Shown here in pieces: positions 1 through 64,000 of a stretch of DNA of 64,000 nucleotides. Positions within the stretch are counted from its first letter, which is position 1. Each line of letters opens with the position of its first letter. Source of the DNA: Rivularia sp. MS3 (GTDB lineage: Bacteria; Cyanobacteriota; Cyanobacteriia; Cyanobacteriales; Nostocaceae); the NCBI GenBank assembly GCA_019192545.1, contig JAHCMI010000053.1:1-64000 (forward strand), written 5' to 3'. Both the position numbers and the translations under genes were made by a program. The notes beneath the pieces are model-generated. The model saw only the letters and a list, made by a program, of their open reading frames with translations, was not told the DNA's origin and did not search any database.

Positions 1-80
1 TGTAACCCAACGTTGGTGTTGGGTTGCGCTTCGCTTCACCCAACCTACTTAACTATCGGACACGCTTCACCCAACCTACG
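1..80. repeat. REP-like repeat with hairpin
   Basis: An 8-bp inverted repeat AACCCAAC/GTTGGGTT lies at 4-25, followed by two near copies of a 'cgcttcacccaacctac' motif at about 33-49 and 63-79. The same 'gtaggttgggtt' vocabulary recurs at 11716, 13094 and 13867, so this is a dispersed intergenic repeat family. No gene is seen in 1-265. Confidence 0.6.
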
Positions 81-265
81 TAGCGACTTTAGAACCCCGC
101 AAAATTAATGAAGACGAGTAGCTAGCTACTACTTACAGAATGAAATAATCTATAACGGTAGGCAGAGCTTTGGAAACACAAATATAAATATCTTAGAATA
201 TTGCGCCGCAATGACTTTACATTGTTATGATTAGTACAACTGTAGTTATCGGTTAAATATTTATT

Positions 266-2386
266 GTGGAACTACGGGCATTGTTATTAGATAGTATTTT
301 AATTTCAATAGTGGTGTTTTGCTGGAATATTTATCTATTGAAGCGTCTTGACTATAGTAACCAGATTAATTACAGCTATCATCATTTTTTTAATAATACT
401 TATCAATCTTTGTTTATTGTAAAACCTAATGGCGTTTTATTAGAAGCTAACCAAAAAGCGCTCGACTGCTTGTGCTTAAAGAAAAAAGATATCCGAGGAA
501 AACATTTATCCTCTATTTTTTTACCGAAACTCACTAGCTCAACAAAACAACAGCTAAAAGATGGTATAGCTAGGACAGTTAAGGGTGAATTAGTAAATAT
601 AAACTTTGAGCTATCGCAGGCAAAGAATGTTACTAAAAAAATAGATTTTTCGCTGACACCAATTACTAACAATAAAGGAAAAGTAACTTTTATAATTGTC
701 GAAGTCTTAAATATCGCCCAAAGCAGTTTCATAGAATTACCACAGCATCAATTATTGGAAAGCTTTTTTAAAAATGCTGCAATTGGTTTAGCTATCCTCG
801 ATAGTGAATGGCGACACGTACTAATTAATGAAACTTTAGCAGATATTAATGGCAAATCGGTAGAGGAGCATATTGGTAAAGCTGTTCGCGAGATAATACC
901 AGAAATAGCTCCTAAATTAGAATCAATTTATCAAGAGGTTTCCACCACAGGTGAACCCGTATATGGAATTGAAATTACGGGAGAAACTCCCAAGGAACCA
1001 GGTTTAATTAGAAATTGGGAAGCAACTTATTTCTCTTTACCAGTTTCTGATAATTCCAATGGAATTGGCTGTATAGTACTCGAAGTTAGCAAACGTAAAC
1101 AAGCAGAACAAGCTCTTAGAACTAGACTCAAGCAGCAAGCAGTTGTAGCACAATTAGGAGAGCTTGCTTTATCGGGGCTGGAATTACCCGATTTATTCGA
1201 GCAAGCTACAGCTTTAGTGGCTCAAAGTCTTGATGTTGACTCTTGCAAAATTCTCGAACTGCTTCCTGGAGACGATAAACTAATTCTACGTGCTTGTGTA
1301 GGTTTAGAAGCAGAATTAGTCAATAAAGCTATATTGAAAACTGAGTTAAATTCTCAAGCCGGTTATACTTTACTATCGGGAGAACCAGTTATATTAAAAA
1401 ATTTGAATCAAGAAACTAGATTTCATGGTTCTTCCTTACTATATAAGCATAAATATATTAGCGGTCTGAGTGCAATTATTTCAGGAAAAGAAAAAAGGGC
1501 TTTTGGGGTATTAGAAGCGCATTCCACTGTAGAGCATCAATTTAATTGGCATGATGCAAATTTTCTGCAATCGGTAGCTAATATTTTATCTACTGCAATT
1601 GCTCGCAAACAAGCAGAAGATGAAATTCGTCAATTGAATGCAACTTTGGAAGCTCGGGTAAAACAGCGAACTAAGCAATTAGAAGCAGCAAATCAAGAAT
1701 TAGAAGCTTTTTGTTATTCAGTTTCTCACGATTTACGGGCACCTTTACGGGCTATTCAAGGTTTTGCTCAGGTTTTGATTGAAGACTACGAACATTTATT
1801 TGACGATATAGGACTAGAATATTTAAATCGCCTCACCACAGCGGCGGCACATTTAGATACTTTAATTTTAGATTTATTAGCATACAGTCGTTTGGGTAGA
1901 ACTCAAATTCAATTTACAGAAGTTGATTTAGCAACTTTAGTTGAGGAAATACTCAAAGAACTTGAATCAGAATTACGGCAAACACAAGCCAAAGTTCATA
2001 TCAATACAACTCTTCCTTCAGTTAGAAGTCAGAAAAGCATTTTAAAATCAGCGATTACAAATTTGATCGCTAACGCAATTAAATTTGTTCATCCCAACGT
2101 TCATCCAGTTGTGACAATTTCAGCAGAAGAAGACGGTGGATATGTCAGATTATGGATAGAAGATAACGGTATTGGTATTGCTTTGGAACATCAAGAAAGG
2201 ATTTTTCGAGTTTTCGAGCGGCTACATGGCATCGAATCCTATGCCGGTACCGGAATTGGCTTAGCGATTGTTAAGCGTGGTGTCGAAAGTTTAAACGGTA
2301 GGGTGGGTGTTTTATCTCATCTCGACAAAGGAAGCCGTTTTTGGATTGAACTACCGAGTGTGGCAAATAACTTAAAATTACAATAG
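266..2386 (+). CDS. PAS-PAS-GAF sensor histidine kinase
   Basis: Membrane-anchored sensor kinase of a two-component system. One hydrophobic segment lies near residues 6-25, then two PAS-like domains (about 40-155 and 165-280), a GAF domain (about 295-450), a coiled-coil linker and a HisKA/HATPase module. The phospho-accepting histidine is H488 in the H-box SVSHDLRAPLRAIQGF; N-box and G-box (DNGIGI, GTGIGLAIV) are present. The GAF shows no obvious bilin-attachment cysteine context, so phytochrome function is not claimed. Start is GTG 266. The next gene is a lone receiver, and this H-box type is typical of cyanobacterial kinases that pair with Rcp1-like receivers, so a functional pair is likely. 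The stimulus is unknown. Confidence 0.9.
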   Translation: MELRALLLDSILISIVVFCWNIYLLKRLDYSNQINYSYHHFFNNTYQSLFIVKPNGVLLEANQKALDCLCLKKKDIRGKHLSSIFLPKLTSSTKQQLKDGIARTVKGELVNINFELSQAKNVTKKIDFSLTPITNNKGKVTFIIVEVLNIAQSSFIELPQHQLLESFFKNAAIGLAILDSEWRHVLINETLADINGKSVEEHIGKAVREIIPEIAPKLESIYQEVSTTGEPVYGIEITGETPKEPGLIRNWEATYFSLPVSDNSNGIGCIVLEVSKRKQAEQALRTRLKQQAVVAQLGELALSGLELPDLFEQATALVAQSLDVDSCKILELLPGDDKLILRACVGLEAELVNKAILKTELNSQAGYTLLSGEPVILKNLNQETRFHGSSLLYKHKYISGLSAIISGKEKRAFGVLEAHSTVEHQFNWHDANFLQSVANILSTAIARKQAEDEIRQLNATLEARVKQRTKQLEAANQELEAFCYSVSHDLRAPLRAIQGFAQVLIEDYEHLFDDIGLEYLNRLTTAAAHLDTLILDLLAYSRLGRTQIQFTEVDLATLVEEILKELESELRQTQAKVHINTTLPSVRSQKSILKSAITNLIANAIKFVHPNVHPVVTISAEEDGGYVRLWIEDNGIGIALEHQERIFRVFERLHGIESYAGTGIGLAIVKRGVESLNGRVGVLSHLDKGSRFWIELPSVANNLKLQ

Positions 2387-2537
2387 ACAACGTGAGCAAT
2401 TGCTCAATTTTTATTAACATAAGTTAAGTTTTAAGACAACACTCTAAAGAAGGTTAATTTTTAATAAAAAAAACAGACCTTTAGTATATATCGAGGCGAC
2501 TATAGATTTAAGATTATCTGAAATACAATTGGGAATA

Positions 2538-2984
2538 ATGGCTTTAAAAGAATCTACGATTCTGCTTGTAGAAGACGATTCTAACGATGTCTTGTTTATA
2601 CAGCGGGCTATGAAACGAAGTCAGTTAAATAATCCCTTGCAAGTTGTGCGGGATGGAGATGAAGCTGTTGCATATCTTGCCGGAAAAGAAAAATACGGCA
2701 ATAGGAACGCTTATCCCCTGCCTAGCATAATTCTTCTCGATCTCAAACTTCCTCGTCGCTCTGGTTTGGAAGTTCTCGAATGGCTTAGACAGCAACCTGT
2801 GATTAAACGAATTCCTGTTGTGATTTTGACTTCTTCTAAAGAGCATATTGATGTCAATCGAGCTTATGATATCGGAGTCAATTCTTATTTATTAAAACCC
2901 GTTAACTATAGTGCTTTAAATGATATGATTGAAACGCTAAATGCTTTTTGGGTAAAATTAAATTGCTACCCTTCGATTGCATAA
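2538..2984 (+). CDS. Rcp1-like single-domain response regulator
   Basis: CheY-like receiver of about 148 residues with no output domain. Acidic pocket LLVEDD near the N terminus, phospho-acceptor Asp in ILLDLKLPRRSGLEVL, conserved Thr/Ser in ILTSSKEH and Lys in LLKPV. The length and the long insert after helix 2 match Rcp1-type partners of phytochrome-like kinases. I prefer ATG 2538, with GGGA just upstream, over an in-frame TTG at 2529. It follows the upstream kinase by about 150 bp and probably receives phosphate from it or from the kinase that follows. Confidence 0.88.
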   Translation: MALKESTILLVEDDSNDVLFIQRAMKRSQLNNPLQVVRDGDEAVAYLAGKEKYGNRNAYPLPSIILLDLKLPRRSGLEVLEWLRQQPVIKRIPVVILTSSKEHIDVNRAYDIGVNSYLLKPVNYSALNDMIETLNAFWVKLNCYPSIA

Positions 2985-3241
2985 CTGTAGTATAAACCTT
3001 GAATTTGCTTTCGTATTTTAACTTTGTTTTTTTAGTCTTCACTTTACAGAACACTGGAAAAATAGATTGTTTATTTTAAAACTAATATTTATTATCGAAA
3101 AATCTCAGAATACGGATGAAATTAGCTGGTTTTAATGAAGAAATCAGTAATTTAAACTATAACTATGGCTAGATTCATGAATTTAACATTGCCCAGATGC
3201 ATGTTTACAGGGCAATTATCAAAGTTCTATGACACTCATGT

Positions 3242-4729
3242 ATGAATCAGGCTCGACCGTTAGAAAAAATTCTGCTAATTGATGATAATCCGGATGACCG
3301 TCTTTTAGCAATGCGGGAACTTGCAAAGGAATTTTCTGATTTGCGAGTTTCAGAAATTATTGACGCAAAGGAGTTTGCATCTGCATTAGAAAGAGGTAAT
3401 TACGATCTAGTAATTACAGATTACCAACTTAAATGGACAAATGGGCTGGATGTTTTAAACGCTTTAAAAACTCATTATCCCGATATTCCGGTAATTATGT
3501 TTACTAATTCCGGTACTCAGGAAGTTGCAGTAACAGCGATGAAAGCCGGTTTGGATGATTATGTAATTAAATCACCCAAACATTTTGTTCGTTTAAGTCA
3601 AGCTGTGCGTTTAGCTTGGGAAAATGCTCAAACTCGTTTGAGATTGAATCAAACAAGTTTACGCTTGCAATTTCTATTAAATCAACTGAATGTAGGAGTA
3701 TTCCGAGCGACTTTAAATGGCGAACTTATTGAATGTAGCAATGGTTTTCTGCGTCTTTTAAAGTTGAATACCCCAGAAGAAGCAAGAATCTTTTTCCGTA
3801 GTTATCCAAAATTTCATTTATCTAAATCTTCCCAAAAGCCACCTTGGGAGAAAGAAATAAAATTATTACTTGATGGCAATCATATTTGGTTGATGTTGAG
3901 CGAAACTCTTACCGAGTTAGACGGTGAAACCGTGATTGATGGTTTATTGCAAGATATTACCGAACGTAAAAAAGCCGAAGCTGCAATTCAACAACTTAAC
4001 CAAACTCTTGAGCGTCGAGTTTCTGAACGAACTGCTCAATTAGAAGCAACAAACAAAGAGCTAGAAACCTTTGCTTATTCAATATCTCACGATTTGAGGT
4101 CGCCAATTCGTCAGGTGCAGAGTTTTGCCAAGTTATTGTACGAGTCTTTAAAATCAATCAATCTTTCCGAAGAGATTGATAGCTATCTAGAAATGATTAT
4201 TAAACTGACTCAAAGAGCCGGTAAGATGATAGATGACTTAATCGAGTTTTCCACCACCGGAAGATTTGAAATGTTCTACACAACTATTGATATGAATAGT
4301 TTGGTGGAAGAAGTCAAGCAGCAACTGATATCGCAAACTCAAGGTAGAACATTTATTTGGGATATTGAATCTCTTCCGAGGGTAAATGGCGATCGCACCT
4401 TGTTAAGAATAGTTTGGCAGAATCTCATCGAAAACGCGATTAAATATACCAGTCATAAAGATATTGCAGAAATTAAGATTGGTAGCACTTCAAACTCATC
4501 AGAAATCACTTTTTTTATCGTAGACAACGGAGTTGGGTTCGATATGCGTTATGTTGAAAGAATTTTCGGAATTTTTCAAAGACTGCATACCGACGCAGAA
4601 TTTGAAGGAACCGGAATCGGACTTGCTAACGTACAGCGAATTATTCATCGCCACGGAGGAAGAATTTGGACTCAATCAAAAATAAATCAAGGAACAACGT
4701 TTTACTTCTCTCTACCAATTAATAAATAA
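3242..4729 (+). CDS. hybrid REC-PAS-histidine kinase
   Basis: An N-terminal receiver (LLIDDNPDDR pocket, Asp in LVITDYQLKW, Lys in YVIKSP) is followed by a degenerate PAS domain (about 140-240), a coiled coil and HisKA/HATPase. The H-box is SISHDLRSPIRQVQSF with H283; ATP-binding boxes DNGVGF and GTGIGLANV are present. It is soluble, with no membrane segment. The kinase half is closely related to that of the gene at 266, so the cluster may form a phosphorelay. Start ATG 3242 is the first in-frame start and directly precedes the receiver. The signal sensed is unknown. Confidence 0.88.
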   Translation: MNQARPLEKILLIDDNPDDRLLAMRELAKEFSDLRVSEIIDAKEFASALERGNYDLVITDYQLKWTNGLDVLNALKTHYPDIPVIMFTNSGTQEVAVTAMKAGLDDYVIKSPKHFVRLSQAVRLAWENAQTRLRLNQTSLRLQFLLNQLNVGVFRATLNGELIECSNGFLRLLKLNTPEEARIFFRSYPKFHLSKSSQKPPWEKEIKLLLDGNHIWLMLSETLTELDGETVIDGLLQDITERKKAEAAIQQLNQTLERRVSERTAQLEATNKELETFAYSISHDLRSPIRQVQSFAKLLYESLKSINLSEEIDSYLEMIIKLTQRAGKMIDDLIEFSTTGRFEMFYTTIDMNSLVEEVKQQLISQTQGRTFIWDIESLPRVNGDRTLLRIVWQNLIENAIKYTSHKDIAEIKIGSTSNSSEITFFIVDNGVGFDMRYVERIFGIFQRLHTDAEFEGTGIGLANVQRIIHRHGGRIWTQSKINQGTTFYFSLPINK

Positions 4730-4813
4730 ATTATTAAATTTTTATCTTAAATAATTGTTAAGATTATCAACTTTTAAATAGAATTGTTAATTCCTAATTT
4801 GACTATTCTCATG

Positions 4814-4844
4814 CCTAAAGAAATGTAAAAACTTGTTCTTTAGG
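4814..4844. other. 9-bp perfect inverted repeat (hairpin)
   Basis: CCTAAAGAA at 4814-4822 pairs perfectly with TTCTTTAGG at 4836-4844 across a 13-base loop, in the gap between two kinase genes. There is no T-tract after it, so it is not a classical terminator. It could be a regulatory or processing hairpin. Confidence 0.45.
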
Positions 4845-4974
4845 TAGACGATAATGGTAATAGATTTTTGTATGGTTTTGGTAAGTAATTTAATCTAAAA
4901 ACTCTTGCTAACTACCCGAGGAGGTACCCACTCTGCTAGTAAACACTTTACCCAGCAATCTGCTTTTCCGAAAA

Positions 4975-6924
4975 ATGTTGCATATTCTGTTGCTAGAAGA
5001 CGACTCAGCAGATTGCGAGTTAATTCGCGCTACTCTCAAAAGTGGTGGTATCAATTGTAATTTAAAAACGGTAGCGACTCGCCCAGCTTTTTTAACAGAG
5101 TTGCAAAATGATAGTTTAGATTTGATTTTATCTGACTATTTACTTCCTCAATTTGATGGCATTTTGGCTTTAAAATTAGCTCAAGAAACGTGTCCGGATA
5201 TACCTTTCATACTAGTTTCAGGGGTATTGGGAGAAGAAAGAGCTATAGAAGCCTTGAAAGAAGGAGCAACTGATTATGTTCTCAAGCAACGTTTAGAGCG
5301 GTTAGCTCCTTCTGTAAAAAGAGCATTGCGGGAAAGTTCGGAGCGTCAAGCTCTTAAACGTGCTGAAGAATCTTTGCGTCAGACAGACGATATGCTGCGA
5401 GCGGTGGTACAGTCTTCTCCGGTGGCAATCGTGACTTTGAGTTTGGATTATCAAGTTTTAACTTGGAATAAAACTGCCGAACAGGTTTACGGTTGGAAAG
5501 CCTCTGAAGTATTGCACAAACAGCTACCTGTAATTCCACAAAGAAGTAAGAGCGCTTTTAATGGTTGTGTAGAAAGACTCACTCAAAACCAGACTTTAAA
5601 AAACTTAGAATTTCGTCATCTAAAGAAAGACGGTTCTGAAGTTGATATTAATGTTTCTTTAGCACCCCTACATGACAATAAAGGAAATAGCTGCTGTTTT
5701 ATCATGACTGCGGTTGATATAACCTTAAGCAAGCAAGTGGAAGCAGAGCGTAAAGTTTTGTTGCAGCGAGAACGAAAAGCTCGTGCAGATGCTGAACAAG
5801 CAAGTCTAATTAAAGACGAGTTTTTAGCAATAGTTTCCCATGAATTGCGAACTCCCCTTAATGCAATTTTGGGATGGACTAAACTGATAAATAGCGGCAG
5901 AATTAAACCAGAAAGATTTCAACAAGCTTTAGAAGTTATCGACCGAAATGCGACTTTGCAAGCGCAATTAATCGAAGATTTACTTGATATTTCGCGGATA
6001 ATTCGCGGGCAACTGCATTTAGAGCTTCATCCAGTCAATTTAGCTAGTGTAATCAATGAAGCTGTAGAAACTTTACACTTAGCAGCAGAAGCTAAATCTA
6101 TTTGCGTAGAATTAAATTTGGATGAAAACGTCAGGAATATAGTAGGGGATTCCAATCGTATTTCTCAAGTGATGTGGAATTTAGTTTCTAACGCCATTAA
6201 GTTTACCGATATCGGGGGAACCATAGAAATTAGCTTACAGGAAGTAGGCTCAAACGCTCAAATTCAAGTTAGAGATACGGGCATTGGTATCGGTGAAGAT
6301 TTCATTGATTCAGTGTTTGAATATTTTCGTCAGGCAGATGGTTCTACAACCCGCTCTAAAGGTGGTTTAGGATTGGGTTTAGCAATTACCCGTAACTTAG
6401 TCGAAGCCCACGGTGGTAATATCCAAGTAGAAAGTCCGGGAGTAGGGTTAGGGACAGTTTTTACAGTTAAGTTTCCCGTAGTATTTAACAATGCCGCAGA
6501 CTCTGAATCTGCAAAACTTTTAGAAAACAGTCCCAAAGAACTTGCTTCTACCAGAATATTAGTAGTAGATGACGAACCCGATGCTCGGGAATTAGTAGCT
6601 TTTATTTTAGAAGAACAAGGTGCCCAAATCGAAATAGCAGATTCGGCAAAACAAGCTTTGTGTAAACTTGAAGAATTCGTACCTGATGTTTTAATCAGCG
6701 ATATTGGAATGCCAGGAGAAGACGGTTTTAGCTTATTAAGTAAAATACGCAAACTCTCAAGTAACAAAGGAAGTAATGTTGCTGCGATCGCCTTAACAGC
6801 ATTTGCCACGCAACAAGACCGTGAAAGAGCTATTGAGGCTGGTTTTCAAGCACATTTAGCGAAACCTTTTGATGCTGATGAATTGATTAACTTAGTAATT
6901 AATTTGTCACCGAAGACAAAGTAA
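4975..6924 (+). CDS. hybrid REC-PAS-histidine kinase-REC
   Basis: Soluble hybrid kinase with receivers at both ends. The N-terminal receiver (LLLEDDSADC, Asp in LILSDYLLPQFDG) is followed by PAS (about 135-255), coiled coil, HisKA with H289 in IVSHELRTPLNAILGW, HATPase (DTGIGI, GLGLGLAI) and a C-terminal receiver (ILVVDDEPDARE, Asp in VLISDIGMPGEDGF, Lys in LAKPF). This layout is common in cyanobacterial multistep relays. The H-box is of the classical HisKA type, unlike the two upstream kinases. Start ATG 4975. It is co-directional with the cluster but 245 bp downstream, so it may have its own promoter. Confidence 0.9.
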   Translation: MLHILLLEDDSADCELIRATLKSGGINCNLKTVATRPAFLTELQNDSLDLILSDYLLPQFDGILALKLAQETCPDIPFILVSGVLGEERAIEALKEGATDYVLKQRLERLAPSVKRALRESSERQALKRAEESLRQTDDMLRAVVQSSPVAIVTLSLDYQVLTWNKTAEQVYGWKASEVLHKQLPVIPQRSKSAFNGCVERLTQNQTLKNLEFRHLKKDGSEVDINVSLAPLHDNKGNSCCFIMTAVDITLSKQVEAERKVLLQRERKARADAEQASLIKDEFLAIVSHELRTPLNAILGWTKLINSGRIKPERFQQALEVIDRNATLQAQLIEDLLDISRIIRGQLHLELHPVNLASVINEAVETLHLAAEAKSICVELNLDENVRNIVGDSNRISQVMWNLVSNAIKFTDIGGTIEISLQEVGSNAQIQVRDTGIGIGEDFIDSVFEYFRQADGSTTRSKGGLGLGLAITRNLVEAHGGNIQVESPGVGLGTVFTVKFPVVFNNAADSESAKLLENSPKELASTRILVVDDEPDARELVAFILEEQGAQIEIADSAKQALCKLEEFVPDVLISDIGMPGEDGFSLLSKIRKLSSNKGSNVAAIALTAFATQQDRERAIEAGFQAHLAKPFDADELINLVINLSPKTK

Positions 6925-7018
6925 AATGTCTTGAAATTAAAAGCGAGTGAGGAGGATTAAGTACAGCTTCATACAGAATCGGTATAAATCAAAATTAAAA
7001 AATTAATATAAAAATAAA

Positions 7019-7618
7019 ATGCTCGATTGGGTCACGAATATAATATCTTCTTTTGGCTATGCAGGCATTGCTTTGCTAATGTTATTAGAAAACATCTTTC
7101 CACCAATACCTTCGGAGTTAATAATGCCCTTAGCGGGATTTACGGTAAACCAAGGTAAGCTAAACATGCAGCTAGTAATTTTAGCAGGAACCTTGGGTTC
7201 GGTTTTAGGTGCATTACCTTGGTATTACCTTGGTAAATTAGTTGGTGAAGAACGTTTGCGAAAATGGATAAATAAATATGGCAAATGGCTGGCTTTATCC
7301 GGTAAAGATATAGATAGGTCGAAAAGATGGTTAGATAAATATGGAAAAGCCGTAGTATTTTTCGGTCGTTTAGTTCCTGGAATTCGTACATTTATATCCG
7401 TTCCCGCAGGATTAGATAAAATGCCGTTAATACCATTTTTATTATACTCCTTTGCAGGTAGTTTAATATGGACGGCAATTTTAACATATGCAGGTTTTTT
7501 ATTAGGAGAAAACTTTCAACTAGTAGAAAAATATATCAAGCCAATTTCCATAATTGTCTTCGCAACCATTGTCATTTACTTAATAATTACATTTGTTCGA
7601 CGGAAAAATAGAAAGTGA
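7019..7618 (+). CDS. DedA-family membrane protein
   Basis: Integral membrane protein of the DedA/VTT (SNARE-associated) family, whose bacterial members act in phospholipid transport and envelope homeostasis. The early ENIFPPIPSELIMPLAGF motif and the later FFGRLVPGIRTFISVPAG motif, with the family's conserved F-R-x-x-P-G-x-R, are diagnostic. Four or more hydrophobic helices are visible. The 199-aa length is normal. The C terminus is basic (VRRKNRK). It starts at ATG 7019, about 95 bp after the hybrid kinase, and may be co-transcribed with it. Substrate unknown. Confidence 0.9.
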   Translation: MLDWVTNIISSFGYAGIALLMLLENIFPPIPSELIMPLAGFTVNQGKLNMQLVILAGTLGSVLGALPWYYLGKLVGEERLRKWINKYGKWLALSGKDIDRSKRWLDKYGKAVVFFGRLVPGIRTFISVPAGLDKMPLIPFLLYSFAGSLIWTAILTYAGFLLGENFQLVEKYIKPISIIVFATIVIYLIITFVRRKNRK

Positions 7619-7626
7619 ACGGTTAA

Positions 7627-7985
7627 TATGTTCGTAGTTGCGCTTGAGCGCCAAACATGTGGAACAGAAACCCACCAATAATAAATAATTATCAAATTTC
7701 AGTTACCAACGAATAATTAATAAATATGCTCGTAGTTGCGCTTTAGCGCCAAACATGTAGAACACAAACCCATTAATTACAAATAATTACCAAACTTCAG
7801 TTACCAACTAATAATTATCAATAAATATGTTCGTAGTTGCGCTTAAGCGCCAAACATGTTGAACAGAAACCCACCAATAATAAATAATTATCAAATTTCA
7901 ATTACCAACTAATAGTTATCAATAAATATGTTCGTAGTTGCGCGTCTTCACTCCACATTTTTGGCGCTAAAGCGCAACTACGAGC
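7627..7985. repeat. ~100-bp tandem repeat, 3.5 copies
   Basis: Three consecutive units of about 98-100 bp, starting near 7627, 7725 and 7825, each begin with atg(t/c)tcgtagttgcgct, contain a GCGCTxxAGCGC palindrome, then 'aaacatgt', then an AT-rich tail ending in 'ataattatcaata'. A fourth partial copy near 7926 runs into an inverted copy of the 'gtagttgcgct' core up to the stop of the next, opposite-strand gene. It fills the gap between convergent genes and could form stacked hairpins. Confidence 0.85.
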
Positions 7986-7989
7986 GCAA

Positions 7990-10092
7990 CTACGAGCGAA
8001 CTTTTAACTGCAAATGATTTATTTCGGTTAACTGTGCTTCCCAATTCGGCTCAATCACAATCGTACTAATCTTTTCTACAATAATCGCAGCACCTTGAAT
8101 AACATCCCCCGGTTGTAAATCTTCCCGACGATAAACCGGAGCAGAATACCATTTATCTTGAGTAAACATCTGTACCGTTTCCACAGGATTCGCAAATTCA
8201 TCCAACCCGCGAGTGCGTTTAACCAAAGCTTCCTCTGGAGTATCCATTTTTTGAATCACCTCCACCGAAACCGACTCCACAATCAAATTTTTCTCAGCTT
8301 GCACAAAACCGTATCTCAACTTATGCTCCTCCTCAAATTCCTCCCGCATTATTCCCACACTTACATCAAAATCAACCCCCAAAACAGAATTAGTCCCCTG
8401 ATACTTCAAATTAACTTTTCTTACAGCCTCTTTGCGCTCCTCTGCGCTCCTCTGCGTTTCTAATTCTCCCCTTGCTTGACTTTCCAATCCTTCCATTAAC
8501 CCCTGCAAATATTTCAACAAATCATTATTTAAAATCTTCTCCACACCCGCTTCCCTTATCGCCCTGACATCAGCCAAACCCATACCGTAAGCAGAAAGCA
8601 CCCCAGCATAAGGATGTAGAAAAATCTTCTTCATTCCCAAAGTATCGGCAATTAAACAAGCAACCTGCGCTCCCGCACCTCCAAAACAGCAAAGCGCGTA
8701 ATTAGTCACGTCATAACCGCGTTGCAGACTTATTTTTTTAATTGCATTAGCCATACTTTCCACAGCTATGGAAATAAAACCAGCAGCAACCTGCTCCGGT
8801 GTACGATGATTTCCTGTAGCTTCTTCAATCTCCCGAGATAGCTGTATAAATTGTTCAGTAACAACATCTTTATCCAAAGGTAAATTTCCATCCTTACCAA
8901 ACACCGCCGGGAAATATTGCGGATGAATTTTACCCAACATCACATTAGCATCCGTCACCGCCAACTTTCCTCCGCGACGATAACAAGCAGGCCCCGGATT
9001 CGAGCCAGCAGATTCCGGCCCTACCCGATAGCTAGAACCATCAAACGATAAAATTGAACCACCACCAGCAGCGATTGTATGTATTGCCAGCACTGGAACC
9101 CGCATTCTAGCACCAGCAATTTCATTCTCTAACTGCCGCTCGTATTCTCCGTTGAAATGGGCAACATCGGTACTAGTTCCCCCCATATCAAAAGTAATTA
9201 TTAAATTAAAACCACCCCGCAAACTAGTTTGTACCGCACCAACAATACCCCCCGCAGGACCGCTTAAAATGCTATCCTTACCTTGAAATTTTTGGGCATC
9301 AACTAGCCCACCATCCGACTTCATAAACATTAACTTAACACCGGGCAATTGACTAGCTACAGAGTCAACATAGCGACGTAATATAGGAGTTAAATACGCA
9401 TCAACAACAGTAGTATCTCCTCGGCTAACCAATTTCATCAACGGACTAACTTCGTGAGAAACAGATATCTGCGTAAAGCCGACTTCCCGAGCAATTTCAC
9501 TAACTTGTTGCTCGTGCTGCGGATAATTGTAACTATGCATCAGCACCACAGCACAGCTACGAATTCCCGTGTTGTAAATTGCTTGTAAATCTTTCCTTAC
9601 TGCTTCAACATCTACCGGGATTAACTCATTACCCTTCGCGTCGTAACGCTCGTTAACTTCAACAACTTGCTCGTAAAGCATACTCGGTAAAACAATGTGA
9701 CGAGCAAAAATATCGGGACGATTTTGATAGCCAATTCGCAAAGCATCCTTGAATCCCTTAGTAATGACAAGTAAAACCCTGTCTCCCTTTCTTTCTAATA
9801 AAGCATTAGTAGCGACAGTAGTACCCATCTTCACCACTTCAATTTCTTCAGTGGGAATCGGTTGATTGCTGGGAATGCCAAGAATATCGCGAATACCCTG
9901 AATAGCTGCATCTTGATATTGTTCGGGATTTTCCGAAAGCAGCTTATAAACGATAACCCACTGTTGATTCGGCAGAGGAACAATTAAAAAGCGTTGGGGA
10001 TGATTTGCGAGTTGCTTGATTGTAGATTGATTGTCAGTAACGGCAACAATATCGGTAAAAGTGCCACCCCTGTCAGCAAATACTTTTAGCAT
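7990..10092 (-). CDS. hyuA: hydantoinase/oxoprolinase A subunit (HyuA-like)
   Basis: ATP-dependent hydantoinase/oxoprolinase subunit A family, which phosphorylates and opens cyclic amides such as 5-oxoproline or N-methylhydantoin. Visible family motifs are FADRGGTFTDIV at the N terminus, MGTTVATNALLER, SGPAGGIVGA, FDMGGTSTDVAHF and CCFGGAGAQ. At about 700 aa it matches the A subunit alone; the B subunit (HyuB) is not next to it. The frame is open to 10188, but MLKVFADRGG at 10092 is where family members start, so I chose that. Substrate is not predictable from sequence. Confidence 0.88.
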   Translation of the reverse strand: MLKVFADRGGTFTDIVAVTDNQSTIKQLANHPQRFLIVPLPNQQWVIVYKLLSENPEQYQDAAIQGIRDILGIPSNQPIPTEEIEVVKMGTTVATNALLERKGDRVLLVITKGFKDALRIGYQNRPDIFARHIVLPSMLYEQVVEVNERYDAKGNELIPVDVEAVRKDLQAIYNTGIRSCAVVLMHSYNYPQHEQQVSEIAREVGFTQISVSHEVSPLMKLVSRGDTTVVDAYLTPILRRYVDSVASQLPGVKLMFMKSDGGLVDAQKFQGKDSILSGPAGGIVGAVQTSLRGGFNLIITFDMGGTSTDVAHFNGEYERQLENEIAGARMRVPVLAIHTIAAGGGSILSFDGSSYRVGPESAGSNPGPACYRRGGKLAVTDANVMLGKIHPQYFPAVFGKDGNLPLDKDVVTEQFIQLSREIEEATGNHRTPEQVAAGFISIAVESMANAIKKISLQRGYDVTNYALCCFGGAGAQVACLIADTLGMKKIFLHPYAGVLSAYGMGLADVRAIREAGVEKILNNDLLKYLQGLMEGLESQARGELETQRSAEERKEAVRKVNLKYQGTNSVLGVDFDVSVGIMREEFEEEHKLRYGFVQAEKNLIVESVSVEVIQKMDTPEEALVKRTRGLDEFANPVETVQMFTQDKWYSAPVYRREDLQPGDVIQGAAIIVEKISTIVIEPNWEAQLTEINHLQLKVRS

Positions 10093-10328
10093 AATTTTGA
10101 TTTTTATAGAAGTACCCTTCATCAAAGAATAGATGATGAGGAGATATAGCATTGCTACGTCTCTACAAGAGTTATCGTTAATTAACAAAGGTTTTACGGG
10201 AAACTAACAAATCGCCCTCACCCTCGAAGGGTGGGGCTATAGAAACAAAACCCACCTGCGTGGGCTGAGTTACTAGAAAGTTGATGAGATTATAATTAAA
10301 AAATATTGTGTAGCTTTTTAATAAAAAT

Positions 10329-10592
10329 ATGACTGGAATAGAGTGGTTGAGAACACTTCATACAAAGCAACTTATTCAATTAAAAAATGATTGTTACAAA
10401 GGCTTGCTTGGTGGAGGTTATATTGATTATGATGGTCATGTGTTTAATCTTGAAGAATTGAAACAGGTTTTTAGTGAAAGACCTCACATACTAAATAGAG
10501 CAGAAACCAAACAAATTCGTAGAAAATCAGCGAAAGATAAAAAGAGATTGCACCAATCTACCGGAACCGCGCACAGTGCCGCTAATTTCTAA
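10329..10592 (+). CDS. small hypothetical protein (87 aa)
   Basis: I do not recognise this protein. It is 87 aa, basic and soluble, beginning MTGIEWLRTLHTKQLIQL and ending in a Lys/Arg-rich tail (RRKSAKDKKRLH), which suggests nucleic-acid or partner binding but proves nothing. An A-rich leader precedes ATG 10329. It stands alone in a repeat-rich patch before the small toxin-antitoxin genes. Coding is plausible from composition, not proven. Confidence 0.5.
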   Translation: MTGIEWLRTLHTKQLIQLKNDCYKGLLGGGYIDYDGHVFNLEELKQVFSERPHILNRAETKQIRRKSAKDKKRLHQSTGTAHSAANF

Positions 10593-10667
10593 TTATGGGG
10601 GTGTAGTGCGCTCGCGACTTTAGTCGCCAGTCCCATTACTTTTTGTGGTATATTACTCGAAGCGGTA

Positions 10668-10907
10668 ATGCGCACATATAAAAAGCCTAGTAGGTCTAGC
10701 GGACAGACCCCGATCCGGAACCCTGGGGGCAATAAGCCCAAAATCTTGTACAAATATGGGAGTCAAAGTGAAAAATTTAATAAATCATTTCAAATGCGGT
10801 CGGGCAGTCCGTGTGAGCTTGTGGACGTATCCAAACGGGGAGGTTTGAATATTTTCGTATTTAGATTTCTAGGGCGGACGGTTGAAGCAAGAATCCCCTT
10901 CAATTAA
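10668..10907 (+). CDS. small hypothetical protein (79 aa), richer in GC
   Basis: I do not recognise this protein. A 79-aa reading frame opens at ATG 10668. The first half is basic and Ser/Gly/Pro-rich; the second half looks like a compact beta fold (ELVDVSKRGGLNIFVFRF then LGRTVEARI). The DNA at 10690-10740 and 10800-10880 is visibly richer in G+C than its surroundings, which hints at transfer or a structured RNA. No strong ribosome-binding site is seen. It may be a real short gene or a fragment. Confidence 0.4.
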   Translation: MRTYKKPSRSSGQTPIRNPGGNKPKILYKYGSQSEKFNKSFQMRSGSPCELVDVSKRGGLNIFVFRFLGRTVEARIPFN

Positions 10908-10967
10908 TTGATGGGGAGTGTCAAAAACTGACTGGATTAAGTCTCCATATGGATAAAATCAATATGG

Positions 10968-10973
10968 TATAAT
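10968..10973 (+). promoter_or_regulatory. -10 element before the VapBC-like pair
   Basis: A consensus TATAAT lies 26 bp upstream of the antitoxin ATG at 11000. A good -35 is not visible at the expected spacing. A short 'ccatatgg...caatatgg' direct-repeat-like sequence sits just before it and could bind the antitoxin. Confidence 0.35.
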
Positions 10974-10999
10974 TTCAAAACAAATATAATAAATCAGTA

Positions 11000-11269
11000 A
11001 TGATTGGTACTAATATTTACATCAGCATAGAAACTCAAGAATCTTTAGTTAAAGCAGCAGCTTTACAGCAAATTTCTGTTGAAGAACTTGCTTCTTCTAT
11101 CTTGAAAGAAAGTATCAAAGAAAAGTTTGGACAAATTAGTAATTCATCCGAAAAAAAACGTGAATTTGCCGTAAACCCTCTGACGGAAATGAAACCCTAT
11201 GCTTATTTAGCAGAACCCAATGAACCTGCTATTTCTCCTGATGATTGGGAAATGAATCAAGATTTTTAA
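11000..11269 (+). CDS. VapB-like antitoxin
   Basis: This 89-aa protein lies 7 bp upstream of a PIN-domain toxin, the usual antitoxin position. Its N terminus (TNIYISIETQESLVKAAAL) resembles a ribbon-helix-helix DNA-binding module, and the acidic C terminus (EPNEPAISPDDWEMNQDF) would bind and block the toxin. Antitoxins of this kind usually repress their own operon; the TATAAT at 10968 is the likely target region. The subfamily is not certain. Confidence 0.7.
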   Translation: MIGTNIYISIETQESLVKAAALQQISVEELASSILKESIKEKFGQISNSSEKKREFAVNPLTEMKPYAYLAEPNEPAISPDDWEMNQDF

Positions 11270-11276
11270 GTTAATT

Positions 11277-11672
11277 ATGATAATTCTTGATACCCATATT
11301 TGGGTTTGGTGGAATCATAACGATGCAAAACTCACTTCAAATCATCATAAAGCAATAAATAAACAAAGACCATTTGGTTTAGGCGTTAGCTCCATAAGTT
11401 TGATTGAGATTACCAGACTTGTTACACAAAATAGGCTGATTCTTCCTTGTCCGCTACAAGAATGGTTTAATATTGCTTTGGCACAAGAGGGTGTAATTCT
11501 TCTTTCAATCACCCCTCAAATTGCCATTGATTCCTATTCGCTTCCAGGAAATTTTCATAAAGATCCAGCCGATAGAATTATTGTTTCAACAGCAAGAACA
11601 TATGATGTACCGTTGGTAACTGTAGATGAAAAGATTCTTGCTTATTCTTACGTAAAAACAATTCAACCATAA
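11277..11672 (+). CDS. vapC: PIN-domain toxin, VapC-like
   Basis: PIN-domain ribonuclease, toxin of a VapBC-type pair. The acidic residues expected of the metal site are visible: D5 in ILDTHIWVWW, a Glu in SLIEITRL, and Asp residues in HKDPADRIIVSTA and LVTVDEKIL. The 131-aa length is typical. VapC toxins cleave tRNA or rRNA when free of antitoxin. It starts 7 bp after the antitoxin stop, so the two are certainly one operon. Confidence 0.9.
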   Translation: MIILDTHIWVWWNHNDAKLTSNHHKAINKQRPFGLGVSSISLIEITRLVTQNRLILPCPLQEWFNIALAQEGVILLSITPQIAIDSYSLPGNFHKDPADRIIVSTARTYDVPLVTVDEKILAYSYVKTIQP

Positions 11673-11715
11673 GGTAAAACGTAATCAGCAAAATAAATTA
11701 CGTTTGTCTTAGATA

Positions 11716-11784
11716 GTAGGTTGGGTTAAAGGCGCTGAATAATTTGATTGTTTACCAAGGATGAAAATGCACCGTAACCCAACA
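11716..11784. repeat. 69-bp dispersed repeat, copy 1
   Basis: It begins gtaggttgggttaaaggcgc and ends cgtaacccaaca. The ends are inverted (gttgggtt/aacccaac), with a conserved 'tttaccaaggatgaaaatgc' core. A near-identical 69-bp copy lies at 13867-13935 and a truncated start at about 13099. This is a MITE- or REP-like element. Confidence 0.75.
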
Positions 11785-11881
11785 TTCATATTTAAGTTTT
11801 CACATCCGCCGGGGAATGCAATTCCCCGTCTAATAGCACAAGTCCATTTAAATGGACTAAATGAATTATTTTTGTCTCAGT

Positions 11882-12280
11882 TCAATCACAATGAAACCAC
11901 CAATCTCGCGGTTGCCCTTGGATTGATTTGAGTTTTCCTAAAACCTTTTCAATTTTAAGCGGTAAGGTATGAATACCGGAAATATAAATACAATCTTCTT
12001 CTGGCTTAGTGCCGAAATAAGTAATTCTTGCTTTGTAATCTGTTAAACGTTTAATTTTGACGTATCCGATAATTTCAATGTCTTCTGGTATTTCATATCT
12101 ATCTTTATCTAAAAGATATCTTTGCTCTAACTTATTTGCTATTTTATTTAATACTTTTTGTTTTGGTAGACGATTCGCAAAGCAATAATGATATGTACGA
12201 CCGCATTTATTATCTCCCAAATCTTTGAGATGGGGAATATTTACAATGTGAATCATGCTTGCGTCGTAATATTTCATCAA
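11882..12280 (-). CDS. hypothetical protein (132 aa)
   Basis: I do not recognise this gene. It encodes a 132-aa soluble alpha/beta-looking protein (DIEIIGYVKIKRLTDYKARITYFG in the middle, ending QPRDWWFHCD) with three scattered Cys and several His but no clear metal-binding spacing. ATG 12280 or the next codon are both possible starts. It sits in a patch of small genes with toxin-antitoxin pairs, but no partner is visible and no function is assigned. Confidence 0.6.
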   Translation of the reverse strand: MMKYYDASMIHIVNIPHLKDLGDNKCGRTYHYCFANRLPKQKVLNKIANKLEQRYLLDKDRYEIPEDIEIIGYVKIKRLTDYKARITYFGTKPEEDCIYISGIHTLPLKIEKVLGKLKSIQGQPRDWWFHCD

Positions 12281-12351
12281 TGCTTACCTTTAGAATAAAA
12301 TAGAATTTATAATTCATGCATAAATAATGTATCACACGCAAAATACTTTAT

Positions 12352-12795
12352 TTATCCCAAATCTTCCCATTGACCCCATTCATCCTTAAACCAACCTAAA
12401 CAATACCAATTTCCACGACCATTAGACTGTTTTTTATAAGTAAAATAAAGATAACTTTCTCAAGTTTTTAGTTGCAAACGTTTTTCACTAGTAGTACCAA
12501 ACATAAATAATGGAATACCAACATCAAAACTATCTACGATATCACCACTAATAAAAGCTGACCAAGTTACAGATAGAGGAAACATTCCTTCTTTATCAGT
12601 CCATATCCACCTACTAAACGACGGACAAGGGTTTCCAGTGATTAAATCAATTTCAGGATCGCGATGAAAATCCTCACCAATAAACTTACGAAAATCATCT
12701 AATAGAGAATCTATAATTTCATACCAAGTTTCTTCGCTATATTCTTCCTCTTTTATTCCTGCATTCCAAAGCTTTTGCTCAAGTTCTAAATTCAT
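12352..12795 (-). pseudogene. hypothetical protein interrupted by in-frame TGA
   Basis: The frame opens at ATG 12795 and runs 111 codons to a TGA at 12462-12460. Reading on in the same frame gives 35 more clean codons (ESYLYFTYKKQS, then GRGNWYCLGWFKDEWGQWED) to a TAA at 12354-12352. The continuation is Trp/Tyr-rich and protein-like, in a frame that chance DNA would often break, so I read this as one ~147-codon gene with a premature stop. The family is unknown; the region has acidic and aromatic residues (SFSRWIWTDKEG). Alternatively the 111-aa form is the normal product. Confidence 0.55.
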
Positions 12796-13141
12796 TTTTT
12801 ATTATTTACAGTAGTAGAGTATCAAAAAAATGATTGTATGATATTTCGTTTTTATATTAGCTTAATAGATAGAAAGTTATTGTAATAATAAAAAAATATT
12901 AATATTTTCATACTCTCCTGCGTTTGTAAACCCACAGAAAAAGTAATATGTAAAATGATTGAACTCTATATTTTATTTTTCCATAATATTAAACATATAC
13001 AAAATTGATTAGACTGCTTTCACATCCGCCTACGGTTGCAAACCGCAGGCTAATAGTAATATTTCATAGAATACTAACTTTAGCAAAATGATTTATAGAT
13101 AGTAGGTTGGGTTGAGGGAAAAAAACCAATATAACTAGAAA

Positions 13142-13543
13142 CTATTTTGGTTTTCTACCTCTTTCCAAAGCTTTTGATGCAGGTGGTGGAGGTTCGGGTG
13201 GTTTTTGAAGTATTTCAATAATTACTGTAATAACTTCGTCAATTTTATCATCTTTCAATCTTCCTATATGTCGAATCACGTTACTTTTGGCGACTGTTGC
13301 AATAATATTAGGACGAATATAGCAAGGACTCAAATTTAACTTACCAATTCGGAAATCTTTATCTTCCAACTTAATTTCATAATCTCTACCAGGTTTACTG
13401 GTAATAGGACAAAGTATTGCATTGTTACTATCGGATTGTGCAATTATTAAAGCAGGTCTTTTCTTTGTAGTAGATGCATCTGAAAATGGGAAAGGAACAG
13501 AGATAACATCACCTTTTGCAAAATTATCTAAAGTTCTTTCCAT
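13142..13543 (-). CDS. MazF/PemK-family toxin
   Basis: Endoribonuclease toxin of the MazF/PemK (CcdB-fold) type. It carries the family's opening GDVISVPFPFSD, then KKRPALIIAQ, CPITSKPGRDYEI, and the late YIRPNIIATVAKSNVIRHIGRL strand. At 133 aa it is slightly long because of a Pro-rich tail (KPPEPPPPASK). It starts inside the end of the upstream gene with a 16-bp overlap, so translation is coupled to the antitoxin. Free MazF-type toxins cleave mRNA at short motifs; the specificity here is unknown. Confidence 0.88.
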   Translation of the reverse strand: MERTLDNFAKGDVISVPFPFSDASTTKKRPALIIAQSDSNNAILCPITSKPGRDYEIKLEDKDFRIGKLNLSPCYIRPNIIATVAKSNVIRHIGRLKDDKIDEVITVIIEILQKPPEPPPPASKALERGRKPK

Positions 13544-13809
13544 GCTTCATCTTCCTCTGGAATTAGCCAAACTTCGTTTAATGATGATTCGCTTAATTCA
13601 AGAAAATCTTCTATTATCGTTTGAGTATCATCTGTATCGTTAGCTTGTAAACTATTTATTTTCTCAACTGATAGTCCAGTCAGTTTTGCTACTAAATTTA
13701 AATCAATTCCTTCTTCTAGCATATTAACAGCAACTTGAATTAATCCTTGCTGCAAACCTTGTTCCCATGCTTCACGTAAGGTGTTAGCTTTGATTACTCC
13801 TTCAGACAT
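13528..13809 (-). CDS. antitoxin partner of MazF-like toxin
   Basis: This 93-aa protein is encoded immediately upstream of, and overlapping, the MazF-like toxin. The segment GIDLNLVAKLTGLSVEKINSL is a helix-turn-helix-like motif also seen at the C terminus of cyanobacterial Rpn/transposase-like proteins, and the C terminus is acidic (EVWLIPEEDEAWKEL), as expected for a toxin-binding tail. Likely roles are neutralising the toxin and repressing the operon. Family assignment is by position and motif only. Confidence 0.65.
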   Translation of the reverse strand: MSEGVIKANTLREAWEQGLQQGLIQVAVNMLEEGIDLNLVAKLTGLSVEKINSLQANDTDDTQTIIEDFLELSESSLNEVWLIPEEDEAWKEL

Positions 13810-13866
13810 AATGTTTGATTGTTTATGTTCTGCTTTTATATTAGCTTAGGAGATGTCACACGTAAG

Positions 13867-13935
13867 GTAGGTTGGGTTAAAGGCGCAGAATAACTAAATG
13901 ATTTACCAAGGATGAAAATGCGCCGCAACCCAACA
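13867..13935. repeat. 69-bp dispersed repeat, copy 2
   Basis: Second copy of the element at 11716, same orientation, same length, and differing at a limited number of positions. It is followed by another 'gttgggttt' piece and, at about 14004-14032, by the 'ggtgcgttacgcttcgcg...taacacaccctac' type of inverted repeat. Confidence 0.75.
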
Positions 13936-14063
13936 GAAACAATTAATGCTTGGTTATGTTGGGTTTCACTTTTGAAATTTGATGAAATATCAATAAAAAA
14001 ACGGTGCGTTACGCTTCGCGATAACACACCCTACAAATTAATTTATTATTTATAATTTATCCC

Positions 14064-17000
14064 CTATTCTTCAACAACTTTTCTAGCTGCTAAATATTCG
14101 TACATTTTCCACCGTTGATTAACTTCTACTTGCGCTTCTTCCATCAATTGTTTGGCAATTTCCGGCTTAGTTTTCTTCAACATTTTGAAGCGATTTTCTT
14201 TGTACATCGATTCTTCTGGGGAATTTTTTGGCTGTCGCATGTCTAGCTGTAAAGGATTTCTACCTTGTTTGACTAAATCGGGATTATAACGATAAAGCAA
14301 CCATCTTCCCGATTCTACTAAGGCTTTTTGATTGCTCATTGCCGTACTCATATCTATTCCATGAGCGATACAGTGACTGTAAGCAATGATTAATGATGGC
14401 CCTTCATAGGCTTCTGCTTCTAAAAATGCTTTGAGGGTATGTTCGTCTCTGGCTCCTAATGCTACGCTCGCTACGTAGATATTTCCGTAGGTCATGGCAA
14501 TCAATCCTAAATCTTTTTTCCCGGCAGGCTTACCGCTAGCGGCAAATTTAGCCACTGCTGCTTTAGGTGTAGATTTAGATGATTGTCCGCCAGTGTTGGA
14601 ATACACTTCGGTATCCATCACCAACACGTTAACATTACGACCGCTAGCAAGTACGTGATCCAACCCGCCAAAGTCGATATCATAAGCCCAACCATCACCG
14701 CCAACTATCCAAACGCTTTTCTTAACTAAATAATCAGCTAAGGATTTTAGATTATTAATTCTCTCCTTATTTTCTCTGCCATTTTTTAACTCCTCTGCCA
14801 ACCTTTCTTTCAACAACTCAACTCTTTCTCTTTGCTCCCAAATATCGGCTTCTGTCTTCTGGGGTGCATTTAAAATAGAACCTGCTAAACCTGGAGGAAG
14901 CAAACCTTTATAATTTTCTTCATAAGCTAATTCTTGTAGCAACTCCGCAGCGTATTCGGCTTTTTTATCCACTGACAACCGGAAACCAAAACCGAATTCA
15001 GCATTATCTTCAAATAAACTATTACTCCAAGCCGGACCTTTTCCTTGGGCATTTTTTGTCCAGGGTGTTGTCGGCAGGTTGCCACCGAAGATTGACGAGC
15101 ATCCCGTCGCATTGGCTATTAAAGCGCGATCGCCAAACAGTTGACTCAGTAATTTTAAGTATGGTGTTTCGCCACATCCAGCACAAGCACCAGAAAATTC
15201 AAAGAGTGGTTCTTGTAATTGCTGCTGCCGAATTTGATTTAATTTCAGCTTATTTCTATCCGGTAGGGGTAATTTAAGAAAATAATCCCAGTTTTCTGTT
15301 TCTTGCTCTCGTAAAGGCAATTGTGATTCCATATTAATTGCTTTACGTTCGGGATTATTTTTATCTTTCGCCGGACAAATATCAACACAAATAGTACATC
15401 CCGTACAGTCGGAAGGAGCTACCTGAATAGTAAATTTTTCTTCGGCAAAGGTTTTATCTTTAGCATCGGTAGATTTAAAACTTGCCGGAGCATTACTTAA
15501 TTTACCTTTTTCGTAAACCTTAGCGCGAATTGCAGCGTGAGGACATACCATAACGCATTTACCGCACTGAACGCAGACATCTGGCTCCCAAACGGGAATC
15601 TCTTGAGCTACGTTGCGTTTTTCTAATTTAGAAGTTCCTGTAGGGAATGTTCCATCAGCAGGTAATACGCTTACTGGTAATTCGTCTCCTCTTCCCGCCA
15701 TCAATAAGCTAAGCGCGTTGTCAGAAAAACCTCTTGCCGATACCAAGAGAGGCTTTAAATTCTCCTCATTCCCTATTCCCTGTTCCCTATTCCCTACTCC
15801 CTTAACTTCAACTTTGTGCAAATTCTCCAGGGTATTATCTACCGCTTGCAGATTCATGGCGACGACTTTATCGCCTTTTTTACCGTAAGTCTTTTTAATA
15901 GCGTATTTAATTTTTTCTATGGCTTCATCCTGCGGTAAAACACCAGCTAAAGCAAAGAAACAGGTTTGCATTATGGTATTAATTCTTCCGCCCATGCCGC
16001 TGTTACGAGCAACTTCGTTAGCATTAATGACGTAAAATTTCAGTTGCTTATCAATAATTTGCTGCTGTACTTTTCCAGGAAGATGTTGCCATACTGTTTC
16101 GGCATCGTAAGGACTATTTAATAAAAAAGTCGCGCCAGACACGGCATTTTGCAATACATCGACTCTGTGTAAAAATGTCCATTGATGACAACCGATAAAA
16201 TTAGCTTTGTCGATTAAATATGTAGAGCGAATCAGTTGAGAACCAAAACGCAGATGGGAAACTGTCATCGAACCGGATTTCTTGGAATCGTAGACAAAAT
16301 ACCCTTGAGCATAATTGTCTGTTTCCTCACCGATAATTTTGATAGAGTTTTTGTTTGCTCCTACGGTACCATCGGAACCCAAACCGTAAAACATCGCTCT
16401 AACAACATTCTCTGCTTCTGTAGAAAAGCCAGAATCGTAATCGAGAGAAGTCTGAGTTAAGTCGTCGTTAATACCAACAGTAAAATTATTTTGCGGTTTT
16501 TCCCGAGCTAAATTATCGTAAATAGCCAGCACCATCGCCGGTGTAAATTCTTTAGAAGAAAGTCCGTACCTTCCACCAACAATTTTCGGTAAATTTCCCA
16601 TTACCCAACTTTGATAAATCGCCGTCACAACATCCAAATACAGCGGCTCCCCAGCGCTACCTGGTTCCTTGGTGCGATCTAAAACGGCAATTGATTTTAC
16701 GGTATTGGGTAATGCTTTAACAAATAGCTCTGAATTAAAAGGACGAAACAGTCTAACTTTGACGACACCTAATTTTTCACCGCGAGCATTAAGATAATCA
16801 ATAGTTTCATGCACCGTCTCGCAACCGGAACCCATTAAAACTATTACCCTTTCGGCATCGGCAGCGCCATAATACTCAAAAACCCGATAATATCTACCAG
16901 TTTGTTTGCCGAATTCATCCATTACCTGCTGCACAATTTCCGAGCAAGCATCATAGTAAGGATTAATTCTCTCCCGAGCTTGGAAGTAAACGTCGGGATT

Positions 17001-17660
17001 TTGCGCGGTACCTCGGATAACGGGATTATCGGGAGTTAAAGCCCGATTTCTATGGGCAAATACTAAATCATCATCAATTAAAGCCTCTAAATCTTCTGGT
17101 TGTAAAAGTTCTACCTTTTGAATTTCATGGGAAGTGCGGAAGCCGTCGAAAAAGTGAAGAAATGGAACTCTGGCTTTGAGAGTCGCTGCTTGAGCAATCA
17201 AAGCAAAATCGTGAGCTTCCTGTACGTTAGCCGAACACAACATAGCGAAACCCGTTGCCCGAGCCGCCATTACGTCACTTTGATCGCCAAAAATCGATAG
17301 AGCATGAGTAGCCAAGGAACGCGCTGCAACGTGAATAACTGCGCTGGTGAGTTCCCCGGCAATTTTATACAAATTGGGAATCATCAACAGCAAGCCTTGA
17401 GATGCCGTGAAAGTAGTAGTCAGCGAACCAGCTTGCAAAGCACCATGTACCGCAGCCGCAGCCCCACCTTCGCTTTGCATCTCAACTACGCTAGGAACGG
17501 TACCCCATAAGTTGCGATTGCCTTGGGCAGCCCAAGCATCAGCCCATTCACCCATTGAAGAAGAAGGAGTAATCGGATAAATCGCAATAACTTCGTTCAA
17601 ACGGTAAGCAACCCGAGCAACCGCTTCATTTCCATCAATTGTTGCAAACTTGTTCATCAC
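14064..17660 (-). CDS. nifJ: pyruvate:ferredoxin (flavodoxin) oxidoreductase
   Basis: Single-chain homodimeric PFOR of 1198 aa. It oxidises pyruvate with CoA to acetyl-CoA and CO2 and reduces ferredoxin or flavodoxin; in diazotrophic cyanobacteria it can feed nitrogenase or work under low oxygen. Domains in order: pyruvate-binding N domain (AIYPITPSSSMGEW), domain II, EKR region, two 4Fe-4S motifs (CVQCGKCVMVCPHAA and CTGCTICVDICPAK), the proximal-cluster CAGCGETPY, and the TPP site (GGDGWAYDIDFGGLD, MDTEVYSNTGGQ). Start codons at 17660 and 17657 are both possible. An unusual GNREQGIGNEE insert near residue 625 is described separately. Confidence 0.96.
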   Translation of the reverse strand: MMNKFATIDGNEAVARVAYRLNEVIAIYPITPSSSMGEWADAWAAQGNRNLWGTVPSVVEMQSEGGAAAAVHGALQAGSLTTTFTASQGLLLMIPNLYKIAGELTSAVIHVAARSLATHALSIFGDQSDVMAARATGFAMLCSANVQEAHDFALIAQAATLKARVPFLHFFDGFRTSHEIQKVELLQPEDLEALIDDDLVFAHRNRALTPDNPVIRGTAQNPDVYFQARERINPYYDACSEIVQQVMDEFGKQTGRYYRVFEYYGAADAERVIVLMGSGCETVHETIDYLNARGEKLGVVKVRLFRPFNSELFVKALPNTVKSIAVLDRTKEPGSAGEPLYLDVVTAIYQSWVMGNLPKIVGGRYGLSSKEFTPAMVLAIYDNLAREKPQNNFTVGINDDLTQTSLDYDSGFSTEAENVVRAMFYGLGSDGTVGANKNSIKIIGEETDNYAQGYFVYDSKKSGSMTVSHLRFGSQLIRSTYLIDKANFIGCHQWTFLHRVDVLQNAVSGATFLLNSPYDAETVWQHLPGKVQQQIIDKQLKFYVINANEVARNSGMGGRINTIMQTCFFALAGVLPQDEAIEKIKYAIKKTYGKKGDKVVAMNLQAVDNTLENLHKVEVKGVGNREQGIGNEENLKPLLVSARGFSDNALSLLMAGRGDELPVSVLPADGTFPTGTSKLEKRNVAQEIPVWEPDVCVQCGKCVMVCPHAAIRAKVYEKGKLSNAPASFKSTDAKDKTFAEEKFTIQVAPSDCTGCTICVDICPAKDKNNPERKAINMESQLPLREQETENWDYFLKLPLPDRNKLKLNQIRQQQLQEPLFEFSGACAGCGETPYLKLLSQLFGDRALIANATGCSSIFGGNLPTTPWTKNAQGKGPAWSNSLFEDNAEFGFGFRLSVDKKAEYAAELLQELAYEENYKGLLPPGLAGSILNAPQKTEADIWEQRERVELLKERLAEELKNGRENKERINNLKSLADYLVKKSVWIVGGDGWAYDIDFGGLDHVLASGRNVNVLVMDTEVYSNTGGQSSKSTPKAAVAKFAASGKPAGKKDLGLIAMTYGNIYVASVALGARDEHTLKAFLEAEAYEGPSLIIAYSHCIAHGIDMSTAMSNQKALVESGRWLLYRYNPDLVKQGRNPLQLDMRQPKNSPEESMYKENRFKMLKKTKPEIAKQLMEEAQVEVNQRWKMYEYLAARKVVEE
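15764..15803. repeat. heptamer repeat inside nifJ coding sequence
   Basis: Tandem copies of 'ttccctA/G' run from about 15764 to 15803 and encode the VGNREQGIGNEEN stretch of NifJ in frame. The same 'gggaatagggaa' heptamers are common as intergenic spacer DNA in heterocystous cyanobacteria; compare 'gggaatagggcatagggcat' near 36350 here. It is in frame and adds about 13 residues between the EKR region and the ferredoxin domain. Confidence 0.7.
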
Positions 17661-18341
17661 TTTTCTATAAATATAGTAATTCGGCTTGATTTATAAATTT
17701 CGTAAACTAGAGATTGATAAATAAAAAAAGCGATTAAAATGCTGCTACTAGGGAAATTTACAGTTTCTGGTTAAAAAGTATTAGTAAGTATTGATTGAAT
17801 AAACCCTGATGTACTAATATCTCATTTCTAAGTATGAGTTGTTTTCATACTTATTATCTGGTGTACTCAAAATATAAAAGTCCGACACCAAAGGATTTTT
17901 ACTATCTTTCAATAAAAAATGAGGGTATAGGTGCGGGTGATTTTACTTTCATTTTTGAGAATATACGTTACCCGATATTTTATGAGAGTATAGCTATAAT
18001 TACAAAGTCTCAGGCTTAGATGCTGCGGGAATTTTATCAAATTGCAATGCGGAGCAAACATTTTGCTTTTACGTACAGAATAAGTAAACTTTTGTAACAA
18101 TAAATTATAAATTGGAATTATTAGCTTAATTATTTTGTTGATTTATTTAATACTTATAGAACTTATACAAAAATAAGGTAAATATGTGATTGCGAGCGAC
18201 AACGACTTAATCTTCCAAAATGCTGCTATTGCTTCGGTACAGGTAGTGACTGTCGCAATGACAATATACTAGTTGCGCGTATTTACAGTTTCTTGGTAAA
18301 AATACCTTACGAATTAAATTAGTTTAAGAGGAGTCTATTAA
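17661..18341. other. 680-bp intergenic region
   Basis: AT-rich gap between divergent nifJ and the channel-like gene. A roughly 24-bp direct repeat containing 'tttacagttt' occurs near 17757 and 18278, and 'aaaatgctgcta' near 17736 and 18217. The 60-codon frames here look non-coding. The nifJ promoter must lie at the left end, but no convincing element was identified. Confidence 0.4.
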
Positions 18342-19925
18342 GTGTTAACGAAAGCAAACGATTTCATTTTTGATTTTCAATTAGCAACAATAAACATTTC
18401 CGAATTAGCTACAAGTTTTCTTAAAGATATCAATATAAATTTAGATTCATCTATCATAAATGTGATTGCGGCTTTAATCGTTATTTTAGTAGGTTTTTTG
18501 TTATCAGCAATTGCCGCATCTGCAACCAAACAGATATTAAAAAGAATTCAGTTAGATGAGCGTATTGCTTCAAAGTTTAGAGATAATTCGGGAACATTAG
18601 ACAATTTTCAATTAGAGCAATGGGTACCGATAGGGGTTTTCTGTATTCTGTTTGGAATTACTTTAATAGCTTTTCTTGAAACACTTAAATTCCGACAGTT
18701 TACAAGTCCTATTAATGCGTTTCTAAAAGATATTTACGGCTACTTGCCTAGTTTGGGTGCGGCTGCGATATTATTAGCTATTGCTTGGCTGCTGGCAAAT
18801 GGATTGCGATTAGCGGTAAGTCGTGGTTTGGATACCTTAAGATTGGAAGAGCGTTTAAATAATCAGATAGAAAGCAACGCAGAAGAAAATAAATTTTCTC
18901 TAAAAAATACAATTTCCCAAGCAATATATTGGTTTGTGCTTCTGTTTTTTGTACCAATTATTTTAGATACCTTGGGTTTCCAAAGCACCTTAGATCCAGT
19001 AGAAAAACTAGTTGCAGAATTTTTGCTGTACTTACCGAATATTCTCAGTGCAACATTAATTGGTGTCATAGGTTGGTTTGCAGCAAAAGCAGTAAGTCAA
19101 ATTACCAGTAATTTTTTAGCTTCTGTAGGAATTGATCGATTGGGAGCTAAATTTGGTATGAGTACAAATAGGCAAAGCTCCTTATCGTGGCTTGGTGGTA
19201 CTTTCGCTGCCGTCGTAATTCTCATTTACACGGCGATCGCCATTTTGAATAAGCTGAATATTGAAGCAATTTCTAAGCCAGCCATTGTCGCCCTGAGTCA
19301 GGTATTCACTGTTTTACCTCAAGTCTTTACTGCTGTTGCGATTTTAGCAATCGGTTATATAGCGGGCAAATATGCAGCAGAATTTTTAACTAGTTTTTTA
19401 ACTAGCATTAACTTTAATAACTTCTTCTTCTGGCTTGGTTTACCAATTCAACAATCCCAGTTTCAAAACAACTCTACAACAAAAACACCGTCAGAAATAG
19501 CTGGCATTGTGGCGATGGTTGGTATCATGCTGTTTGCGACAATATCGGCAATAGACGTTTTGAATCTAACTGCATTAACAGCGCTGATGCAAGGGCTAAT
19601 TATCGTATTTGGCAGTATCTTAGCTGGTTTATTCGTTTTGGCAATTGGTTTATATTTGGCCAACTTAGCCTTTAACTTAATTATTACATCAGGTGTTTAT
19701 CAAGCGCGAATTTTAGCACAAACAGCGCGTGTGATAATTATTGCCTTTGTGGGCACAATGGCATTACAACAGATAGGGATAGCAACCAATATTGTTAACC
19801 TAGCTTTCGGACTTTCCCTTGGCGCGATTTCGGTAAGCGTTGCTCTGGCAATCGGTTTAGGAACCCGAGAAATTGCCGGAGGATTGGTTAAACAATGGTT
19901 AAAGGAGTTAGGAATTAGAAGTTAA
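18342..19925 (+). CDS. polytopic TM-helix (mechanosensitive-channel-like) protein
   Basis: A 527-aa membrane protein with about ten or eleven hydrophobic helices, built from repeated 'conserved TM helix' units found beside MscS-type channels (e.g. IIVFGSILAGLFVLAIGLYL, then GLSLGAISVSVALAIGLG). The C terminus GTREIAGGLVKQWLKEL resembles the point where MscS proteins enter their cytoplasmic beta domain, but the protein ends there, so that domain is missing. Related proteins act in envelope tension or transport. Start is GTG 18342 with a good AAGAGGAG ribosome-binding site 8 bp upstream. Confidence 0.75.
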   Translation: MLTKANDFIFDFQLATINISELATSFLKDININLDSSIINVIAALIVILVGFLLSAIAASATKQILKRIQLDERIASKFRDNSGTLDNFQLEQWVPIGVFCILFGITLIAFLETLKFRQFTSPINAFLKDIYGYLPSLGAAAILLAIAWLLANGLRLAVSRGLDTLRLEERLNNQIESNAEENKFSLKNTISQAIYWFVLLFFVPIILDTLGFQSTLDPVEKLVAEFLLYLPNILSATLIGVIGWFAAKAVSQITSNFLASVGIDRLGAKFGMSTNRQSSLSWLGGTFAAVVILIYTAIAILNKLNIEAISKPAIVALSQVFTVLPQVFTAVAILAIGYIAGKYAAEFLTSFLTSINFNNFFFWLGLPIQQSQFQNNSTTKTPSEIAGIVAMVGIMLFATISAIDVLNLTALTALMQGLIIVFGSILAGLFVLAIGLYLANLAFNLIITSGVYQARILAQTARVIIIAFVGTMALQQIGIATNIVNLAFGLSLGAISVSVALAIGLGTREIAGGLVKQWLKELGIRS

Positions 19926-20049
19926 AAGTTAGGAGTGTTGTTATTACCTACTACAAATTACCCATTACCAGTCCTCACAGATATAATAACTGTTTTACCG
20001 AACATGATATTACCCTTACTTGCTTGTTGATGATTCTAAATAAATACAC

Positions 20050-20778
20050 ATGAAAATTGGATTATGGTTATTGGCTTCTTGGCTGCTTTATTCTTGTTTA
20101 GGTGCATTTCTTAATTTTGTAAATATGCCTTGGTGGGTGTTTGCCTTTTACGGATTTTTAGCAGTCGGTTGGGCATCAGAATCCGCTAAATTTATTGTAG
20201 GAATTGGTTTGTTTGGTGTTTGGTTTAAAGTAATTTCTTGGCTAATCGCAATTGCTGCTTGTCTGGGATTACTAGTAGGTGTTTTCTTCGGAGCAATGGC
20301 TGGCAGTTGGGTAACTGGTGCATTAGTCGGTTTGGGAATAGGAACTTTGGCTGGGCTGGGAGTTATAGTTAGTGCTTGGCTAACTTATAATGTTTTCTTT
20401 GTTACTGCTAAGCGTAGAAAAGCTCAATCGTCTAACCCGAAAAAATCTCCTCAAGGAGTTTCTGGCAATATTGATAATTTAAATGCGAAAATACTGATTG
20501 AAACTATTTGGTCAACCTGTAAAGGAGTTGGGTTAGCAGGAATTGCCATTTTAGGTTGTTATATGGGTGGCAAGTATGGCTTCGGTGGCGTATATGGTTT
20601 AGCTACTGCAACTATTTGGGCATTGTTATTAGGTGGGATTCTTTTCCTTGCGGCTTCCGAACTCAAGCGTCGTTTAAGCAATTACAAAGCTTTTGTTTTA
20701 TTATCTGCTGTTCTTGAAATAGCATTAATTAGCGGTTATATAATCAGCTTTTCTTTTCCTATTGCTAAAGCCATATAA
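20050..20778 (+). CDS. hypothetical polytopic membrane protein
   Basis: A 242-aa protein with about five to seven hydrophobic segments, including a glycine-zipper-like stretch (GVFFGAMAGSWVTGALVG) and a short basic cytoplasmic loop (AKRRKAQSSNPKKS). I do not recognise the family. It follows the channel-like gene in the same direction after about 125 bp. The short region between carries an 'aagttagaa' repeat rather than a clear terminator. Confidence 0.6.
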   Translation: MKIGLWLLASWLLYSCLGAFLNFVNMPWWVFAFYGFLAVGWASESAKFIVGIGLFGVWFKVISWLIAIAACLGLLVGVFFGAMAGSWVTGALVGLGIGTLAGLGVIVSAWLTYNVFFVTAKRRKAQSSNPKKSPQGVSGNIDNLNAKILIETIWSTCKGVGLAGIAILGCYMGGKYGFGGVYGLATATIWALLLGGILFLAASELKRRLSNYKAFVLLSAVLEIALISGYIISFSFPIAKAI

Positions 20779-21045
20779 ACTAATTATTCGCAAATGGAAG
20801 TTTCTTAATGAGGTTAAAGGTTAAAGGTTAAAGGTTAAAGGTTAGAGGTTGGGTTTAACTACCTCCTTGCAACAAGCTAGGCTAACATTCAACCCAACTT
20901 ACCAAAAGCTTTTGATGTCAAGCTCGATAGAGCCTTTGAACGAGAGCTATTTGTATATCTAAATTTTATGTTGGTTTTGTAGTGCGGGCAGAAAAGCCCG
21001 CCAGCAAAATACAAATTCAATGCATAGAAACTAATACAAGATAAA

Positions 21046-21822
21046 TTAAGCTTTAAACTGCTTTTCTAATAAATTTAGCAAAGTTTCTCTGGGAACTACA
21101 GAAGATAAACCGGTGATAAATTTAGAAGCAATACCACCAACTACTACAGCAGCATTTCCATGTTCTAAAGCTTTCATTGCTTCGTCAACTACTTCTTCTG
21201 GAGTAGACATACTTTGTGCGTTACGTGCTAAAGCTGGAGGAAAGTTTGCTTCATTGAAAAAGTTAGTTTCCGTAGGTCCGGGAGAAACAACTAAAACCCT
21301 AACTCCATATTGACGATTTTCTGCCCATAACGCTTCGCTGAAACTGCGAACGAAAGCTTTTGTCGCTGCGTAAACCGATACATATGGTAATGGTTGATAT
21401 CCCGCAATTGAAGATACATTAATAATGCTTCCCGAACCTCTTTCCCGCATTTGTGGTAAAAATTTGTGGGTTAAAGCTACTAGCGCTATATTATTTAACT
21501 GAATCATTTCAATTTGGCGATCGCAGTCGGTTTTAACAAATTCACCATAGTCGCCAAAGCCCGCATTATTAATTAGTAAATCAACGCTTAACCCTTTCGC
21601 TTGGGTAATCTCGAAAATTTCTTGAGCGGCTGATGTTTGGGTTAAATCTTTGACAATAACATCAACTTGAATTTTGTGTTGTTCCTGTAGCTGTTGAGCA
21701 AGAGCCTTAAGCTTATCTTCCGAGCGGGCAACGATAATCAGATTTGTATTTTGTGCAGCAAGTTTTTGAGCAAAACATTTACCAATACCACCGGAAGCAC
21801 CAGTAATTAAAGCTGTAGGCAT
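21046..21822 (-). CDS. short-chain dehydrogenase/reductase
   Basis: Classical SDR of about 258 aa. It has the NAD(P)-binding motif TGASGGIGK at the N terminus, NNAG (LLINNAGFGDYG), catalytic Ser in INVSSIAGYQ and the YAATK active-site motif. The arginine after strand 2 (VARSEDK) suggests NADP(H). The frame extends to 21867, but MPTALITGASG at 21822 is the natural family start. The substrate cannot be told; DltE/YqjQ-like SDRs are the closest general type. Confidence 0.88.
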   Translation of the reverse strand: MPTALITGASGGIGKCFAQKLAAQNTNLIIVARSEDKLKALAQQLQEQHKIQVDVIVKDLTQTSAAQEIFEITQAKGLSVDLLINNAGFGDYGEFVKTDCDRQIEMIQLNNIALVALTHKFLPQMRERGSGSIINVSSIAGYQPLPYVSVYAATKAFVRSFSEALWAENRQYGVRVLVVSPGPTETNFFNEANFPPALARNAQSMSTPEEVVDEAMKALEHGNAAVVVGGIASKFITGLSSVVPRETLLNLLEKQFKA

Positions 21823-22125
21823 TTCTATTAATAGTATTTTTGTTAACCACCCTACAAATGCTAGCAATAATTGGTACTTAGTTTTACCTATCTAGAGTCA
21901 TAGAACAGTTAATAGTAAAAAGTGAACAGTTGTTCACCCGGAGAGTGTGGATTGTCAGTTAACAGTAAAAATATTTCCCACTCTCCTCCCTTTTCCCCGT
22001 CTTCCCCCTCTAATTGAATAGGTAATTTTTAATCAAACAGCACTAACTTCTCACCCCAGACTCTTATGATGTAATTTTTCTCTCGCGAATGGGAATAGTA
22101 ATAGTAACAGTTACAGGGTGTCTAG

Positions 22126-23001
22126 ATGTACCGTTTGCATAATAAAGCATTTGAAATCTTACGTGAGGAGATTGAGGTATGTAGTAGTAATGACAAAAAA
22201 GGGAAACAGAAAAGGCTAATTGCTCTGAAACGTTTGCAGCAAATGCGGTTGAATCCTGGAAGACGTGCCAAATTAAACGAGTTAAGGGATGCTGTTGTAG
22301 ATGTATTTCCCATCTTCAGCGAAACGGCACTTAAAGAAGCTGCTAAAGCCAATCGTAAACCAAGCATTTTTGGTAAATTCAAATATTTAGCAATTGGTTT
22401 AACGGGTGTTGCTGGGGTGGTGACAGTACTTAATTTACCGCATCCTAATATTCGCTGGTTTGTAGCAAAAACAGCGCCGATATTGCTTGTACCTTCTCAC
22501 ATGAACATGGATTTTCATTATTGGGGTGCAAGAAATTCAGTTCAAGAAGCACAAATTATGTTGAAATCTGCGGCTAATTTTTCCGACATTAAACAAGTTG
22601 AAAATAAAATTGCAGAAGCCGAACAACATTTAAGTCATATTCCAATTTGGTTTTTAGGATATTATCCAGAAGTTTATTGTCAAAACTTTAGCTGTAGTTG
22701 GAATTTTAGTTTTGATGAATTTGAAAATATTCGTACACAAATAATTCACCTTGAAACTAAAACAATTAGGGAAAAGCAGGCTTTTATTCCTTTAGTAGAA
22801 GCCCAACAAGTTTATAGAGGTGCAAAAAGAAAATTAAGCATAGCAAAAACTCAAAAGCAGAAACAGCTAGCAATGTTTTCTATGCAATCAGCTATCAAAA
22901 CAATAGCAGAAGTTCCGAGTGGCACCTTAGCGAAGAAAAAAGCAGAAACACAGTTAAAAGCTTATAAACGTTATTACGAGCAAGTAGCTCAAAAAAAATA
23001 G
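22126..23001 (+). CDS. unknown protein, tandem paralogue 1 (291 aa)
   Basis: I do not recognise a function. The N domain (about 1-85) is helical and basic, then a single membrane helix (about 88-106), then a region with conserved IPIWFLGYYPEVYCQNF and FDEFENIRTQI, then a coiled coil. Two Cys (YCQNFSCSW) may form a disulfide. The downstream gene at 23119 repeats the same architecture (LPVWFLGYYPQAYCGLFGC, FDEFETARRRV), so the two arose by duplication. Likely membrane-anchored with the C-terminal part on the other side of the membrane. Confidence 0.75.
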   Translation: MYRLHNKAFEILREEIEVCSSNDKKGKQKRLIALKRLQQMRLNPGRRAKLNELRDAVVDVFPIFSETALKEAAKANRKPSIFGKFKYLAIGLTGVAGVVTVLNLPHPNIRWFVAKTAPILLVPSHMNMDFHYWGARNSVQEAQIMLKSAANFSDIKQVENKIAEAEQHLSHIPIWFLGYYPEVYCQNFSCSWNFSFDEFENIRTQIIHLETKTIREKQAFIPLVEAQQVYRGAKRKLSIAKTQKQKQLAMFSMQSAIKTIAEVPSGTLAKKKAETQLKAYKRYYEQVAQKK

Positions 23002-23118
23002 CGCTTATTTGAGGATTTTTATTAAATCCTCACTTTTAATATTAAACATTTTAAATCAATTTAAATCAACATTTCAGAACGAGACTTTAATACAACACTT
23101 TCAATCAATAATAAAATC

Positions 23119-24447
23119 ATGTACCGTCTTAATGATGCCGCTTTTAAAATTTTACGGGGCGAACTGCTCAACTGTGGTTCTAATGATGATATCGGTAGAG
23201 CCGAAAGACAAATTGTAGCCAAGCGTTTTGAAAAACTGCGGATGCAAAAAGGTTCTCCAGTAACTTATGATGAGCTACTTTTATTAGTTGTTGATGTATT
23301 TCCAGAATTTAGCGAAAAGGCTTTAAAACAAGCGGCGAAAGCTAACCAACCACCAGGTATTTTAAGTAATCTAAAATGGTCAGCAATTTTTATTACTGCT
23401 TTTACAGGTGGTTTTGCAGGGATTATCTGGTTAGTAAATCTACCATACCCAATGATTCGTAAACCTGTGGCAGAGAAAGCACCGTTATTGCTTTTACCTT
23501 CTTATATCAGTATGGATAACAGCTATCGTGGAGCAATTAATGCTACCGAACAAGCAGATCAGTTAGTAAATAAAGCTACTAGTTTAGAAGATATTAAACG
23601 AGGTGGAGCTAAAGTTAAACAAGCACAAAGTAGTTTGGATAATTTACCCGTTTGGTTTCTAGGTTATTATCCTCAAGCTTACTGCGGTTTATTTGGATGT
23701 ACGTGGAAATTTACTTTTGATGAATTTGAAACAGCACGTCGTCGAGTTGCCAGAATGGATGCTAAAGTCTTCCAGGAGAAGAATGCTTTTGAATCATTAG
23801 AAAAAGCAGAGTCAGATTTAAAAGCCGCTAAAGAGCAATACGAACAAACCAAAAATTTAGCAGAAAAACAAAAAATCGTAGCGCAGATGCAAACCGCTAT
23901 GATTACCTTAGAGCAAATTCCCAGAGAAACCTTAGCAGGTAAAAAAGCACGTACTGTTATTGCAGCAATCAAACCCGAAGTCGGAAAGATAATTGCTAAC
24001 AGCGGTAAAAGTGGTGCTAGTGGTAATTTAATCGAAGCAGCAAAAGTATTCGCCATCCAAGCATCACAATTATCGCAAAATCCTCCCCATCCAACTTATA
24101 AATGGGAGCAAATCGAAAAACTATGGATACAATCAATCAAGCGGTTGCAGAATATCCAAGTTTCCAATCCCAATTATCTCGAAGCCCAGAAACTGCTAGC
24201 AAAATACCAAAGCAACCAAGCAATCATTCAAACTCGACTGCAAGCAGAAAGAGAATCCCAAAAAATTCTCAATCAAGCAGAAGCGCAAATTGAAAACTTT
24301 ATCGCAAATCCTCCATCAGAGCCAAATCGGTATAAAGCCAAATTACGGACAATTCTCAGCAAATTAAACAGCATCCAGTCAGGAACAACATCCCATGCAA
24401 GAGCCAAACAGTTGATATCTTCAATTCAGAAGCAACTGAAAAAATAA
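23119..24447 (+). CDS. unknown protein, tandem paralogue 2 (442 aa)
   Basis: Longer paralogue of the preceding gene: same start (MYRLNDAAFKILRGEL versus MYRLHNKAFEILREEI), same 'VVDVFPEFSEKALKQAAKAN' element, same membrane helix and WFLGYYPQAYC motif. It has an added C-terminal ~150 aa of Gln/Lys/Ala-rich coiled coil with two repeats resembling each other. Function unknown. The C-terminal extension may mediate assembly. The gap to paralogue 1 is 117 bp, so they may be co-transcribed. Confidence 0.78.
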   Translation: MYRLNDAAFKILRGELLNCGSNDDIGRAERQIVAKRFEKLRMQKGSPVTYDELLLLVVDVFPEFSEKALKQAAKANQPPGILSNLKWSAIFITAFTGGFAGIIWLVNLPYPMIRKPVAEKAPLLLLPSYISMDNSYRGAINATEQADQLVNKATSLEDIKRGGAKVKQAQSSLDNLPVWFLGYYPQAYCGLFGCTWKFTFDEFETARRRVARMDAKVFQEKNAFESLEKAESDLKAAKEQYEQTKNLAEKQKIVAQMQTAMITLEQIPRETLAGKKARTVIAAIKPEVGKIIANSGKSGASGNLIEAAKVFAIQASQLSQNPPHPTYKWEQIEKLWIQSIKRLQNIQVSNPNYLEAQKLLAKYQSNQAIIQTRLQAERESQKILNQAEAQIENFIANPPSEPNRYKAKLRTILSKLNSIQSGTTSHARAKQLISSIQKQLKK

Positions 24448-24586
24448 ACCACTAGTGTAGAGGTAGAGACATAAGAGAGAGGGGGGAAGAAAATATTTAT
24501 CTAACCCTCTAACCTTTAACCCGAGCAACAAATTATCCCAACTTCTTGCACTTGAGTAAGAATGTATGTTATATAAATAAAATTCC

Positions 24587-24660
<74 letters not shown>

Positions 24661-24688
24661 TTTTTGCCAAGAATGTTTTAGAAAAAGT

Positions 24689-24800
24689 TGTCTGTGACTT
24701 AAAGTGTCACTTGCCACATTATTTGACCGCCTTGACAGATTAATGTCCTGTGATTTGACCGCATATACATATGCGACAGATCACAATTAATAGACATCTG
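24689..24800. mobile_element. candidate decayed CAST/Tn7-like transposon end
   Basis: Starting 28 bp after the tRNA there is TGTCTGTGAC, followed by three spaced, degenerate copies of a GACA-ATTA-TGTC-like unit: TGCCACATTATTTGAC (24712-24727), TGACAGATTAATGTC (24733-24747) and GACAGATC...ATTAATAGACATC (24775-24798). From memory, type V-K CAST left ends carry arrays of TnsB sites including almost exactly TGACAGATTAATGTC, and these elements insert just downstream of tRNA genes. No tnsB, tnsC, tniQ or cas12k lies nearby, so at most a solo end remains. A GCATAT/ATATGC palindrome sits at 24761-24774. Confidence 0.45.
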
Positions 24801-25474
24801 CGGGAAAACATTTATTGTATAGCGGTTTTCAATCATTTATTCATTAAAAAATTAGATTACAGATTTTTATTTATCAACATATTTCCTTAAACTACATGGA
24901 ATATGTAATTGCCAAACAACATAATGATGTGTTAATCAACCAAATTTTATATAAAACTGATAATGAATAATCTAAACAAAAATTGCCGAAAAGTGCATTG
25001 CATTTATTGATTTTTATTGTTTTAATATCAGACTATTTTTATTAATCGTGAAGGTCATATTATTATTTACCTATATTTATAAAGTCTAAATGAATGTATA
25101 AAAATAGACTTTCAAAACCGGCAAGCATATATCAAACTTGTTAATCATATTCGGCTTTGTTACATAATTTTATCCTAATTGGTGTTTGAAATTACTTTGT
25201 TCTAGAGATTAACCTGTCATAGATTTACTCTAATTGGATGTTTTATCTTCGCTAATTACTTTTAGAAAATAGCTGATGCTTCACCCAAGTTAGATATTTA
25301 AGACAATTCATGTTAACTAGAACTTAAGCGTATTTTTTCAAAATATTGCTAGTTTGATGATGAGATTTATGTAACTGAATTTAGCTGAATTTATTCTGGG
25401 TGCTGGCGATAGTTAGAGCGTTTTTTGATTAAGGCTAACGCTTATTTTCTGATATCAAATATTAATGATTAACT
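24801..25474. other. ~670-bp AT-rich intergenic region
   Basis: No gene or convincing structure is seen between the candidate transposon end and the subtilase gene. The DNA is strongly AT-rich with stop codons in all frames. The subtilase promoter should lie in its right part. A second transposon end was looked for by eye and not found. Confidence 0.4.
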
Positions 25475-28400
25475 ATGCTAGAAATACAACCAAACAAATC
25501 TTCTCGAATTTCCGATAAACTGCTCGATTTGTATGAGGAATTTACAAGCCTACCAGAAACACGCAACGTTAATAATTCAGAAGTTTCACTCACTAATAGT
25601 GATATTCTCCAACTTAATGCAGCTAGAACAGAAGTTATTGTCAGAATTACTAGTAGTGATGTTGAAGGTTTATTACCAGCCTTAGAAGATTCGGGTTTTC
25701 AAGTTATCGGTTCGGCTCCAGATTTCAACTTTATTGAAGGTTGGATGCCGATTGACTTAATTCCCAATTTAGAAGAATTGGAAAGTCAAGGGCTTATGGG
25801 TGTGTTACCCGTTTATGCTCCTATAACTAACGTCGGTTCGGTAACTAGTCAGGCTGATTTTGTTCACGAAACAGATAGAGTTCGAGCGTCTCTTCCAACA
25901 GGTTTTGATGGTACGGGAGTAACTATCGGTGTTTTGAGCGATAGCTATGATACTTCGGGTAACGGTTCGGCTGCTGCTGATATAGCATCTGGAGATTTAC
26001 CTGCAAATGGAGTGACTGTGTTACAGGAAGGACGTAACAATGCAACAGACGAAGGTCGAGCAATGTTGCAGTTAGTTCACGACCTTGCACCCGGTGCAGA
26101 CCTCGCTTTTGCTACAGCATCTTTCAGTCCGGCAAACTTCGCTAATAACATTCGCGCTCTTGCAAATGCTGGCTCGGACATTATTGTTGATGATATCGCT
26201 TATCTTACAGAACCCTTTTTCCAAGATAGTGTTGTTAGTTTTGCCGTTGATGATGTAGTCACAAATAATAATGTGGCTTATTTTTCTTCCGCAGGAAATA
26301 GTGGCGATATTGCCTACGAATCTACAGATATCAATTTTGAAACTATCGGGCAAAATCTATTTTACGATTTTGATCCAAGTGCTAATGTCGATGTTACCCA
26401 AAGAATAACAATTCCTTTTGGTAGGCAAGTTAGATTGTCATTTCAATGGGACGACCCTTTCTTTACTCGCAATGGTGTAGATACAGACCTAGATATCTTC
26501 TTAATCAATCCTGCAACTGGTAACATTGTTGCTCAAGCTGATAATAATAATATTGCCAATCAAACACCTTCTGAATTTTTAGTCTTTGAAAATAATACTT
26601 TTCAGACGGATTTTGATGTCGCAATTAGGTTGTTTGATGGACCAGAACCCGGACGTATCAAATACATTCCTTTCGATCTAAGTTCTAACCCTGATGATAT
26701 TTATCAAGAGTTTGCGACTAACAGTTCAACTATCTTTGCTCATCCAGCAGCAACTAATGCTTCCGCTGTAGCAGCAGTTCCCTATTTTGACCAAGACAAC
26801 CCCGAACCCTTCACTTCTGTTGGTCCAACTACAATTCTGTTTGAAACCGACGGTACCCGCAAAGCTACACCAGAAGTCCGCCAAACACCTGATATTGCAG
26901 CGATTGATAATACTGACACTACATTCTTCGGTAGCGATATTGATGGTAATGGTTTTCCCAATTTCAGCGGAACTTCAGCAGCCGCACCCCATGCAGCAGC
27001 CGTTGCAGCTTTGGTAAAACAAGCAAATCCAACATTTACTCCGCAACAAATCTATGACAGATTAGAATCAACTGCCAAAGATATCGGCGCTCCCGGTTAT
27101 GACAATGTTACCGGACATGGATTAATTAACGCTTACGATGCTATTTTTGGTCCGGTTGTACCAGCACCGCTCAACTTCACAGATAACTTTGAAGATGGCG
27201 ACCTCCCTATTGCTTATGAAACCAAAACTAATGGTGCTGGAAGGATTCAAGTTACGACTGAAAATAATCCCATTGGTACGCGACATCTGACATTAGATAG
27301 CTCGCGTAATAGATTTGATTCTCTAAATGAAGTAATTTTGCACGTTGATACAACTGGCTTTGATAACGTGCAACTCAGCTTCGATCAGAGGGAATTCGAT
27401 GACGAAGATAATCTGATGCCACAAACCTTTACAGGCTCGAATAATTCTGATGGTGTAGTTCTGAGTGTTGACGGTACAAATTGGTTCCGTTTAATTAGTT
27501 TGACTGGTAGTAACTCAACAGAGACTTATCAAACAAACAGCTTTAATTTAAGTACATTTGCTGCGAACAACAGTTTAACTCTCGGCTCGGATGTTCGGAT
27601 TAAGTTCCAGCAATTTGATGATTTTCCAATTGAAACTGGTCTTGATGGATTTGCTTTTGACAATATTTCTGTTACGGGTGATTCTTTAGCAGGCTTCACT
27701 GTCACAGAATCCGACGGCAATACTACGGTTACAGAAGCCGGTAGCACGGATACATTTACAGTTGTTCTCGATACTCAACCAACTGACGACGTAGTAATTT
27801 CAATTACTAATCCCGATACAACTGAAGCAACTGTTTCTAGCAACAGCCTTACTTTTACAGCAGCTAATTGGGATACAGCGCAAACGGTAACTGTAACTGG
27901 TGTTGATGACAATTTAGTTGATGGAAATCAAACTACTCCATTAACTTTGAGTGTAGATGCAGCTAACAGCGACGATAATTTTGATTCTCTTGCAAATCAA
28001 ACCGTAAACGTTATCACCGTTGATGATGATAGTGCAGGCTTCACTGTCACAGAATCCGAGGGAAATACTACAGTTACAGAAGCCGGTAGCACGGATACAT
28101 TTACAGTTGTTCTCGATACTCAACCAACTGACGACGTAGTAATTTCAATTACTAATCCCGATACAACTGAAGCAACTGTTTCTAGCAACAGCCTTACTTT
28201 TACAGCAGCTAATTGGGATACAGCGCAAACGGTAACTGTAACTGGTGTTGATGACAATTTAGTTGATGGAAATCAAACTACTCCATTAACTTTGAGTGTA
28301 GATGCAGCTAACAGCGACGATAATTTTGATTCTCTTGCAAATCAAACCGTAAACGTTATCACTATTGATGATGATAGTGCAGGCTTCACTGTCACAGAAT

Positions 28401-29122
28401 CCGACGGAAATACTACGGTTACAGAAGCCGGTAGCACGGATACATTTACAGTTGTTCTCGATACTCAACCAACTGACGACGTAGTAATTTCAATTACTAA
28501 TCCCGATACAACTGAAGCAACTGTTTCTAGCAACAGCCTTACTTTTACAGCAGCTAATTGGGATACAGCGCAAACGGTAACTGTAACTGGTGTTGATGAC
28601 AATTTAGTTGATGGAAATCAAACTACTCCATTAACTTTGAGTGTAGATGCAGCTAACAGCGACGATAATTTTGATTCTCTTGCAAATCAAACCGTAAACG
28701 TTATCACCGTTGATGATGATGTTAACATTCAAATTCTTGGTACTAAAGGACGCGACGTTCTTACAGGTGACGATACCGACAACATAATCACTGGTTTACA
28801 AAGTCGCGACATTCTCACTGGAGGTGGTGGCAATGATGAATTTGTTTATACCTCACTCAGAGATGCAGGAGATATCATTACCGACTTTGAAGTTGGTAGC
28901 GACACAATAGTTCTGACACAGTTACTCGATAGCTTAGGTTACACGGGTTCCGATGCAATTAGCGACGGTTACGTTAGCTTTGGTGCAAATGGAAATGATG
29001 CATTTGTTCAAATCGACCAAGACGGAACAATGGGTAGCCGTTTTGCTAGAACCATTATCACTTTAGAAAACGTAAGTCTGACTGAAATATCCAACCCCAA
29101 TAACTTCGTATTTGAAGCTTAA
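25475..29122 (+). CDS. subtilase-fold protein with Calx-beta-like repeats and RTX-like C terminus
   Basis: Large secreted-type S8 (subtilisin-like) protein of 1215 aa. The catalytic Asp is probably D156 in VTIGVLSDSYD, the oxyanion Asn lies in SSAGNSGD, and the nucleophile is S501 in FSGTSAAAPHAAA. At the place of the usual HGTxVA motif the sequence reads DEGRAMLQLVHDLAPGA, so the standard His is not where expected. A jelly-roll-like domain follows (about 570-735), then three 115-aa Calx-beta-like repeats (about 739-1083) and RTX-like glycine repeats (GTKGRDVLTGDD, LTGGGGNDEFVY). There is no N-terminal signal peptide; the RTX tail fits type I secretion. Confidence 0.85.
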   Translation: MLEIQPNKSSRISDKLLDLYEEFTSLPETRNVNNSEVSLTNSDILQLNAARTEVIVRITSSDVEGLLPALEDSGFQVIGSAPDFNFIEGWMPIDLIPNLEELESQGLMGVLPVYAPITNVGSVTSQADFVHETDRVRASLPTGFDGTGVTIGVLSDSYDTSGNGSAAADIASGDLPANGVTVLQEGRNNATDEGRAMLQLVHDLAPGADLAFATASFSPANFANNIRALANAGSDIIVDDIAYLTEPFFQDSVVSFAVDDVVTNNNVAYFSSAGNSGDIAYESTDINFETIGQNLFYDFDPSANVDVTQRITIPFGRQVRLSFQWDDPFFTRNGVDTDLDIFLINPATGNIVAQADNNNIANQTPSEFLVFENNTFQTDFDVAIRLFDGPEPGRIKYIPFDLSSNPDDIYQEFATNSSTIFAHPAATNASAVAAVPYFDQDNPEPFTSVGPTTILFETDGTRKATPEVRQTPDIAAIDNTDTTFFGSDIDGNGFPNFSGTSAAAPHAAAVAALVKQANPTFTPQQIYDRLESTAKDIGAPGYDNVTGHGLINAYDAIFGPVVPAPLNFTDNFEDGDLPIAYETKTNGAGRIQVTTENNPIGTRHLTLDSSRNRFDSLNEVILHVDTTGFDNVQLSFDQREFDDEDNLMPQTFTGSNNSDGVVLSVDGTNWFRLISLTGSNSTETYQTNSFNLSTFAANNSLTLGSDVRIKFQQFDDFPIETGLDGFAFDNISVTGDSLAGFTVTESDGNTTVTEAGSTDTFTVVLDTQPTDDVVISITNPDTTEATVSSNSLTFTAANWDTAQTVTVTGVDDNLVDGNQTTPLTLSVDAANSDDNFDSLANQTVNVITVDDDSAGFTVTESEGNTTVTEAGSTDTFTVVLDTQPTDDVVISITNPDTTEATVSSNSLTFTAANWDTAQTVTVTGVDDNLVDGNQTTPLTLSVDAANSDDNFDSLANQTVNVITIDDDSAGFTVTESDGNTTVTEAGSTDTFTVVLDTQPTDDVVISITNPDTTEATVSSNSLTFTAANWDTAQTVTVTGVDDNLVDGNQTTPLTLSVDAANSDDNFDSLANQTVNVITVDDDVNIQILGTKGRDVLTGDDTDNIITGLQSRDILTGGGGNDEFVYTSLRDAGDIITDFEVGSDTIVLTQLLDSLGYTGSDAISDGYVSFGANGNDAFVQIDQDGTMGSRFARTIITLENVSLTEISNPNNFVFEA
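27689..28723 (+). repeat. three 345-bp near-identical tandem repeats
   Basis: Units begin at 27689, 28034 and 28379, each exactly 345 bp (115 codons), starting gcaggcttcactgtcaca. They differ at only a few bases (Asp/Glu in TVTESDG/TVTESEG, Val/Ile before DDD). Near-identity including silent positions points to recent amplification or gene conversion. Copy number is likely to vary between strains and to be hard to assemble. Confidence 0.95.
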
Positions 29123-29252
29123 GCGCAATCATTGATATTGCTAGAAACTCTTGTGAAATGGAGAGAAGTTGGGGGGAAGATACTCTTCCCCCAAACTACA
29201 GAGCATCTTGTCCGTCCAATTAATACTCAAAACAATAAGGAGCATTCACTAA

Positions 29253-29996
29253 ATGTCATTCATCAAAAACTCAACCTTAACTGCTGGTTTAATTAGTTTA
29301 TTAAGTTTAACTACTATTGCTGCAAAACCATCCCAAGCTGCTGTTATTGACTTTAACAGTTGGAATTCCACTGGTGACGTTTCAATTCAGGGTAGCGGAC
29401 AAGTTAATATGTCTAACTCATCCTTTGGATTTGGAGATGATACAGACTTTAATCCGAGTAATCCAGACGCATATAATTATACCCAAAACAATGTTTCTAC
29501 AGAAGCAAACGGTTCTCTACAAAACTTTGTTGGTGTAAACAATAACGACTTAGATATTAATGGTCAAGCTTTTGAAGGTTCTGCTGTGAAAACAACTATT
29601 ACAGCGCTAGCAGGTGATAAATTGAACTTCAAATGGAACTTTCTTACTAACGAAACCGCTACTTCAGCACCTTTTACTCCTTTAAATGACTTTGCCTTTG
29701 TCAGCATTAATGGTGTTGTAAATAAGCTAGCTGATTTCACTAATGCATCCAATAGTTCTAACTTTTTCGATTCAGAAACCGGACAAAACGCTTTTAGTTA
29801 TACCTTTGCACAGCAGGGAAATTATCAAGTAGGTATTGGTGTAGTTGATATTGATGACTACGGTGTCACATCAGCCTTACAAGTTACTAACGCAGAAGTC
29901 GAACCCGTACCGGAACCTTTAACTATTCTCGGCACTGGTGTCGCTGCGGGATTTGGCTTTATGTTCCGTCGCAAGCGCTCTAAAAAACAAGCTTAG
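29253..29996 (+). CDS. PEP-CTERM sorted extracellular protein
   Basis: A 247-aa exported protein. The N-terminal signal peptide (TLTAGLISLLSLTTIAAKPSQAA) precedes a beta-rich Asn/Ser/Thr-rich body, and the C terminus has the full PEP-CTERM signal: VPEP, a hydrophobic helix (LTILGTGVAAGFGFMF) and a basic tail RRKRSKK. Such proteins are sorted by exosortase and often end up in exopolysaccharide or the outer surface. AAGGAG precedes ATG 29253 by about 10 bp. A strong terminator follows at 30036. Its body matches no family I can name. Confidence 0.88.
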   Translation: MSFIKNSTLTAGLISLLSLTTIAAKPSQAAVIDFNSWNSTGDVSIQGSGQVNMSNSSFGFGDDTDFNPSNPDAYNYTQNNVSTEANGSLQNFVGVNNNDLDINGQAFEGSAVKTTITALAGDKLNFKWNFLTNETATSAPFTPLNDFAFVSINGVVNKLADFTNASNSSNFFDSETGQNAFSYTFAQQGNYQVGIGVVDIDDYGVTSALQVTNAEVEPVPEPLTILGTGVAAGFGFMFRRKRSKKQA

Positions 29997-30035
29997 TCGC
30001 TAATCTAATAGTAATAACTAATAAATTTTTGACCT

Positions 30036-30060
30036 AGTCCTCTAAAAGAGGACTTTTTAT
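30036..30060 (+). terminator. Rho-independent terminator
   Basis: Perfect 7-bp stem AGTCCTC/GAGGACT with a TAAAA loop followed by TTTTAT, 40 bp after the stop of the PEP-CTERM gene. Confidence 0.88.
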
Positions 30061-30560
30061 TAATTTGAATGATTTAAATTTTACTATCTCACTTCATTTC
30101 TATACCGCAAATCAAAAGCATATTGGTTCGAGATACATCTAATTGGTTAGAGGTACATCTAATATATTTCCATTAAATAGCAAGCTCCTCAAACCTACTA
30201 TACAAACCAACAGCGCTCTAAAACAAATTTCGCCTTCAATGTATTAAATAAACCATAACACTTAATCTTTTATTCAAATAAATACTGAAAATACAGTCCC
30301 AGTATCGGACTTTTTTAGTAAACCAAAGTCTTATCCTACGAGTTTACCGAAGCTTTTATCTCTAACTACCAATTTTAGAATCCAAATATTCGCAATTCAT
30401 CCTCTTTTAAGTTCAAAATTATAAAGAGTACGCAAAAAATAATAGTTACTATAGACACCTTTAAGAGTACTGAGATAGCTTGTATATATCGAAACGGAAT
30501 TACTACGCAATAAGTGATTCTTTAAAGTTTGAAAGTGCAATAAGAGAAGAGTTTTTAGTA

Positions 30561-31979
30561 ATGGTTGATAATAAGAAAGTTGTAAAAGGTTTTGTTGCTG
30601 GTGCTGCTTTAACTGGTGCTTTTATTGCTCCTGCAACCGCACAAGCTGCTGATACGATTGAAACTCCATTTGACATGATGGATGGCATTCAAAATGCAGA
30701 AGCTACACAAGCTAGACAAGAAGCAAGAAAAGAACGCGATCGAGCTAGAGGCAAAGCAAGAACTTTCCACGATCTGAATAAGAAAAAGAATGTTTACAAC
30801 GTTAAAAACAATAATTACCAAAAGCAATTAAAAAAGTATAATAACGGTGAAAGTAACAAAGAAAACCTAAAAAAAGCAGAAAATCAACTTAAAACAGCCC
30901 AAAAGAACTATCAGAACAAGTTAGATAATCTATTTGTTGATAAGTCCGGAGATAAAGAATTAAAAAATGCCAGAGGTTCTTATAATAAGGCATTGAAAGA
31001 ACACGGTAAATTGAAAAAGACAGCTGAGAAAACAAAGCAACAAAAAGATATTGATGCCGCAAAACAAGCAAAACAAAAATTTCAAGAGGCTAAACAGGCA
31101 TATAGCAGCAAACTTGATGCAGCTAAAAATGGAATCACTAACAATGATTTATATAAATCATTGATGGTGGAAGGTAATCAACGAATTAATGCTCAGAAAC
31201 AAGCAGAGAAAAAATATGAAGCAGTAGTAGCTCAAGAATGGGGGGGTTGGACTAAGGAGCATGAGGTTAGAGATAGAACCGAAGATGCTGAATTCCAAAA
31301 GTTAATGCCCGAATTCCAAAAGTTAGTACAAAAAGAAAGATTAGCAGTTGCAGCAGAAAAAGTTTCCGCACAGAAACTAGATGCTAGTAAGCTATTCTTA
31401 AAAAATGACCACGATGTACGTGTTTGGTTTATAAATGAAGGTGCTGGTTACAGAAATGAACTAGCTTATGAAGCATTCAATGGCGACAATTACGAGAAGG
31501 GAATGATTTTTGATGATGTTTCATGTAAATCTGGTTGTCAGCTAAATAATGGTAAAAATGCTCCTTTAGATATTGGTGACTTTGTAGATTTAGGTTTAAT
31601 TGAAGGTGGAACTCAACTCAACTTCTTACTCAGAGCAGATGGTGCGGATGGAACAAGAACTAGTAATGGTGATATTTATGGCTCTGAAGCATCTCTGAAT
31701 GCTGATAATTTACAGCACTTAATGGCTTTTGCTGTTCAAGCTGGTGGTAGAGATTATCTGTTGATGGGTTTTGAAGATTTGCGTAAAGGTGGCGATAAAG
31801 ATTACAACGATGCGATGTTTGTTGTCGATCTCGGTGAAGATAACTTGACTGATGGTAGGAAGTTCGCACAAGCAGCAAAAGTACCTGAAGCTTCTAATAT
31901 GGCTGCGATTCTTGGTGTAACTGGCGCTGGTTTGATGTTACGTCGTCGCCGTCGCAACAAGAAATCTGTAACAATCTAG
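30561..31979 (+). CDS. DUF4114-type PEP-CTERM protein with coiled coil
   Basis: An exported protein of about 472 aa. I start at ATG 30561 because MVDNKKVVKGFVAGAALTGA then begins a normal signal peptide ending ATAQAADT; the frame is open from 30480. A long Lys/Gln/Ala coiled coil (about 45-280) precedes a DUF4114-like domain (VWFINEGAGYRNELAYE, DIGDFVDLGLIEGGTQLNF, FEDLRKGGDKDYNDAMFVV with a Ca-binding look). The C terminus carries a PEP-CTERM-like signal (VPEASNMAAILGVTGAGLML then RRRRRNKK). The second such protein in a row suggests a local extracellular-matrix theme. Confidence 0.85.
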   Translation: MVDNKKVVKGFVAGAALTGAFIAPATAQAADTIETPFDMMDGIQNAEATQARQEARKERDRARGKARTFHDLNKKKNVYNVKNNNYQKQLKKYNNGESNKENLKKAENQLKTAQKNYQNKLDNLFVDKSGDKELKNARGSYNKALKEHGKLKKTAEKTKQQKDIDAAKQAKQKFQEAKQAYSSKLDAAKNGITNNDLYKSLMVEGNQRINAQKQAEKKYEAVVAQEWGGWTKEHEVRDRTEDAEFQKLMPEFQKLVQKERLAVAAEKVSAQKLDASKLFLKNDHDVRVWFINEGAGYRNELAYEAFNGDNYEKGMIFDDVSCKSGCQLNNGKNAPLDIGDFVDLGLIEGGTQLNFLLRADGADGTRTSNGDIYGSEASLNADNLQHLMAFAVQAGGRDYLLMGFEDLRKGGDKDYNDAMFVVDLGEDNLTDGRKFAQAAKVPEASNMAAILGVTGAGLMLRRRRRNKKSVTI

Positions 31980-32092
31980 AAACGTAAGATGGGAGCATCT
32001 TTCCATCTGTTTCAAACAAAAGTTAGCTAGTAAAAACAAAATATATGAATTAAAAAAATTTCTCTTCCTTTAAATATTCTTTCCTGTATTTG

Positions 32093-32126
32093 ACGCAATT
32101 CTCTATTAGAATTGCGTTCTTTTTTG
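32093..32126 (+). terminator. Rho-independent terminator
   Basis: Perfect 10-bp stem ACGCAATTCT/AGAATTGCGT with a 5-base loop, followed by TCTTTTTTG. It lies about 115 bp after the DUF4114 gene. Confidence 0.88.
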
Positions 32127-32259
32127 TGTACGAGAATAGGGAATATTAAAAGCAAGTAGCGTTTTTTAACCTTTAACCTTTGACTTTTCCTTGTAAGACG
32201 CTAAATAATTCTTTTTTTATGGCATGATTATATAAACTTTGCTGGCAGTTAAAACAAAT

Positions 32260-33792
32260 ATGATGCAGAGCAGGGATAATCAGAATCAACAAGCAAGTTA
32301 TATTCTGGCTTTAGATTTAGGCACTACGGGGAATCGTGCTTTTGTGTTTGATTCTCACAGTCAAATTATCGGACAAGCATACCTAGAACTCAAACAATAT
32401 TATCCTCAAGCGGGATGGTTGGAACACGATGCTATTGAAATCTGGGATGCTACGGTTTCGGTAATCCAAAGTGCTGTTAAAAAAGCTAACATTTCCCCTT
32501 CTCAAATAGCTGCTATTGGATTAACTGTTCAGCGAGAAACTTGTTTGCTATGGGATAAAAACACCGGCAAACCTTTACGTAAAGCTATTGTCTGGCAAGA
32601 TAGACGCACTGCTCCCCTTTGCAATCAATTACAAAATCAAGGTTTAGGAGAAGAAATTTATCAACGTACTGGATTAGTTATTGATGCTTATTTTTCTGCA
32701 ACAAAGCTTTCTTGGCTGTTGGATTCTGTTGCAGGAATTGACCTCGATCATGTTTTGGCTGGTACAATCGATACCTGGGTACTGTGGAATCTAACTGGTG
32801 GAAAAGTTCATGCAACCGATAGCAGCAACGCCAGTCGAACAATGTTGATGAATTTGAAAACTTGTGACTGGGATGAAACCCTTCTAGATTTATTCAAAAT
32901 TCCTCGTCATATATTACCTCAAATTCAGCCCAGTTTAAGCCAATTTGGATTGACAGATAAAGATTTATTAGGAACAGAAATTCCTATAACTGCGATTTTA
33001 GGCGACCAGCAAGCGTCTTTATTCGGTCATGGTTGCAATGCTCCCGGTCTCATGAAATGTACTTACGGTACTGGTAGCTTTTTGGTGGCTCATACAGGAA
33101 AAGAAATAGCGCGATCGCAAAGTCAGCTTTTAAGTACGGTGGCTTGGACTAAAGTAAATCAAAACGGTTCTTTGGATATCAACTACGCCCTCGAAGGCAG
33201 TATGTTTACTAGTGGGGCTTGTATCCAATGGTTGCGAGATGGTATGCAATTAATTGAAACAGCCGCTGAAACCGAAACTATAGCAACTCAAGTAGAGGAT
33301 AACGGCGGTGTCTATTTTGTACCTGCTTTAAGTGGATTGGGGGCACCTCATTGGGATATGAGCGCTAGAGGTTCTTTTTTAGGAATTACTGCCGGAGTAA
33401 CCAGAGAACACATGGTACGTTCTGTATTAGAAGCAATTGCTTATCAAGTGAAAGAAGTTGTAGAAGCTATCAATGCATCTAGTAACACTTCTATCAACAA
33501 GTTAACTGTAGATGGTGGTGCTTCCAATAATAATTTTTTAATGCAGTTTCAAGCCGATTTGTTGGGAATTCCCATCGAACTACCAGTGATGCGAGACACT
33601 ACAGTACAAGGTATTGCATTCGCTGCTGGTTTATCAATTGGTTTATGGAGTGATTATTCCCAATTGATAAATCAAAGAAGTATAGAAAAAGTGTTTGAAC
33701 CGAATATTAATTCTAATAAGATTCAAGATAATTATGCTACTTGGTTGCGTGCTGTTGAACGTGGGAAAAATTGGGAATTAGGTAATGGGTAA
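32260..33792 (+). CDS. glpK: glycerol kinase
   Basis: FGGY-family kinase that phosphorylates glycerol to sn-glycerol-3-phosphate. ALDLGTTGNRAFVFD is the phosphate-1 motif; then GLTVQRETCLLWD, AIVWQDRRTA (glycerol-binding region), ILGDQQASLFGHGC, CTYGTGSFLVAHTG and VDGGASNNNFLMQFQADLLG (adenosine motif). About 510 aa, normal for GlpK. The frame is open from TTG 32239, but ATG 32260 or 32263 are more likely starts. It stands alone; no glpF or glpD is adjacent. Confidence 0.94.
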   Translation: MMQSRDNQNQQASYILALDLGTTGNRAFVFDSHSQIIGQAYLELKQYYPQAGWLEHDAIEIWDATVSVIQSAVKKANISPSQIAAIGLTVQRETCLLWDKNTGKPLRKAIVWQDRRTAPLCNQLQNQGLGEEIYQRTGLVIDAYFSATKLSWLLDSVAGIDLDHVLAGTIDTWVLWNLTGGKVHATDSSNASRTMLMNLKTCDWDETLLDLFKIPRHILPQIQPSLSQFGLTDKDLLGTEIPITAILGDQQASLFGHGCNAPGLMKCTYGTGSFLVAHTGKEIARSQSQLLSTVAWTKVNQNGSLDINYALEGSMFTSGACIQWLRDGMQLIETAAETETIATQVEDNGGVYFVPALSGLGAPHWDMSARGSFLGITAGVTREHMVRSVLEAIAYQVKEVVEAINASSNTSINKLTVDGGASNNNFLMQFQADLLGIPIELPVMRDTTVQGIAFAAGLSIGLWSDYSQLINQRSIEKVFEPNINSNKIQDNYATWLRAVERGKNWELGNG

Positions 33793-33816
33793 TAGGTAAT
33801 GGTTAATAGATTGTAA

Positions 33817-33881
33817 GGTGTGTTAGACCCGCGACTATATATCGATTTTAATTACTATTTATCTAATTGGTCTAACGCACC
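33817..33881. repeat. 65-bp inverted-repeat element
   Basis: GGTGTGTTAGACC at 33817-33829 pairs with GGTCTAACGCACC at 33869-33881 (one G-T pair). It has the same design as the two elements at 42381 and 42512. A further imperfect hairpin GTGACACT/AGTGTCAC spans 34021-34069. The rest of the 830-bp gap before flv3 shows no gene. Confidence 0.65.
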
Positions 33882-34619
33882 ATTTCACTTTGTAAATAAT
33901 AAGTCACTGCTAATTGATAATAAAAAATAAATATCTGGGAAACATACAGATTATAATCAAGATAAAAAAATTATGTCAGATACAGGAATGGTCGCAATCG
34001 TCACAATATCCGGTTGGTACGTGACACTAAAAACATTGTTACTACTTTCAACATTGGTCAAAGTGTCACAGCACCCTACAAAAAAATGTGCCGGTTGCAT
34101 AATTCCTAAATTGATTAATTACTGTTAACAATTAATCCGTCCGATTTTTACCAATTTATTTTATATTCCACCTAAGTGAAAAGCAAACCCCGGTCTAATA
34201 GCGTAAGTCCTATAAATACGACTAAGAAAAATCAATTATAAAATCTACCTGAACTAATTTTATTAATGTGTAATATTACTAACAAAAGTCCAATTGTCCA
34301 ATTGTTTAATGTAAAAAACTCTAAAAAATCTAATAACTATCCCCCATGCCCCATGCCCAATCCCCGTTAATCACCACATCATAATTACGGCTTTCACAAT
34401 ACATTTAATTTTCCAAAAATTTATTTTCCTGATATAATCCGTTTTGAAAAAAAATTAATTATCTTGCGGTCTTTCAGTGGTTTGGTAATGCTGAGAAACA
34501 GCAACATCTGCTACAAAAAATTTTTTCTGGAATATAAAGTTTTAGACAAATTTACAAAAGTTTTTATGAGAAAAATAAAGACAGAAAAGTAAACTAAAAC
34601 TATCTTCGGATTTATATAT

Positions 34620-36338
34620 ATGGTAGCGGTCAACGAGAACGCACAAAAACGTCTTACTATACAAACTGTTGAAATTGCTCCAAACACAACCGCGATTCGT
34701 AGTCTCGATTGGGATCGCGATCGCTTTGATATTGAGTTTGGATTGCAAAATGGTACAACTTACAATTCTTATCTAATTCGGGGCGAACGTACAGCTTTAG
34801 TTGATACGTCTCATACCAAGTTTAGAGGACAATATTTAGAAACTCTCAAGAGCTTGGTTAATCCCAAGGAGATTGATTATATAATTGTTAGTCACACCGA
34901 ACCCGATCACAGTGGTTTAGTAGAAGATGTATTGCAAATTGCTCCTAGAGCAACTGTATTAGCATCTAAAGTCGCATTACAATTTTTGGAAAACTTGGTA
35001 CACGATCCGTTTTCTAAGCGCATTGTTAAGACTGGTGACAGCGTAGATTTGGGTGACGGACACGAAATTCAATTCGTTAGCGCTCCTAATTTGCACTGGC
35101 CCGATACTATCTTCAGTTTTGACAAGAAGACTCAAACTCTCTTCACTTGCGACGCTTTTGGTATGCATTACTGTAGTGATGATACCTTTGATGTCAATTT
35201 AGAAGCAATCGAACCTGACTTCAAGTTCTACTACGATTGTTTGATGGGACCAAATGCTCGCTCTTTATTGAATGCAATGAAGAGAATGGGTGATTTGGGC
35301 AACATTAAAATTATTGCTAACGGGCACGGGCCGTTACTTTATCACAACTTGGATACCCTTAAAGAGTGTTATCAAAGTTGGAGCCAAAAGCAAGCCAAAA
35401 CCGAAACAATCATTGGTTTGTACTACGTGTCGGAATATGGATATAGCGACCGTTTAGCCCAGTCAATTGGGCACGGTATCCAGAAAACCGGTATCGGTGT
35501 AGAAATGTTGGATTTAACTACTACCGACCTCCAAGAAATCCAGGAATTAGCAGGCAGAGCAGCAGGTATCATCATCGGTATGCCTCCTTCTCACAATACT
35601 GCCGCCCAAGCTGCTATTAGTTCTTTGCTAGCGGTGGTAAAAAATAAGCAAGTCATCGGACTTTATGAATCTTACGGTGGAGATGACGAGCCTATCGATA
35701 CCTTACGCAGAAAATTCCTCGAACATGGGGTAAGAGAAGGCTTTGAAGCAATCCGCATCAAAGAAGAACCCAACAACGATGTATTTAGAGCCGCAGACGA
35801 AGCTGGCAACGAAATGGGTCAGTTATTGGTACGCGAGCGCAACATCAAGCACCTTAAGTCTATCGATGCCGATTTAGAAAAAGCATTAGGTAGAATCAGT
35901 AACGGACTTTATATCGTTACCACTAAAAAAGGTGACGTAAAAGGCGCGATGGTTGCTTCCTGGATCGCGCAAGCGAGTTTACAACCTTTAGGATTTACCG
36001 TAGCTATTGCTAAGGAAAGAGGAATTGAATCTTCTCTACAAATAGGTGATAAATTCGTCCTCAACGTTTTAGAAGAAGGAAACTATCACCACCTCAAAAA
36101 GCATTTCCTCAAGCGCTTACTTCCCGGTGTTGACAGATTTGAGGGAGTAAAAACTCAAACAGCTAAAAATGGTAGTCCCATTCTTACTGATGCTTTGGCA
36201 TATATGGAATGCGAAGTTAAGACGACTATGGAATGTAGCGACCATACATTATTGTACTGCACTGTTTCCGACGGTCGTATTTCCGATCCCGATGGAATGA
36301 CAGCAGTTCGCCATCGTAAAGTTGGTACTTATTACTAA
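34620..36338 (+). CDS. flv3: diflavin flavodiiron protein, Flv3-type
   Basis: Cyanobacterial class C flavodiiron protein (572 aa): metallo-beta-lactamase-like diiron domain, flavodoxin domain (about 260-400) and C-terminal NAD(P)H:flavin reductase-like domain (about 425-572). The diiron ligands are canonical (SHTEPDHSG, then CDAFGMHYC and NGHGPLLY), as in Flv3 and Flv4. These proteins reduce O2 to water in electron-sink reactions. It is followed after 190 bp by an Flv1-type partner with no sll0218-like gene between, so a Flv1/Flv3 heterodimer is most likely. From memory, the order flv3 then flv1 matches the heterocyst-specific flv3B-flv1B pair of Anabaena. Confidence 0.9.
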   Translation: MVAVNENAQKRLTIQTVEIAPNTTAIRSLDWDRDRFDIEFGLQNGTTYNSYLIRGERTALVDTSHTKFRGQYLETLKSLVNPKEIDYIIVSHTEPDHSGLVEDVLQIAPRATVLASKVALQFLENLVHDPFSKRIVKTGDSVDLGDGHEIQFVSAPNLHWPDTIFSFDKKTQTLFTCDAFGMHYCSDDTFDVNLEAIEPDFKFYYDCLMGPNARSLLNAMKRMGDLGNIKIIANGHGPLLYHNLDTLKECYQSWSQKQAKTETIIGLYYVSEYGYSDRLAQSIGHGIQKTGIGVEMLDLTTTDLQEIQELAGRAAGIIIGMPPSHNTAAQAAISSLLAVVKNKQVIGLYESYGGDDEPIDTLRRKFLEHGVREGFEAIRIKEEPNNDVFRAADEAGNEMGQLLVRERNIKHLKSIDADLEKALGRISNGLYIVTTKKGDVKGAMVASWIAQASLQPLGFTVAIAKERGIESSLQIGDKFVLNVLEEGNYHHLKKHFLKRLLPGVDRFEGVKTQTAKNGSPILTDALAYMECEVKTTMECSDHTLLYCTVSDGRISDPDGMTAVRHRKVGTYY

Positions 36339-36531
36339 TTTGTGAATGGGGAATTGGGAATAGGGCATAGGGCATTGATAATTGGTAATTGGTAATTGGT
36401 AATTATTCATTCTCCTTTCTCTTCCCATACCTCCCCCTCTCCTCCCTCTTTATTAAATTCCCTAAAAGCATCTACATTCTTTTTTTTGATTATTTTTTTG
36501 ATTCTTAATCCTTTATTTTCTCACCCATATT

Positions 36532-38241
36532 ATGAGCAATTCCAATCCCCGCGACATGCAGATTGCATCAATTGCGACCGATACTAGGCTGATTAAAGCT
36601 CGCAGTTGGACGCGGCTACGATTTGAAATTGAATACGCATTAGCTAAAGGCTCTACTTCTAATTGTTATTTAATCGAAGGCGATAAAACTGCAATTATCG
36701 ATCCACCTCCAGAAACTTTTACCCAAATTTATATAGAGGCTTTACAAAAAGTTCTAGATTTGCAAGAGTTAGACTACGTGTTTGTTGGACATTTTAATCC
36801 CAACCGCGTTGCTACTCTTAAAGCACTTTTAGAACGGGCACCGCAGTTAACTTTTGTTGCTTCTGTTCCTGGTGCAGCTAATTTACGCAAGACTTTCGGC
36901 GAAAATCTCAAAGTAATGGAAATGCGGGGTAAAGAAACCCTGGATTTAGGTAAAGGACATGTTTTAAGAGGTATTCCTATTCCTAGTCCGCGCTGGCCTA
37001 GCGGACTTGCTACTTACGACCAACAAAGTCAAATTCTCTACTCAAATAAGTTATTTGGTACCCATGTCTGCGGTGAAGAAGTATTTGATGAAGACTGGGA
37101 TATTCTCAAAGAAGACCAGCGCTATTATTATGACTGCTTGATGGCTCCCCACGCACCTCACGTTAAAGCCGCTCTGGAAAAAATTTCTGAACTGCCGGTG
37201 AGAATGTACGCTACAGTTCACGGGCCTTTAGTACGCTATGGTTTGATTGAGCTTAAGAAGGCTTATCAACAGTGGAGCGTTTCTCAAACCGAACGGGAAG
37301 TTACCGTCGCCTTACTTTACGCTTCAGCTTACGGTAATACTTCGACTTTAGCCCAAGCCTTTGGTTTGGGTTTGACTAAAGGTGGGGTTGCTGTTGAGTC
37401 TATTAACTGTGAATTTGCAGATCCAGATGATATTCGGGCTGCCATTGAAAAATCGGATGGTTTTATCATCGGCTCTCCTACCATTGGTGGTAACGCTCCG
37501 ACTCCGATTCATACCGCTTTGGGTATCGTGCTTTCAGTTGGTGACACCAGTAAACTCGCTGGAGTATTTGGTTCTTACGGTTGGAGTGGCGAAGCATTCG
37601 ATTTGATTGAAGGCAAGCTGAGGGATGCAGGATTTAAATTTGGCTTCGACACCTTCAAAGCTAGATTTAAACCATCCGATAAAACTCTCAAAGAATGCGA
37701 AGAAACAGCAACCGATTTTGCTCAAACTTTGAGAAAAGCTCGCAAGCTGCGTATAGTACAACCTACTGCAACTCCAATGGAACAAGCCGTTGGGCGTATC
37801 GTTGGTTCTGTTTGCGTACTTACAGCCAAACAAGGGGAAGTTGCCACCGGAATGCTTGGTAGCTGGGTTAGTCAAGCAACATTCGATCCGCCTGGAATTA
37901 GTTTAGCGATCGCTAAAGACAGAGCTGTTGAAACGCTGCTATACCCTGGAAGCAAGTTTGTGTTAAATATCATCGGTGAAGGCAATCAGCAAGATTACGT
38001 CAAGCACTTCCGTAAATCTTTTGCTCCCGGCGAAGACCGTTTTTCCAACTTCTCTACAACACAAGCCGATAATGGCGGCATCATCCTTACCGACGCTATA
38101 GCCTATATTGAATGTTCTGCAAGTAAACGGATGGAATGCGGCGACCACTGGGTAATATATGCCACTGTAGACAACGGTAAGTTACTCCAAGCCGATACAG
38201 TCACCGCTATTCACCGTCGTAAAGCAGGAAACCATTATTAA
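36532..38241 (+). CDS. flv1: diflavin flavodiiron protein, Flv1-type
   Basis: Paralogue of the upstream gene with the same three domains (569 aa). The diiron site is non-canonical: the first ligand motif HxExDH is replaced by GHFNPNR, and the second region reads SNKLFGTHVC. Loss of acidic ligands is typical of Flv1 and Flv2, which work as heterodimers with Flv3 or Flv4. The flavodoxin (LLYASAYGNTSTLAQAF) and flavin-reductase domains are intact. Start ATG 36532. A Flv1/Flv3 complex would protect photosystem I or, in heterocysts, nitrogenase from oxygen. Confidence 0.9.
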   Translation: MSNSNPRDMQIASIATDTRLIKARSWTRLRFEIEYALAKGSTSNCYLIEGDKTAIIDPPPETFTQIYIEALQKVLDLQELDYVFVGHFNPNRVATLKALLERAPQLTFVASVPGAANLRKTFGENLKVMEMRGKETLDLGKGHVLRGIPIPSPRWPSGLATYDQQSQILYSNKLFGTHVCGEEVFDEDWDILKEDQRYYYDCLMAPHAPHVKAALEKISELPVRMYATVHGPLVRYGLIELKKAYQQWSVSQTEREVTVALLYASAYGNTSTLAQAFGLGLTKGGVAVESINCEFADPDDIRAAIEKSDGFIIGSPTIGGNAPTPIHTALGIVLSVGDTSKLAGVFGSYGWSGEAFDLIEGKLRDAGFKFGFDTFKARFKPSDKTLKECEETATDFAQTLRKARKLRIVQPTATPMEQAVGRIVGSVCVLTAKQGEVATGMLGSWVSQATFDPPGISLAIAKDRAVETLLYPGSKFVLNIIGEGNQQDYVKHFRKSFAPGEDRFSNFSTTQADNGGIILTDAIAYIECSASKRMECGDHWVIYATVDNGKLLQADTVTAIHRRKAGNHY

Positions 38242-38600
38242 CAGTGAGCAGTGAACAGTGAGCAGTTAGCAGTTTGGCGAGTAGGAAATTAATTTTTCTA
38301 CCCCCTCTCTCCCTCTCCTCACTCCTCTTAAGCCCTTTCCTAAAACCGGGAGAGGGTATTTTTATGATGATTAATCCGGATAACACTACACCATAGACTG
38401 TAAGAACTATTTGATATTGATTTTTGTTTATTTATTTTTTTTACTGTTCACTGCTCACTGTTCGCTGATGATCCACACCCTACCCTACGGGAACACCTGA
38501 CGGTGAACGGGTGAACAACTGATAACTAACTGTTCACTGTTCACTGCTCGCTGTTCACTGTTCACTGTTCACTGTTCACCGTTCGCTGTATCTATGTCGC
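38242..38600. repeat. heptamer (STRR) arrays in inverted orientation
   Basis: 'cagtgagcagtgaacagtgagcag' type heptamers follow the flv1 stop (38242-38273), and the complementary 'ttcactgctcactg...ttcactgttcactg' array lies at 38448-38590. The two arrays are inverted relative to each other and could fold into one long hairpin. Such heptamer STRRs are a hallmark of heterocystous cyanobacteria. Confidence 0.8.
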
Positions 38601-38815
38601 TTAATATACATATTAGTATTTTCTGGCATCCGAAGAATAATGGAACTTTTATCACATGTAAAGGTCTTGCAAGTGGGGAAGTTCCCTTGTTCATGTTTCA
38701 GCAATTGTTCGCAGGTCAACTGTATACAGATTGTGTAAGGTTTAACTATTAAATAAGTAGTGGCATCTCAAAATGTTTGCTGCTCAGACAACGGTTTAAA
38801 TTATTGACTTTTCCT

Positions 38816-38995
38816 ATGTATCCAGAAAAAAACAAACTAAAGTTCCCTTTTTGGCAGTATCTCAATCAGCCTTTGTTTAGTGAAAAACTTATATTAAATC
38901 CTCATACCTTTGCCTACGTTTACAGAATAGAGCTTTTAGAGCGCTGCTGGGGCAAAGAATGCGATGCTAAGGGGCAATCCTCTAGCGGTGGATAA
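38816..38995 (+). CDS. possible small hypothetical protein
   Basis: A 59-codon frame from ATG 38816 (MYPEKNKLKFPFWQYLNQPL), open upstream to 38777, ends in LLERCWGKECDAKGQSSSGG. Composition is protein-like, but there is no clear ribosome-binding site and I recognise no family. It lies in a 1.4-kb gap between flv1 and dnaE. It may be a chance frame. Confidence 0.25.
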   Translation: MYPEKNKLKFPFWQYLNQPLFSEKLILNPHTFAYVYRIELLERCWGKECDAKGQSSSGG

Positions 38996-39138
38996 GCTAA
39001 TTTCGTCTTCTTAAGATTGCTTTCTAGCGATTCCAAGAAGATTTATGAGTTATAAGTTAACAAACTTTTATTTGAACGAGCCATCTTTGTGCTTTTGGGT
39101 TTCCGACATTTTAATTTTAATTTCAACCTTATATAATC

Positions 39139-39166
39139 GCCTCATCCACAGGATGGGGCTTTTTTA
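39139..39166 (+). terminator. Rho-independent terminator
   Basis: Stem GCCTCATCC/GGATGGGGC (one G-T pair) with an ACA loop, followed by TTTTTTAT. It lies about 140 bp after the small frame at 38816 and suggests something upstream on the + strand is transcribed. Confidence 0.75.
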
Positions 39167-39435
39167 TGGGGATAAACTGGCTTTCTCTATGGAGATTGTT
39201 AATTAACTATTTAAAAGGTCGAAAGTTAAAAATTTTTGTTGCTACGGCTTAATTTGCTACGCTCAGATTTTGATATTTTCAATCTTTTTATTTAGAATCT
39301 CATTGACAATCGTGAATAATTTCATCTTCATTTTGATGTGTTTTAGGTAGATTACTTAAGATACATCAAACTATTAATACATTTATTCTCTGGAGAAAAA
39401 GTAATAATTGTAACTTGTGCTACTGAGAGTGTGCG

Positions 39436-39476
39436 GATGCTCTTTAACCTGTCTTTAAGAAAGGAGCGAGAGTATC
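39436..39476 (+). promoter_or_regulatory. hairpin in the dnaE leader
   Basis: GATGCTCT (39436-39443) pairs with AGAGTATC (39469-39476, one G-T pair), and an inner TTAA/TTAA pair is possible. It lies about 190 bp before the dnaE start and is followed by AAAA rather than T's, so it is not a terminator on this strand. Role unknown. Confidence 0.3.
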
Positions 39477-39665
39477 AAAAACACAGTTTCTTGAAAAAGT
39501 CGGATTTTTAAGGCGTTTGAGAACGTTATGAGTCGTAATTGAAACACGAATACGAAAATTAATATTTTTAACTCGGGAAAAATATAGTCTATATGACATT
39601 CCTGCGTTACTCTGGATAACACTTATGGTGTTCGGTTGTGCTTATAGAGAAGGGGTTGAAAGCCT

Positions 39666-42293
39666 ATGTCCTTTGTTCCTTTACATATTCATAGCGACTA
39701 TAGCTTGCTTGATGGTGCGTCTCAGTTGCCTGCTTTGATTGATAGAGCCATCGAATTGGGGATGGAGGCGATCGCCTTAACCGATCATGGAGTGATGTAC
39801 GGTGCAGTTGAATTAATCAAAATTTGTAAGAAAAAGAATATTACCCCGATTATCGGCAACGAGATGTATATTATTAACGGCGATATAACGAAACAGGAAC
39901 GCCGTCCCCGCTATCATCAGGTTGTTTTGGCGAAAAATAATCGGGGTTATAAACATTTAACTAAGTTAACTTCTATATCTCATTTGGAAGGTGTGCAGGG
40001 AAAAGGAATTTTTTCCCGTCCCTGTATAAATAAGGAATTATTAAAGCAGTATCACGAAGATTTAATTGTTACTAGTGCTTGTTTGGGTGGAGAAATACCC
40101 CAGGCAATTATGAGCGGTAGATTAGATGTAGCTAGAAGAGTAGCTAAATGGTATCAAGATGTATTTGGTGAAGATTATTATTTAGAAATTCAAGACCACG
40201 GTTCTCCAGAAGATAGAGTCGTGAATGTAGAAATTGTTAGAATTGCCAAGGAATTAGGAATCAAAATAATCGCTACAAACGATTCTCACTATATTTCTTG
40301 TAATGATGTAGAAGCTCACGATGCTTTGCTGTGCATTCAAACAGGAAAGAAGATTTTTGAAGATAAAAGAATGCGCTATAGCGGTACGGAATATTTAAAA
40401 TCTGCCGAAGAAATGAAGCAGTTATTCCGCGACCATTTACCGGAAGACGTAATAGAAGAAGCGATTGCTAATACTTTAGAAATTAAAGATAAAATTGAAC
40501 CTTACAGTATTTTAAGTGCCCCGAGAACTCCTCATTTCCCCATTCCGGCAGGTCATACAACTGAAACTTTTTTAGAAGAAGTAGCATGGGGGGGACTTTT
40601 AGAAAAGTTAAATCGCAAATCTCGCAGCGAAGTAGATAAATCCTATACAGACAGGCTGAAATATGAATTGAAATTGATTCAGGAGATGGGTTTCCCTGGA
40701 TACTTTTTAATTGTATGGGACTACATTAAATTTGCTCGGGATAATAACATTCCAGTAGGGCCGGGAAGAGGTTCGGCTGCTGGTTCTTTGGTCGCATACT
40801 GCATGGGAATCACAAATATTGACCCCGTGCATCATGGATTATTGTTCGAGCGTTTCTTGAATCCCGAAAGAAAATCCATGCCTGATATTGACACGGATTT
40901 CTGTATAGAAAACCGAGATGAAGTTATCAATTATGTAACTCGTCAATACGGCAAAGATAGGGTAGCTCAAATTATTACTTTTAACCGCATGACTTCTAAA
41001 GCGGTATTAAAAGATGTAGCGAGGGTGTTAGACATTCCTTACGGGGAAGCCGATAAAATGGCGAAATTGATTCCCGTAGCTCGGGGTAAACCTGCAAAGT
41101 TAACAAAGATGATTTCCGATGATACACCAGAACCAGAATTTAAAGAAAAATACGATAACGATCCAGGGGTAAAACACTGGGTTGATATGGCGATTCGTAT
41201 CGAAGGAACTAACAAAACCTTCGGGGTTCATGCTGCTGGTGTGGTAATTTCTGCCGAACCTTTAGATGAAATTGTACCGCTACAAAGAAACAATGACGGT
41301 TCTGTAATTACCCAATATTACATGGAAGATGTGGAAGCAATGGGTTTATTAAAAATGGACTTTTTGGGTTTGAGAAACCTAACCATGATTGATAAAACCA
41401 TTGATTTAATCGAGAAAAAAATTGGCAGAAGAATAGACCCTTATGATATTACCGCTCACGAAAGAAAAGCACAACAAGTATTAGCTAGAACTCAGGATGT
41501 TGGGAAACTTCCCAAAGACGTACAAAAAACTTACGAATTATTAGAAGCTGGAGAATTAGAAGGAGTATTTCAATTAGAATCTTCCGGAATGCGACAAATT
41601 GTAAGAGATTTGAAACCTTCCAATATAGAAGATATTTCCTCAATTTTAGCGCTTTATCGACCAGGACCTTTAGATGCAGGATTAATTCCTCACTTTATTG
41701 ATAGAAAGCACGGTAGAGAACAAATTGACTACGAAGACAGGGTATTAGAACCGATACTTGATGAAACCTATGGAATTATGGTTTATCAAGAGCAGATTAT
41801 GAAAATTGCTCAAGACATGGCCGGTTATTCCTTGGGGCAAGCGGATTTGTTGCGTCGAGCAATGGGTAAAAAGAAAGTCGCAGAAATGCAGAAACATCGC
41901 GAAATTTTTATTGATGGTTCTGCAAAAAATGGTGTTAACAAGCAAGTTGCTGAAGAATTATTCGACCAAATGATTAAATTTGCCGAATATTGTTTGAGCT
42001 ACGACACCGAAGTTTTAACCGAAGAATTTGGGTTGATTCCGATAGGAAAAATAGTCGAAGAGAAAATTGATTGTACTGTATATAGCGTTGATAAAAACGG
42101 AAATGTTTACACTCAACCGATAGCACAATGGCATAATCGGGGAATGCAGGAAGTGTTTGAGTATGAGTTAGAAGATGGTTCGATGATTAGAGCTACAAAA
42201 GACCATAAATTTATGACAGTTGACGGGGAAATGTTGGCTATTGATGAGATATTTGAAAAGGGGTTGGAGTTGAAAAGAATTGGGGGGTTTTAA
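39666..42293 (+). CDS. dnaE: DNA polymerase III alpha subunit, N-terminal half with split intein N
   Basis: The replicative polymerase catalytic subunit is split in cyanobacteria into dnaE-N and dnaE-C, which are joined by protein trans-splicing. This half has the PHP domain ([18 protein letters not shown]), polymerase palm ([24 protein letters not shown]) and finger regions, up to KFAEY, then the N intein from C776. 875 aa in total. The matching dnaE-C (IntC plus C-extein) is not in this window, as expected for the unlinked halves. Start ATG 39666 with the standard family N terminus. Confidence 0.97.
41991..42290 (+). other. DnaE split intein, N fragment
   Basis: About 100 codons from Cys776 to the stop. 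[20 protein letters not shown] is block A, and block B is [13 protein letters not shown] with the conserved Thr-x-x-His. It is very close to the known Nostoc punctiforme (Npu) DnaE IntN by memory (CLSYETEILTVEYGLLPIGK), which splices unusually fast. The tail ends LKRIGGF, about two residues shorter than Npu. Confidence 0.95.
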
Positions 42294-42380
42294 ATAATCG
42301 GACGGGCAAGGATGCCCCGAACTTTGACAAGAAGAAAATCTCCCCGTCAAGTTCTCTCCATCCCACAAGATTTGTAGGTT

Positions 42381-42578
42381 GTAGGGTGTGTGACGGTGAC
42401 GGTAAATTCTCAAATATAAGCAGATGATTTGATTATACCGTCACGCATCACTTGAAAGACCTCACCCTGTCTTGCGGACACCCCTCTGCTTAACAAGGAG
42501 AGGGGAAAATTGTAGGGTGTGTGACGGTGGCTAATATTTATCGAATACAACCAAACTATTTGATTGTACCGTCACGCA
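42381..42578. repeat. two 67-bp inverted-repeat elements
   Basis: Copies at 42381-42447 and 42512-42578 each begin GTAGGGTGTGTGACGGT and end ACCGTCACGCA, so each has an 8-12-bp terminal inverted repeat. They are separated by a 'cccctctgcttaacaaggagagggg' palindromic spacer like that found before cas6. These are MITE/REP-like elements. Confidence 0.75.
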
Positions 42579-42615
42579 CTAATCATAGATTATGGTTGAT
42601 ATTTGGTTCACAATT

Positions 42616-42710
42616 ATAATCCCCTTGCGGGGAAGTGGTGAAGACTGAAACAACTGTTCAATCACCATACTAGAGGAGTGTTTCAATCCCCTTGCGGGAA
42701 ATAGTTTGAA
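42616..42710. CRISPR. degenerate two-unit CRISPR remnant
   Basis: Two repeat-like units share AATCCCCTTGCGGG: unit 1 is about 42616-42651, ending in GAAAC, and unit 2 starts GTTTCAATCCCC at 42680. They are separated by a 28-base unique segment (42652-42679). GTTTCAATCCC...GAAAC is the usual frame of cyanobacterial CRISPR repeats. Unit 1 lacks the GTTTC start and unit 2 lacks a clean GAAAC end, so this is probably a decayed array end, next to the type III-D genes. Confidence 0.5.
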
Positions 42711-42741
42711 TACTCATTCTAGAAACATTCAGCCTCCAATT

Positions 42742-42783
42742 ACTAAAAACATTAGCTCGACTTACTAACTAAGTCAAGCTAAT
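42742..42783 (-). terminator. terminator of the HigBA-like operon
   Basis: ATTAGCTCGACTTA (42751-42764) pairs with TAAGTCAAGCTAAT (42770-42783) with one mismatch. On the minus strand the hairpin is followed by GTTTTTAGT. It lies just downstream of the antitoxin stop. Confidence 0.8.
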
Positions 42784-42809
42784 GCTAGCTTTGTAGAAAA
42801 ATTAGCTAT

Positions 42810-43115
42810 TTACTCAAATTGAGCGATAACAATTTCTTCATTAGGAAAATCAGCCACTATTTTTAGACTTCCACCAAGAGCATTGATGTAGCGAGACAGT
42901 GTAGAAACTTGAATCTCTTCTTGATTTTCTAACTCGGAAAGAATAAATTCTACAATGTTGAGTTTTTCTTGCAAATTATCTTGTGTCAAACCCAAAGATT
43001 CTTTTCTTTCTAAGAGATTAATATGAAGTAACATCAGTTTTGCAAGAATATCGCTTTTTGCTCTCTGCTCAACTGTCATTCTTTGGCGTAGTTCGCTAAA
43101 AGGTGTTGTCTTCAT
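42810..43115 (-). CDS. HigA/XRE-like antitoxin
   Basis: A 101-aa helix-turn-helix protein. ERKESLGLTQDNLQEKLNI plus VEFILSELENQEEIQVSTLSRYINALGG is the XRE fold as found in HigA-type antitoxins; the end (LKIVADFPNEEIVIAQFE) is also typical. It follows the RelE-like toxin gene by 14 bp, the toxin-first order of higBA modules. It likely represses its own operon. A good terminator follows it. Confidence 0.82.
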   Translation of the reverse strand: MKTTPFSELRQRMTVEQRAKSDILAKLMLLHINLLERKESLGLTQDNLQEKLNIVEFILSELENQEEIQVSTLSRYINALGGSLKIVADFPNEEIVIAQFE

Positions 43116-43129
43116 ATAGCTCCTTTTTT

Positions 43130-43471
43130 CTATAGCTTTTCGAGTAATTCGTCGTAGAGTTTGTCAGCTTTTGGTATATTTTCTTCGTACCAACGGTCAT
43201 TACCCTTTTTATTATCTCCTAAAAGGAGTATTGCAACTCTACGAGGGTCAAATGCGTAGATAATTCTATATGGATTTCCTTTATGCTGTACTCTAAGTTC
43301 TCGCATATGTGAATGACGAGAATCTTCAACGCTTGAACTGTAAGGAAAAGGTAGATTTGGTCCTTTCTCTTCCAGTAGCTTTACCATAGCATCTATTTTT
43401 ATTTGTGTTGTTTCTTCAAGCTTTGAAAACCACTCTTTAAATTCATCTGTAGATTCTACCTGATATACCAT
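43130..43471 (-). CDS. HigB/RelE-superfamily toxin (Gp49-like)
   Basis: The frame is open to 43651, but the recognisable protein starts at MVYQVESTDEFKEWFSKL (43471), giving about 113 aa. The features HMRELRVQHKGNPYRIIYAFDPRRVAILLLGDNKKGNDRWYEEN are typical of phage-derived Gp49/HigB ribosome-dependent mRNA interferases, with RELR, YRIIYAFD and late KxxxxRWY residues. It precedes its antitoxin. The 180 bases upstream look like promoter and repeat DNA rather than coding. Confidence 0.85.
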   Translation of the reverse strand: MVYQVESTDEFKEWFSKLEETTQIKIDAMVKLLEEKGPNLPFPYSSSVEDSRHSHMRELRVQHKGNPYRIIYAFDPRRVAILLLGDNKKGNDRWYEENIPKADKLYDELLEKL

Positions 43472-43498
43472 TTCACGTACCTTCTCTACTAAATACGT

Positions 43499-43580
43499 CC
43501 TGCTGTTTGATGCTTGAAAAGTTGATTTAGTCCTGCTGTTTACTAGTTGTAAAGATGATTCAGTCGAGCTAGATATTGAA
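43499..43580. repeat. 33-bp imperfect direct repeat before HigB-like gene
   Basis: 'cctgctgttt' occurs at 43499 and 43532, followed each time by a related 'ttg-aaag-tgatt-agtc' tail. It lies directly upstream of the toxin start on the minus strand and could be an operator for the antitoxin. Confidence 0.4.
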
Positions 43581-43710
43581 AGAGGAGGAGATTCTCCTAA
43601 AAATGAGGTTATTCGTTGATTCATTCTTTTTGTAGATAATATTATCGGCATTTCGCCTTACTTTCTATCTTAGATGCTATGCAAAATAAGTGGTAAATTT
43701 AATCACTCAA

Positions 43711-44340
43711 TCAAACACACTTAACATTCTTAACACTTCCATCATCCTTAAGACCTGTAATCTTAACCTTCACCATCTCTCCCTCTTGTAAATCATCTGC
43801 TTTCTTAGGTTCTTTCATCGTTAATTTAATCGTCTCCAATATTTCATAAGTAACTTTATTCCCCTTAATTCCTAACACTTTCGCTTCTAAAATCTGGTCA
43901 ACTGCAAAAGTTTGAGATTCCATAACTTCAGCAATTTCTGCTTGTCGTTCGGAAAGTTGTTCTGGTATTTCGGTAACTGTCATTTCTTCGACAGGACTTA
44001 CTCTGTAATACCGCATTAAACGCATTGCCCATCCCATGATTTTTAGCATGGAATGGGCGTTTTTTTGGTAATTTTGCAAATATTTACTACAAGTATGTTC
44101 GATGTTGCGATAGTAACCGAGAGTTTTACTACTATGTCCGATTTGTCTCCCGTGATTTACCAGGGTTTTAAGATATGTAAAAAATCTGGTTCCTGCATCT
44201 GGTTGATTTATAATGCTACGCAGATATGCAATGGCTTTTCCAAATTCGTTAACGTCGGTGTTTTCTTGGACTAGGGTGATAGCGATGTTGTTTGCTATTT
44301 GGGATTCGATTTCTGTCAGGGATTCTGCTTGAGTTGACAT
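43711..44340 (-). CDS. type III-D small subunit-like protein (Cas11/Csm2-like) with C-terminal domain
   Basis: Last gene of the CRISPR operon (209 aa). The N part (about 1-120) is all-helical with FFTYLKTLVNHGRQIGHSSKTLGYYRNIE and MLKIMGWAMRLMRYYRV, resembling Csm2-type small subunits that line the target-crRNA duplex. The C part (about 145-209) looks like a small beta/OB domain (VLGIKGNKVTYEIL, GEMVKVKITGLKDDGSVKNVKCV), an extension small subunits usually lack. It overlaps the preceding cas7 by 1 bp (TAATG). Assignment rests on fold pattern and position. Confidence 0.6.
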   Translation of the reverse strand: MSTQAESLTEIESQIANNIAITLVQENTDVNEFGKAIAYLRSIINQPDAGTRFFTYLKTLVNHGRQIGHSSKTLGYYRNIEHTCSKYLQNYQKNAHSMLKIMGWAMRLMRYYRVSPVEEMTVTEIPEQLSERQAEIAEVMESQTFAVDQILEAKVLGIKGNKVTYEILETIKLTMKEPKKADDLQEGEMVKVKITGLKDDGSVKNVKCV

Positions 44341-45419
44341 TAATACATTCCTTCTGGTGGTTCTCTATCGGTGGGGTAGCGTAATATTTCTGCGAGTTGT
44401 TGGAGTTGTTGGGATTGAATTAATTCATCATGTGCTGTTTTGATGTGCTTTTGGATGAATTGTTGTAATTCGTTTCCTAGGAGTAAATTATCGTCTGTGG
44501 GGGTGTATTTACAGTAGCGTTGTTTTAAGTCTTCAATATCTTTCAAAATCCTTGCTTGGGTAACTTCCACGGTCATGGTTCCCATTCCGATGGGTTTACC
44601 ACCACCGACTTTTAAAGCTATGGGATATTTGCTATCTTGTCCGAGTACAATTAATAAGGTTCCTAATTCTTCAGGTTTGAGATTTTTAAATTGTAATTGA
44701 GTATTAAATGTATAAGCTTTGGTAGCTTGTTGAACTGCTATTCCTTGATTTTCACCTTTTTCAATAGCGCGAATTGTATGATAATAAAATTTACGTCCAG
44801 CAACCTTTCCTTGTCTATCAAAATATGCGCTTCCAGGTTCGGGACGAGGACGATATAATGACGGCATAAATCCCGTACTAAAGCCGATACTTTCACATTT
44901 TGCATCGTTAAATTCAATTAAACCTTGCCAATCTAAAGCACCAAAAACTCGACTAGCTGGACATAATTCGGTTTTATTTTTACAAGGAAAACGTTCTGAT
45001 GGTATTTTATCGCGATGTCTTGATGTAATTACTGCTAACGTACTATTAGTAATAGCTTCATAAACGGAACGGATACAACCTTTTAGGGAACTACCTTGAA
45101 TTGAAAGCTGTTTTTCTACACCTTGAGTCATTGTTTTTATCAAGGGGACTCGACTTTTTGAATCGCTACCAAGAGCTACAATTCCGGTAGAAACATGTAA
45201 GGAAGTTTGAACTTGTAATTTGAAAAATAAGGTTCCGTGTAGTTGCTTTTTATCAAAGTAAAATTTCTCGTGTCCTGCTGGTTTTTGTAAACGGGGACGT
45301 TCCCGAGGAAAGGAAACAAATTGATATGGTTTATTCGGATTAGTTTCTATTGAATTGTCGCGGGATGGACGTTGGGGAGGTGCGGGTTTTCTTGGTTTGG
45401 GTTTAGGAGTTTGAGACAT
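44340..45419 (-). CDS. Cas7-like RAMP protein, type III-D
   Basis: RAMP-superfamily backbone subunit, 359 aa. The Pro/Lys-rich N terminus (about 1-55) precedes the RRM-like core: LHVSTGIVALGS, IQGSSLKGCIRSVYEAI (the G-x-S-x-K-G-x-x-R motif of Cas7), CPASRVFGALDWQGLIEF, and the glycine-rich loop GGGKPIGMGTMTVEV. PCKNKTELCPAS could form a zinc site. One of four Cas7-like genes in this operon; in III-D complexes several different Cas7 subunits each occupy a fixed position. It starts 1 bp after the csx19-like stop. Confidence 0.85.
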   Translation of the reverse strand: MSQTPKPKPRKPAPPQRPSRDNSIETNPNKPYQFVSFPRERPRLQKPAGHEKFYFDKKQLHGTLFFKLQVQTSLHVSTGIVALGSDSKSRVPLIKTMTQGVEKQLSIQGSSLKGCIRSVYEAITNSTLAVITSRHRDKIPSERFPCKNKTELCPASRVFGALDWQGLIEFNDAKCESIGFSTGFMPSLYRPRPEPGSAYFDRQGKVAGRKFYYHTIRAIEKGENQGIAVQQATKAYTFNTQLQFKNLKPEELGTLLIVLGQDSKYPIALKVGGGKPIGMGTMTVEVTQARILKDIEDLKQRYCKYTPTDDNLLLGNELQQFIQKHIKTAHDELIQSQQLQQLAEILRYPTDREPPEGMY

Positions 45420-45420
45420 T

Positions 45421-45927
45421 TCAGTTATCAGTTATCAGTGTTTGATTGATTGTTAGCGCTACAAAATGAACGGTAGCTGTGTCGGAGTCTTGAAAATATC
45501 TTTGGTGAATGGGAATTTTATCTGGTTCGATATCTTGATTATTTTTTCCTTGGAACTTCAATCCTTTAGGAAATCTTGGTTCTTGCTTATTCCAGTAAGC
45601 TTGATAATCTTTAATTTGCCAATTACCTGGTAATAAATCAAATCCTTCTAATTCAAATTTATCTTTGCTGAGAATTAAAATCTCATAACATGATTTATAT
45701 TTCTTCCAACGTAATTCACAAATAGCGTTAAACATTTGTCCTTCAATTTCTCCTCTATCACTGGGTAATTCTAAACAAATACCGCTGACTTGATGTGAAT
45801 AACGTAAAAAATAATAATTCTCTTGGGAATTCGATATTTTTTTGACTTCATCAATAATATTATTGATATTTTCTATTTCTACAAATTGTTTATGATATAC
45901 ATATCCTTCTCTCATGATGTCGTACAT
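45421..45927 (-). CDS. csx19: Csx19-like protein
   Basis: A 168-aa protein inside the III-D operon. MFNAICELRWKKYKSCYEILIL and the N-terminal beta-strand pattern resemble the cyanobacterial CRISPR-associated family TIGR03984 (Csx19), a subunit or accessory restricted to type III-D; this is from memory, not a search. It overlaps the upstream cas7 by 16 bp. A second in-frame Met at 45915 would remove most of that overlap. It has no recognisable catalytic motif. Confidence 0.58.
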   Translation of the reverse strand: MYDIMREGYVYHKQFVEIENINNIIDEVKKISNSQENYYFLRYSHQVSGICLELPSDRGEIEGQMFNAICELRWKKYKSCYEILILSKDKFELEGFDLLPGNWQIKDYQAYWNKQEPRFPKGLKFQGKNNQDIEPDKIPIHQRYFQDSDTATVHFVALTINQTLITDN

Positions 45928-46910
45928 CCTAAAATATCACCCCAAGAACGAACAGCACGCATAAATAAGTCTTTAACACCAGTTTCTGTATCTCCTTGCC
46001 ATTGCATTTGTACTCCAAAACCTAAATCCATAAGTTCTGCTCTCACGGGAGAATCTTGTTTATCTGGTTTTCTAAAACCATATTTATTAGCGTCTGGTTC
46101 TGATAGAAATTCTCCCACTCCTAACAAATAATTCCAACTCCATTTATTATCACTTCCCAAAAGTTTAATTTGTTTATTTTCTTCATCAATTACACAACCA
46201 GGATATTGAATTTTAGCAGAATTATATTCAATTTTCACAGTTCCCAAACCGCGAGACTTTGCAAAACCCAAACCAAACCAACCATCATTTAAATCGCGTA
46301 AAACTAACCCAATTAAACCAAGTTGAGCTAAAGTAAAATTCTTCAAATGTATTTTGGTTTTAAATTCTCCACCAGTACAAACTTGATAATTAAAAGGACC
46401 AACCGCAACCGAACCAAATACTCTATCAATTGCAACACCATTACGCTCTTCAATATGTAATTCTTTATTATCAACAGGATGAGCATCTTCAATTCTAATC
46501 CGACTAGCAATGGCAATATTACCAAACATTTGGTCGGTGAAAGAAGAGTTTTGATAAATCTCATGGGGAGGTATAAATTTATTGTTATTATCCTTTAAAT
46601 AACTGTAGCTATCATTTAAAGGGTCATTAGCCCAAAGATTTGTTTTATCATCATTATTATTTTTAGGTTTAGTCTCGGTACCCACAGTGCGAACAATTCT
46701 TTCAGCATGAGCGCGAATAGCACCTTTAAGACTACTTCCGGGTAAATAAATCGACCATCCATTCTTATGATAAGTTCTGACAAATTCCATATCCGGGTTT
46801 GTCGGGTCCGCACCTTCTCTTCCAGATTTGATTAAAATTGGTCCATCGGGAATGATATTGAAATCAATCGTACAATTGTTAACAAGTCGTTTGTGCATTG
46901 TGAATTTCAT
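45912..46910 (-). CDS. Cas7-like RAMP protein (Csm3/Csx7-like), type III-D
   Basis: RAMP backbone subunit of 332 aa. VNNCTIDFNIIPDGPILIKSG, the Cas7 motif YLPGSSLKGAIRAHAERIV, DRVFGSVAVGPFNYQVCTGG and the glycine-rich GLGFAKSRGLGTVKIEY mark it as a Csm3/Csx7-type protein. Cas7 subunits bind crRNA repeat-spacer and cut target RNA at 6-nt steps through a conserved Asp; several Asp lie in the right area (MEFVRTYHKNG, preceded by DPTNPD) but I cannot name the catalytic one. Confidence 0.87.
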   Translation of the reverse strand: MKFTMHKRLVNNCTIDFNIIPDGPILIKSGREGADPTNPDMEFVRTYHKNGWSIYLPGSSLKGAIRAHAERIVRTVGTETKPKNNNDDKTNLWANDPLNDSYSYLKDNNNKFIPPHEIYQNSSFTDQMFGNIAIASRIRIEDAHPVDNKELHIEERNGVAIDRVFGSVAVGPFNYQVCTGGEFKTKIHLKNFTLAQLGLIGLVLRDLNDGWFGLGFAKSRGLGTVKIEYNSAKIQYPGCVIDEENKQIKLLGSDNKWSWNYLLGVGEFLSEPDANKYGFRKPDKQDSPVRAELMDLGFGVQMQWQGDTETGVKDLFMRAVRSWGDILGCTTS

Positions 46911-46936
46911 AGTTTTGATAGTAAGTAATAATATAA

Positions 46937-47557
46937 TTATGCAGTTACTAGATTATTTAGCTGTTCTTCACATTTTTGAAAAACGTAATTGACAGCAGAA
47001 AATAGTTTATCTAAATCCTGAATTGCATATACATTAATATTTAATGTAAAATTGGATTTTTCTAATTTACCGAATTGCCAAGTTTTACCATTGGAAACTA
47101 TACCAAATAGAGTGATTTCTATTTCAGCATTTAACCTATGAGCAGCAATCATTTCAGCTAAACATTGTGCCCATCCACCTTCAAAATCGTCTTGTTTGGC
47201 TTCAACTAAAATAAAGTATGGCTTATCAAAAACAACTTTTCCTAGAGATGACCTTTTAGCTAAAATATATTCTGGAAAACCTGATAATTTTTCGTCAAAG
47301 TTGAGTGAATGATGGCTCCACAAAGTAAACTTACTGTTATATTGTTTCCAAGCTTCTTTTAAAACTGGGTAAATAATATTTTCACAAATTGCATACTCTG
47401 AGCTATAAACAGCACCTTCTCGCATTACAATTTCTAAATCTTCCCGAAAGTAATCGGGTATATTAAATTCAGCTTCACCCATGAAATTCGCTTCAGTATA
47501 AGTCACCTGATATTCTTTGAGAACTTCACCGATGGTTTTAAAATTACTAAAAGCCAT
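46937..47557 (-). CDS. PD-(D/E)XK-nuclease-like protein in CRISPR operon
   Basis: A 206-aa protein between two cas7 genes (26 and 2 bp gaps). FPEYILAKRSSLG, then PYFILVEAKQDDFEGGWAQC fits the PD-(D/E)XK pattern, with E119-x-K121, an acidic residue (E96) before it, and a helix with Q131 and E135. An early helix has ENIIYPVLKEAW. This is like the N-terminal nuclease of HsdR. Related stand-alone proteins are common in cyanobacteria, but the tight gaps place this one in the operon. Whether it is an active nuclease cannot be told. Confidence 0.6.
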   Translation of the reverse strand: MAFSNFKTIGEVLKEYQVTYTEANFMGEAEFNIPDYFREDLEIVMREGAVYSSEYAICENIIYPVLKEAWKQYNSKFTLWSHHSLNFDEKLSGFPEYILAKRSSLGKVVFDKPYFILVEAKQDDFEGGWAQCLAEMIAAHRLNAEIEITLFGIVSNGKTWQFGKLEKSNFTLNINVYAIQDLDKLFSAVNYVFQKCEEQLNNLVTA

Positions 47558-47559
47558 AT

Positions 47560-48492
47560 TTAACCTTTTATTTCTGTAGTAGTTTCTTCGGATTTATTAA
47601 CTGTGAGTTTATCAATTAATTTGTTTACCCAATCATCTTTAAAATCACTAGCATTTTCGTAAGCACTTTTATCTCCCATCACCAGCTTTTTAAGATAATC
47701 AATTAATAAATCTGGTTTATCTTCCGGGTAATCAAACCACAGCATATCTTTAATATCTAATCTAACAACACCCAACCCACGAGAACGTCCACCACCGAGA
47801 GGAATTTGTTCGGTTTCAAACTGATGTAAACCAATCATTAATAAACCTAATTCCCAATCTTGAGCATTTTCGACTATTGCTTTAAAATCAAATTGCGTTT
47901 CTGCTGGTACTACTTGGAAATCGTAAAGTTTTCCATCAGCTGCTGTTTCGGTGTCTCTATCAATAGAAACTCCGTCTCTTTCTTGATATTGTCCGAACCA
48001 GGTATCTGCTACTATCGTTAAATCCCGTACTTGGAATTTACTTGCTATCCAGGGAGAACCGAATAAATGAGAAGTTAAATCCTCAGTTTCCAAAATTTTG
48101 ATAATTTCTTCAGTTAATTTGTTGTCAATTTTACGATTTTTATCTGGATCGTCTTGAAATTCCTCATCAATTTCTTGTTTAATTGTATCCAAACCCTTTT
48201 TCAGAATATTTCCATCGCGATCGCGTATTGATTTTGAAGGGATGGAAGATTCAGCTTCAATAGCAGGATTAGCAGCAAGATTTGGATTTATACCACGAAG
48301 GAAACTTTCCAAACGCGATCGCATTGCTCCTTTGAAGCTGGAACCGGGGATGAATGGATTACCCAAAGCATCTTTGATAACTGGTAAATCGGAACCGATG
48401 GGTTCGGTGGAGCGTCCGGAACTGATTCTGAGTGCTGTTATAGTTGTTAGGGTTCCGGTTAGTTCTAAGCGGTTTTTGAATGTGTCGAACAT
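47560..48492 (-). CDS. Cas7-like RAMP protein (Csm3-like), type III-D
   Basis: RAMP subunit of about 310 aa. I start at MFDTFKNRLELTGTLTTITA (ATG 48492), because the longer frame to 48666 would overlap the CARF gene by 155 bp with non-family sequence. Features: LRISSGRSTEP, PVIKDALGNPFIPGSSFKGA (typical Csm3 entry), then MRSRLESFL, VSIDRDTETAADGKLYDFQV and GGGRSRGLGVVRLDIKD. An insert of about 45 charged residues (DRDGNILKKG...NRKIDNKLTEE) sits in the middle. It is the fourth RAMP type in the operon. Confidence 0.87.
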   Translation of the reverse strand: MFDTFKNRLELTGTLTTITALRISSGRSTEPIGSDLPVIKDALGNPFIPGSSFKGAMRSRLESFLRGINPNLAANPAIEAESSIPSKSIRDRDGNILKKGLDTIKQEIDEEFQDDPDKNRKIDNKLTEEIIKILETEDLTSHLFGSPWIASKFQVRDLTIVADTWFGQYQERDGVSIDRDTETAADGKLYDFQVVPAETQFDFKAIVENAQDWELGLLMIGLHQFETEQIPLGGGRSRGLGVVRLDIKDMLWFDYPEDKPDLLIDYLKKLVMGDKSAYENASDFKDDWVNKLIDKLTVNKSEETTTEIKG

Positions 48493-48511
48493 AGATTTTA
48501 TGATGGTTTTA

Positions 48512-49663
48512 TTATGGGTTCTTGTTGACGTAATCATGTTCACCGTAGTGACGTAGTTGTAAATTATTTCCATCAGCAATACAACTGACACGTCTAGCTT
48601 TGGGTAAATTGAAATGGTCAATATCTTTATTTTTACCCGTGTAACGACGTAGTTGAAAAATTCCATCTTGCTTCATAGCAGTAATCCCATCTTTATTATT
48701 AAGTAGTAAACAAGCTGCTCTCGCTAAATTTTCCTGTAAAATGATTTTTTCATCAGCCGATTTAGGTGTATAGTCGTCTTTAAATGTCGATTTATATTCT
48801 ATTTTTGGAAATTTTAATAATTTGTCTTGAGAAAGTAATTCCTCTTTACATTTACTCCAAATCAATTGTCCCCAAGTGGATAAAGTCATTTCCTGACCAT
48901 CTACCAAAACCCAATCATCTGGGATATTTTTTAGTTCTTCCCAAGATTTATAAACATCTCCCTGTTCCATCATTGCAAGTTGAACTTTAAAGGGTTCAAT
49001 TTTTTCTATATCAACTTTTACAGGTAATTTAGGAATTTTTATCACTTCGTTAGAACCTTCAAAAACATAGATAATTTCATTTGCATAAAACATTCCGATA
49101 GTATTGAAATATCCTTGTAAAGCTTTAAAACCTCCTACTAAATTAAAACAAATTTGATATTGGTTTTTTGGAAAATCTGCAATAATATCTCTAATTTTGG
49201 GAATTACCTGAGCCATACCCTCTTTAAAAACAGTACTACTTTTCAAAGAAAGTTGAGGTTGAATAAAAGTAGTTGTATATTTAAGGTTATTATCTTGCAA
49301 AAATTTTTCTATTAATTTAGAAGTAATTATTGCCTGTGCTGTATCGGTTGAAATTAAAATATGAGTATCTGATATACCTTGCTCTAGGTTTTCATCATAT
49401 AAACCATAAATTCCATTTAATTCCGCACTCAATTCTCTTACTTGCAGGATATTTCCATTATTTAGTTTTTTCTCTACTCTAGTTTTTAATGATGTAATAA
49501 TTTTGGATGACACATGAGAATAATCTTCATCATTTGCAATTTGCTCTTCAGTCCAGTTTGCAGTCTTAGTTAAATCAGTAAGCCAATTTTTTGGATCTTT
49601 TCTTTCATTTATTTCATTTGTAAGTAAACTAGTACCTACAGTAGAAATTACAAGACGATGCAT
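48512..49663 (-). CDS. CARF-domain CRISPR ancillary protein (APE2256-like)
   Basis: A 383-aa protein. The N-terminal Rossmann-like CARF domain shows RLVISTVGTSLLTN, SDTHILISTDTAQA and FNLVGGFKALQGYFNTIG, motifs of the APE2256/Csm6-like CARF family that binds cyclic oligoadenylate made by Cas10. The C-terminal part (about 310-383) has no HEPN RxxxxH motif. Instead it ends FQLRRYTGKNKDIDHFNL, ARRVSC, LQLRHYGEHDYVNKN, which I think may be a RelE-like mRNA interferase fold as in CARF-RelE proteins. It lies 36 bp after the 171-aa gene and 19 bp before a cas7. Confidence 0.8.
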   Translation of the reverse strand: MHRLVISTVGTSLLTNEINERKDPKNWLTDLTKTANWTEEQIANDEDYSHVSSKIITSLKTRVEKKLNNGNILQVRELSAELNGIYGLYDENLEQGISDTHILISTDTAQAIITSKLIEKFLQDNNLKYTTTFIQPQLSLKSSTVFKEGMAQVIPKIRDIIADFPKNQYQICFNLVGGFKALQGYFNTIGMFYANEIIYVFEGSNEVIKIPKLPVKVDIEKIEPFKVQLAMMEQGDVYKSWEELKNIPDDWVLVDGQEMTLSTWGQLIWSKCKEELLSQDKLLKFPKIEYKSTFKDDYTPKSADEKIILQENLARAACLLLNNKDGITAMKQDGIFQLRRYTGKNKDIDHFNLPKARRVSCIADGNNLQLRHYGEHDYVNKNP

Positions 49664-49699
49664 ATTTACTCCTTTTGTAGTTTACTATTTTTGATATAG

Positions 49700-50215
49700 T
49701 TACTTAAATTTGGCTTCTCCAACTAATGCTGTATGCTCTCTAGCAAGATAACCTAAGTAAAGCTGTACCAGTTTCAGATGAATTCGTTTTTTCATTTCTT
49801 TTTGTTTGTCTGGATTGTCGGTATAGCTATTTAAAGGATTATCTTTATTAATATTTTTTCTCACCTGTTTAATAATCTGTTCTGTATCATTTTGCAGACT
49901 ATCAATATCTTGAATTAATGCAATTGCAAATAATTCATTACCATTTTTTGTACTCCAAATAGGACTTGCTCCACTTCTACCTATCTGAGATTTAATAAAG
50001 TTTTTGATTACTTCAATTGATGAAGTTGGACTAACCGCAACAGATAAAACATTTCTAAAAGGAGATTTCTTATCTTTAGTAGCTATAGCAAAATTTTTTG
50101 CAATTTGTTGTATTTTTTTTATAACATCATCCATTTGTTCAGCAATATATTTTTGAGTTATAAATTCTAGTTGCTGTTTTAAAAATGAATCTAAATTATC
50201 TTCCATATTAAACAA
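49700..50215 (-). CDS. unknown protein of type III-D operon (171 aa)
   Basis: I do not recognise this protein. It is helical at both ends (QQLEFITQKYIAEQMDDVIK; HLKLVQLYLGYLAREHTALV) with a central segment SSIEVIKNFIKSQIGRSGAS, WSTKNGNELFAIALI. It overlaps the csx10 end by 8 bp (or starts at Met4, 50206), so it is translationally tied to the complex genes. It could be a complex subunit, an accessory, or a partner of the CARF protein that follows. No catalytic motif is seen. Confidence 0.65.
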   Translation of the reverse strand: MFNMEDNLDSFLKQQLEFITQKYIAEQMDDVIKKIQQIAKNFAIATKDKKSPFRNVLSVAVSPTSSIEVIKNFIKSQIGRSGASPIWSTKNGNELFAIALIQDIDSLQNDTEQIIKQVRKNINKDNPLNSYTDNPDKQKEMKKRIHLKLVQLYLGYLAREHTALVGEAKFK

Positions 50216-51479
50216 AGTCCTCTCTCATTATTAAATGAAACTGATTACAAACTTCAATTTGACCAAAACCTTCGCAGGTTATCTCTCCTACTCCTTTTAA
50301 TTCTAATTCTGCTAAAGCTGGATACCATTTTTCTATTTCAGTTGTACTAAATAAATAAACAGCACCTTTATTAGTCACTAATTCCACATCTTTCATTAAT
50401 CCCCAAGCAGAATTCCAACCAGAACGATAATCATAACTACTATAAACTGCTTCTAACTCTAAATCTTTATCATCAATACCTGTGAATAGTTTCAACATTT
50501 GTGGTGAAATCACAGTTGTTCTTCGCCATTTTTCGGTTAATATTGCATCTGATTGTAAGTCTAATGTGAAATAATGACGATTTTCAGATAATTCGTTAAT
50601 CGGAGAACCAAAAACAGACCATTCTTTCCAGCGTTGGTAAAGTTTATCGGTAAAACTTTGAATTTTATCTTTACTACTTTTTGTCTTATGATTTTGAATA
50701 TCGAATATTTCACTCTCTATTTTAACTTTTCCTAAACCTCGTGAACTTGAGCCACCCAAACGAAAAATTAATGAATTTTTTTCGATAAACTGATGCAAAC
50801 GGCTTGATAATTCTTCTGTAATATTATCTTGGAGAATAATTGATGAGATATAACTAACAGGTTTTGGATTTTGACCTTTTTTTTGTGATTCTTCTAAAAC
50901 TTGAATACTGTACAATATTTCTTCTTCTGAAGTAGCACGTCTTCGATTTATTCCGACTCTAGTTAACAAGCGCTTTTCGGATGATAATTTATAATATTCG
51001 TCATTAAACACGCTATAAAAAGTAATATTGGGGGAATCAACTCTTCCTCCATCACTAGGACAATTTGGTTCGTATATATAACAGTATTTATCTGCACAAA
51101 AGCGGTCAATTAGAGTATCAAAAACACCATTATTATCTGGGATGAAACCTTCTTTTGTCTTTGAACTCAGTGCTGTACTAGGCAATACTTTAACTTCTTC
51201 TTGAATTATAAAATCATCATCTTCAATTTTTGATACATTCGGATATCCATTTTGAAAAATCGCAGGTTCATCACCTAAAAACAAAGTTTGAAAATCACCA
51301 CCATTTTTACTCAAATCGCAAAACTGATGACCAGATTGCTTTAAAATTTGACTAGCAATAGCACCACGAATCACACTACCGGGAATATAATCCTCACACT
51401 CACTTACGGAACCACCGGGTTTTTGTCGAGAAATTGCTAGGGGAGATAATGCTTTAATTTCGAGTTTAATTTGCTTCAC
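50208..51479 (-). CDS. csx10: Csx10, Cas5-type RAMP of type III-D
   Basis: Csx10 is the Cas5-like subunit that holds the crRNA 5' handle and is the signature of subtype III-D. 423 aa with KLEIKALSPLAISRQKPGGS, DYIPGSVIRGAIASQIL, a Cys-containing insert (FCADKYCYIYEPNCPSDGG), RVGINRRRATSEEEILYS and FRLGGSSSRGLGKVKIESE. It overlaps the upstream cas7 by 14 bp and the downstream gene by 8 bp. The start ATG 51479 gives the family N terminus. Confidence 0.9.
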   Translation of the reverse strand: MKQIKLEIKALSPLAISRQKPGGSVSECEDYIPGSVIRGAIASQILKQSGHQFCDLSKNGGDFQTLFLGDEPAIFQNGYPNVSKIEDDDFIIQEEVKVLPSTALSSKTKEGFIPDNNGVFDTLIDRFCADKYCYIYEPNCPSDGGRVDSPNITFYSVFNDEYYKLSSEKRLLTRVGINRRRATSEEEILYSIQVLEESQKKGQNPKPVSYISSIILQDNITEELSSRLHQFIEKNSLIFRLGGSSSRGLGKVKIESEIFDIQNHKTKSSKDKIQSFTDKLYQRWKEWSVFGSPINELSENRHYFTLDLQSDAILTEKWRRTTVISPQMLKLFTGIDDKDLELEAVYSSYDYRSGWNSAWGLMKDVELVTNKGAVYLFSTTEIEKWYPALAELELKGVGEITCEGFGQIEVCNQFHLIMREDFV

Positions 51480-52206
51480 TATTTTCTCCTTTGAGCAAAA
51501 ATTCCCATACAGTTTCGTCTACTTGAATTTCTGGTAATTCCCAAGTTAACCACCCCAAACCAGCAGATTTACTTCCACCCAATGCGTTAATATGTCGTAA
51601 ACCACAATAAATTAATGCTTTTGCAAAATCTGGTGTTTCTGGAGTTAAGCTTGGTTGGATGTGAATATCTCCTGTGAATTCAAGTTTTACATTTACGGGA
51701 GAGGTTTCTAAAAAGTAGAGTTTTTTCTCTTCTGCTATTTTTCGACGACGGTTTATAGTCACACCGGGACGTAATACTTCGGTTAGGTTTTCTGGTTCTT
51801 CGGTACATATTAAATCATCAAATATTACTCTTGATGGTAAGATTGGGTCTCCAAATATTTGACTGATTAAACAGTGATAGGTATCTTTATAACCGGGTAT
51901 TTCATATTCTTTTCTTTGGAAACCTGGTGGTGAATCATTTCTTCTGATTACCATTCTTCCAGCATTAGGAGATTCGCAAATACTCCACCCCAAACCTCTA
52001 GCTATTTTTTCACATTCATGACGCAATCTTCCTTTAATTTGCGATGCTGGGATTAATAAATTATCTCCGGAGTTTCTCACAATTGGTTTATCAGCAAGAG
52101 TACCGGATGAACCTCCAGCACCTACACACAATGCAGAATCTATAATTGCTGTAATTTCAAAAGTTTGTATTGAATTAGTATCTGTTAATTCTTCAAGTTT
52201 TATCAT
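51466..52206 (-). CDS. Cas7-like RAMP protein (Csm3-like), type III-D
   Basis: Compact Cas7 subunit of 246 aa, directly after cas10 with a 4-bp overlap. FEITAIIDSALCVGAGGSSG, the Cas7 entry LIPASQIKGRLRHECEKIA, FGDPILPSRVIFDDLIC, VTINRRRKIAEEKKLYFLET and GGSKSAGLGWLTWELP are clear. Csm3-type proteins form the crRNA-binding filament and cut target RNA. The position beside cas10 and csx10 suggests it sits at the 5'-handle end of the complex. Confidence 0.88.
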   Translation of the reverse strand: MIKLEELTDTNSIQTFEITAIIDSALCVGAGGSSGTLADKPIVRNSGDNLLIPASQIKGRLRHECEKIARGLGWSICESPNAGRMVIRRNDSPPGFQRKEYEIPGYKDTYHCLISQIFGDPILPSRVIFDDLICTEEPENLTEVLRPGVTINRRRKIAEEKKLYFLETSPVNVKLEFTGDIHIQPSLTPETPDFAKALIYCGLRHINALGGSKSAGLGWLTWELPEIQVDETVWEFLLKGENSEAN

Positions 52207-54545
52207 GACATGGTTTTTTTAGATATCTTAGATGAATTATTTGTAGCTTTCTTAGATTCGGAATCATTAGTTTGAATAAATTCATATAAATCCACCATTT
52301 CTCGCCAAATTGTTTCATAATATTTCTTTTCAAATCTCTGTTCGTACATCCAAGGTGCAATATTTCCACCATTTGTTTTTGCTTCACACCAAGCTGTTTC
52401 AAAGTCTTCTTTTAGTTGATTTTTCCCTTGTTTGAGTCGAGAACGAAAATAATAGTAATTTAAGCTAGCGGTTCGTCTTCCTCGTGCAAGAAAACTCCGA
52501 ATTTGGTAAAGTTGAGATTTAGGAAAATCTGCTGCTTTTAATGTTTTGAGTGATGTTAAAAATCCATCTAATTCATGTAGAGTAAATGGTGCAGCATAAA
52601 GTTTTAATGTTGTAACACCGATTTTTTTGGTTAATGCATTATCTCGAAAATCTTTGATACTGGATGAAACCATCGTCACTGATTTCATTGTGAAGAAATC
52701 TACCGTACCTCCATAATATCTATCTGCATTTGTTTTATCTTTTTCTTTTTTGAATTGTAATTTTTTCGCATAATCTTTAGCAGATTTCATTAACTGTTGT
52801 GTTAAAAATTCAGCATAGTAAATTGGAGTATTATAAGCAGTAATCAAAACTCCACTAGAAATGCTTAATTTACACTGAGATTTTTGTGGATTTTTATTTT
52901 CTGGATGATAACGATGAGATTTGGTTCCATCGTAATCTTTATCTAAATAATCTCCTTGGATTTCAATTTCTTTTTCTTTCTCTTGTATTTTTAGTTCTCC
53001 CAACAATATCTTTTCAAAATTTTCACCAATTGCTTGAGCGATTTCTAAAGCTTTATCAGCAGGAACGATTAAAATCACATCATCCCCTCCTATGGTAATA
53101 ATTTCAAAAGGGTGGATGAAATCTCCGTCTTTTACTTTCGATTTAGAATCCTTTGTAATTCCTTGTAATTGTCTAGGATGTAAATTATCTGCTAATGCTT
53201 GAAATACTGCGTATTTAGTTGCATTATCAACATCCTGACTAAACTTTTGGTATTCTTTAGCTGTACGGATTTTTTGAATATATCCACCCATATTATTTCC
53301 ATCAGCATAAATATGAGCAATAAATCCCTTACCAACTTTACCCAGGTGAGTTAATGATTCGGAAATATTGACTTTATTCGCAGCACATTCACTAAAATAT
53401 TGATTCTTTAAATCTGTATTACTTTCTAAAAATCCCTCAAATTTCTCAATCCAATTTTCACAGATTAAATCTATATTGATATCTTCTGGTTCGTAACCTT
53501 TTATTTCTTGAATTCTACCATTTTTAGCTTTGTAACCAAATTGACGCTTAATAGCTGTAGTTTCAGATAAATATGGGTCATTTAAAAGGTTAGTTGCTTG
53601 AGTAATTGCTAAACGTTTTTCAGTTTCATCTCGACGTAAATAAGGATGGGTTTCTAACATCGGTGGATAACAACGACTGGGACGGTTTCGGGTATCGTTT
53701 CCTGCTCGACGTTGATTAAATAAAACTGCTAATTTTGTTGTTAATTCATTGAAGCTTTTATGATTTTGAAAGTTTTCTTCTAATTGAGAGATTTCATCTA
53801 TTTCACCAAAAACACCTTTGACAATTTCATTTTCATAATTTTCCCGATATTTTTCTAACCAAAATGTATCTTGGATATTTTCTCGTAATAATCCAAAACG
53901 TAATTCTAAAAATCGAAATGAATCACCTACAGCACAAGAATTTGCAATAATAGTTCTCTCTGTATATCGTTTTTCAATCGCATTAGCTAAATCATCAATA
54001 TAAGCAACCGGACAAAAAGCAAGAATATTACCACCACATGAGTAAATAATTAATTCTGGAATCAAAGCATTGCTTAATTGAGGATAATTTGTTTCAATCC
54101 ATTTTTTAACTTCTTTTGAATATAGTGTATAACGATTGTCTAAATCTTGATTGAAAAAAGTAGGTAAATCAAATAAATTTATTTGGTCTAATCGGGTCGA
54201 AGCACCACGAATATCCGGTAACTTGGATTCTTCAAACAAATACTGTTTAATCTTCGTAGCACCACCATAAACTAAACCAATTTTTGATTCCCAAAGCAAA
54301 GGATTTTTTTCAACTAATTCCTGTAACTCATTCAAGGTCTTTGGAAATTGTTTTACATCCTCTAATTTATCTAACTCCCTAACAGCATCAACAATATGAG
54401 ATAATTCCCCTGGTATCTTTCCTCTATTAACTAATGCTTCCCGCATCTGTTGCAATATTTCTAAATCATACTGAGGTTTTTTTTCTTTACCCCAAGCCAA
54501 ACACCAAGCAATTCCTATCGATATCGAATGCATTTTTTCTACCAT
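52203..54545 (-). CDS. cas10: Cas10, type III-D, HD-less with intact GGDD
   Basis: Signature large subunit (780 aa). The cyclase palm has GGDD at residues 486-489 (EIITIGGDDVILIVP) and the other palm motif HIYADGNNMGGY (D415), so cyclic-oligoadenylate synthesis is predicted. The N-terminal region (ASTRLDQINLF, YSCGGNILAFCPV) is a degenerate palm, and no N-terminal HD nuclease is present, as usual for III-D. The C terminus is helical (TASLNYYYFRSRLKQGKN). ATG 54545 or 54533 are possible starts. It is followed by cas7 with overlap, and preceded by csx3-ATPase 108 bp away. Confidence 0.95.
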   Translation of the reverse strand: MVEKMHSISIGIAWCLAWGKEKKPQYDLEILQQMREALVNRGKIPGELSHIVDAVRELDKLEDVKQFPKTLNELQELVEKNPLLWESKIGLVYGGATKIKQYLFEESKLPDIRGASTRLDQINLFDLPTFFNQDLDNRYTLYSKEVKKWIETNYPQLSNALIPELIIYSCGGNILAFCPVAYIDDLANAIEKRYTERTIIANSCAVGDSFRFLELRFGLLRENIQDTFWLEKYRENYENEIVKGVFGEIDEISQLEENFQNHKSFNELTTKLAVLFNQRRAGNDTRNRPSRCYPPMLETHPYLRRDETEKRLAITQATNLLNDPYLSETTAIKRQFGYKAKNGRIQEIKGYEPEDINIDLICENWIEKFEGFLESNTDLKNQYFSECAANKVNISESLTHLGKVGKGFIAHIYADGNNMGGYIQKIRTAKEYQKFSQDVDNATKYAVFQALADNLHPRQLQGITKDSKSKVKDGDFIHPFEIITIGGDDVILIVPADKALEIAQAIGENFEKILLGELKIQEKEKEIEIQGDYLDKDYDGTKSHRYHPENKNPQKSQCKLSISSGVLITAYNTPIYYAEFLTQQLMKSAKDYAKKLQFKKEKDKTNADRYYGGTVDFFTMKSVTMVSSSIKDFRDNALTKKIGVTTLKLYAAPFTLHELDGFLTSLKTLKAADFPKSQLYQIRSFLARGRRTASLNYYYFRSRLKQGKNQLKEDFETAWCEAKTNGGNIAPWMYEQRFEKKYYETIWREMVDLYEFIQTNDSESKKATNNSSKISKKTMS

Positions 54546-54624
54546 GATTAATTATAAAGAGGGGGGAGAGGGGGAAGAGAGGGTAGAGGGGGTAGATAGA
54601 GAAAATAATTAATAATTAATAATT

Positions 54625-54656
54625 CCTAACTCTTAACTCCTAACTCCTAACTCTCA
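54625..54656. repeat. heptamer repeat at csx3-ATPase stop
   Basis: 'aactcctaactcctaactctcaa' type heptamers run into the stop codon of the csx3-ATPase gene, in the 108-bp gap before cas10, next to purine-rich 'gagggggaagagaggg' DNA. This gap may hold a separate promoter for cas10. Confidence 0.55.
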
Positions 54657-55568
54657 ATTTCTCAACCCCACCAAAACCCTTACCAATTCCTTCACCATTT
54701 CTCTTCCCGAAGCATCTTCTCCCCTCTCCAAACAATGAACGCTACCTGTTAAAATCGGCGTTTTTGACTCGATAAAATCTTCTGTTCCATAATAATCGCT
54801 GAAGATAATCCCTAATACTTTCAAACCCAAAGATTTACAAAAGTTTTCCCAAATTAATATTTCACTGTCTTCTTTTACTAAAATTACCGCATGAGTTGCT
54901 TCTGTCATAATTATTTTATTTTCTGGAGAGATTTTTCCTCCCACATCAAAGATAAAAATCGGTTGTTTGATATTTTGAAATTCTCGCGCTTTGAACCGAG
55001 CAAATTCTTCAGTAAATTTAGCTTTATATTCAGATTTCAATTTATTAGCTAAATCAACATCGCGTTTTGCTGTTTCCGAAAACCAAGAACCATCTCCATC
55101 CGGACATCCCGAAACTACATAAGATTCTGGAGGATTTGGTATTTTTAATAATGCTTGTTTTAATCCTTCCCGAAAACAAGTTTTACCAGTATTTGCAAAT
55201 CCACAAATCGCAACTTTAATATTCTTGCGATTCTCCTCCCTATCAATATCTAAAATATCTCCAATTTGATATTTATCGCTTTTACTAACCGTAACGACAT
55301 ATCTATCCAAACCTTTCTCACCTTGTTTGGGGTCGAAAAACGCAACATGATTGTATATTTTCCCCAACTTAAAAGCCAAAACCTGACTTACCAATACCGA
55401 AGCTCGTCCATTAATTTTAATTAAATCACCACCTGGTAACTCCCCCGAAGCTATCATTTCATCCAACCGTACCACCACATCCCGAACTATTTTGTCACCA
55501 TTCGCGAGTGTTTCACCAAATCCGACTTTTAAAATATCTCCTTCTAGATTTATGTGATAAGTAGTCAT
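54654..55568 (-). CDS. csx3: Csx3 (ring nuclease family) fused to P-loop ATPase
   Basis: A 304-aa two-domain protein. Residues about 1-105 are Csx3/Crn3: TYHINLEGDILKVGFGE, PGGDLIKINGRASVLVSQVL and NHVAFFDPKQG, the family that cleaves cyclic tetra-adenylate to switch off type III signalling. Residues about 115-304 are a P-loop NTPase: Walker A GFANTGKT (123-130), then IFIFDVGG as a likely Walker B and a Rossmann-like rest. Csx3-ATPase fusions are known in type III loci; the role of the ATPase is not settled. It shares a TAATG stop-start with the stand-alone csx3 before it. Confidence 0.82.
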   Translation of the reverse strand: MTTYHINLEGDILKVGFGETLANGDKIVRDVVVRLDEMIASGELPGGDLIKINGRASVLVSQVLAFKLGKIYNHVAFFDPKQGEKGLDRYVVTVSKSDKYQIGDILDIDREENRKNIKVAICGFANTGKTCFREGLKQALLKIPNPPESYVVSGCPDGDGSWFSETAKRDVDLANKLKSEYKAKFTEEFARFKAREFQNIKQPIFIFDVGGKISPENKIIMTEATHAVILVKEDSEILIWENFCKSLGLKVLGIIFSDYYGTEDFIESKTPILTGSVHCLERGEDASGREMVKELVRVLVGLRN

Positions 55569-55873
55569 TAATCAATCAACTCTCCCAAGTTATATTCAGG
55601 ATTATGAGTCACACAAATCACATACTTCCCTAATTTAGGGTCATAACAACCAATAGCTCCATAAAGATGAGAGAGTCTATGAGCTAAAACAAAAGCGACC
55701 GGAATCGAAGTAGGACCAGTAATTTTCAGTAACTTTCCTCCACGTAATTCCCCAGACTTAGCCATTTCTTCCAACCTCATAGCAGCATCTTTGACAATCT
55801 GGTCATTTAATGAAGATTCACCAAAACTGATATTTAAAGTATCTTTATTTAATTCGATGTTGTAAGTAGACAT
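55568..55873 (-). CDS. csx3: stand-alone Csx3 ring-nuclease-family protein
   Basis: First gene of the minus operon (101 aa). STYNIELNKDTLNISFGESS, GGKLLKITGPTSIPVAFVLA, GAIGCYDPKLGKYVICVTHN, PEYNLGELI align along the full length with the N domain of the next gene. The fused copy has NHVAFFDP where this one has GAIGCYDP, so a His in that position is absent here while YDP and the later TH-PEY are kept. The two copies may form a mixed assembly or have different activities. Confidence 0.8.
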   Translation of the reverse strand: MSTYNIELNKDTLNISFGESSLNDQIVKDAAMRLEEMAKSGELRGGKLLKITGPTSIPVAFVLAHRLSHLYGAIGCYDPKLGKYVICVTHNPEYNLGELID

Positions 55874-55994
55874 TTATCAGTGAACAATGAACAGTTAACA
55901 ATAATGAATAATAAATATTTGATTATTTCCCTCACTCCCTCGCTCCCTCACTTCTTCTACCCCTTCTACCTCTTCAAATGTCCTTCCTAATTTA

Positions 55995-56011
55995 CGTGTA
56001 TATCATACACG
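55995..56011. promoter_or_regulatory. candidate operator palindrome in divergent promoter region
   Basis: Perfect 7-bp inverted repeat CGTGTAT/ATACACG with a 3-base centre, in the 310-bp gap between the minus-strand csx3-cas10 operon and the plus-strand gene at 56184. Size and position suit a dimeric regulator; the WYL protein encoded nearby is the obvious candidate. This is an inference. Confidence 0.45.
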
Positions 56012-56183
56012 ACGCTGGAAGATGCTAATTCCAATTAATTTTTCATTCACCGTTTATTCCCCATTCCCGCTTCCATACTTCCTTTCCTGTATTTAATTGT
56101 TTCAATATATTTCTAGGTCGTTGACTATTAATTTGATTACACTTATATAGATATCAAACAATTATTAAAAGCAGCGCATAATT

Positions 56184-56456
56184 ATGGCAGCCCAAAAACC
56201 ACAATACAGTAAACAAGAATTTGCGTGGTTGGGTGATGAAATTTATCAGCGCGATATTTATCCACAACTCAAAAAGAAGAATCAAGGTAAAATAGTTGCC
56301 ATTGACATTACTACCGGTGCATGGGAAATAAATGATGATGAAATCTCAGCCTGTAATCGTCTTGAAGAGCGTTATCCAAATGCACAAATTTGGATTGTAA
56401 AAGTTGGTTCTAAATTCGTTCGTCGCTTCGGTACTAATCGCTCTCAAAAATGGTAG
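56184..56456 (+). CDS. small conserved-looking protein (90 aa)
   Basis: Function not recognised. QGKIVAIDITTGAWEINDDEIS then RYPNAQIWIVKVGSKFVRRF has the beta-hairpin pattern 'goes on to say it is stored for D, I-W-I-V-K-V-G' seen in short proteins related to DUF5678, often paired with retropepsin-like or toxin genes in cyanobacteria. It sits alone between the two arms of the CRISPR locus, with no partner next to it. Whether it is part of the CRISPR system is unclear. Confidence 0.6.
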   Translation: MAAQKPQYSKQEFAWLGDEIYQRDIYPQLKKKNQGKIVAIDITTGAWEINDDEISACNRLEERYPNAQIWIVKVGSKFVRRFGTNRSQKW

Positions 56457-56507
56457 CGAAAGTATTTTTGATATATTTGTATTTTATTTTCAACAACCTG
56501 AAACAAT

Positions 56508-56696
56508 CCACTTCCGGCTTAAATTAACCCAGAGCTAAGCTGCTGTGGATTTAAATCATATAATCACTATTACTCTAATTGTTGTGGTGCGGGCATCCTT
56601 GCCCGCTATAATATAGGATTTAGCTACTTTTTAGCTTATAACATCTGCACTTCTCCAAGGTGGAATAAGCCACTTCCAAGTTAAGTTAATCTGGAG
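56508..56696 (+). promoter_or_regulatory. 27-bp imperfect direct repeats before the WYL gene
   Basis: The two copies, 56508-56534 and 56670-56696, both start CCACTTCC, keep TTAA-x-TTAA and end GAG; 20 of 27 positions match. Between them lies a 'gcgggcatccttgcccgc' hairpin (56588-56606). They are possible binding sites for autoregulation of the WYL gene. Confidence 0.4.
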
Positions 56697-56717
56697 ATAT
56701 AAAATTTAAAATCTGTC

Positions 56718-58157
56718 TTGGAAACTTTGATGGGAAGAACATCTCCCCGTCAAGTTTCCGCAAAATCTAAAATCCAAAATTTAATTGTGATTGAAATATT
56801 CCAAGACGTTCCCCATGTGGAATTATTACAGTGGTTTGCTCGGGGTTCTTTAAAACAAAATTTATTACGCTCAATTCGTTTGTGGGTGTGGTTGTGTACT
56901 CTTTATGGTGAATCGAATCAAAGACTACTCCTAGATTTAGAATCGGGTTTTACATACTCGCAATGGCGAGATTTATTTTTTAGCTCTACTCATCCGAAAG
57001 GGGAAGAGGTTCCTAAGCACGATGATATAAGTTGTCTGTGTAGTAAGACTACTGCTGATTGGTTATTTACTCAAACTGGAATTATCGCAGCTGATTGGAA
57101 ACAATCTCTTATTTCTCATGTTGGTATTAAAGAGTCAAAGTTAAATAAACTGTTGCGAGAGCGTTTGTTTTCTGTAACTCGTCGTTCTTTACAAGGGGAT
57201 TTGGAAGTTTTAGTAAGTTTGGGATGGTTAGTTTATAAAAATCAAAAGTATTTTTCGGTTAATGAATTTCCTTTACGTCCGCTGAGCGTTAAAGATGAAT
57301 TAAATAAAGCAAAATTTAGTGCTTTTGAACTCAATTTCCTTCATGATGATTTAGTGGCGATCGCCCAAAATCATTCTCAAGAAATCAACGGTATACAAAG
57401 GTTTTTCGTTCATCTTGATTATGTGATTCCCAAAAGCACGATTGACCTAGTAGAAAATTGGCAATGGGAATTAAAGGAATTGTGGGAAAAGACACCGGTA
57501 CCACCAATTAAAATTACCTATAATAGTGCCAAAATTAAAAATACGGTTGAATGTATTGTTTATCCGATATGTATTTATTACGTGCAGAGAGCGGTTTATT
57601 TATGTACTTTTGGAGATAGTCCCAAACACGATAATTATTGGTATAACTTTCGATTGGATAGAATTCAAGCCATAAAATCTTTAGAATGGGGAAATTCAAA
57701 GATACCAGAGCAATTAAAACAGCGCTATCAGCAAAAAACTTTACCGCATTCCCAAGAAATAACATTACAAATGTCTCAAGCATGGGGATTTGATTTTTAT
57801 TTACCAGCACAATTGATGTTATTACGATTTGAGCCAGATTTTGCTCGTCGTTACGTCAAAGGAACTGAAAGACACGATACTTTTAAAGAGATAAATTATC
57901 AGCAAGCTAAGGATTTAATTAAACAAGAGATTTCGCAACCCCAGCAACAAAAGTTAATTTCAGAAATATTATTAAATCGTTTTCCGGAAGATGCTTATTA
58001 CACAGCTTATATAAGATATAAAGATAAAACAGAGAGAGATAACAATGTAATAATGCGTTTACGAGCTTGGAGACCAAATTGTGAAGTTTTACTTCCTATA
58101 GAATTGAGAAACGAAATGATAGAAGAAGTTAAGAATGAAGCCAGATTGTATTTATAA
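56718..58157 (+). CDS. WYL-domain CRISPR-associated regulator (TIGR03985-like)
   Basis: A protein of about 475 aa of the cyanobacterial type III-associated family I remember as TIGR03985. LQWFARGSLKQNLLRSIRLW, then VWLCTLYGE and TRRSLQGDLEVLVSLGWLVY (winged-helix-like) at the N side; a WYL domain later (ICIYYVQRAVYLCTFGDSP, WYNFRLDRIQAIKSLEWG). WYL domains bind ligands, often nucleotides or nucleic acid ends, and control transcription of defence genes. Start is uncertain: TTG 56718, ATG 56730 or GTG 56787. It heads the plus arm with the HD hydrolase and cas6. Confidence 0.78.
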   Translation: METLMGRTSPRQVSAKSKIQNLIVIEIFQDVPHVELLQWFARGSLKQNLLRSIRLWVWLCTLYGESNQRLLLDLESGFTYSQWRDLFFSSTHPKGEEVPKHDDISCLCSKTTADWLFTQTGIIAADWKQSLISHVGIKESKLNKLLRERLFSVTRRSLQGDLEVLVSLGWLVYKNQKYFSVNEFPLRPLSVKDELNKAKFSAFELNFLHDDLVAIAQNHSQEINGIQRFFVHLDYVIPKSTIDLVENWQWELKELWEKTPVPPIKITYNSAKIKNTVECIVYPICIYYVQRAVYLCTFGDSPKHDNYWYNFRLDRIQAIKSLEWGNSKIPEQLKQRYQQKTLPHSQEITLQMSQAWGFDFYLPAQLMLLRFEPDFARRYVKGTERHDTFKEINYQQAKDLIKQEISQPQQQKLISEILLNRFPEDAYYTAYIRYKDKTERDNNVIMRLRAWRPNCEVLLPIELRNEMIEEVKNEARLYL

Positions 58158-58243
58158 AACTCTCAAAAATTCACAATCAAAAATTTTCAAATAACGTATC
58201 CGTTGCAAAAATCCAAAATCCAAAATATAAAATCTGTAATCAA

Positions 58244-58807
58244 ATGACAAAATTAACAACCAAATTTGAACAAGCTTTAATTTACGCAACCCAACTACAC
58301 GCAAATCAACGTCGAAAAGTAGATAAAATCCCTTATATTTCTCATTTAATGTCGGTTTCGGCTTTGATTTTAGAAGCTGGTGGAACCGAAGATGAAGCGA
58401 TAGCTGGATTATTACATGATGCCATCGAAGACCAAGGTGGTAAAGCAACTCGGGAGGAAATCCTTCAAAAGTTTGGTGAAACGGTGGTGAAAATTGTTGA
58501 TGGCTGTACCGAAACTGATATTACACCGAAACCACCTTGGAAGCAGCGCAAGATTCAATATATAGAAAGTATTCGCAATGGTTCGGATTCTGTAAAGTTG
58601 GTTTCTCTTGCCGATAAGTTACATAATGCTAGAAGTTTGTTGATTGGTTATCGGAATCAAGGTGATAAGTTATGGGATTATTTCAGCGGTAGTAAGGAAG
58701 ATAAATTATGGTTTTATGGGGAATTGTTGAAGATTTATCAACAAGGTAATGTTAATTTTATGACTGCGGAATTAAAGCAGATTCTTGCGGAGCTTGGTAA
58801 TCATTGA
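58244..58807 (+). CDS. MESH1/SpoT-like HD phosphohydrolase
   Basis: A 187-aa stand-alone HD hydrolase of the RelA/SpoT hydrolase type: H34 (PYISHLM), H58-D59 with E62-D63 (LLHDAIEDQGG) and D124 (SLADKLHNAR), all metal-site residues of MESH1-like small alarmone hydrolases present. Such enzymes remove the 3'-pyrophosphate of (p)ppGpp, or act on other nucleotides. There is no synthetase domain. It is 86 bp after the WYL gene and 264 bp before cas6 on the same strand. A role linked to the CRISPR second messenger is possible but not shown. Confidence 0.85.
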   Translation: MTKLTTKFEQALIYATQLHANQRRKVDKIPYISHLMSVSALILEAGGTEDEAIAGLLHDAIEDQGGKATREEILQKFGETVVKIVDGCTETDITPKPPWKQRKIQYIESIRNGSDSVKLVSLADKLHNARSLLIGYRNQGDKLWDYFSGSKEDKLWFYGELLKIYQQGNVNFMTAELKQILAELGNH

Positions 58808-58917
58808 AGAACCTCACCCCCGATTTAACGTAGTTAAATCTCCCCTCTCCTTCCGCCAGGAGAGGGGATTCAAATTTCCCCTCTTCCTTTACAAAGAAAG
58901 GGGTTAGAGGTGAGGTT

Positions 58918-59047
58918 TTATTCTCCTCTTCCTTCACAAGGAGAAGGGTTAGGGGTGAGTCTTATTCCCCTCTCCTTGACAAGGAGAAGGGTTAGGGGTG
59001 AGTCTTATTCCCCTCTCCTTGACAAGGAGAGGGGTTAGGGGTGAGGT
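58918..59047 (+). repeat. three 43-44-bp tandem palindromic repeats before cas6
   Basis: Units at 58918-58961, 58962-59004 and 59005-59047 each contain CTCTCCTTGACAAGGAGA (or a close variant) followed by gggttaggggtgag. A fourth, poorer copy precedes them (about 58829-58917). They lie immediately upstream of cas6, so they would be in its leader RNA as serial hairpins. Confidence 0.85.
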
Positions 59048-59071
59048 TTGATTATCATGTAAAATTTCACT

Positions 59072-60196
59072 ATGCCTATACGTAAAACTCGTAAAAAATC
59101 CTCGGCGAAAATCACTCTACCAACCGACACCGAATTGGTAGGGATAGTTTTTCATGTATCACCTGCGAGCAATTACACTATCTTTCCCGAATACGCGAAG
59201 GGACTCCATGCTTGGTTTTTGAACCAGGTACGACAAACAAATCCTCAATTATCTACTTATCTCCATGATGGGGAATCGGAAAAGCCATTTACTATTTCTC
59301 GTTTGCAGGGAAAGTTATTGAGTAATGACGCAAAATTACAGCTTTCGGCAGATTCTAATTATCAATGGTACTTGTCTGCGTTATCTTCGCGGTTGGTAGA
59401 ATGGATGGCTGACTGGCTGCAAAATTTACCTCAGACTATCGAACTTCGCAACGCACCTTTACAGATAAAATCGGTACAAATTGCCCATCCCGCAACTAGT
59501 TACAAGCAATTATTAGAAAGTAAATTAAACAATAAATTAAAAAACACTTTTTCGTTAAGCTATATCACCCCTACTAGCTTTCGTCGTAAAAAGCATCATT
59601 TTCCTTTACCGCTACCTTTTAATATTTTTCAAAGCTATTTAAGACGGTGGAATGATTTTTCTAATTTACCCGTGGAAGCAGATGCTTTTCTAGAATGGGT
59701 AGACGAAAATGTAATTATTCAACGTCATGATATTTCTACTACTAGAGTTGCAGGTGGTAAAAGAGGTTTAGTTACTGGTTTTACAGGTGCTGTAGAATTC
59801 GGTTTGAGTAAAGATGCTTCAAAAGAACCGGAATATGTAAATTTATATAGAGCTTTGGGTAAACTTGCACCTTATTGCGGTACGGGACATAAGACTACTT
59901 TTGGTTTGGGACAAACTAGATTAGGATGGCTAATAGAAGAATACGACAAAGTAGAAGTAACATCACCTCAAGAGTTACTAGCTAATAGAATCGCACAAAT
60001 TACCGAAATATTGATGTCCAAACAAAAGCGCACCGGAGGAAGTAGAGCAATTTCGGTATGTGAAAAACGCGCCGCAATCATGGCAAGACGAGAAACCGGC
60101 GAATCACTGCAAGATATTGCTACCGATTTAGACATTCCTTACGAAACCGTGAAAACTTACGTCAAATTAACGAGAAAGATTTTAGCAAATGGGTAA
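59072..60196 (+). CDS. cas6: Cas6 crRNA endonuclease with C-terminal HTH
   Basis: Processes pre-crRNA by cutting within repeats. 374 aa: double RRM-like Cas6 fold (LVGIVFHVSPASNYTIFPEY at the start, LSYITPTSFRRKKHHFPLPL, TGAVEFGLS, and the glycine-rich loop CGTGHKTTFGLGQTRLGW near residue 270-285). After it comes an extra domain (about 305-374): RRETGESLQDIATDLDIPYE, TVKTYVKLTRKIL, a helix-turn-helix like sigma-70 region 4. Start ATG 59072. The HTH may read DNA or RNA hairpins; the palindromic repeats just upstream are a candidate target. Confidence 0.88.
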   Translation: MPIRKTRKKSSAKITLPTDTELVGIVFHVSPASNYTIFPEYAKGLHAWFLNQVRQTNPQLSTYLHDGESEKPFTISRLQGKLLSNDAKLQLSADSNYQWYLSALSSRLVEWMADWLQNLPQTIELRNAPLQIKSVQIAHPATSYKQLLESKLNNKLKNTFSLSYITPTSFRRKKHHFPLPLPFNIFQSYLRRWNDFSNLPVEADAFLEWVDENVIIQRHDISTTRVAGGKRGLVTGFTGAVEFGLSKDASKEPEYVNLYRALGKLAPYCGTGHKTTFGLGQTRLGWLIEEYDKVEVTSPQELLANRIAQITEILMSKQKRTGGSRAISVCEKRAAIMARRETGESLQDIATDLDIPYETVKTYVKLTRKILANG

Positions 60197-60220
60197 CTGC
60201 TCACTGCTCACTGCTCAGTG

Positions 60221-61417
60221 TTAACTGTATTTCGCAACTTCTTTTCCTTTGATATAAACAGATGTAATCGATGATGGTAAAGCATTTTCGGGACGCATTA
60301 ACAGAAAATCGGCATCAAATCCGGGAGCAATTTTACCTTTTTTATTTCCTAATCCGATTGCTGCTGCTGGGCGACTCGATACTAGTTCCCAAGCTTTTTC
60401 TAAAGGCATCAAACCTTCTGAATGCAGCTTAAACGGAGCGTAAAACAAGGAAGGATAATGATAATCGGAACAAAGACAGTCAAGTACATCATTTTTTAAC
60501 GCTTCTTCTACACTCATCCAACCCATATGAGAACCACCTTGCAATAAATTCGGGGCACCCATTAATACCGATGCCCCATATTTGCGCTCTTGGGCAGCTA
60601 AATCAACATTGGCTGGAAACTCAGCGATCGCCATTCTCCGACGATGGCTTAAAGCGACTTTTTCTTCGGAGTCGTCATCATGGGAAGCGACGGGAATATT
60701 ATAAATATGAGCTAATTCAACCAACTGCTCTACTTGCAAACTTCCTTCTTGTCGATATTCCTGAAGCTGGGTGAGCATATCTATAATCTGTTGATTCGAT
60801 AAGATAACTCGCCGACGCAAATTACTTATATGTCTTCTCCATTTATATCTATCTTCTAACGGTGGTAAATGATCGTTGATTGACAAGAAATGAATGCGTC
60901 TTTTTTGCAACCAGCCGCATAATTCTTCATGCCCTCTAATATTAGTCAGTTCGTGTCGGATATGAATTAGATGATTGCAGCTTAAAAGGTGTTGCCCTTC
61001 TCCCCAAATAAAATTGATTAAATCTCTTGCTGTTTCTCGACTCCGCAAACCAGGCTCATAGGAATCGGTAATGGCGCAGAAGTAAGTTGTTATACCAGCC
61101 GCTAATAAATTGCGGTCGTTTTCGATCATTGCCATTGCTAAAGGAATATTAACACCAGGACGAGGACAAATCATCCTTTCAAAAGCGTCACCATGTAAAT
61201 CAACGATACCCGGAAACATTTGTAGCCCTTTAGCTTTAATTCTTTGATATCCGTCTTTATTAGCGGTTTTTTTTATACTCAGGAAACGTCCATCTTCAAT
61301 CAAAACATTGGTATCTTTTTCCCAACCTTTCGGGGTTAGTACATCTACACCTTCGATTGCTACCTTCGTATTCTTTTTCAGTTTTGAATATTCTCTTAAA
61401 TCTTGTTGTAATGCCAC
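60221..61417 (-). CDS. phnM: PhnM-like amidohydrolase
   Basis: Metal-dependent amidohydrolase, 398 aa, of the PhnM family (alpha-D-ribose 1-methylphosphonate 5-triphosphate diphosphatase of the C-P lyase pathway). PGIVDLHGDAFERMICPRPG holds the HxD metal motif with the PhnM-typical DAFER; IRHELTN, VASHDDDSEE and the late CSDYHYPSLFYAPF fit. No other phn gene is in the window, so it may serve a stand-alone hydrolase role. Start ATG 61417. It faces cas6 tail to tail across 24 bp. Confidence 0.87.
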   Translation of the reverse strand: MALQQDLREYSKLKKNTKVAIEGVDVLTPKGWEKDTNVLIEDGRFLSIKKTANKDGYQRIKAKGLQMFPGIVDLHGDAFERMICPRPGVNIPLAMAMIENDRNLLAAGITTYFCAITDSYEPGLRSRETARDLINFIWGEGQHLLSCNHLIHIRHELTNIRGHEELCGWLQKRRIHFLSINDHLPPLEDRYKWRRHISNLRRRVILSNQQIIDMLTQLQEYRQEGSLQVEQLVELAHIYNIPVASHDDDSEEKVALSHRRRMAIAEFPANVDLAAQERKYGASVLMGAPNLLQGGSHMGWMSVEEALKNDVLDCLCSDYHYPSLFYAPFKLHSEGLMPLEKAWELVSSRPAAAIGLGNKKGKIAPGFDADFLLMRPENALPSSITSVYIKGKEVAKYS

Positions 61418-62084
61418 GACTTATACCGTTAATAATTCTAAATTTTGTATTAAACAGGCGGAAAAGTATTATTGCGTATTTATCAGACGTTGTTTGTGTA
61501 TTTATGTATCTTATTTTTTAGATTCCTGCATAAGTCATCAATCTCTACCCATAAACAGCGGAAATTTTTCATACATCTATAAATTTTATTTTTGCAGTTG
61601 ATATTCTATAACATAAATCACCTATATAAACTTTAAATTTATTATTATATCAGCGTTAAATGTATATTGAATTACGTTTGCTATTTTTATTTTCACACTA
61701 TTTATAGACTATTTAATGCTTCTATTAGTCTAGTTTACGTTGAATTTATTAAACAATTGAGTCGTCGAAATAGAAGCAATACGAGCATATCATAGGTTAT
61801 TTATAGTATAAGTGAATTCATCTAATGACAAATATTACTAAATTTCACCATTTGGGTAAACAAGTATATCTCTTTTACAATGTAATTATCTCATAGATGG
61901 AAATACTAGTATAAAAATCTATATTTTTTTATAAATTGCTAACTGAAAAAGTAATATGATTGAATTTTAAAATTATTTTACATTTTCAATTATTGACAAA
62001 ATAATTATCAAGATTTACGTGATTTTTGTAACCTATTATTCTTGAGTAAGATTTTAATCCTATAAAGGTGAGCTTCGTAATATC
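61418..62084. other. ~670-bp AT-rich intergenic region
   Basis: I see no gene or repeat here; the DNA is very AT-rich and stop-dense on both strands. The phnM promoter should lie in its left part. Confidence 0.4.
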
Positions 62085-62110
62085 AGCCCCAGGCTTATAG
62101 CCTGCGGGCT
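62085..62110. other. hairpin downstream of RmlD-like gene
   Basis: AGCCC-CAGGCT and AGCCTG-CGGGCT pair around a TAT loop. No T-tract follows on the minus strand, so termination is uncertain. The 'ggcttatagcc' motif is another dispersed cyanobacterial repeat. Confidence 0.5.
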
Positions 62111-62133
62111 TTGTGCATAATTGGGATGCTCCC

Positions 62134-63012
62134 TTACCGATAATTCTTTAGTGAAAAAAGTTGTTCTCGCAAACTTGAAGGTGCATACCCTAATTCAAAA
62201 GCTTTGGAACTATTTAAAGAAACATCACTCGCCCTAGGTGCAGCCATTTTGACATCTTTCTGTAAGCTGGCTGTTATTTTTGCATGAGGAATATCAAAAA
62301 TTTCTATCAACAAACGACCAAAATCGTAACGAGAAATTCTTTCCTTTCCACCTAAATGAATGATTCCTTGGATTTTATCTATAGCCAACAACAATCCTTC
62401 AGCAGCAATCTTGCCATTCACCGGCGTGCGAAATTCATCGACAAATAACTTTAATTCCTTTCCTTCTTGAAGCGTTTTGAGAAAGGATTGTAAAAAACTG
62501 GTTGCTGTAGGAGTTGCATTACCAAACATCAAAGGCATTCTACAAATAGCAGTTTGGGGATAACGTTTCAACATGCCATTTTCTGCCATAACTTTGTGTT
62601 CCCCGTAGATATTCACCGGATTGACGCTATCTGTCTCTTTATAAAAACCCTTTAAACCATCAAATACTAAATCAGTTGAAGTAAAAACGCACGGAATTGA
62701 ATTATCCGCACATAATCCTGCTATATTCAGCGATGCTGTGACGTTAATTAACAGCGATTCTTCTGGATGAGTTTGACAATAATTTGGCTGGGATTGCGCT
62801 GCTGTATGAATAACTGCTGCTGGCTGTATTTCTTGAAATAATCTTTTAAGCTCCGAAAAATCAGTTAAATCAACTTTGACTAATTTGGTTCCCTCAATAT
62901 CTAAATTATGAGCAAAATAGGTTCCATAAACATCCCATTTTTGCTTTGCTAGTTCGCATAAATGCCATCCGAGAAATCCACTTGAGCCAGTGATTAAAAG
63001 CTTTTTCATCAT
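62134..63012 (-). CDS. RmlD-like NAD(P)-dependent sugar-nucleotide reductase
   Basis: Extended SDR of the RmlD/dTDP-4-dehydrorhamnose reductase substrate-binding family, 292 aa. LLITGSSGFLGWHLCELAKQ is the nucleotide-binding motif (GxxGxxG), followed by VIHTAAQSQPNYC, TSTDLVFDGLKGFYKETD and catalytic YGEHK. FVDEFRTPVNGKIAAEGLLLAI is typical of RmlD. No other rhamnose gene is adjacent, so the exact substrate is open. Start at either of two adjacent Met codons (63012 or 63009). Confidence 0.85.
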   Translation of the reverse strand: MMKKLLITGSSGFLGWHLCELAKQKWDVYGTYFAHNLDIEGTKLVKVDLTDFSELKRLFQEIQPAAVIHTAAQSQPNYCQTHPEESLLINVTASLNIAGLCADNSIPCVFTSTDLVFDGLKGFYKETDSVNPVNIYGEHKVMAENGMLKRYPQTAICRMPLMFGNATPTATSFLQSFLKTLQEGKELKLFVDEFRTPVNGKIAAEGLLLAIDKIQGIIHLGGKERISRYDFGRLLIEIFDIPHAKITASLQKDVKMAAPRASDVSLNSSKAFELGYAPSSLREQLFSLKNYR

Positions 63013-63143
63013 CAGTGAACAGTGAGCAGTAACCAGTCATAAGGTATCATCTTATGCAAAACTTGATAAGTACTTATAAGTTGCGTTATGACTTTCCCCA
63101 CTCTCCCCCTCTCCCCTAACCCGTCAATTTTAATGAAAACGAG

Positions 63144-63268
63144 CTAGTGGTCTGTCCCGTTAGTTTTGATGGGCATATCGTAAATATAAAAAATATTTTC
63201 TTCCCCCACTCCCCCACTCTCCCCCTCCCTGCCCTTACCCGTCATTATTAATAGGACAAACCACTAGG
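63144..63268. mobile_element. MITE-like element, ~125 bp
   Basis: The ends CTAGTGGTCTGTCC (63144-63157) and GGACAAACCACTAG (63255-63268) are inverted repeats with 13 of 14 matches; similarity continues inward with mismatches (GTTAGTTTTGATGGG versus the complement of CCCGTCATTATTAAT). The interior is pyrimidine-rich and non-coding. This fits a miniature inverted-repeat element, possibly moved by an IS630/mariner-type transposase, since TA lies at each CTAG end. Confidence 0.65.
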
Positions 63269-63294
63269 TATGGTTATTCACTGCCAACTGTTCC

Positions 63295-63891
63295 CTATTC
63301 AAATTCTACATCTTCATAAATTTCTGCCATTGTCATTTCAACTTCAACTGATTGCAGTTTTAATATAGTTTCTTCGGCTAATGTTTCTAATAACCAGTTA
63401 TTCCCGTAAGTTTTACGATAAACCTCGATTTTCATTTCGGATTGATGAACTAAAACATACTCTTGCAATGAAGGTATTTGTCGATAACTATATAATTTTT
63501 CAATCCTATCTATACGTTCTGTAATTGGCGAAATAACCTCTACAATTAAACAAGGACGAGATTTGAAATATGTGTCTCTATCTTGAGAATCTTTTACAAC
63601 TGATGCCTCTGGATAATAAAAAGCATTTATGGGTTCAATGCGTACTTTCATATCAGAGGCAAATACATGACAATTAGTACCGTATAGCTGGGTTCGCAAT
63701 CTAGAAAATATATTTTCGGAAATAATTTTTAAGTTATAAGATTCTCCTAGCAAAGGATAAATTTGTCCGTTGATATACTCGTACCTAACCAGACTTTCTA
63801 AATCGAATTGCAGATATTCGTCTATGGTAGAATCTGTATATTTTGCTTGAGAATACATTTTTATTTTCAACCAGGTATTTTCATTTATCAT
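63295..63891 (-). CDS. Uma2-family PD-(D/E)XK protein
   Basis: A 198-aa member of the Uma2/DUF820 family, which is greatly expanded in cyanobacteria. YEYINGQIYPLLGES, then YYPEASVV (family usually YPDV), CLIVEVISPITERIDR with the active-site Glu, KLYSYRQIPSLQEYVLV. The fold is a restriction-endonuclease type; the cellular role is not established. The Asp-to-Glu change in the first catalytic position may or may not keep activity. ATG 63891 or Met12 (MYSQAKYTD, 63858) could be the start. Confidence 0.85.
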   Translation of the reverse strand: MINENTWLKIKMYSQAKYTDSTIDEYLQFDLESLVRYEYINGQIYPLLGESYNLKIISENIFSRLRTQLYGTNCHVFASDMKVRIEPINAFYYPEASVVKDSQDRDTYFKSRPCLIVEVISPITERIDRIEKLYSYRQIPSLQEYVLVHQSEMKIEVYRKTYGNNWLLETLAEETILKLQSVEVEMTMAEIYEDVEFE

Positions 63892-64000
63892 ACCGGCAGA
63901 TAAAAATTATTTTTTATTGTTTTATTTGGACTTTTTGATGATATTTTATGACTATCTAGTGCATCCACTAAAATTAAAATCAAAATAGGAAATCAAGGGG

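Follow-up and report, generated by a model that had tools for sequence, protein, structure and literature searches.

The window analyzed here, a 64,000-nucleotide (64-kb) stretch of Rivularia sp. MS3 (contig JAHCMI010000053.1, positions 1 to 64,000), carries on its forward strand a valine tRNA gene, tRNA-Val(GAC), at 24587-24660 (ARAGORN). This is the attachment-site gene, and just after it, at 24705-24748 on the same strand, lies a remnant of about 44 bases that represents the outer part of the left end (LE) of a type V-K CAST, an RNA-guided transposon. The remnant comprises an 8-bp terminus, TGTCACTT, and the first two TnsB sites, L1 and L2, with motif starts at 24711 and 24732. Native flank, outside the LE profile match described below, occupies 24661-24704 (+) between tRNA and element. 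The initial annotation had placed the switch into the element at 24689; TGTCTGTGAC is indeed present there, but the end begins at 24705, and 24689-24704, being outside the profile match, is more likely native flank than element.

On the other side of the remnant, RNA folding of 24661-24800 predicts a hairpin, TGTGATTTG...CAGATCACA, at 24749-24786 (+); A+T-rich hairpins just inside the end were also noticed by eye in the congeners G005 and G001. Farther on, between the LE remnant and a conserved flank, 25475-29122 encodes a 1215-aa subtilase-family protein with repeated domains. We considered whether 24749-30156 might be CAST cargo and set this aside. Positions 24749-25480 have only weak matches in 217 genomes, the best outside the window's own genome (G000) being E 1.8e-5 in G004, upstream of an orthologue of the S8 peptidase. 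That orthologue is on contig C301 and the G004 tRNA-Val match on C251, so the peptidase is not established as CAST cargo.

The identity of the end is carried by two profiles, both built with the window left out of training and both resting on ends whose relatedness was itself defined by sequence. The first, from ten LEs of Cas12k-bearing elements, matches the 64-kb window at 24705-24748 with E 4.6e-13, the runner-up being E 0.024 at 6898-6920. The second, from the LEs of G005, G023, and G020 (the last a genome with no Cas12k match), finds the same interval in the 64 kb at E 3.4e-11. The initial annotation had named the lack of any CAST-end match as grounds for giving up its idea, and both profiles return a match.

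Its proposal of three TnsB-like units survives for two of them. A scan of both strands of the 64 kb with a 17-base TnsB-site matrix, made from 29 sites, ranks 24732 first (21.5 bits) and 24711 third (19.6 bits); the third proposed unit does not score as a site. Rank 2 is a lone site at 4125 (20.8 bits), and no second pair with a spacing of about 21 bp occurs among the top 25 scores listed for the 64 kb. The two window sites correspond to two of the four in the LE of G005, to which the window LE is 95% identical across 44 nt, and homology to G005 ends at 24748, past the second TnsB site. A right end (RE) was also considered as the identity of the window end, and is ruled out by site spacing and query scores. 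The spacing of the first two sites is one base shorter in ten REs than in ten LEs of the same elements, and that of the window end, 21, is the LE form; likewise, the end scores 62.6 bits with an LE query vs 42.8 with an RE query.

The window LE belongs to the TGTC..TTGCC type. At 24733-24747 it contains TGACAGATTAATGTC, which probably matches a TnsB-site segment of the ShCAST left end; the same 15-mer is present in the LEs of the Cas12k-bearing elements G142, G178, and G145. The ShCAST end is presumably of the TGTAC type, unlike that of the window.

When window positions 24400-25000 were searched in 41 genomes (the window's own and 40 relatives), several matches, away from the tRNA match, spanned query positions 301-363 only, which points to a dispersed element end. 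Six of these places were read by eye: five (G020, G023 twice, G012, and G019) directly follow a tRNA gene or a stretch resembling the 3' end of one, and the sixth is a set of facing ends in G014. The window LE likewise follows a tRNA gene that points toward the element, the position given for V-K CAST left ends in PMC9938897.

In G005, of the same genus, a V-K CAST that retains its two ends occupies the corresponding position after the same tRNA-Val. Its order is tRNA-Val, an LE with four TnsB-like sites, cas12k facing the LE (NF038191, E 3e-285), and then a MerR-family gene (Pfam MerR_1, E 7.6e-15) beside cas12k in reverse orientation. After the cargo come genes with TniQ (E 2.6e-10), TniB (E 4.9e-32), and Mu-transpos_C/rve (E 3e-20) domains, and the right end lies at g5r 29137-29180. 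This is the layout set out in the pertinent section of PMC9938897, in which the LE downstream of a tRNA is followed by the CRISPR array and cas12k, with tnsB at the right end. The flanks of the window and of G005 match over 22385-24748 on the left and from 30157 onward on the right. The two loci are therefore alike in tRNA, side, LE terminus, L1-L2 sites, and flanks; they differ in that G005 has four LE sites, an anchor spacer, genes, cargo, and an RE, whereas the window shows the outer 44 nt only.

Six of the seven congeners (all but G003) were read at tRNA-Val. Besides the full CAST of G005, this revealed solo or decayed ends in G001, G002, and G004, an end of another type in G006, and a locus with no LE in G007. 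Two LE sites are kept in G001 and one and a part in G002, and the LE of G004 is degraded. After the LE, G001 and G002 have in common a stretch that is 97% identical over 653 bases and, by eye, resembles an antitoxin gene.

The relatives also bear on the guide. In G005, the reverse complement of CGAATCCAGTTACGTCC occurs 196 bases beyond the tRNA copy and adjoins CTTTCCAC, a putative truncated repeat. This 17-nt anchor is an exact copy of the last 17 tRNA-Val bases before the final A, and GTT precedes those bases. The same exact anchor stands beside CTTTCAACC in G101 and G217, and no anchor spacer was seen at the G215 tRNA-Val locus. Because the 17-nt anchors at three tRNA-Val loci (G005, G217, and G101) match exactly the 17 bases that follow it, the PAM in the window is most likely the GTT at 24640-24642 (+), with CGAATCCAGTTACGTCC at 24643-24659 (+) as the probable anchor protospacer. 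The PAMs first suggested, GTT at 24618 or GTA at 24627, give way to this one, as the three tRNA-Val loci with a readable anchor use the counterpart of GTT 24640 instead. The accompanying idea of a PAM distance of some 60-66 bp fits the window, whose LE lies 62 nt from GTT 24640.

Measured from the same PAM, the distance to the LE is 62 nt in G001, 63 in G002, 61 in the decayed G004, 53 in G005, 61 in G215, 59 in G101, and 44 in G217; those of G005 and G217 fall outside 60-66. A GTN PAM 46-82 nt ahead of the left end is usual in V-K CASTs, with one exception in 147, according to the part of PMC9938897 that treats insertion distance, and the 44 nt of G217 is outside this range too. The window has a GTN PAM in the 46-82 nt range, a weak criterion on its own in that five GTNs of the tRNA fit it. 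Ends of the TGTAC/TATAC type at tRNA-Val lie 28 nt (G022) and 26 nt (G013) from the same PAM and probably used another guide; in G006, a TGTAC-type end lies 59 nt from it.

Support for an LE edge at TGTC comes from ten reference elements, in five of which (G178, G229, G145, G042, and G143) direct repeats of 5, 5, 7, 8, and 9 bp abut both TGTC edges. The other five, G005 included, have no repeat of ≥5 bp within 12 bases of the edges, and an edge 5-mer was common to 0 of 90 mismatched flank pairs. In the window, TAAAG at 24700-24704, directly ahead of the LE, may be the left copy of a 5-bp duplication. It resembles the site in G007, whose LE-less flank has GATTTAAAG in about the same position; this stretch stops 67 nt from the PAM, against 62 in the window, which reads GACTTAAAG ahead of its LE. 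The comparison of tRNA-Val loci envisaged at the outset yielded an occupied site in G005 and an LE-less one in G007; the target duplication that it was also hoped to reveal was not found in the window.

Little else of the element was found. The window's own genome, a draft of 174 contigs, has one LE match, no match to Cas12k (NF038191), and no match to the TnsB of G005, a query that strongly detects G005 and G006 in the same search. The assertion that no transposase or Cas12k gene remains therefore stands for these two queries in this draft assembly. The matching right end that was anticipated did not appear in a PWM scan of 24750-30500, where the best TnsB-site score is 6.5 bits. Nor does the region after the LE contain, on the expected strand, an anchor spacer with up to five mismatches to the tRNA-Val anchor. 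The end itself is thus the sole witness at the window's locus, where neither CAST genes nor an anchor spacer, a duplicated target, or a right end came to light, and as no transposase of its kind was found in the genome, the remnant is most likely inert.

Similar scars beside tRNA genes are common in related genomes. Among 217 family genomes, the LE query matches 106 at E 0.001 or better and Cas12k is found in 134 at E 1e-10 or better; 28 of the 106 are without Cas12k at that threshold, a number that includes LE-query matches to right ends (e.g., G214, G213, G050, and G129) and is drawn from assemblies of which many are drafts. In genomes without Cas12k, the matches listed comprise at least 19 that are LE-specific, in 17 genomes, and at least 9 that are RE-specific, in 8, by a hand count of matches reaching query base 60 or beyond. 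A same-strand tRNA lies within 120 bases upstream of 28 of the best 30 LE matches in the family, including 10/10 of those in genomes without Cas12k; in the separate ten reference elements, ARAGORN places a tRNA ahead of the LE in seven. G020, a single contig with no Cas12k match, has a four-site LE, along with an anchor spacer that matches its tRNA-Thr with one mismatch.

Several individual loci deserve mention. An anchor spacer is still readable beside the left ends L106 (G020) and L116 (G217), both in genomes without a Cas12k match. In G019 (L034:8909-9000), a TGTAC-type and then a TGTC-type left end follow one tRNA in tandem. The facing ends of G014 (L035:9261-9606; G014:C257:13260-13605) are an LE and an RE that together form a miniature CAST-like arrangement, spanning 346 bp and devoid of cargo; no tRNA was noticed alongside. 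A 1.3-kb LE/RE pair beside tRNA-Arg in G141 (G141:C56:17203-18510), whose genome has no Cas12k match, is a candidate non-autonomous derivative.

We conclude that, very probably, the DNA downstream of the window tRNA-Val once received a V-K CAST of the G005 kind, which was later lost except for the outer part of its LE. The initial proposal of a solo V-K CAST end beside this tRNA is in this respect borne out: the profiles match, the G005 CAST occupies the same place, and neither Cas12k nor a G005-type TnsB is matched here. The identity, place, and orientation of the end are established, as are the congener element with both ends and the outcome of the searches for Cas12k and a related TnsB. As to the guide used, the order of events, and the mode of loss, we infer from the relatives a course in which a truncated repeat and 17-nt anchor spacer would have directed Cas12k to the tRNA gene's 3' portion with GTT as PAM, TnsC and TniQ would have set the insertion distance, and TnsB would have made the left-end junction some 62 nt away from that PAM. 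The CRISPR array, cas12k, cargo, tniQ-tnsC-tnsB, and right end would then have been lost, and the LE terminus with two TnsB sites would have stayed.

Solo LTRs of retroelements, in which a lone terminal repeat marks a lost element, are a parallel. CAST ends, unlike LTRs, are inverted repeats of one element, and a direct pair of LEs needs two insertions. A version of the explanation just given, differing from it in the mode of loss, invokes such a pair: a new CAST would have inserted on the tRNA side of an older LE and been removed by LE-LE recombination, leaving one LE. Forty REs, mostly with long matches, were picked by eye from the listed RE matches (two pairs from one genome, one duplicated copy, and some genomes without Cas12k are included), and up to 300 bases outside each were read. 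When matches of E ≤0.5 to either of two profiles are counted, 6/40 flanks (G052, G101, G142, G229, G042, and G088) have an LE-like match in direct orientation, so that ends are stacked at one tRNA site. Five of the six begin within 6 nt of the right end, and the five elements concerned have a Cas12k match on their own contig, either next to the LE or inside the LE-RE interval. The match in G052 is to an LE of the type seen in the window, with two sites (E 2.8e-15; L175, outside the right end at C1:2876144). The opposite orientation gave two weak matches, one in G218 and one on a near-palindrome in G229; no LE-like match arose in 200 base-shuffled flanks, and stacking that looks similar by eye in G145 and G163 is below threshold in the profile search.

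Direct-orientation LEs abutting right ends indicate that some CASTs have landed against an older LE, and recombination between such direct pairs could leave a solo LE. Nevertheless, we think it unlikely that the window LE arose in this way. Three of the six stacked matches are weak (G142, E 0.0065; G229, E 0.033; G042, E 0.21), the tRNA-Val loci of this genus showed no intermediate, and among the matches listed for Cas12k-less genomes LE-specific ones outnumber RE-specific ones by only 19 to 9, counts that plain deletion fits too. The window LE, moreover, is short, with two sites, which is what decay predicts. The broader notion that tRNA genes of the family are a layered record, with CASTs repeatedly landing at one guide-defined spot between a tRNA and an older LE and being erased by LE-LE recombination to a solo LE, seems to us similarly doubtful.

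Simple loss from a CAST of the G005 kind must also be weighed against descent from a related Tn7-like element without Cas12k, whether a non-CRISPR element or a deletion derivative mobilized in trans. A lone LE cannot distinguish the two, and Cas12k-less LE-RE pairs do exist, as in G014 (C257, 346 bp) and G141 (C56, 1.3 kb). However, the closest LE found, at the same tRNA and in the same genus, is that of G005 and belongs to a Cas12k-bearing element with both ends, and we rate such an ancestry as quite improbable. Still less credible is retention of the sequence because it serves the host, for instance by terminating the tRNA transcript, with its CAST-end likeness secondary: 24661-24800 does fold better than shuffles (z -3.67), but the strong hairpin lies after the LE remnant, and G004 has the LE in degraded form and G007 not at all. 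A chance match can be dismissed, for although the lone site at 4125 shows that single TnsB-like sites arise by chance, the profile match at E 4.6e-13, the tRNA-adjacent position, and the congener CAST at the same place speak decisively against it.

The window remnant is a relic of a known kind. V-K CASTs are already described in PMC9938897 and PMC11406308, as are their use of a truncated repeat with a spacer to home on tRNAs and the occurrence of degenerate cas12k copies. TnsB sites L1 and L2 adjoin an 8-bp terminal sequence in ShCAST as well (PMC9876797, PMC9371665), and in a designed ShCAST substrate the LE starts 61 bp from the PAM (PMC9876797) vs 62 here. No description of solo V-K CAST ends was found in the literature searched, key papers lying outside that search. 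The survey in PMC9938897 took CAST components, Cas12k among them, as its starting point and would thus overlook dead elements of which an end is all that survives.

Left ends with their PAM distance, and sometimes an anchor spacer, make past guided insertions countable and re-used tRNA sites visible. V-K CASTs are without TnsA and a separate recombinase, and they seem to show target immunity (PMC11406308). Scars such as the one in the window bear on the fate of cointegrate-making elements for which no exit route is known, and on whether target immunity is lost when the LE alone remains.
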